Source: a virus. From it: a DNA stretch of 20,154 nucleotides. Positions 1 through 20,154 of the stretch are shown piece by piece. How positions within the stretch are numbered: the stretch's first letter is position 1; each line of letters opens with the position of its first letter. The DNA lies in the IMG/VR virus record IMGVR_UViG_3300008629_000048, positions 1-20,154 of that record; one strand, 5' to 3'. Position numbers and translations under genes: made by a program. The notes under the pieces are model-generated. The model was not told the origin of the DNA. It saw only the letters and a list, made by a program, of their open reading frames with translations, and made no database searches.

Positions 1-89
1 TCACCCATTTGATCTTTTATTTTATCTTCTTCGTACTGTTCTATACCCTCTTCGGTATATTCATATTCTTTTCCATCTAGTTCAGGCAT
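1..89 (-). CDS. hypothetical protein downstream of portal, 3' end beyond window
   Basis: Partial gene; only about 29 N-terminal codons are inside the window and the reading frame runs off the left edge. It starts at ATG 89-87 behind a strong GAGGAG site six bases upstream, and overlaps the stop of the preceding small gene by eight bases, so it belongs to the same leftward transcript. The visible peptide begins MPELDGKEYEYTEEG and is rich in acidic and lysine residues. Short proteins of this look are common beside portal and scaffold genes of podovirus-like phages, but I cannot assign a function. Confidence 0.65.
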   Translation of the reverse strand, partial: MPELDGKEYEYTEEGIEQYEEDKIKDQMG

Positions 90-318
90 TCTCTTCTCCT
101 CTATTAAGTGCCTCGTCTACTTGCTCTTTAAGCTGTTCCAACTGTACCAGAGAATTGATCTTCCCCTGGCAACGGTACATTTCCTGTTCCGATGTTGCCA
201 CCACCAGTGCCTGTAGCTCCAAGCTCTTGCGGTTGTTCAGGTGTTCCTGTAAGGCCTCCCATAGCATTCGGTTGTTCACCAGTGGTAGTAGCTTCTTCGC
301 CAGTTCCTTGTCCAACAT
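82..318 (-). CDS. small hypothetical protein overprinted on the portal 3' end
   Basis: A 78-residue protein whose first three quarters lie inside the portal gene in another frame (overlap 128-318). ATG 318-316 has a TAGGA site seven bases upstream, and the end overlaps the next gene's start by eight bases, fitting a coupled leftward operon. The sequence is predicted all-helical and coiled-coil-like: a WEALQEHLNN segment is followed by heptad-like residues and a YRCQGKINSL segment. Short helical proteins with a W-x-AL ... YRxQG pattern directly after the portal are, from memory, frequent in podovirus-like phages, which supports coding over chance. Function unknown; a virion or head-assembly role is inferred only from position. 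Confidence 0.65.
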   Translation of the reverse strand: MLDKELAKKLLPLVNNRMLWEALQEHLNNRKSLELQALVVATSEQEMYRCQGKINSLVQLEQLKEQVDEALNRGEENA

Positions 319-2311
319 TTTGCATTCCTATAATTTGTGCCATAATAGCTGCTTCCTCTGGATCATTGAGTATTTCATCGGGATCAAGATCCAAACTATA
401 GGCTAGTTCACTTATTAATTTAGACATTTTAACAAAAGGTGCAACAGCAGGATTTTGAGCAGTTTGTAAGAATGTAGTCAGTCTTTGGCTTCGTACTTCT
501 TTCTGCATCAAGCTATTTGTTCCCATAGCGTTAATTTCTAAATCTCCCTCAATTCCTAACTTACCTTCCATAAATTGCATATTCCATTGGAAATATGATT
601 CACCTAAAGGTTTAAGTAGAAAATCATCTAAATTCTTTACGACAGTCTTTATATTAAGACTAGCTGCACCTAGTAACATCGACATACCAGAGGCTGTTCT
701 TGTCATACTTTGAACACCTGTTTGTCCATGTGAGTAACTAGGTATCCCTGTTTGTTCGTCTGCAAGTTGTCTAAACTTATCAAACATCATCATGTTCTCT
801 TGTGAAGTATTAGGAAACTTCAAACCGTGTACTGCTTGACCGGGCATTCCTGCTTGTCTACGAAATATCTTGCCCGGATATATCTCCATAGATTGACCAC
901 CAACAAGTGCAGACTCATCTACATCAAAAACTAAAGAACCAGCTAATGCTAGATTATCTATAGCCATTCTTGCATGACCATTCATTATCTGTTGTGCATC
1001 ATCCATATTCTCAGCTACACCTATGCCAAAGAAACTATAAGGGTTTCGCTCATAAGGAAAAGAATGATACGGTAATCTATGCGGAGTAAATGGATTTATA
1101 ACAATACGTAGTAATTTACCATTACATATCCAAGCATTTACTTGGACTTCATCTAAATCATCTATACTATCTGGAACATCAATTTCAGCTTGTCTTAAAT
1201 ACTCAGCATCCATTATTCCCCAATATTCTAAAACTTCGTACTTATCTGAACCATATGCTTTATCATTTTCATCGTCACGTAGTTGAGTATCATAATACTT
1301 ATCTTCGTAGTTTGCGCCCATCATTAAGCATTCACGTATTGCATCACTATCAAAATAAGGCATCTTACGTAAAGCTCTTAATTGGCTTTTATTTAGTTTG
1401 TGTCTATGGAATACGTATTCGCATTCTTCTATGTTAGTTGCAGAAGGATCAGGGAAAAAATCCCAAACACTTACGAACTCAATTCTAGGTACTCTAACAT
1501 CTACAGGAGCATAGGTTCTTTCACCGTCTTCTCCTTCATCCCAACGACTAAGAGTTTTATTAAAATTAAATGGTCCTTTAACAACTCCTGTGCCGAGTAG
1601 TGCTGACTCTAGTAACGCATTTCTTATTTCAGACGATCCGTTTGATTCCTCTATCTGGTCGTGTATTAACTTTTCCATGCGTCTTGCTGCCATCTGCGCA
1701 GGTTTGATCTCAATCTCTTGAGGCTGTGGACTAGTTCCATCACTAAGAACTTCACTAGCTTCTTCTTCTAATAGGAACTTTCCGTTGCTGAAGGTAGCAC
1801 CAGCTTTAAGAACTTTACCATCTCCTTTGTATCCTACATCAAATGGATTTTCAATTTCTGTTTCTTCTTCTGGTACGGGTACACTTGTTTCAATACCCGG
1901 AGTAGGATTCTGTGTATCAAGGTGCGCAAAGTCAGCAACACCTTCAGGCATTTTAGTTTCTCGTACACCGATTGGAAATTTACCAGTTCCGAATACTACA
2001 TCTATAAGTTGTCCAAAAGACGCTAATACTTTAGTTTTAGTAATCTTTACAAAAACTTTAGACTTCTCGGATTCTCTGAACTTTACATTCTTATCGTACA
2101 AACCTCTGTAGTTTCTGTAAGCTGTCAGCCATCTGTGTTCGTGAGGCATCCTTGCAGCCTCTGAATCTGAAAAACGATCTTGTATAATTCCTACTAAGTT
2201 GAGTTGTTGATCTTCTTCAAGTACTAGTTTCTTTCCTTCTTCGCCTTCAACATCTTCAAAGAAAAGATTATCTGAATTATCTATAAAGGTGTTTTCGTTA
2301 TTGTCAACCAT
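128..2311 (-). CDS. phage portal (head-tail connector) protein
   Basis: A 727-residue protein of the size and character of large podovirus-like portals, which form the dodecameric ring at the capsid vertex through which DNA enters and leaves. Visible family traits are an acidic N-terminus, the EFVSVWDFFPDPSA segment typical of portal proteins, a KYEVLEYWGIMD strand region, the FPYERNPYSFFGIGVAENMDD stretch (its core is GIGVAENMDD) and a following helical stem/crown region. The last ~60 residues are low-complexity Gly/Thr/Pro/Glu and coincide with the overprinted small gene. ATG at 2311 lies seven bases after the stop of the upstream gene and has no clear Shine-Dalgarno site, so translation may depend on coupling. 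Location next to the large terminase fits. Assignment is from sequence character and context, not a search. Confidence 0.88.
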   Translation of the reverse strand: MVDNNENTFIDNSDNLFFEDVEGEEGKKLVLEEDQQLNLVGIIQDRFSDSEAARMPHEHRWLTAYRNYRGLYDKNVKFRESEKSKVFVKITKTKVLASFGQLIDVVFGTGKFPIGVRETKMPEGVADFAHLDTQNPTPGIETSVPVPEEETEIENPFDVGYKGDGKVLKAGATFSNGKFLLEEEASEVLSDGTSPQPQEIEIKPAQMAARRMEKLIHDQIEESNGSSEIRNALLESALLGTGVVKGPFNFNKTLSRWDEGEDGERTYAPVDVRVPRIEFVSVWDFFPDPSATNIEECEYVFHRHKLNKSQLRALRKMPYFDSDAIRECLMMGANYEDKYYDTQLRDDENDKAYGSDKYEVLEYWGIMDAEYLRQAEIDVPDSIDDLDEVQVNAWICNGKLLRIVINPFTPHRLPYHSFPYERNPYSFFGIGVAENMDDAQQIMNGHARMAIDNLALAGSLVFDVDESALVGGQSMEIYPGKIFRRQAGMPGQAVHGLKFPNTSQENMMMFDKFRQLADEQTGIPSYSHGQTGVQSMTRTASGMSMLLGAASLNIKTVVKNLDDFLLKPLGESYFQWNMQFMEGKLGIEGDLEINAMGTNSLMQKEVRSQRLTTFLQTAQNPAVAPFVKMSKLISELAYSLDLDPDEILNDPEEAAIMAQIIGMQNVGQGTGEEATTTGEQPNAMGGLTGTPEQPQELGATGTGGGNIGTGNVPLPGEDQFSGTVGTA

Positions 2312-2318
2312 TTTATTT

Positions 2319-2681
2319 TTATTTCATTTTAGAAATGTTTTTATATTTTACTAAACCACCTTTAGAAAATTTAAGTGGTACTCCTTCAGGATATTCTTTA
2401 AGATAATATTCAGGATCTTTTTTTGGTGTTCTAGCTTGTCTGACTTTTTGTTTGGCGGTTTCTGCTGAACGTGCCTGAGAGCCTTTTCCATACTTAGGCG
2501 CACCTTGTGCTATTCTAGCTGCTTCTGCTTTTGCTTTTATAGCTGCTTCACGTTTAGCAATTTCTTTTGCAGCTTCGTCAGCTTTTTTCTTACCATATTT
2601 TTGTATACCTTTTCGTACACCTTTTCCTGCGATAAATCTAGCTGCTGCTCCTAATACTGGTATGACTACTGGTCCTGGCAT
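2319..2681 (-). CDS. small basic Ala/Lys-rich protein between terminase and portal
   Basis: A 120-residue protein starting at ATG 2681 behind a strong AAGGAG site. The N-terminus (MPGPVVIPVLGAAARFIAGK) is hydrophobic and glycine-rich, possibly a short membrane-active or buried helix. Residues ~25-60 are an Ala/Lys/Glu helix, and the C-terminal third is basic, ending with a KFSKGGLVKYK segment of a kind seen at the ends of several small phage structural proteins. It sits between the large terminase and portal with no large gap, in the same leftward operon. A virion-associated or packaging-accessory role is inferred from position only; I do not recognise a named family. Confidence 0.7.
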   Translation of the reverse strand: MPGPVVIPVLGAAARFIAGKGVRKGIQKYGKKKADEAAKEIAKREAAIKAKAEAARIAQGAPKYGKGSQARSAETAKQKVRQARTPKKDPEYYLKEYPEGVPLKFSKGGLVKYKNISKMK

Positions 2682-2701
2682 TATTTACTCCTTATTTATT
2701 T

Positions 2702-4405
2702 TTAATATCCAAAATCTGGATCTGATGGTTTGTATATTGATTCTCTTTTTATTTGTCTAATTCTTTCTAATGGATCAGTAATTCGCGGTCTACTCATTAT
2801 TAAATAACGTAGCGCATCGTATGCATGATCAGATGCATTCGTGTCTACGTCTTCAGGTTTAGTCTTACTCAGTGGAATGCTTTGTAGTTCTCGAATCAAG
2901 TTAGGACAAGTGTTAAATATTTGTAATTTAGGTCGGTTCCCATTATTCTGAACTTTCAAGTACTCGTGAATTTGGATTTTACCTTGTATTCTATTTTTAT
3001 CTGCTCTGCGCAGCTTATGGCCTAACTGTTGTAATGTCTCACCAACAGTAGGTCCAGTTGTTCCTGTTCTTGCCCAAGCTGCTGTATCAAGCACTCCTTG
3101 AACAGAGAACGGATCTTCTACTTCCATTTCTGTAATTATACGACCTAAATCCAATCCTGTCAAGTTTTTTTTGTATAATTCTCTGTAAATTATTAAAGTT
3201 CCATCAAGTCTGTCAACTGCTCCCCACAGACAACAACTCTCAGATGAGTACCCATAGTCTATTCCTTTTACTCGTTCCCACACTACAGGAAGAATAAAAG
3301 GAGGGATTACATGAATAGTTGGATCAAACTCAACAAAAGCAGCACCTTCAGCTACATCCCAATTGCCCTCTAAGAGTTGTCTTCTTTGTATAGGCGGAAG
3401 CGCTTTAAGCATTTCTTCGTAGCGACCATCTTGAGCTAGATAAGGATTATCATCTAATCTTGCTGGTATAAACTTACGACTTAATCCGTCTTTTCCTATA
3501 AAAGATTTATTAGGTTCTTCTGCTTCTACATATCTTTTTTTAACCCAATGTGCGCCAACACCGCCTGGGTTTGCAGTACATCTTAGGTATGTTTCTATAG
3601 AAGAATCAGTTGTTCTCAAACGAGATGCTAGATAGTTCCAACCGAACTCTGTAGGAAGGTGAGTAATCTCGTCAAAACCTATCCAAGAATATGCTTGTCC
3701 TTGATAACGATAAACATCTGCGTCTCGTTCAAGGAATCCAAACTCTATCTTTGCTCCGCTTGGAAAGTTCCATAACTTCTCGACTTCACGAAACTTACAT
3801 CCTGGAAATGCTTTAGGATATAACTCACGAGATTTATCTATTAGTTCTCGAAGCTCTGGCATGGATCTTCTTAATATAAGCGCTCTATGTGCTTTCTTGT
3901 GAGCATATCGTAACGGATCAACTAACATAGCATAGGATTTACCACCGCCTGCAGCACCTCCGTAGAGAACATCTCTCTCACTTGCTGCAAGAAACTCTGT
4001 TTGTGGGCCGTCATTAGGATGAAAGACTACATTTTCTTGTGGGTTTTCTTGTATTTCTTGTTGAACACTTGGAATAAGTTGTTCTAATTCAGTATCTAGT
4101 ACAACTTGATTATTTGTTTTATTGTCAAGTTTGTTAAGAACTTCTTTTTGTTTTTTTAAACTGGTAGTCTGTGAGCTAATTTGACTTTTTAATTTAGCTA
4201 TTCTCTTTTTCTTTTTACTAACAGATCTTCTAGCATTCATCTTTGCCTTAGTTGATGAATGATAATTATAGTTACCTTTTGAACCTTTAGGTCTTCCCGA
4301 TCTTTTTCTAGGAGTACCGTCTTTCTTTAATTTAAACGTAACTCCATCTTCTTCAAGTAAGTAGTTCTCAGGATGTAAATCCCAATCTTTCGTTTCTTGT
4401 GCCAT
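2702..4405 (-). CDS. terminase large subunit (packaging ATPase/nuclease)
   Basis: The 567-residue packaging motor. The ATPase has a Walker A YGGAAGGGKS (148-157), a Walker B WIGFDE (241-246) and a coupling CTANPGG segment (276-282). The RNase H-like nuclease follows: GIDYGYSS with Asp383, VLDTAAW with Asp440, and DHAYDALRYL with Asp526/Asp530 as candidate metal ligands. The terminase translocates DNA into proheads and cuts concatemers, docked on the portal. Unusual is the ~125-residue extension ahead of the ATPase. It holds an AT-hook-like KRSGRPKGSKG (35-44), a very basic stretch (50-75) and a coiled-coil-like segment (65-115), suggesting an additional DNA or protein contact. The 5' end overlaps the preceding gene by 38 bases. 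Confidence 0.95.
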   Translation of the reverse strand: MAQETKDWDLHPENYLLEEDGVTFKLKKDGTPRKRSGRPKGSKGNYNYHSSTKAKMNARRSVSKKKKRIAKLKSQISSQTTSLKKQKEVLNKLDNKTNNQVVLDTELEQLIPSVQQEIQENPQENVVFHPNDGPQTEFLAASERDVLYGGAAGGGKSYAMLVDPLRYAHKKAHRALILRRSMPELRELIDKSRELYPKAFPGCKFREVEKLWNFPSGAKIEFGFLERDADVYRYQGQAYSWIGFDEITHLPTEFGWNYLASRLRTTDSSIETYLRCTANPGGVGAHWVKKRYVEAEEPNKSFIGKDGLSRKFIPARLDDNPYLAQDGRYEEMLKALPPIQRRQLLEGNWDVAEGAAFVEFDPTIHVIPPFILPVVWERVKGIDYGYSSESCCLWGAVDRLDGTLIIYRELYKKNLTGLDLGRIITEMEVEDPFSVQGVLDTAAWARTGTTGPTVGETLQQLGHKLRRADKNRIQGKIQIHEYLKVQNNGNRPKLQIFNTCPNLIRELQSIPLSKTKPEDVDTNASDHAYDALRYLIMSRPRITDPLERIRQIKRESIYKPSDPDFGY

Positions 4406-4685
4406 GTTTTTTATCTATAATTTTCTTTAAACCAGCAGGACTTATACTTCTGCCTGTGTGGTTCTCTAACCAATAACAACCGTCACGTAGAGAGATCTCT
4501 TCGTTAACTACCATTTCTTCTACAGCTTCGAGAGCTTCTAATTGTTTTTCTATAGGTTCCATGTAATGATCATCGTTCTCGGTTAGTTTATAACCAAACG
4601 GAACAGTAGAACTTGTGCGCTTTTTTAAATCAACTGTTGTTTTTTGTAGTAAGCTTTTTTCGTTGTTGCTGTTGTTGTTGTTCAT
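4368..4685 (-). CDS. hypothetical protein with helix-turn-helix-like C-terminus
   Basis: 105 residues, overlapping the terminase start by 38 bases. The first ten residues are an Asn run encoded by a CAA/AAC trinucleotide repeat, then comes a VPFGYKLTEN segment (28-37), an acidic helix (EKQLEALEAVEEMV) and a segment SLRDGCYWLENHTGRSISPA that looks like a helix-turn-helix: helix, turn at the Gly-Arg, second helix. This resembles the C-terminal DNA-binding parts of serine recombinase-like proteins but has no catalytic domain. A role in packaging or DNA recognition with the large terminase is inferred from position. The start at 4685 lacks a strong Shine-Dalgarno site and may be coupled to the overlapping small gene, so the exact start is uncertain. 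Confidence 0.65.
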   Translation of the reverse strand: MNNNNSNNEKSLLQKTTVDLKKRTSSTVPFGYKLTENDDHYMEPIEKQLEALEAVEEMVVNEEISLRDGCYWLENHTGRSISPAGLKKIIDKKHGTRNERLGFTS

Positions 4686-4797
4686 CTTTATTTTTTTTAC
4701 TTTTATTAATTACAAAATCAGGAGAGATCCTAATGCACTCATCAGGATTCTCTTCTAATTGTCTTTCCCACTCTTGCTTGCGCCAAATCTTTGTCAT
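4630..4797 (-). CDS. small hypothetical protein with polyglutamine run
   Basis: A 55-residue frame. ATG 4797-4795 overlaps the stop of the upstream gene as ATGA, the classic coupling arrangement, which is the main evidence for coding. The peptide begins MTKIWRKQEWERQLEENPDE, is charged and helical, and then passes into a Lys-rich stretch and six consecutive Gln residues encoded by (CAA)3 CAG (CAA)2. The same repeat is read in another frame as Asn in the downstream gene, which overlaps by 56 bases. The end is basic (RKKLTTKNNS). No family recognised. Confidence 0.55.
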   Translation of the reverse strand: MTKIWRKQEWERQLEENPDECIRISPDFVINKSKKNKDEQQQQQQRKKLTTKNNS

Positions 4798-4991
4798 TTA
4801 GCTTTTTTCTTGGCTCTTGGTTTCTTTTTCATAGATGTTTTATAAGCTTCGTTCTTTTCAGTTTTAGGATCATCTTTTACAAAATGCCCTTTCTTGTTTC
4901 TAGCGCGGACAGTAACTGTCTCTGCATCAAGAAATCTAACTTTGAACCAATCTTTTAAACCTATGTACCAATAGTTTCTTTTTATACTCAT
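4794..4991 (-). CDS. small basic hypothetical phage protein
   Basis: 65 residues behind an AAGGAA site. It starts with a hydrophobic/aromatic segment (NYWYIGLKDWFKVRF) and continues with VRARNKKGHFVKDDPKTEKN, then a strongly basic tail (KKKPRAKKKAK). The R-x-R-x-x-KG-x-F-x-DDP-x-T-x-x-NEA pattern recurs in short proteins of many phage genomes, sometimes at the ends of structural or DNA-binding proteins; the lysine-rich tail would bind nucleic acid. It is coupled by ATGA to the next gene. Function unknown. Confidence 0.65.
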   Translation of the reverse strand: MSIKRNYWYIGLKDWFKVRFLDAETVTVRARNKKGHFVKDDPKTEKNEAYKTSMKKKPRAKKKAK

Positions 4992-5009
4992 TTTATTTCC
5001 TTTTTATTA

Positions 5010-5723
5010 TTATTTTAATTCTTCTTGTTTCCAGCAATTCAAGTTCGCTGCCACTGTTCTTCTTTCTCCTTCTCCAAAGAATGGATAGACCATGTGTTGC
5101 ATCCAAGATGGAAACATTAACTGTCTTCCGATCTTAGGTTGTAGTGTAATTGATTGTGGTGGTCTTAGTCTCTCAGTGTTCATTATCTCGTTACGACCAT
5201 AAGTAAAAGCCAAAAACCCATCACAAGCACCAGAATCATTATAAAGACTGTAGTTTTCTGAACTTCCTTTTTCTGTTTCTCCTAGCTTACCTATTTGTTC
5301 TGGAACCATAGTCCAACAAGTACTAGATATACCCATGATTGTTTTAGTGCCGTGATCGTGTATCGGATTATAATCTCCTTCGAAACTATGTACAGACCAC
5401 AGTTCGTCTATGTCTACAATACGCGATTCAAACTCTGCACCTGTTATATTTGCAAAGGTATTAATATACATTGCTCCCATTGTTGTTATAAAGCTATAAT
5501 AATCTTCTAAGCTTTTGTGCTTGTGGTCCATTAAGAGTTGCTCGCCTTGATGTATTTGTCCGACCAACGTACCTGCAAGTGATTTCTTCTCTGCTGTTTC
5601 TTTGTATTCGTCTAAGTATTCGTTTAAATCATCTATAATATCATCTGGCAATTGACACTCTAACATCACAGCCGCAGGAAGACTATGTACTTGCATATTA
5701 AGTTCTTCTTGATTTAACTCCAC
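5010..5723 (-). CDS. phage-type 2OG-Fe(II) oxygenase
   Basis: A 237-residue protein matching the putative phage 2-oxoglutarate/Fe(II)-dependent oxygenase family (double-stranded beta-helix fold). N119-x-x-H122-D-H124 provides the first metal ligands, FPSWMQH (204-210) carries the distal His210, and ERRTVAANLN (220-229) provides the Arg that would bind 2-oxoglutarate and the final strand. Such enzymes hydroxylate amino acid or nucleotide substrates using 2OG and O2; the substrate of phage members is generally unknown. The first candidate start is GTG 5723 overlapping the upstream stop. An ATG nine codons later (5696) is an alternative. It lies in the packaging arm among small unknown genes, so a virion-protein modifying role is possible but unproven. 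Confidence 0.82.
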   Translation of the reverse strand: MELNQEELNMQVHSLPAAVMLECQLPDDIIDDLNEYLDEYKETAEKKSLAGTLVGQIHQGEQLLMDHKHKSLEDYYSFITTMGAMYINTFANITGAEFESRIVDIDELWSVHSFEGDYNPIHDHGTKTIMGISSTCWTMVPEQIGKLGETEKGSSENYSLYNDSGACDGFLAFTYGRNEIMNTERLRPPQSITLQPKIGRQLMFPSWMQHMVYPFFGEGERRTVAANLNCWKQEELK

Positions 5724-5914
5724 GCTACTTTTATCCCGCGTCTTTGTAGCTCTTTTAAAACTTTATGTATCTTTTTAGGTGTCGCGTTGCTTGAATTTAA
5801 ATAGTCAAATAGATCTTTCTTTGATGTAGCTTTCATATAATAATATGTAGTAGAGTACTTACCTGTGCGCCTATCGTAGTTTTTCTCGGTTGGTTTGAAT
5901 TTAGTTGGAGGCAT
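5714..5914 (-). CDS. small conserved-looking phage protein
   Basis: 66 residues beginning MPPTKFKPTEKNYDRRTGKY, lysine/arginine-rich, then a helical SKKDLFDYLNSSNATPKKIH segment and a C-terminal VLKELQRRGIKV helix-strand ending. Proteins with this order (basic YDR-x-TGK start, 'yMK', Asn/Ser loop with TPKK, LQRRG-I end) are common in AT-rich aquatic phages, but no function is known to me. It overlaps the oxygenase start by 10 bases and the preceding membrane-protein gene by 14 bases, so it is firmly within the leftward operon. Confidence 0.65.
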   Translation of the reverse strand: MPPTKFKPTEKNYDRRTGKYSTTYYYMKATSKKDLFDYLNSSNATPKKIHKVLKELQRRGIKVAWS

Positions 5915-6143
5915 TCTTGTTTCTAAGTTTACGCTCGTTGTCTTCTTGATTAATTCTCATGAATGTTGGTCGCATAACATTGTACATGATAAAAGGTAAA
6001 AAAGCGTGTATGATTAAACAGCCTACAAGTTTGAGTAACTTAGAAGCATAGCGCAGTGCAACAAACATATGTTTAAAATAAGACTCATTCTCTTGTTCTA
6101 AATGCTTGTAGTTAATTTCCATTGTTATTGTACCGTTCTTCAT
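5901..6143 (-). CDS. DUF6356-like small membrane protein
   Basis: 80 residues (73 if the second ATG at 6122 is used). The order ENESYFKHMFVALRYASKLL, then a hydrophobic segment VGCLIIHAFLPFIMYNV (residues ~40-56), then a polar tail matches DUF6356, whose members have a Y-x-x-H-x-x-x-A-x-R motif followed by one membrane segment with a conserved His-x-x-x-P-F. Members occur in proteobacteria and in phages; the function is not known. The one hydrophobic helix and basic tail make an envelope role (lysis accessory or membrane perturbation) conceivable, but nothing here proves it. It overlaps both neighbours. Confidence 0.62.
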   Translation of the reverse strand: MKNGTITMEINYKHLEQENESYFKHMFVALRYASKLLKLVGCLIIHAFLPFIMYNVMRPTFMRINQEDNERKLRNKNASN

Positions 6144-6306
6144 ATTGTTCTCTTAACCATCTAGTGTGCGCAAAATAATAAACTTCAAAATGTTTGTAAG
6201 GTCTTTGCCCATGTTCACGTCTTTCGTGACAATTCTCATCGTATAACCAACGACAGAAATCCATGAATGCTTTGTTATTGCTGTCTAGTTCTTCATGCTC
6301 CATCAT
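6112..6306 (-). CDS. small hypothetical protein, Tyr/His/Arg-rich
   Basis: 64 residues starting at tandem ATG codons (6306 or 6303) that overlap the small terminase stop by about 14 bases. The content is rich in charged and aromatic residues (RPYKHFEVYYFAHTRWLREQ) and predicted mostly helical, ending in a short Asn run. There is no signal peptide, no membrane segment and no recognised domain. Position between the probable small terminase and the DUF6356-like protein is the only clue. Confidence 0.6.
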   Translation of the reverse strand: MMEHEELDSNNKAFMDFCRWLYDENCHERREHGQRPYKHFEVYYFAHTRWLREQYEERYNNNGN

Positions 6307-6724
6307 TATCTTCTATTTCTACTGTTTCTGCCTCTATAACTCTCTTCTCAGGTAGTAAGAATATACCGCCTCCACCACTATGATTGATATCCAGGCGCTC
6401 ACTCTTAACAACACCCACCCGATCCAAGACCGATTGAGCTGCTTGGAGCTTATTGCTGGCTTGTGGGATAGGTCTATTAGACTCCATGATCTCCAAGAGT
6501 TTGAATGCTGCTTTAGGCGCCGACTGCGCGAGTATTTCTTGGGTTATATCCAATACTTCTTGCTTCAAGCTCTTCAATAAATGGTAGTGAGAACTTTTAT
6601 ATCCCGCCAATGACGCCGCTAACTTAGCATCTCCCTTGGTTTCTATGAGATTATCAAGGAAAGATTGTTGTTTTTCAGACAACTTACGCTTATCTGTTTG
6701 ATTTAGTGTGGATAATTGGTTCAT
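6293..6724 (-). CDS. probable terminase small subunit
   Basis: 143 residues from ATG 6724. The frame extends upstream to a GTG at 6739, but that codon lies in the -10 promoter box, so it is unlikely to be used. The N-terminal KRKLSEKQQSFLDNLIETKGD then KLAASLAGYKSS is the helix-turn-helix pattern of small terminases, with a helical APKAAFKLLEIME oligomerisation region, QAAQSVLDRVGVVKSERLDI, and a tail with Gly-Gly-Gly-Gly-IFLLPEKR. Small terminases bind the packaging site and stimulate the large subunit. The gene is first in the leftward packaging arm, which fits. The predicted transcription start falls on the A of the ATG, implying a leaderless message. Confidence 0.7.
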   Translation of the reverse strand: MNQLSTLNQTDKRKLSEKQQSFLDNLIETKGDAKLAASLAGYKSSHYHLLKSLKQEVLDITQEILAQSAPKAAFKLLEIMESNRPIPQASNKLQAAQSVLDRVGVVKSERLDINHSGGGGIFLLPEKRVIEAETVEIEDNDGA

Positions 6725-6730
6725 AGATCT

Positions 6731-6758
6731 AGTATACACCTGTTTGGGGATTTGTCAA
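6731..6758 (-). promoter_or_regulatory. leftward sigma70-type promoter for the packaging arm
   Basis: On the minus strand: -35 TTGACA (6758-6753), 16-base spacer, -10 TATACT (6736-6731). A start six bases after the -10 falls at 6724, the A of the small terminase ATG. This is the only good promoter seen for the leftward operon. It is back to back with the rightward promoter at 6782. Confidence 0.75.
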
Positions 6759-6781
6759 GTTAAAAATAAATTAAATAATAC

Positions 6782-6810
6782 TTGACAAAACTGAAATACA
6801 AGTGTAAAAT
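6782..6810 (+). promoter_or_regulatory. rightward sigma70-type promoter
   Basis: -35 TTGACA (6782-6787), 17-base spacer, -10 TAAAAT (6805-6810), expected start near 6817. The -35 boxes of this and the leftward promoter form an inverted CTTGACAA pair about 21 bases apart, so the two promoters could compete or share an activator/repressor. The transcript would run into the structured block at 6994. Confidence 0.72.
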
Positions 6811-6833
6811 AGCTTTAGGCGCCAGTCGGTAAA

Positions 6834-6863
6834 CCCCTATCTCCCCCCACCCAATCTACCCCC
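6834..6863 (-). promoter_or_regulatory. G-quadruplex motif
   Basis: Four C-runs on the plus strand (6834-6837, 6843-6848, 6850-6852, 6859-6863) give G-runs of 5, 3, 6 and 4 on the minus strand with loops of 6, 1 and 5 bases, meeting the usual G4 pattern. In otherwise AT-rich DNA this C/G tract stands out. It lies in the initially transcribed region of the rightward promoter, with the G-rich strand as template. Confidence 0.5.
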
Positions 6864-6872
6864 TTTTTACGC

Positions 6873-6901
6873 AAGCTATATAGCGCATAGAAGCTATATA
6901 G
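6873..6901. repeat. tandem CTATATAG operator-like repeats
   Basis: AAGCTATATAG occurs at 6873-6883 and again at 6891-6901, start to start 18 bases. The first copy contains a perfect palindrome GCTATATAGC (6875-6884), the second is one base off. Spaced palindromes downstream of a promoter are typical of dimeric repressor sites, but no regulator is identified. Confidence 0.4.
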
Positions 6902-6993
6902 TTCTTCGTTGATGGCAAGTCTTTGTTGTCGGCGGGATCTGGTTGACATATAAATCCTATAATTTTGTACGTTCATTACATATATACCCATGT

Positions 6994-7106
6994 ATCCCCT
7001 ATGGTCTCCTGCCTAGGTACTTCATAGTCTTTGAAGGTTCTGCATAATCCCTTCAAAGATCTTCCAAGACTATGAAGTGCCTAGTCAAATCGCTAGTTGA
7101 GATGAA
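6994..7106 (+). repeat. left border module: 16-base box, 75-base hairpin core, 22-base box
   Basis: Box A, ATCCCCTATGGTCTCC (6994-7009), a 75-base core (7010-7084) that forms a hairpin, and box B (7085-7106, containing TCAAATCGCTAG). Both boxes recur in inverted orientation at 8318-8429, with a core of identical length and unrelated sequence. Confidence 0.8.
7013..7084 (+). repeat. long hairpin 1 (core of left border)
   Basis: Outer stem of 19 pairs between 7013-7031 and 7066-7084 with one G.U (T7018/G7079). The inner stem CTTTGAAGG (7029-7037) with CCTTCAAAG (7050-7058) competes for three bases; the loop is 12 bases and a ~7-base bulge lies on the 3' side. There is no T-tract after it, so it is not a simple terminator. 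Confidence 0.8.
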
Positions 7107-7117
7107 TTATAAGTTAT

Positions 7118-7203
7118 AAAACCCTACAAAATACTTTGTAAACTGTTCTTGGAGTTGATGAGAGATATGAAGTTTACAAAGTATTATTATTTTGTAGGGT
7201 TTT
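7118..7203 (+). repeat. long hairpin 2
   Basis: The left arm 7118-7143 is complementary to the right arm 7171-7203 through AAACCCTACAAAA and TACTTTGTAAACT halves, interrupted only by a six-base insertion (TTATTA) on the 3' arm. Stem ~26 pairs; loop ~26 bases. Confidence 0.8.
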
Positions 7204-7213
7204 GTTTCTATAT

Positions 7214-7406
7214 TTGTTTGTCAAATCCTTAACAGTTCTTCACAGTATTTAATAAAATATCAGAACCATTGCAAAGATCTTAACGGTAAGACAGAAGAAC
7301 CTGATCTACGCAATGGACGCATACGCTTTCTGATATTATTTAAATACTACAAATTCCATTTGGGAATTTGAATTGTGAAGATTTGTTAAGGATAGAATTG
7401 ACAAAC
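7214..7406 (+). repeat. branched long hairpin 3
   Basis: A succession of stems: 7216-7224/7398-7406, 7225-7233/7385-7393, 7238-7243/7375-7380, 7244-7251/7341-7348, 7258-7265/7328-7335 and 7266-7272/7310-7316. The 3' arm carries a side hairpin CAAATTCC/GGAATTTG (7350-7357 with 7363-7370), giving a three-way junction. About 48 pairs in all; G7235/T7383 is a wobble on the plus strand. Confidence 0.8.
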
Positions 7407-7414
7407 ATATCATG

Positions 7415-7562
7415 ATACAAAAATTTATAGTAAGCTGTCAATAATTTATAGTTGCAAGGCAACGAAAATTATACGTTTTTTAAGTAATGATTTAAAAATA
7501 GACACGGCGCAAAGCGCATTTTAAATCAATTAAAAAACTTGACAGCTTACAAATTTTTGTGT
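7415..7562 (+). repeat. branched long hairpin 4
   Basis: Stems 7417-7426/7551-7560, 7430-7441/7539-7550 (GTAAGCTGTCAA with TTGACAGCTTAC), 7475-7483/7530-7538 and 7488-7497/7519-7528, with an apical GCGC-AAA-GCGC (7507-7517). The 5' arm has a side hairpin built from ATAATTT/AAATTAT and GTTGC/GCAAC (7441-7472). The hairpin ends about 40 bases before the first small gene. Confidence 0.8.
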
Positions 7563-7604
7563 TAGGGTAAGGGTAATATTCATGTCATATAAGGAGTAAT
7601 AAAT

Positions 7605-7874
7605 ATGAGCATTAAAAATAATATTGAAATTCATTTCATCTTCGCCGATAACTTAGTCGCTAGGTTTCTTGACCTAGCAGACGCATACGAGTTTTTAGTT
7701 GGGCATTTTGCTCATCTAAAATCGAGTGAGTCTATGTTATCGCGCGAAGATGTTTTACTTGGAGTTTTGTCATCAGGTCTGTCTACTGAAGATGAAACAT
7801 TTATTAATAGGCAGGTAGCTCTTAATCGAGAGTTTCAAACTAGGAGTAGTACTGATGACAAAATCATCCAGTAA
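7605..7874 (+). CDS. hypothetical protein 1 inside the structured block
   Basis: 89 residues, ATG 7605 with an AAGGAG site eight bases upstream. The peptide has a hydrophobic/aromatic N-terminal half (IEIHFIFADNLVARFLDLAD, AYEFLVGHFAHL) and a polar C-terminal half, with no signal peptide, membrane span or known motif. The gene lies wholly within the self-complementary block. A 16-pair stem (7637-7652 with 7736-7752) and smaller hairpins such as GCTAGGT/ACCTAGC (7659-7678) are embedded in its coding sequence, so synonymous choice appears constrained by folding, or the frame is accidental. Its end overlaps the next gene by 20 bases. Coding is favoured by the Shine-Dalgarno site and overlap, but is not certain. 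Confidence 0.5.
   Translation: MSIKNNIEIHFIFADNLVARFLDLADAYEFLVGHFAHLKSSESMLSREDVLLGVLSSGLSTEDETFINRQVALNREFQTRSSTDDKIIQ
7637..7752 (+). repeat. long stem inside hypothetical gene 1
   Basis: CATCTTCGCCGATAAC (7637-7652) pairs with 7736-7752 (GTTATCGCGCGAAGATG), 16 pairs with one bulged base. Inside it are GCTAGGT/ACCTAGC (7659-7665 with 7672-7678) and a weaker CTCA/TGAG hairpin. A rival partner for the left arm, GAAGATGAAA, occurs just downstream near 7789-7798. Confidence 0.7.
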
Positions 7875-8250
7875 AACTAAGACTCAGGCTAGCGGTTCGG
7901 TTCACGAATCGATTTTCGCCAGTTCTGAGAAAGAAGAACCAACAATGAATCAATGTAAATATTTGATTTATTTGTACAGGGAAATCCTTAAGGCGAAAAT
8001 CCTTAAAAGGCACGAATTTATACAAAGTGCCAAAACCAGTGATTTCCCTTGGTTTGCAGGCGCGAACCGCAGACCTGCATCATTCGCTATTCATCTCTTA
8101 AACACTTTTAGTGTTGATCAGAGTCTGAATCGAGGCGCGGTTAGTAAATTAATTGATAATGCGAAAACCAATCAAGCTTTTGATCTTAAGTTTGTCAAAG
8201 GTTTTCTCGATTCAGTTAATACCTACTACGCTAATCGTAATAAGGCTTAG
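7855..8250 (+). CDS. hypothetical protein 2 inside the structured block
   Basis: 131 residues. ATG 7855 has AGGAG eight bases upstream and overlaps gene 1; a shorter version could start at ATG 7945 (MNQCKYLIYLYRE). The first 30 residues are Ser/Thr/Lys-rich and look disordered. The rest is basic and helical, with KYLIYLYREILKAKILKRHE, an FPWFAGANRRP segment, and a C-terminal KLIDNAKTNQAFDLKFVKGF helix. No family recognised; nucleic-acid binding is plausible from the basic helices. Coding sequence coincides with long-range stems (7885-7899/8063-8077, 7911-7920/7992-8001, 8079-8089/8248-8258, 8125-8134/8206-8215), and the start codon sits in a hairpin (7850-7873). A strong terminator follows directly. 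Confidence 0.5.
   Translation: MTKSSSKTKTQASGSVHESIFASSEKEEPTMNQCKYLIYLYREILKAKILKRHEFIQSAKTSDFPWFAGANRRPASFAIHLLNTFSVDQSLNRGAVSKLIDNAKTNQAFDLKFVKGFLDSVNTYYANRNKA
7885..8077 (+). repeat. long-range stem set A inside hypothetical gene 2
   Basis: CAGG-x3-GCGGTTCG (7885-7899) pairs with CGAACCGC-x3-CCTG (8063-8077), 12 pairs with a 3x3 internal loop. It encloses GATTTTCGCC (7911-7920) with GGCGAAAATC (7992-8001), the AATCAA/TTGATT hairpin, and AAACCA/TGGTTT (8033-8038 with 8050-8055). Confidence 0.6.
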
Positions 8251-8258
8251 CGAATGAT
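8079..8258 (+). repeat. long-range stem set B at the end of hypothetical gene 2
   Basis: ATCATTCGCTA (8079-8089) pairs perfectly with TAGCGAATGAT (8248-8258), straddling the gene's stop codon. It encloses AACACT/AGTGTT (8101-8115), CTGAATCGAG (8125-8134) with CTCGATTCAG (8206-8215), and AAAACC/GGTTTT (8164-8169 with 8200-8205). Confidence 0.6.
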
Positions 8259-8261
8259 AAG

Positions 8262-8310
8262 AATCCCAGACTAGACTTCGTGTTTAGTTTGGGATTTTTT
8301 TTATTTTTTT
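8262..8310 (+). terminator. strong Rho-independent terminator
   Basis: Stem 8262-8276 with 8282-8296 (15 pairs including two G.U, five-base TTCGT loop), followed by eight T, an A and seven T. It lies 11 bases after the stop of hypothetical gene 2 and would end the rightward transcript from 6782. It sits inside the outer border helices, which is hard to reconcile with a single uninterrupted RNA over the whole block. Confidence 0.85.
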
Positions 8311-8317
8311 CCTGTTT

Positions 8318-8429
8318 TTCATCTCACTAGCGATTTGATAAAAAATTCTGTTGTCTGTTTCGAACTGGCAAAGCCAGGTCTCAACAGTTCTTCTTAATTC
8401 TTCTGAATTTTTTGGAGACCATAGGGGAT
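8318..8429 (-). repeat. right border module (inverted copy of 6994-7106)
   Basis: Box B (8338-8318 on the minus strand, one base shorter than the left copy), a 75-base core (8339-8413) and box A (8414-8429, exact complement of the left). The core forms its own hairpin: AAAAAATTC (8340-8348) with GAATTTTTT (8405-8413), then CTGTT/AACAG and CTGGC-AAA-GCCAG (8365-8377). It shares no obvious sequence with the left core. Confidence 0.8.
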
Positions 8430-8487
8430 CATATTTATTTTTTGTTCTTATTAATTTTACAAAAAATTTATAAAAAATAAATACAAG
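8430..8487. other. AT-rich spacer
   Basis: A very AT-rich stretch between the structured block and the origin-like repeats. It could act as a DNA-unwinding region for the neighbouring DnaA boxes. No gene, promoter or terminator is convincing here. Confidence 0.4.
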
Positions 8488-8538
8488 CGCCTCTGATTGA
8501 GGGCATAAAATAAACTTATCCGCCTCTTATTGAGGGCA
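8488..8538 (+). repeat. 33-base-spaced direct repeat next to DnaA boxes
   Basis: CGCCTCTGATTGAGGGCA (8488-8505) recurs at 8521-8538 with one change (17 of 18 identical), start to start 33 bases. Each copy contains CCTC...GAGG, a small dyad. The spacing equals that of the DnaA-box units at 8579 and 8612, suggesting an iteron-like array. Confidence 0.6.
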
Positions 8539-8557
8539 AAATAATAATACACACAAG

Positions 8558-8660
8558 ATATCCACAAAAAATAAAGAGTTATCCACAACAAATTAACACA
8601 AGAATACACACTTATCCACAGGAAATTAACACTAATTTATATTAAATTAATTTATACTAG
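8558..8660 (+). other. DnaA-box cluster, candidate replication origin
   Basis: Two perfect consensus DnaA boxes TTATCCACA (8579-8587, 8612-8620) and one near-consensus ATATCCACA (8558-8566), all in the same orientation with start spacings 21 and 33, close to two and three helical turns. A further half-match TTATCC is at 8516-8521. The two perfect boxes are each followed by a shared AAATTAACAC segment, so the repeat unit is ~22 bases. An AT-only stretch follows (about 8632-8656). It lies at the point where leftward and rightward arms diverge and just ahead of the first early gene. This is the standard make-up of a DnaA-dependent origin; direct proof is lacking. Confidence 0.6.
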
Positions 8661-8663
8661 GGC

Positions 8664-8692
8664 TTGACTTTCGCAAACTTTTCTGGTAAAAT
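8664..8692 (+). promoter_or_regulatory. sigma70-type promoter for the zinc-ribbon gene
   Basis: -35 TTGACT (8664-8669), 17-base spacer, -10 TAAAAT (8687-8692). Start expected near 8699; the leader begins with a small CCTT-CCGC-AAGG hairpin. One of three near-identical promoters within 630 bases. Confidence 0.75.
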
Positions 8693-8740
8693 CTGGGCAA
8701 CCTTCCGCAAGGAACAAAATAAAACAACATAGGAATTAAT

Positions 8741-8926
8741 ATGACTATAGAAATCAACAACTTAGAAACCTTTCTAAATGCAGACGATCAAGAATATATT
8801 AGAGATATTCCAGATTTATTTGATGCCAGTCCTACAGTAAAATGTGATGATTGTGGGATCGAAGCAGAATATGAAAAAGATGACTTATATATTTGTGTCG
8901 ACTGCGGTATAAAAATAACAGTATAA
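8741..8926 (+). CDS. small zinc-ribbon protein
   Basis: 61 residues with ATG 8741 behind AGGA. The N-terminal half is acidic (LETFLNADDQEYIRDIPDLF); the C-terminal half has VKCDDCGIEAEYEKDDLYIC then VDCG, that is two CxxC pairs separated by about 15 residues, a complete four-cysteine zinc ribbon. Such mini-proteins often bind DNA, RNA or RNA polymerase. Its private strong promoter and position as first gene after the origin-like region suggest an immediate-early protein, perhaps acting on host transcription. No named family recognised. Confidence 0.75.
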   Translation: MTIEINNLETFLNADDQEYIRDIPDLFDASPTVKCDDCGIEAEYEKDDLYICVDCGIKITV

Positions 8927-8934
8927 ATTAGAGC

Positions 8935-8963
8935 TTGACTTCTGGTGTGATCTGTGGTATAAT
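8935..8963 (+). promoter_or_regulatory. near-consensus sigma70 promoter
   Basis: -35 TTGACT (8935-8940), 17-base spacer, perfect -10 TATAAT (8958-8963), preceded by GC as in the promoters at 8664 and 9261. Drives the small gene at 9012. Confidence 0.8.
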
Positions 8964-9011
8964 TCTCCACAGCACTTTGGGCAACACAATAATAATCTTG
9001 GAGATATATTT

Positions 9012-9242
9012 ATGAAAAGAATTAAACCGCGACCGATAAGAACTTTTAGAAATTTAGATGAAGCTAAGCGTTCTGTAAAAAAAGATGGCTATTACTATAA
9101 AGGACATGAAAACTATAAAGAATATAAAATATTCTATTATAGTAAAGGTAGTAAGAATATGATAATAACTTCTGAGCCACATCAATACCTTTATGTTGAT
9201 GATATGATTATGGGTACTAAATGGTATGTTTTTAATTGGTAG
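9012..9242 (+). CDS. small basic hypothetical early protein
   Basis: 76 residues, ATG 9012 with GGAG eight bases upstream. It is strongly basic in the first half (MKRIKPRPIRTFRNLDEAKR) and tyrosine-rich throughout (GYYYKGHENYKEYKIFYY), ending YVDDMIMGTKWYVFNW, a pattern of short beta strands. It is monocistronic: its own near-perfect promoter is 50 bases upstream and another promoter follows its stop. No family recognised; early expression is inferred. Confidence 0.7.
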   Translation: MKRIKPRPIRTFRNLDEAKRSVKKDGYYYKGHENYKEYKIFYYSKGSKNMIITSEPHQYLYVDDMIMGTKWYVFNW

Positions 9243-9260
9243 AAACAGTATAGATTCAGC

Positions 9261-9289
9261 TTGACTTCCCCGAACTTTTCGTGTAAAAT
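9261..9289 (+). promoter_or_regulatory. sigma70-type promoter upstream of the 138-residue early gene
   Basis: -35 TTGACT (9261-9266), 17-base spacer, -10 TAAAAT (9284-9289). The sequence GAACTTTTC in the spacer nearly repeats that of the 8664 promoter (CAAACTTTTC). A GGGCA follows 15 bases after the -10, as after the 8935 promoter. Confidence 0.75.
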
Positions 9290-9530
9290 TGGGGGGTGCT
9301 TTCGGGCAGAAACAAATTAAAAGTTTTCATATTACTCCTATGAAAAAAGGTTGAGATAGATGTGTTCTATCGGGTAAGGGTGGGCAAAAATAAAATGTGG
9401 TGTATCATTGGAAAGTCGACAAAATACTTAAAGAAAACAAAATAAATGCCTCCAAGTTTTCGCCACATAATAATCACTATAGGCTAAAGAGCAGTTGCCT
9501 TCATAATATTGCTCAAAATCGGAGATTGTA
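9290..9530 (+). promoter_or_regulatory. 240-base structured leader
   Basis: A long untranslated leader. Visible stems are GATAGA/TCTATC (9355-9360 with 9366-9371), an eight-pair helix closing 9395-9402 with 9461-9468 (one G.U), and GAGCA/TGCTC just before the Shine-Dalgarno site. Only tiny reading frames (4-16 codons) occur, none with a clear ribosome site. Either a regulatory leader or a small RNA; no known riboswitch recognised. Confidence 0.4.
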
Positions 9531-9947
9531 ATGAGTAGAATAACTTATACAAAGAAAGGGAACAGTAGAGATACTGTAGAATTAACTAAACCAATAGCTT
9601 CCGCACCATTTAAGATTAGACTTTTATGGGCATTAGGAAATCTATTTGGTATCAATCAAATTAAACGCAATGCTGTTAAAAGCAGAGGATTTGGTTTTGA
9701 TTATTTAAGACCTGTTAAAGATAAAGATGGCAACTTCATTTATGAAGAAGATGGTACTATTAAAATGGCACCACGCACTTATACATCTATTAACTTTGGC
9801 ATGTGGGTTTTGAATAGACGAAACTCTAATCCAGTACAAGATATTTGGTACAAAAGAGCTAACTATAATGGAAAGTATCAACATACACCGCTTACTTTTA
9901 GAAATAAAACTATGCAGATGATTCGTATTCCTGCAAGGTTGGTGTAA
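9531..9947 (+). CDS. basic hypothetical protein
   Basis: 138 residues, ATG 9531 with a GGAG site ten bases upstream. Basic overall, with a helical PFKIRLLWALGNLFGINQIK segment (residues ~26-46; amphipathic rather than clearly membrane-spanning), then RPVKDKDGNFIYEEDGTIKM and a C-terminal half rich in aromatic, Asn and Arg residues. No recognised domain. A strong promoter plus a 240-base leader lies upstream and a second structured leader follows, so it is probably expressed alone as an early protein. Confidence 0.7.
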   Translation: MSRITYTKKGNSRDTVELTKPIASAPFKIRLLWALGNLFGINQIKRNAVKSRGFGFDYLRPVKDKDGNFIYEEDGTIKMAPRTYTSINFGMWVLNRRNSNPVQDIWYKRANYNGKYQHTPLTFRNKTMQMIRIPARLV

Positions 9948-10164
9948 TTTAATTAGGCTCGTTTAGTGGGAAGAACGATTAACTGAGATTCCTGCGAGAG
10001 CTTAATATTGTAAGGGTTGGTAAGAAAAGGAAGCCAACATAAAACATCCTGCACTCTACCCATGAGGTGTTAAACGAGTTATAAACAGTTCCTTACAAGC
10101 AGTTGGTAGTCTGCTTTATCAAAACTACCACAATTTTAATTTTTTTAATTCGGGAGATAGAATT
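9948..10164 (+). promoter_or_regulatory. structured leader upstream of the DUF932 gene
   Basis: 217 bases with no credible reading frame. Complementary pairs are CTCGTTTA (9958-9965)/TAAACGAG (10071-10078), TTGTAAGG (10008-10015)/CCTTACAA (10091-10098), GTTGG/CCAAC around 10016-10038, and GGTAGT/ACTACC near 10105-10130 followed by a T-rich tract. The first two pairs interlock, so they form either a pseudoknot or alternative folds. No obvious promoter seen; the RNA may come from 9261. Confidence 0.45.
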
Positions 10165-11130
10165 ATGAATAGAACAGAAGTCCTAGCAAATCTAGGCAAT
10201 TATAACGGCGCTGATTTTTCAGTACGCAAAGAACCTTTACATATACAAAGTAAAGGATTTTTTGATACAACACAAAGCGGAAGGTATCAACGTGTTTTTG
10301 ATAGCATAGATTCTCATGTAGCATTGGTGCGTGAAGATACAAACCAAGTATTAAGTGTGGTTGGTGCAGGGTATAATCCTGTTAAACATAGCACTGCATT
10401 TAAAACAGCAGAGAATGTTATTGAATTGTCTGATCTTGATATAACAGGGATCACAAGAGAAACTAGATGTTCTCATGATGGTGCTAGAGCATATAGTATC
10501 TACACATTACCAGAACACAGAGTTAATCTTGGTAGAAAGAATGATGATGTAGCATTAACTATATCAGCAAGAAATAGTTTTGATGGTTCGTGGTCATTCA
10601 CAGTTGAGGTCGGCGGTTTTAGATTTATCTGTTTAAATATGCAAGTGTTTGCTAATAACTTTGCAATCCACAAATCTAAACACACTAAAGGTCTTAATCT
10701 ACAGCGTGTTGCTGATAAATTATCAGAAGCTGTTAGATTCTACGATCAAGAAACTGAATTGTGGCAAGAGATGGTTGATACTAAGATAACAAACAATGAT
10801 GCTATGACTATATTGGCACATTTATCTAAGGCTAAAACAGTAGATGCGCATTTAAATTCTGGAAAATATACAACTGAAATTTTATATCAACCAGATGTAA
10901 TTAGAAATAAAACATTATCTAAATTGTGGGATTATTGGATAGTCAATAATAGACAATTAGATGGTACAGCGTGGGCATTATATAATGCTATGACTGAATG
11001 GGCAACACATGGTTCTGTAACTAAGAAATCATCTATTGGAAACTACGCATCATTACAAATTGATCGGCTTGACAAAGTTAGAAAGACTTTAAATGAGAAG
11101 ATGATTCCTAGTTTGAAGTTGGTGGCATGA
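10165..11130 (+). CDS. DUF932 phage/plasmid-like protein
   Basis: 321 residues, ATG 10165 with GGAG seven to eight bases upstream. It matches the DUF932 / phage-plasmid-like protein family (TIGR03299 type): an N-terminal part with VVGAGYNPVKHSTAFKTAEN (~65-84), a central GGFRFICLNMQVFANNFAIH segment (~148-167) carrying the conserved C-x-N-x-x near the middle, and a helical C-terminal half. Members are widespread in phages and plasmids; the biochemical function is not established, and some are found beside recombination genes. Here it leads a run of small genes before the SSB-like protein. Full length compared with the family. Confidence 0.85.
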   Translation: MNRTEVLANLGNYNGADFSVRKEPLHIQSKGFFDTTQSGRYQRVFDSIDSHVALVREDTNQVLSVVGAGYNPVKHSTAFKTAENVIELSDLDITGITRETRCSHDGARAYSIYTLPEHRVNLGRKNDDVALTISARNSFDGSWSFTVEVGGFRFICLNMQVFANNFAIHKSKHTKGLNLQRVADKLSEAVRFYDQETELWQEMVDTKITNNDAMTILAHLSKAKTVDAHLNSGKYTTEILYQPDVIRNKTLSKLWDYWIVNNRQLDGTAWALYNAMTEWATHGSVTKKSSIGNYASLQIDRLDKVRKTLNEKMIPSLKLVA

Positions 11131-11348
11131 TAGAATCTATACACTACGGCATTAAGTTGAATCTTAAAAGTGTCGAAGATGCTAGAAACTATCTGCGACA
11201 GCATAAAAATATGTCCTTAGTTATCAGATTGAATAATCAAAACGATTACAATCTTTTAGTTGAGGGCATATTCAAAATGCGGGGCATGAAGAATATTAAA
11301 TTAATTAATGGATTGGAAAATCCTAGAACATATCATTTTGAGAGGTAA
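11127..11348 (+). CDS. small hypothetical protein
   Basis: 73 residues; ATG overlaps the DUF932 stop as ATGA, so it is translationally coupled. Mixed alpha/beta character: KLNLKSVEDARNYLRQHKN, then SLVIRLNNQNDYNLLVEGIF, then basic RGMKNIKLI. The alternation of strand and helix with a Leu-rich core suggests a compact fold. No family recognised. Confidence 0.65.
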   Translation: MIESIHYGIKLNLKSVEDARNYLRQHKNMSLVIRLNNQNDYNLLVEGIFKMRGMKNIKLINGLENPRTYHFER

Positions 11349-11353
11349 AACAA

Positions 11354-11536
11354 ATGACAATCGAAGTAAACTATACAGAAATGGTACTTAATTTTATAAA
11401 AGTACAAGGCGATAAGTGGACACAAGCTATTACAAAAGCATGTACCGAGGCAGACGCTTTAGAAATATTTGATCATGAAGCACGAATGATTTTTATTCAA
11501 CAAAGAGTTGATGATATATTGGGGGAAAGACCATGA
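11354..11536 (+). CDS. small hypothetical protein
   Basis: 60 residues starting five bases after the previous stop with a GAGG site upstream. Predicted entirely helical (MVLNFIKVQGDKWTQAITK, ALEIFDHEARMIFIQQRVDD), mildly acidic, with no membrane span or cysteine motif beyond a single Cys. It overlaps the next gene by four bases. No family recognised. Confidence 0.6.
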   Translation: MTIEVNYTEMVLNFIKVQGDKWTQAITKACTEADALEIFDHEARMIFIQQRVDDILGERP

Positions 11537-11769
11537 ATAACTTTATATTTGACGAAAAAGAAATGGCTTTCTTTCAAAAAGACAAGCCCAATGGTTGGTG
11601 TATTGTTATAGGAATAACTGGAAATTGTTCTGGGGAAGAGAATATTGGTAAGTTTACCGAGTTTCAAGTATCAGATGGGAAAGCTGGTGATCGAACTGAA
11701 AGTAGCGACCATTATTTTTTAGAAGATGCTATGAAAGAATGTATTAAATTTAATAAAGGAGGTGTCTGA
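11533..11769 (+). CDS. small hypothetical protein
   Basis: 78 residues, ATG coupled to the previous stop (ATGA) with a GGGGGAAAG purine tract as ribosome site. An acidic first part (FDEKEMAFFQKDKPNGW) is followed by a hydrophobic strand CIVIGITGNC and a Ser/Gly/Asp-rich stretch, then a short helix. No domain recognised. It overlaps the next start by one base. Confidence 0.6.
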   Translation: MNNFIFDEKEMAFFQKDKPNGWCIVIGITGNCSGEENIGKFTEFQVSDGKAGDRTESSDHYFLEDAMKECIKFNKGGV

Positions 11770-12074
11770 TGAGTAAAATCAAAGACGAACTGATTGGTGC
11801 TGAAAGTGCAGTAAGAGATGTTGCTGACTTAGCATTGAGGCGCATAGAAAACATTGCATTATTATGTAAATCCTTTCCTGCTTTAGAGAACCATGTAGGT
11901 AATGAAACATCTAGGTTTGTACAAGCAGTTAAGAATATACTAGTTGAAAAGAACCATCCTGAATCTGATAATAGTTTTATTGGACAGGTAGCTTATCGCT
12001 ATTTGATTGAGGATGGCAGACCAGATGATCTTGATTTCGATGAAGAAATTAGAAGGGATGGTATCCATGAGTAA
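11769..12074 (+). CDS. helical hypothetical protein
   Basis: 101 residues with an excellent AAGGAGG site. Helical throughout: ELIGAESAVRDVADLALRRI, then RFVQAVKNILVEKNH, then a strongly acidic end (EDGRPDDLDFDEEIRRDG). No recognised domain. Its last eight bases overlap the start of the gp88-like gene, so the two are likely made together. Confidence 0.65.
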   Translation: MSKIKDELIGAESAVRDVADLALRRIENIALLCKSFPALENHVGNETSRFVQAVKNILVEKNHPESDNSFIGQVAYRYLIEDGRPDDLDFDEEIRRDGIHE

Positions 12075-12774
12075 TTATAAACTATTATCAGTAGACAGCA
12101 ATCCAAAGATTGCCAAGAGTAATAAACTATCAGATGAATACTGGTCATGTATCATGCACCTGCGACCAGTCAATACACGCATCTGTCCTTACCAGATTGA
12201 GGCGGGATGTAAAGATGCTTGTTTAAATACAGCAGGTGTGGCAGGTATATTCCCTAGTGTGCAAGATGCTAGACAACGCAAGACTGATCTGTTTCTTAAT
12301 GACCAGGCGGAGTTTATGACGCAGTTAGTACTTGATGTTATAAAATTTATTAAAGCGTGTGATCGTAAAGGTAAGAAGCCTGCTATTAGATTGAATGGTA
12401 CATCCGATATACAATGGGAAAAGATTATAGTTGAGTGCGGGCAGAACATATTTGAGATGTTTCCGCAAGTACAATGGTATGACTATACTAAAATTCCTAC
12501 AAGAAAAATAAAACACCTAATAAATTATCATTTAACATGGTCATATAGTGAAGCTAGTTCTAAGTATGCTAATAACTTTAATAAAGTTAAGTATAATATA
12601 GCAGTTGTATTCCATAAAAAACTACCTAAAACTTTTCGTGGTCGTAAAGTTATTGATGGTGATAAGCATGACATGAGATTCATGGATGAAGACAATGTAG
12701 TTGTAGGACTACTTGCTAAAGGTAAAGCTAAAGTTGAAGACAACGGCTTCGTAATTTATAAATCAGGATATTAA
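12067..12774 (+). CDS. gp88-like protein (phage gene product 88 family)
   Basis: 235 residues from ATG 12067, which overlaps the upstream stop. The frame is open further upstream to 12007, but the coupled start fits the family N-terminus. It resembles the mycobacteriophage L5 gene product 88 family: MSNYKLLSVDSNPKIAKSNK, a Cys cluster RICPYQIEAGCKDACLNTAG (C40, C48, C52), DARQRKTDLFLND, a RLNGTSDIQWEK segment (~117-128), and QWYDYTKIPTRK. Function of the family is unknown; the cysteines could hold a metal or iron-sulfur site. Located in the early/middle rightward cluster. Confidence 0.82.
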   Translation: MSNYKLLSVDSNPKIAKSNKLSDEYWSCIMHLRPVNTRICPYQIEAGCKDACLNTAGVAGIFPSVQDARQRKTDLFLNDQAEFMTQLVLDVIKFIKACDRKGKKPAIRLNGTSDIQWEKIIVECGQNIFEMFPQVQWYDYTKIPTRKIKHLINYHLTWSYSEASSKYANNFNKVKYNIAVVFHKKLPKTFRGRKVIDGDKHDMRFMDEDNVVVGLLAKGKAKVEDNGFVIYKSGY

Positions 12775-12775
12775 T

Positions 12776-13123
12776 ATGAAAGGTTATTATATAAACCCAA
12801 AAGAAAAAACAATAAAAGAAGTAGTGCTGTCTCAAAACATTGAAGGCGGTGACTTCAGTTTAGATAAAACAATTACTATTATATTAGAAGTAGACTTTGT
12901 AGAAAGATTATGGTATAATCACAACTATGCGTTGTATTATCAATCACAAACAAACCTATCTAAAGAGAAAGATTTATATTGGTTTGAAGTTGAAGGACTA
13001 ACAGAAACTAAAACAATTTTTGGTAATGCATTAATGGTTCCAGTTATATTAGAACAAGAAGAAGGATTCAATATAAAATTTCTTGATGAATATGAACCAC
13101 CAATACAGGACTTTATCTTATGA
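12776..13123 (+). CDS. hypothetical protein
   Basis: 115 residues, two bases after the previous stop, with AGGA upstream. It begins MKGYYINPKEKTIKEV, then has an acidic strand-rich middle, an LYWFEVEGL segment (~82-90) and an IFGNALMVPVI segment (~96-106). The order 'INP..kTI.EV ... lyv..eGL ... G.aLv.....' loosely resembles a group of short phage proteins also annotated only as hypothetical. Low-confidence resemblance, no function. It overlaps the next gene by four bases. Confidence 0.65.
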   Translation: MKGYYINPKEKTIKEVVLSQNIEGGDFSLDKTITIILEVDFVERLWYNHNYALYYQSQTNLSKEKDLYWFEVEGLTETKTIFGNALMVPVILEQEEGFNIKFLDEYEPPIQDFIL

Positions 13124-13416
13124 AGAAAAAACAAATTAAAAAATTGAAGGAAACTATGAGACTTATTCAAGTTGAATGGTTGCGCAGTCTATTATCTGAA
13201 GTTGATGGCGCACAAATTACAACAGAAAATATCGTAGAATATTTAAGTGCTGAAACACACACATTTCTTAACGGACAGTTTGAGTTATCTTTTATGTCTG
13301 ATCGTTGGATATTAAAACAATTAAAAAGAAACCCACAAATAAAAACATTTAAAGAATTAGAAACTTTATACAATAAAAAACAAAAAACAAAGGAAGTATT
13401 ATGGACGAATATGTAG
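13120..13416 (+). CDS. Lys-rich hypothetical protein
   Basis: 98 residues, coupled to the previous gene by ATGA with AGGA upstream. It has basic ends (MKKKQIKKLKE at the start, KKQKTKEV near the end) around a helical core with VEWLRSLLSEVDGAQ and FMSDRWILKQLKRN. The basic surface would suit nucleic-acid binding; no domain recognised. The last 16 bases overlap the next gene. Confidence 0.6.
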   Translation: MKKKQIKKLKETMRLIQVEWLRSLLSEVDGAQITTENIVEYLSAETHTFLNGQFELSFMSDRWILKQLKRNPQIKTFKELETLYNKKQKTKEVLWTNM

Positions 13417-13688
13417 CAACAGTATTGATGGCAGGAAATAATAAACCAACAGAATTAAAAAACTTTGGTGTTACTCCAGAAGAAGTAATAGATAATATAG
13501 TACAGCTACCTAATGTAGCATATCTATATCATATAAAACGATTGAAGGATGATGCCGTCTGGGATTTTGATGCGGAACTAGAACCACTTAGAGAAATAAG
13601 AAAGATGATCTCAAGAACTGATGGTGGCATTGGTCTTGAATTACGCATTACTGAGACAGAAGAAGAAGACGACACACAATTACATTAA
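13401..13688 (+). CDS. hypothetical protein with acidic tail
   Basis: 95 residues, ATG 13401 with AAGGAAG upstream. Mixed alpha/beta: VATVLMAGNNKPTELKNFGV, TPEEVIDNIVQLPNVAYLYH, then RLKDDAVWDFDAELEPL and a tail of ten residues that is mostly acidic (TETEEEDDTQ). It ends the gene run; a promoter follows immediately. No family recognised. Confidence 0.65.
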   Translation: MDEYVATVLMAGNNKPTELKNFGVTPEEVIDNIVQLPNVAYLYHIKRLKDDAVWDFDAELEPLREIRKMISRTDGGIGLELRITETEEEDDTQLH

Positions 13689-13695
13689 ATTTTGC

Positions 13696-13724
13696 TTGCA
13701 ATTATTCCTGTTTTGTGGTATAAT
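13696..13724 (+). promoter_or_regulatory. sigma70-type promoter for the SSB operon
   Basis: -35 TTGCAA (13696-13701), 17-base spacer ending TGTGG, perfect -10 TATAAT (13719-13724). Like the early promoters, the -35 is preceded by GC. Start near 13731; the leader holds a short open frame and a hairpin. Confidence 0.7.
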
Positions 13725-13748
13725 TGGTGGCAGTAAAAGAGAAAAGGG

Positions 13749-13856
13749 ATGAACTTAGAGTATCGGGATGCCCTCTATCTCCTAAATAAAGAACCGATTA
13801 AGTCTTGTAAGGGTAGACTGCTCGACAACCCTTACACTAAATTAATATTAATCTAA
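13749..13856 (+). CDS. possible 35-codon leader peptide
   Basis: A short frame between the promoter at 13696 and the SSB-like gene: ATG 13749, stop 13854-13856, peptide beginning MNLEYRDALYLLNKEPIKSC. The purine tract GAGAAAAGGG before it is at poor spacing, so translation is uncertain. A perfect hairpin GTAAGGGT/ACCCTTAC (13808-13815 with 13830-13837, approximate ends) lies within it. It could be a real mini-gene, an attenuating leader peptide, or chance. Confidence 0.3.
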   Translation: MNLEYRDALYLLNKEPIKSCKGRLLDNPYTKLILI

Positions 13857-13870
13857 TAGAGGAAAAGTAA

Positions 13871-14284
13871 ATGATTAAGAAAGGTAAATGTAAGTATGCA
13901 TGGATTACAACTCCAAATACTAAATTTCAACCGACTTATACTATTAACTTGGAAGTTTCTGAAGAAGAATACAATGAGTATAAATCCAGAGGGTTCCCTG
14001 TTAAACAGGATGAGGATGGTTTTTATATGGTCGCAAGACGTAAAGTTGATGGACCAAGCGGCATGAAACGCGCGGCTCCTAGACTATTTGATATTGACAA
14101 GAATGAAGTTGATATTCAAATAGGCAATGGATCTACAGTAAAAGTTCAGTTCACTGAATATACTGGCGAAAATCAATACGGCAATTACGCAGGTTTTGAT
14201 TTGCAAGCAGTTCAAGTTGTTGATCTAGTAGCAGGTCGTTCCCAAGATGGAGATGAATTGCTCGCAGGTGGAGAAGAGTTCTAA
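13871..14284 (+). CDS. single-stranded DNA-binding protein, T7 gp2.5-like in role
   Basis: 137 residues with GAGG upstream of ATG 13871. Strand-rich OB-fold-like sequence: CKYAWITTPNTKFQPTYTIN, then VDGPSGMKRAAPRLFD and VKVQFTEYTGENQYGNYAGF, finishing with an acidic tail DGDELLAGGEEF. The similarity to small phage SSB-type proteins (gp2.5/DUF2815-like) is by motif order, and the acidic C-terminus ending in Phe is the functional signature that in T7 contacts polymerase and helicase. It coats ssDNA at the fork. Shorter than T7 gp2.5. The stop overlaps the next gene (TAATG). Promoter at 13696 precedes it. Confidence 0.78.
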   Translation: MIKKGKCKYAWITTPNTKFQPTYTINLEVSEEEYNEYKSRGFPVKQDEDGFYMVARRKVDGPSGMKRAAPRLFDIDKNEVDIQIGNGSTVKVQFTEYTGENQYGNYAGFDLQAVQVVDLVAGRSQDGDELLAGGEEF

Positions 14285-14559
14285 TGGCAGAGACTAATGA
14301 AAATAGAATCTCTATCCTTCATCAAGGAGTAGAAATATTTCAAGATGAATTAGACAGTTCTGCATCAGTCAGAGCATTTAACAATGTTGTTATGCTTGAT
14401 TCTGAAGCAGTTAAACTTGATGATCGTAGAATAGATACTCAAATCAGAAGAAATGGGTGGGCAGATATATTGCGACAATTACATGCGCCAATGCCTGAAA
14501 GTTCTGAAGATTCTGAGGTAGAAGAAACGGAAGAAGTAGAAGAAACTACTGATTCTTAA
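14284..14559 (+). CDS. acidic hypothetical protein between SSB and primase-helicase
   Basis: 91 residues, start overlapping the SSB stop by one base. The middle (VRAFNNVVMLDSEAVKLDDR, then RRNGWADILRQLHAP) looks helical; the last 25 residues are almost all Glu/Ser/Thr/Val (SSEDSEVEETEEVEE). The position in the replication operon suggests an accessory factor, possibly binding a basic replication protein through its tail; no family recognised. Confidence 0.65.
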   Translation: MAETNENRISILHQGVEIFQDELDSSASVRAFNNVVMLDSEAVKLDDRRIDTQIRRNGWADILRQLHAPMPESSEDSEVEETEEVEETTDS

Positions 14560-14568
14560 ATTAAACTG

Positions 14569-14632
14569 GGTTAGACCTGTGTTAAAGGACGCGAGTAATT
14601 AACGCGCAACATAGGTCTAGCCTTTTCATTTT
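14569..14632 (+). terminator. strong hairpin before primase-helicase, terminator or attenuator
   Basis: GGTTAGACCTGTGTT (14569-14583) pairs with AACATAGGTCTAGCC (14608-14622), 15 pairs with two G.U, and the loop contains a further CGCG/CGCG. TTTTCATTTT follows. The T-tract is interrupted, so termination may be partial, or the stem may be an RNA processing site setting the ratio of SSB to helicase. Confidence 0.65.
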
Positions 14633-14644
14633 ATGGAGATAGAA

Positions 14645-16297
14645 ATGGAATTAAAACAAAGTACATTTGTAAAACACAAACTACCTTGTCCTAAATGCGG
14701 CGGTTCAGATCCAGTATCATTAAATGGTGATGGCTCTGCTAAATGCTTTAGTTGCGGTACATTTTTTACAGACTACAAAAATCCAAAAGGAACAACGACA
14801 ATTAATAAAGTGAACAATACATCTTATTTAAATTCATACGCGGGTACTTATGGTGCTTTAACTGATAGGAATATAACAGAAAAAACAGCAAAAAGATATG
14901 GTGTTCGTGTTGTATATGGTAATGATGGTAGTGTTATAGAACACATCTACCCATATTATAACGGCAACGAAATTGGTGCTGTGAAAACTAGATATGTTAA
15001 TAACAAAAGCTTTAGAGTTAATGGTACTTATGAAGGTACTGGTTTATTTGGCGAACAACTATATGGTAAATCAAAAATGCCTCTTACAATAACAGAAGGA
15101 GAGTGTGATGCTCTCGCCGTTGTTGAACTAGGAATTAAATCTGCTGTTGTCTCTATCAAAAGAGGATCTGCAGGTGCTGTTCGTGATATAAGAGATAGCA
15201 TAGAATTTATTGAATCATTTGATAAAGTAATTATTTGTTTCGATAATGACAAAGCAGGTAGAAAAGCGGCAAGAGATGTTGCGCGTATATTAAAACCTGG
15301 CAAGGCTAAGATATTACAACTGCCTAATGGATACAAAGATGCTAATGATATGCTCAACAATAATAGATTTGCAGAGTTTACTAAAGCATGGTTCGAAGCA
15401 AAGCCATATACACCTTCAGGAATATTAGAGTTATCCAGTAAAAAAGATAAGTGGATTACTAGAGAAATAAAAGAAAGCATTGCTTATCCTTATGAAGGAT
15501 TAAATAAAAAACTATATGGTTTAAGAAAGAATGAACTCCTAACACTAACAGGTGGAACAGGACTTGGTAAGAGTAGTGTTGTTAGAGAACTAGAACACTG
15601 GTTGATTAAACAAACAAAGGATAACATAGGTATCATGGCACTCGAAGAGAATTGGCAACGCACCGCCGATGGTATCATATCAATTGAAGCTAACGACAGA
15701 CTATATATAAATGAGATTAGAGATAATTATTCAGAAGATAAGCTGTCTAATTTATTTGATAAAACTATACAGAAAGGTCGTGTCTTTATACACGCTCATC
15801 TTGGCGTCAATGATATCAATGAGATCTTTTCTAAATTAAGATATATGATTATTGGTTGTGAATGTGAGTGGGTTATTATAGATCATCTTCATATGCTTGT
15901 ATCATCACTACCTGACACAGACGAGAGGCGTGGTATAGATGTTCTCATGACTAAGTTAAGAAGTCTTGTAGAAGAAACTGGTGTAGGTATGATACTTGTA
16001 TCACATCTACGCAGAGTAGGTGGAGACTTAGGACATGAGAAAGGTGTTCAAGTTTCGTTGAGTCATCTTAAAGGCTCTCAAAGTATAGCGCAACTATCCG
16101 ATAGTGTAGTTGCTATTGAAAGAAATCAGCAAGCTGATGATCTTACAGAAGCCAATACAACAATTGTCCGCGTATTAAAATCTAGATACACAGGATATAC
16201 AGGGTATGCTTGTTCTCTGCTTTATGATGCAGACACAGGTAGATTAAGTGAACTTACAAATGAGGAGACATTCGATAATGAAAAATCAGATTTCTAA
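14645..16297 (+). CDS. T7 gp4-like DNA primase-helicase
   Basis: 550 residues from ATG 14645, chosen because GGAG lies six bases upstream; an in-frame ATG at 14633 has no ribosome site. The N-terminal zinc-binding primase domain has C15/C18 and C34/C37 (PCPKCGG ... KCFSCG). The TOPRIM domain has TEGECDAL (E151) and CFDNDKAGR (D200, D202). The RecA-like helicase has Walker A GGTGLGKSS (303-311), Walker B WVIIDH (D413), VSHLRR, and a KSRYTGYTG arginine-finger region. The tail ends EKSDF, acidic with terminal Phe, like the polymerase-contacting tail of T7 gp4. It synthesises primers and unwinds DNA at the fork, and overlaps the polymerase gene by 20 bases. Confidence 0.96.
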   Translation: MELKQSTFVKHKLPCPKCGGSDPVSLNGDGSAKCFSCGTFFTDYKNPKGTTTINKVNNTSYLNSYAGTYGALTDRNITEKTAKRYGVRVVYGNDGSVIEHIYPYYNGNEIGAVKTRYVNNKSFRVNGTYEGTGLFGEQLYGKSKMPLTITEGECDALAVVELGIKSAVVSIKRGSAGAVRDIRDSIEFIESFDKVIICFDNDKAGRKAARDVARILKPGKAKILQLPNGYKDANDMLNNNRFAEFTKAWFEAKPYTPSGILELSSKKDKWITREIKESIAYPYEGLNKKLYGLRKNELLTLTGGTGLGKSSVVRELEHWLIKQTKDNIGIMALEENWQRTADGIISIEANDRLYINEIRDNYSEDKLSNLFDKTIQKGRVFIHAHLGVNDINEIFSKLRYMIIGCECEWVIIDHLHMLVSSLPDTDERRGIDVLMTKLRSLVEETGVGMILVSHLRRVGGDLGHEKGVQVSLSHLKGSQSIAQLSDSVVAIERNQQADDLTEANTTIVRVLKSRYTGYTGYACSLLYDADTGRLSELTNEETFDNEKSDF

Positions 16298-18029
16298 ATT
16301 AACATTTGATATTGAATGTAATGGTCTTGCGCCAGATAAAATCTGGTGTATTGTCGCTAAAGAATATAAAGGAGATACTTTTATATTTAGATATGATGAA
16401 GATAATATTGAAGATGGCATAGAATTATTACAAAAAGCAGACATTTTAATTGGGCATAATATTATAGGATTTGATATTCCTGTACTAAATAAATTATATA
16501 ATATAGATCTTCTTAAAGATAAAGAGATTATAGATACGTTAGTTATGTCGAGATTATTTAATCCAGTACGTGAAGGCGGACATGGTTTAGAAAGTTGGGG
16601 ATATAGATTAAAGATATATAAAGCAGAGAAGCCTTTACAGTGGGATGAGTTTGATCCACAAATGATTCCTTATTGTGAGCAGGATGTTATAGTTAATGAA
16701 GCGTTATATGATAGACTCTTACTAGATGGTAGTTCTTTCAGTAAAGATTCAATTGAAGTAGAACATGAAGTTACTAAAATATTACAACAACAAGAAGAGC
16801 ATGGGTTTTATTTTGACGAGAAAAAAGCTATGGAACTTCTAGTTTCTTTAAAAAAACGCATGAAAGAAGTAGAAGATGAGGTACATAAAGTATTCAAACC
16901 TAAGTGGGTTGACGATAAAATAGTTACTCCTTATATAAAGAAAGACGGAGATCTTTCTAAAAGAGGATTGACTGATGCAGAATATGAAAGAGTATTTCAA
17001 ACTAAAGATTATAAACCTTTCATGCGCAAGAAGTATCAAGAGTTTAATCTTGGTTCCCGCAAACAAATAGGTGAGTATCTTAAAGACTTTGGTTGGGAAC
17101 CTAATAGGTTTACTCCAACTGGTCAGCCTATTATAGACGAAGGAACATTAAATAAAATAAAACACATACCTGAAGCAAGAATGATTGCAGAGTTTTTATT
17201 ATTACAAAAACGTATAGCGCAAATTAATTCTTGGTTTGATGTAGTAGAAGACAAGCGCGTACATGGTAGAGTCTTTTCAATAGGTGCTATTACTAATAGA
17301 ATGAGTCATCGTAGTCCTAATATGGCACAGGTTCCTTCTATTAAAAGTGAGTATGGTAAAGAATGCAGAGCTTGTTGGACAGTACCTGAAGGATACAAAC
17401 TTGTAGGCATAGATGCTTCGGGATTAGAATTAAGAATGCTTGCACACTATATGAACGATAAGGAATATACAAATGAACTTATACATGGAGACATCCACAC
17501 CCGCAATAAAGAAATTGCAGGACTTAAATCTAGAGATAAATCAAAAAGTTTTGTCTACGCGCTTTTATACGGTGCAGGAGATGCAAAACTTGGAGAGGTG
17601 GTTGGCGGAAATAGAGCAACTGGTAAGCGACTTAGACAACAGTTTCTTAATAATCTCCCATCATTTAAATCTCTTAGAAGTAGAGTTGAAGAAGCGGCAC
17701 AAAGAACTTATCTTAAAGGATTAGACGGTAGAAAGGTTTTTGTACGCCACCAACACGCGGCTCTAAATACTTTACTACAAAGTGCGGGTGCTATTGTAAT
17801 GAAGGTAGCGTTAATTATGTTAAACACTCTTGCTAAAGAAGAAAAATTAAACTTTAATTTTGTTGCCAATGTACATGATGAATGGCAAGTAGAAGTTTTA
17901 GAAGAAGAGGCATCACGCCTTGGTGAACTAGGTGTTCAAGCAATTCAACAAGCAGGAGAATATTTAAATCTTCGCTGTCCTTTAGATGGTGAATACAAAA
18001 TAGGAAATGGATGGGATGAAACACATTAA
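16278..18029 (+). CDS. family A DNA polymerase with 3'-5' exonuclease (T7 gp5-like)
   Basis: 583 residues from ATG 16278, preceded by GAGGAG ten bases upstream; the open frame extends to 16248 without a better site. Exonuclease motifs: TFDIECNGL (D11, E13), IGHNIIGFD (D66) and YCEQD (D136). Polymerase motif A is GIDASGLELR (D379, E384, R386), motif B is RDKSKSFVYALLYGAG (R419, K423, Y427) and motif C is VHDEW (H533, D534, E535). Motif B copies T7 closely. Y427 occupies the position of T7 Tyr526 / E. coli Pol I Phe762. It is shorter than T7 gp5 (704 residues), with a reduced thioredoxin-binding/thumb region likely. Replicative polymerase working with the helicase upstream. Confidence 0.96.
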   Translation: MKNQISKLTFDIECNGLAPDKIWCIVAKEYKGDTFIFRYDEDNIEDGIELLQKADILIGHNIIGFDIPVLNKLYNIDLLKDKEIIDTLVMSRLFNPVREGGHGLESWGYRLKIYKAEKPLQWDEFDPQMIPYCEQDVIVNEALYDRLLLDGSSFSKDSIEVEHEVTKILQQQEEHGFYFDEKKAMELLVSLKKRMKEVEDEVHKVFKPKWVDDKIVTPYIKKDGDLSKRGLTDAEYERVFQTKDYKPFMRKKYQEFNLGSRKQIGEYLKDFGWEPNRFTPTGQPIIDEGTLNKIKHIPEARMIAEFLLLQKRIAQINSWFDVVEDKRVHGRVFSIGAITNRMSHRSPNMAQVPSIKSEYGKECRACWTVPEGYKLVGIDASGLELRMLAHYMNDKEYTNELIHGDIHTRNKEIAGLKSRDKSKSFVYALLYGAGDAKLGEVVGGNRATGKRLRQQFLNNLPSFKSLRSRVEEAAQRTYLKGLDGRKVFVRHQHAALNTLLQSAGAIVMKVALIMLNTLAKEEKLNFNFVANVHDEWQVEVLEEEASRLGELGVQAIQQAGEYLNLRCPLDGEYKIGNGWDETH

Positions 18030-18342
18030 GAAAAAAATAATGAATATAAAAAGGAAAGGAGACTTTGCTGAATACTATGCAGTCACATGGTTATGGGATC
18101 ATGGTTATGAAGTCTTTCAAAACTCAGGATGTACAGGACCTGTTGATATGATAGCAATGAATAAAAAAGGAGACATGGAATTAATAGATGTTAAAACTTT
18201 TAAGAAACAAACACATGGTTATCAACACATGTCTAATCTTCCTCATTCAAGAACTAAAAAACAAGTTAAACTAGGAGTTAGAATTTTAGGATTTAATCCT
18301 GAAACTAGAGAGCTTAGATTTGTGGAGCATAGAGATGAATAA
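18016..18342 (+). CDS. PD-(D/E)XK nuclease, Holliday-junction-resolvase-like
   Basis: 108 residues if started at ATG 18016 (AGGA about ten bases upstream, overlapping the polymerase stop); ATG 18040, beginning MNIKRKGDFAEY, is the alternative. The pattern KGDFAEYYAVTWLWDHGYEV, NSGCTGPVDMIAMN and MELIDVKTFKK gives the order Glu, Asp, Asp/Glu-x-Lys typical of small PD-(D/E)XK nucleases including archaeal-type Holliday resolvases. The Asp in GPVD and the D-V-K pair are the likely metal-binding and catalytic residues. Probably acts on branched replication intermediates; the exact substrate cannot be read from sequence. Confidence 0.75.
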   Translation: MKHIKKKIMNIKRKGDFAEYYAVTWLWDHGYEVFQNSGCTGPVDMIAMNKKGDMELIDVKTFKKQTHGYQHMSNLPHSRTKKQVKLGVRILGFNPETRELRFVEHRDE

Positions 18343-19138
18343 AAAAACAATTGACAAATCAGAATCACAGGTATATAATAAACATACATCTGAATCAGGA
18401 CATTGGTACACCCAAGAGGGAGAACCTATGTACACTATCATAGGTGTTAATGGCAAAGAAAGAAATACTAACTTAAGAGATGCAAGGCTTTTAGGTTTAG
18501 TTCCTTCTGTCACTACTATTATGGATCTAATTGCTAAACCATCTTTAGAGAACTGGAAAATAAATCAGGCTTTAAATTCTGCGCTTACATTAGAGAGAGG
18601 AGAAGAAGAGTCAGAAGGATCTTTTATTTACAGATGCAAACAGGATGCTAAGAAACCTGGCATGGAAGCGGCTGAACGCGGTACAAAAATACACGCCATG
18701 ATTGAAAAAGGATTTCTTGGTACTTCTACAAACAAACCATATAAAGAAATAAAAAACTATTTAGATGAATACTATCCTGATGAAACATGGATAGCAGAAG
18801 ATTCTTTCTGCGCTGATGAAGGCTATGGTGGTATGATAGATCTTTATTCTGAATCAGGAATCTTCGTAGACTTCAAAACTAAAGATAATCTTGAAGGTAA
18901 GAATCCTAAACGATTAGTATATGATAGCCATGCGATGCAACTCTCAGCTTATGCACAAGGATTAGGCTTTGATAACCCTGAACGAGTATCTATATTTGTA
19001 GATAGAAAACAAACAGACTTGATTGCTTGTTATATATGGGATAAAGAATCACATGAAAAACATTTAGCAATGTTTAATAGTATTTTAACTTATTGGAAGC
19101 TTTCTAAAAACTATGATCCAACAGGAGAAATAATCTAA
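18335..19138 (+). CDS. RecB/Cas4-like PD-(D/E)XK exonuclease
   Basis: 267 residues from ATG 18335 (GGAG eight bases upstream; overlaps the previous stop). Family traits: LVPSVTTIMDLIAKPSLENW with the conserved P-S-V-T-T-I, then AAERGTKIHAMIEKG (the RGTxIH motif I), and GYGGMIDLYSESGIFVDFKT with D in GMID and D-F-K (motifs II/III). Phage proteins of this type are generally annotated as exonucleases and are thought to fill the role of T7 gp6, degrading host DNA or removing primers and supporting recombination. It sits between two other nucleases, an arrangement consistent with DNA degradation and resolution. Confidence 0.85.
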   Translation: MNKKTIDKSESQVYNKHTSESGHWYTQEGEPMYTIIGVNGKERNTNLRDARLLGLVPSVTTIMDLIAKPSLENWKINQALNSALTLERGEEESEGSFIYRCKQDAKKPGMEAAERGTKIHAMIEKGFLGTSTNKPYKEIKNYLDEYYPDETWIAEDSFCADEGYGGMIDLYSESGIFVDFKTKDNLEGKNPKRLVYDSHAMQLSAYAQGLGFDNPERVSIFVDRKQTDLIACYIWDKESHEKHLAMFNSILTYWKLSKNYDPTGEII

Positions 19139-19563
19139 TGAGAAAGCCTAGAGTAAAAAGACCAAAGGAAAAGAATTTACCTAAAGGATATCACTCTAGA
19201 TGGGAGTATGAACTCCATCAAAATGAGTTGAAGAATTGGGAACACCATAAAGGATTGGTGGAGTATTCTATACAACATAAATATCATCCAGACTTTATTA
19301 AAGTAATTGATAATAAAATCATATACTTAGAAGCTAAAGGTAGATTCTGGGATTATCCTGAGTATAGCAAATACAAGTGGGTTAGAGAATATTTACCAGA
19401 AGATTGCGAGTTAGTATTTTTATTTTCAGATCCTTATGCGGCGATGCCTGCCGCTAAAAAAAGAAAAGACGGCACTAAACGAAGCCATGCTGAATGGGCA
19501 GAACGAAATAAATTCAGATGGTTTCATAAAGATAATTTGCCTAAGAATTGGAGAGAAGAATAA
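19138..19563 (+). CDS. endonuclease I (T7 gp3-like Holliday junction resolvase)
   Basis: 141 residues, ATG sharing its A with the previous stop, AGGAG upstream. Catalytic residues align with T7 endonuclease I: E23 or E25 in SRWEYELHQ, D52 in YHPDF, and E65/K67 in YLEAKGRF (same numbering as T7 E65, K67). The remainder (WVREYLPEDCELVFLFSDPY, HAEWAERNKFRWF) keeps the family's aromatic C-terminal part. It cleaves branched DNA such as Holliday junctions and stalled forks to clear concatemers for packaging and to break down host DNA. Length close to the family's (~149). Confidence 0.93.
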   Translation: MRKPRVKRPKEKNLPKGYHSRWEYELHQNELKNWEHHKGLVEYSIQHKYHPDFIKVIDNKIIYLEAKGRFWDYPEYSKYKWVREYLPEDCELVFLFSDPYAAMPAAKKRKDGTKRSHAEWAERNKFRWFHKDNLPKNWREE

Positions 19564-19817
19564 TGGCTAAAATGATTTACTACAACGAGGAAGAAATGAA
19601 AGACTTAGTTAACCATCCACCACACTATAACAAAGGCGATATAGAATGTATAGATGCTATAGAAGCTATGCTTACACACGAAGAATTTGTAGGCTATTTA
19701 CGCGGCAACTCTTTGAAATATCGCTGGAGATTTAGATACAAGAACGGAATACAGGATTTGGAGAAAGCAGAATGGTACGAGAAAAAATTGATGGGAGTTT
19801 TAAAAGAAAATGAGTAG
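19563..19817 (+). CDS. DUF3310 (SaV-like) protein
   Basis: 84 residues from ATG 19563 (TAATG overlap with endonuclease I; GGAGAG upstream). The hallmark HPPHYNKGDIECIDAIEAML is followed by FVGYLRGNSLKYRWRFRYKN and the DLEKAEWYEKKL end, a complete DUF3310 domain as found in many phages with nucleotide metabolism or replication genes. The family is of unknown function. Conserved His and acidic residues could bind metal or nucleotide. A short extension of about 17 residues precedes the domain. Confidence 0.88.
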   Translation: MAKMIYYNEEEMKDLVNHPPHYNKGDIECIDAIEAMLTHEEFVGYLRGNSLKYRWRFRYKNGIQDLEKAEWYEKKLMGVLKENE

Positions 19818-20148
19818 TTTTATGAAAGACCATTTTGAAATGTATGTAGAAGAAGAAGGACAAGAATATGTATATTTTTCAGACGGAATGGTTATCGTAA
19901 AAAGTTTTAATGAAAAAGGAAATCCTGTTTATGGAATGGTAGAAGAAGATAGTTTAACTCCAAAACTTACTCCTGAACAATATGAAAAAAGATATAAAGA
20001 TTTGAAAAAACACTATGACAAAAAGATTAAAAAATATAATGAAAGAATAAAAATTCCTAAAACTATTGAAGAACTCGAACAATTTAAAGCTCAGTATCCA
20101 GATGTTTATGATGTAATTAAAAAGGAAGAACAAGATGAAACAAACTAA
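19810..20148 (+). CDS. hypothetical protein with charged helical C-terminus
   Basis: 112 residues; ATG 19810 overlaps the previous stop (ATGAGTAG). An alternative Met four codons later (MKDHFEMYVEEEGQEYVYFS) is possible. The N-terminal half is acidic and strand-like; residues ~57-80 are strongly charged and helical (YEKRYKDLKKHYDKKIKKYN), likely coiled coil. No family recognised. The next gene starts inside its last codons. Confidence 0.65.
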   Translation: MSSFMKDHFEMYVEEEGQEYVYFSDGMVIVKSFNEKGNPVYGMVEEDSLTPKLTPEQYEKRYKDLKKHYDKKIKKYNERIKIPKTIEELEQFKAQYPDVYDVIKKEEQDETN

Positions 20149-20154
20149 ACTACC
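20135..20154 (+). CDS. start of next gene, cut by window edge
   Basis: ATG 20135 with AAGGAAG about eight bases upstream, overlapping the previous gene's stop by 14 bases. Only the codons for MKQTKL are visible. Included because the site and overlap match the other gene junctions in this arm. Confidence 0.55.

Follow-up and report, generated by a model that had tools for sequence, protein, structure and literature searches.

Messenger RNAs of the hok type are inhibited by folding back on themselves, and transposons of the foldback or IS200/IS605 type carry hairpin-forming or inverted ends. The element described here, a folded block between divergent phage operons, has ends similar in type to those of such transposons; however, its place in the genome is the same in all loci examined, and Pfam and PHROG searches with its two proteins, ORF A and ORF B, found no transposase or recombinase gene inside it. 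ORF B of a second group of relatives (group 2) was likewise without match. As in hok-type mRNAs and the 5'-3' UTR pairing of icaR (PMC3868564), long-range pairing within an mRNA can bury ribosome-binding sites. In contrast to these, the paired region extends, in the phages we call rod-type, over most of a two-gene operon instead of one short segment, the end stem straddles the terminator, and no antisense antitoxin was identified for the element. Buried starts, a trait of fold-back mRNAs, are found in the rod-type phages and not at ORF A in the group of the sequence analysed here, and the 3'-5' pairing that such mRNAs form within the transcript here involves right arms (of the closing stems P1 and P2) beyond the terminator.

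The giant ornate RNAs GOLLD, ROOL and OLE (PMC12286853) share with the element a kilobase-scale elaborate fold, unknown function and occurrence in bacteria or phages, and the element also folds far more stably than its shuffles. Unlike them, it has no Rfam match, encloses two conserved protein genes, is poor in G-U pairs and has a topology that is not conserved, its RNA nature and strand being putative; the absence of a GOLLD match rests on the full Rfam scans, as RF01998, searched on its own, is group-II-D1D4-1. Obelisks, which are viroid-like RNAs (PMC11922315), are similarly oceanic, about 1 kb long and rod-like with a coding sequence in the fold, whereas the element occupies a fixed locus of a dsDNA phage genome, with a promoter and a terminator and without an Rfam ribozyme match (a distinction drawn from locus, signals and Rfam). 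Group I and II introns with ORFs also combine a structured domain with a reading frame, but no Rfam intron model matches the element, which sits in the gap between divergent operons and does not interrupt a gene. None of the families compared here shows a leader whose complementarity to an entire operon is strand-symmetric. We know of no system in which a noncoding arm of 600-800 nt is kept complementary to an entire two-gene operon and covarying stems seal the ends.

The folded block and its genes

The window, that is, the whole stretch of 20,154 bases analysed (IMG/VR virus record IMGVR_UViG_3300008629_000048, positions 1 to 20,154), is a fragment of a HMO-2011-type marine podophage. The terS gene starts at 6739 and the late genes run leftward, the early genes run rightward, and the folded block lies between them. 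Its features, with those of its flanks, are as follows.

6731-6758 (-): leftward promoter of the terS (late) operon, TTGACA-N16-TATACT, from sequence; same divergent arrangement in L006, L016 and L033
6782-6810 (+): rightward consensus promoter feeding the element, TTGACA-N17-TAAAAT, from a scan; same place in relatives
6943-6971 (+): second, weaker promoter-like site directly before the left end, TTGACA-N17-TGTACG, suggested by sequence and leader alignments
6994-7009 (+): left arm of the end stem P1, by exact complementarity and covariation
7000-7017 (+): left-end motif TATGGTCTCCTGCCTAGG, variants in all relatives
7010-7087 (+): hairpin H1, from the fold
7085-7106 (+): left arm of the second closing stem P2, from the fold; P2 also in relatives
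7118-7203 (+): hairpin H2, arms GTTTACAAAG/CTTTGTAAAC; motif recurs in leaders of other groups
7209-7409 (+): long hairpin H3 with a side hairpin, from the fold
7415-7562 (+): long hairpin H4 with side hairpins, from the fold
7605-7874 (+): ORF A, 89 aa, ribosome-binding site TAAGGAG, from the ORF list, relatives and dN/dS
7855-8250 (+): ORF B, 131 aa, purifying selection, from the ORF list, relatives and dN/dS
8259-8299 (+): intrinsic terminator hairpin with U tract, from a sequence scan
8318-8338 (+): right arm of P2, past the terminator, from the fold
8345-8413 (+): last hairpin, between the right arms of P2 and P1, from the fold
8414-8429 (+): right arm of P1, by exact complementarity and covariation
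8579-8587 (+): DnaA-box-like TTATCCACA in the right flank, from sequence; a second about 33 nt further
8664-8692 (+): separate promoter-like site of the downstream early operon, TTGACT-N17-TAAAAT, from a promoter scan

Folding of 6994-8429 yields -528.5 kcal/mol on the plus strand, compared with -318.1 +/- 8.4 for 60 dinucleotide shuffles (z -24.9), and -477.1 kcal/mol on the minus strand, with a shuffle mean of -290.5 (z -21.8). When 300-nt segments were folded over the whole 20 kb, the five covering 6901-8400 gave z from -4.4 to -9.2 on the plus strand and from -2.4 to -13.3 on the minus strand. The adjoining segments (6601-6900 and 8401-8700; z -0.5 to -1.9) show that the flanks fold like random sequence, and the anomaly begins and ends at 6994 and 8429. 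The original observation of a block folded end to end holds, and its reading as a giant structured RNA is partly supported: the fold is real, sharply bounded, far outside the shuffled range on both strands and covarying in many phages. The proposed 16-base terminal complement (P1) is exact, the complementarity of 7085-7106 to 8318-8338 contains an exact 13-mer (7085-7097/8326-8338) inside P2, and both, together with every nested hairpin and long-range stem that had been listed, are present in the minimum-energy fold. A fold with DNA parameters closes P1 and P2 as well. Rfam, searched with all families (giant RNAs, introns and riboswitches included), returned 0 matches in the window at the curated cutoff and weak, mostly miRNA-like matches below it, which fits the claim of an unrecognised layout.

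What did not survive is the description as a pure structured RNA, as the block encloses a two-gene operon and its terminator. Stems at 7637-8258 sit in two real overlapping genes that had been missed, and the stem at 8262-8296 is the intrinsic terminator. Strong ribosome-binding sites precede both ORF A and ORF B, which encode real proteins and have homologues in relatives at the same position. Purifying selection on ORF B is seen in its dN/dS, which is 0.12-0.27 in four pairs and 0.44-0.80 in three pairs that are close and differ by few changes. Selection on ORF A is weaker (0.28-0.74 where measurable, with zero in one close pair). In-gene folding exceeds that of synonymous-codon shuffles in both (z -4.8 for ORF A, -5.7 for ORF B). 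Neither protein has a Pfam match, a convincing PHROG match or a PDB profile match, and protein family searches with the group-2 ORF B gave none either. The AlphaFold model of ORF B is poor and all-helical (pLDDT 58). No relative was found by tblastn of ORF B of both groups against 50,697 phage records, nor in the genome contigs scanned with the ORF B of the window's group (group 1).

Several further observations concern the surroundings. The putative site at 6943-6971, which the consensus scan did not pick up, has a similar counterpart in relatives. The promoter before P1 carries operator-like half-sites CTGGTTAA and TGTAAACTAG, and a related word, GTTTACAAAG, recurs in leaders (relatives L033, L039, L040 and L043), as if one phage regulator binds both. 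To the right of the element, 8490-8620 holds TTGAGGGC repeats along with the DnaA-box-like sites, features that this flank shows in the window's group; TTGAGGGC is also found to its left in L005 and L006. The late operon carries a 2OG-Fe(II) oxygenase-like gene (5010-5723, minus strand) between terS and terL, and the early genes include one for a DUF932 protein (10165-11130). A second, weaker fold anomaly on both strands (14401-14700; z -4.0 and -4.7) covers the last part of a 91-aa ORF together with the beginning of the primase-helicase gene.

Relatives, closing stems and two topologies

TerS and TerL of the window are closest to those of Pelagibacter phages HTVC115P, HTVC103P and HTVC104P, followed by HMO-2011-type phages, which were described as a dominant marine viral group (PMC9038755) in a paper that leaves noncoding or intergenic structure unmentioned. 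Searches with TerS and ORF B recovered near-identical copies, two diverged loci that form group 1 with the window (L005 and L006), and the group-2 loci, whose shorter, barely alignable ORF A and ORF B occupy the same position. The left-end motif ATAGATATA-N14-TGGTCWCCTGC is present in 117 IMG/VR contigs representing 98 distinct loci, and its gap is 14 in 128 of 129 matches. Where enough sequence was available (75 loci), a right arm forming 9 or more of the 10 core Watson-Crick pairs was found in 44, as compared to 0 of 75 when the reverse complement of the same region served as control. A looser cut is passed by 60 loci (22 sequence clusters), with the complementary right arm 1.1-1.5 kb away. 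The seven complete loci folded first are all far more stable than their shuffles, whichever strand is taken, with z from -16 to -33.

In the closest isolates, HTVC115P (L021/L022) and HTVC103P (L023/L024), the site has neither ORF A/B nor a long inverted repeat. Both keep a TATGG-containing motif, GGGGGTATGG or CCCCCTATGG, where the P1 left arm would be, and a complementary right arm was not found nearby. Scans of the first 50 kb of HMO-2011 and HTVC033P in 600-nt windows gave nothing comparable (lowest z about -8). The only Rfam match among 11 related loci is one tRNA, a gene at 2121-2202 on the minus strand of L012. Since dozens of related viruses keep such an element despite very different sequences, its folding is real and conserved and, as far as the searched libraries show, undescribed.

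The closing stems of the original prediction covary in these homologues. In the alignment of 22 P1 arm pairs, pairing holds in 92.3% of cells, and 8 of the 10 base pairs have changed in both arms. The covariation score of 0.427 compares with 0.101 for shuffles (0 of 500) and with 0.08-0.14 for slid arms; these figures are inflated because the right arms were chosen largely as best complements. A partly independent anchor, which fixes part of the right arm, returned the same P1 arms in 49 loci, where the arms vary only modestly. P2 sequences differ between clusters and match within each (score 30.6 for own arms vs 16.7 for crossed arms), with 18 of 22 clusters exceeding the 95th percentile of crossed pairs. 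Between L033 and L035 there are 14 double compensatory changes that keep pairing, falling in P1, P2 and the leader-ORF A and leader-ORF B helices, where a rough estimate expects about 2 by independent change.

While these ends covary, the interior layout differs between groups, and the window's layout is not conserved: most relatives reach equal self-pairing by another topology. In group 1, whose elements form a body of local hairpins, the leader pairs with 1-4% of the coding nucleotides, while 60-67% of them pair inside the coding part; in most group-2 loci the two shares are 56-89% and 0-10%. In the rod type, which comprises most loci outside group 1, a noncoding leader of 600-800 nt pairs along the downstream operon in patches of perfect 8-30 bp helix; L052 forms an almost complete rod (-665 kcal/mol), and L010, L016 and L131 are intermediate between the topologies. 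With the leader alone shuffled (figures from 10 of 13 loci), leader-coding interaction in seven rod-type group-2 loci amounts to -82 to -196 kcal/mol vs about -10 (z -17 to -50); in group 1 it is -43 to -93 (z -10 to -18) and comes from the closing stems. The leader also pairs with a terminator arm in L033 and L016. Opening a start site costs 11-32 kcal/mol in rod-type phages vs 7.9 +/- 5.1 for 12 other genes of the window, and the ORF A start in the window's group is accessible at 3.6-6.2 kcal/mol. Such burial is not independent evidence, being automatic if the leader complements the whole coding region. Two other descriptions were rejected. A simple inverted duplication of the genes is not indicated by blastn of elements against their own reverse complements, which gave short pieces only, apart from L012 (68.6% over 344 nt) and L084 (66.7% over 111 nt), and one-sided bulges, seen in L052, failed as a rule across loci. 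The conserved trait is self-complementarity; the fold itself is not conserved.

RNA, DNA or mutational by-product

We tentatively favour reading the element as an early transcription unit that folds on itself. Its left-end promoters would give an RNA with a long noncoding leader followed by ORF A and ORF B, and under the leader's action the RNA would fold up as a compact body of double helix. In rod-type phages the leader would zip over the entire coding region and bury both ribosome-binding sites; in the window's group, leader and genes would each fold into hairpins of their own. P2 and P1 could then lock both ends in transcripts reading through the terminator, and in this form the RNA would be shielded and yield little protein until opened by translation or by a phage or host factor. 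We infer that the element works as RNA, that transcripts read through the terminator and that regulation results. This mRNA reading is favoured by the consensus promoter directly upstream, the dN/dS of ORF B, the leader-coding interaction, the cost of opening rod-type start sites, the pairing of leader with terminator arm, the covariation of P1 and P2 and the double changes between L033 and L035. An excess of G-T over A-C mismatches in group 1 (10:2; 4:0 under stricter rules) and plus-strand folds richer in G-U than minus-strand folds in 3 of 3 group-1 phages point the same way. It is weakened by the accessible ORF A start in the window's group and by the canonical terminator (8259-8299), which lies inside the closing stems and is followed by the right arms of P2 and P1.

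The pairs themselves are almost all Watson-Crick. In 29 elements, G-U accounts for 1.8-9.9% of pairs on either strand, well under RNA-like levels (15.6% in 16S rRNA, 7-16% in shuffles and 11-14% elsewhere in this phage). Separate pair counts taken from whole-region folds were noisy, the flanks being included. The scarcity of G-U on both strands, with end stems on either side of a terminator, counts against both the RNA identity first proposed and the mRNA reading, and it would be natural for the main rival, a DNA-level structure near the replication origin, which we judge somewhat unlikely. Such a structure would fold when the DNA becomes single-stranded close to the origin and terS, as the phage genome is replicated or packaged, or would extrude from supercoiled DNA; P1 and P1' would be DNA signals and the two genes passengers. 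Equal numbers of G-T and A-C mismatches in group-2 helices (30:30; stricter, 13:12), closure of P1 and P2 in the DNA fold of the window, and adjoining DnaA-like boxes agree with it, as does the cumulative GC-skew minimum of a 55-kb relative, at which the element lies. However, late and early genes diverge at that same point, so the minimum need not mark an origin. The modest plus-strand G-U excess of group 1 also speaks against a DNA structure, and it is not obvious why coding DNA would pair with a leader.

Instead, if replication repeatedly switched templates by foldback and so used one arm to copy the other, perfect patches could accumulate without function. The perfect 8-30 bp patches and the double changes lacking G-U intermediates, some of them adjacent, are what such copying would leave, but we consider a by-product improbable: the pairing is confined to one locus with defined, conserved and covarying ends, self-pairing is retained in both topologies, and group-1 coding sequence is chosen for pairing beyond synonymous shuffles.

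There is also a slim chance that the functional molecule is a leftward, minus-strand RNA antisense to ORF A and ORF B. Several group-2 phages fold better on that strand (L092, -640 vs -461; L053, -635 vs -507; L062, -596 vs -484), a preference that holds after allowing for composition, accompanies a near-normal G-U share (9.3-9.9%) and weakens the mRNA reading; end-stem intermediates, moreover, are A-C on the plus strand in eight loci. Against this, the window, L006 and L107 fold better on the plus strand and other phages are neutral, the consensus scan found no leftward promoter near the window's right end, and strand-biased mutation, which could yield an identical polarity in each phage, keeps the strand tests from being decisive. 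Assembly artefact or chance, conceivable since IMG/VR contigs are metagenome assemblies, is already refuted in practice by a motif common to 98 distinct loci from many samples and by the 7 of 7 loci first tested that fold far outside shuffles.

It is quite possible that the element stands for a previously unseen class in phages. In this class a long noncoding arm would be kept Watson-Crick complementary to the entire adjacent operon, covarying stems would seal the ends, and selection would act strand-symmetrically on self-complementarity (of DNA or of RNA from both strands) and not on one RNA fold. Under such selection the topology may switch between a rod and a multi-hairpin body. Should the working molecule be RNA, giant RNAs would gain a new, protein-coding kind, and mRNAs a new means of being locked or protected; should it be DNA, the element would represent a novel type of structure associated with origins or packaging. 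In either case its carriers are HMO-2011-type phages, a dominant viral group of the sea (PMC9038755).
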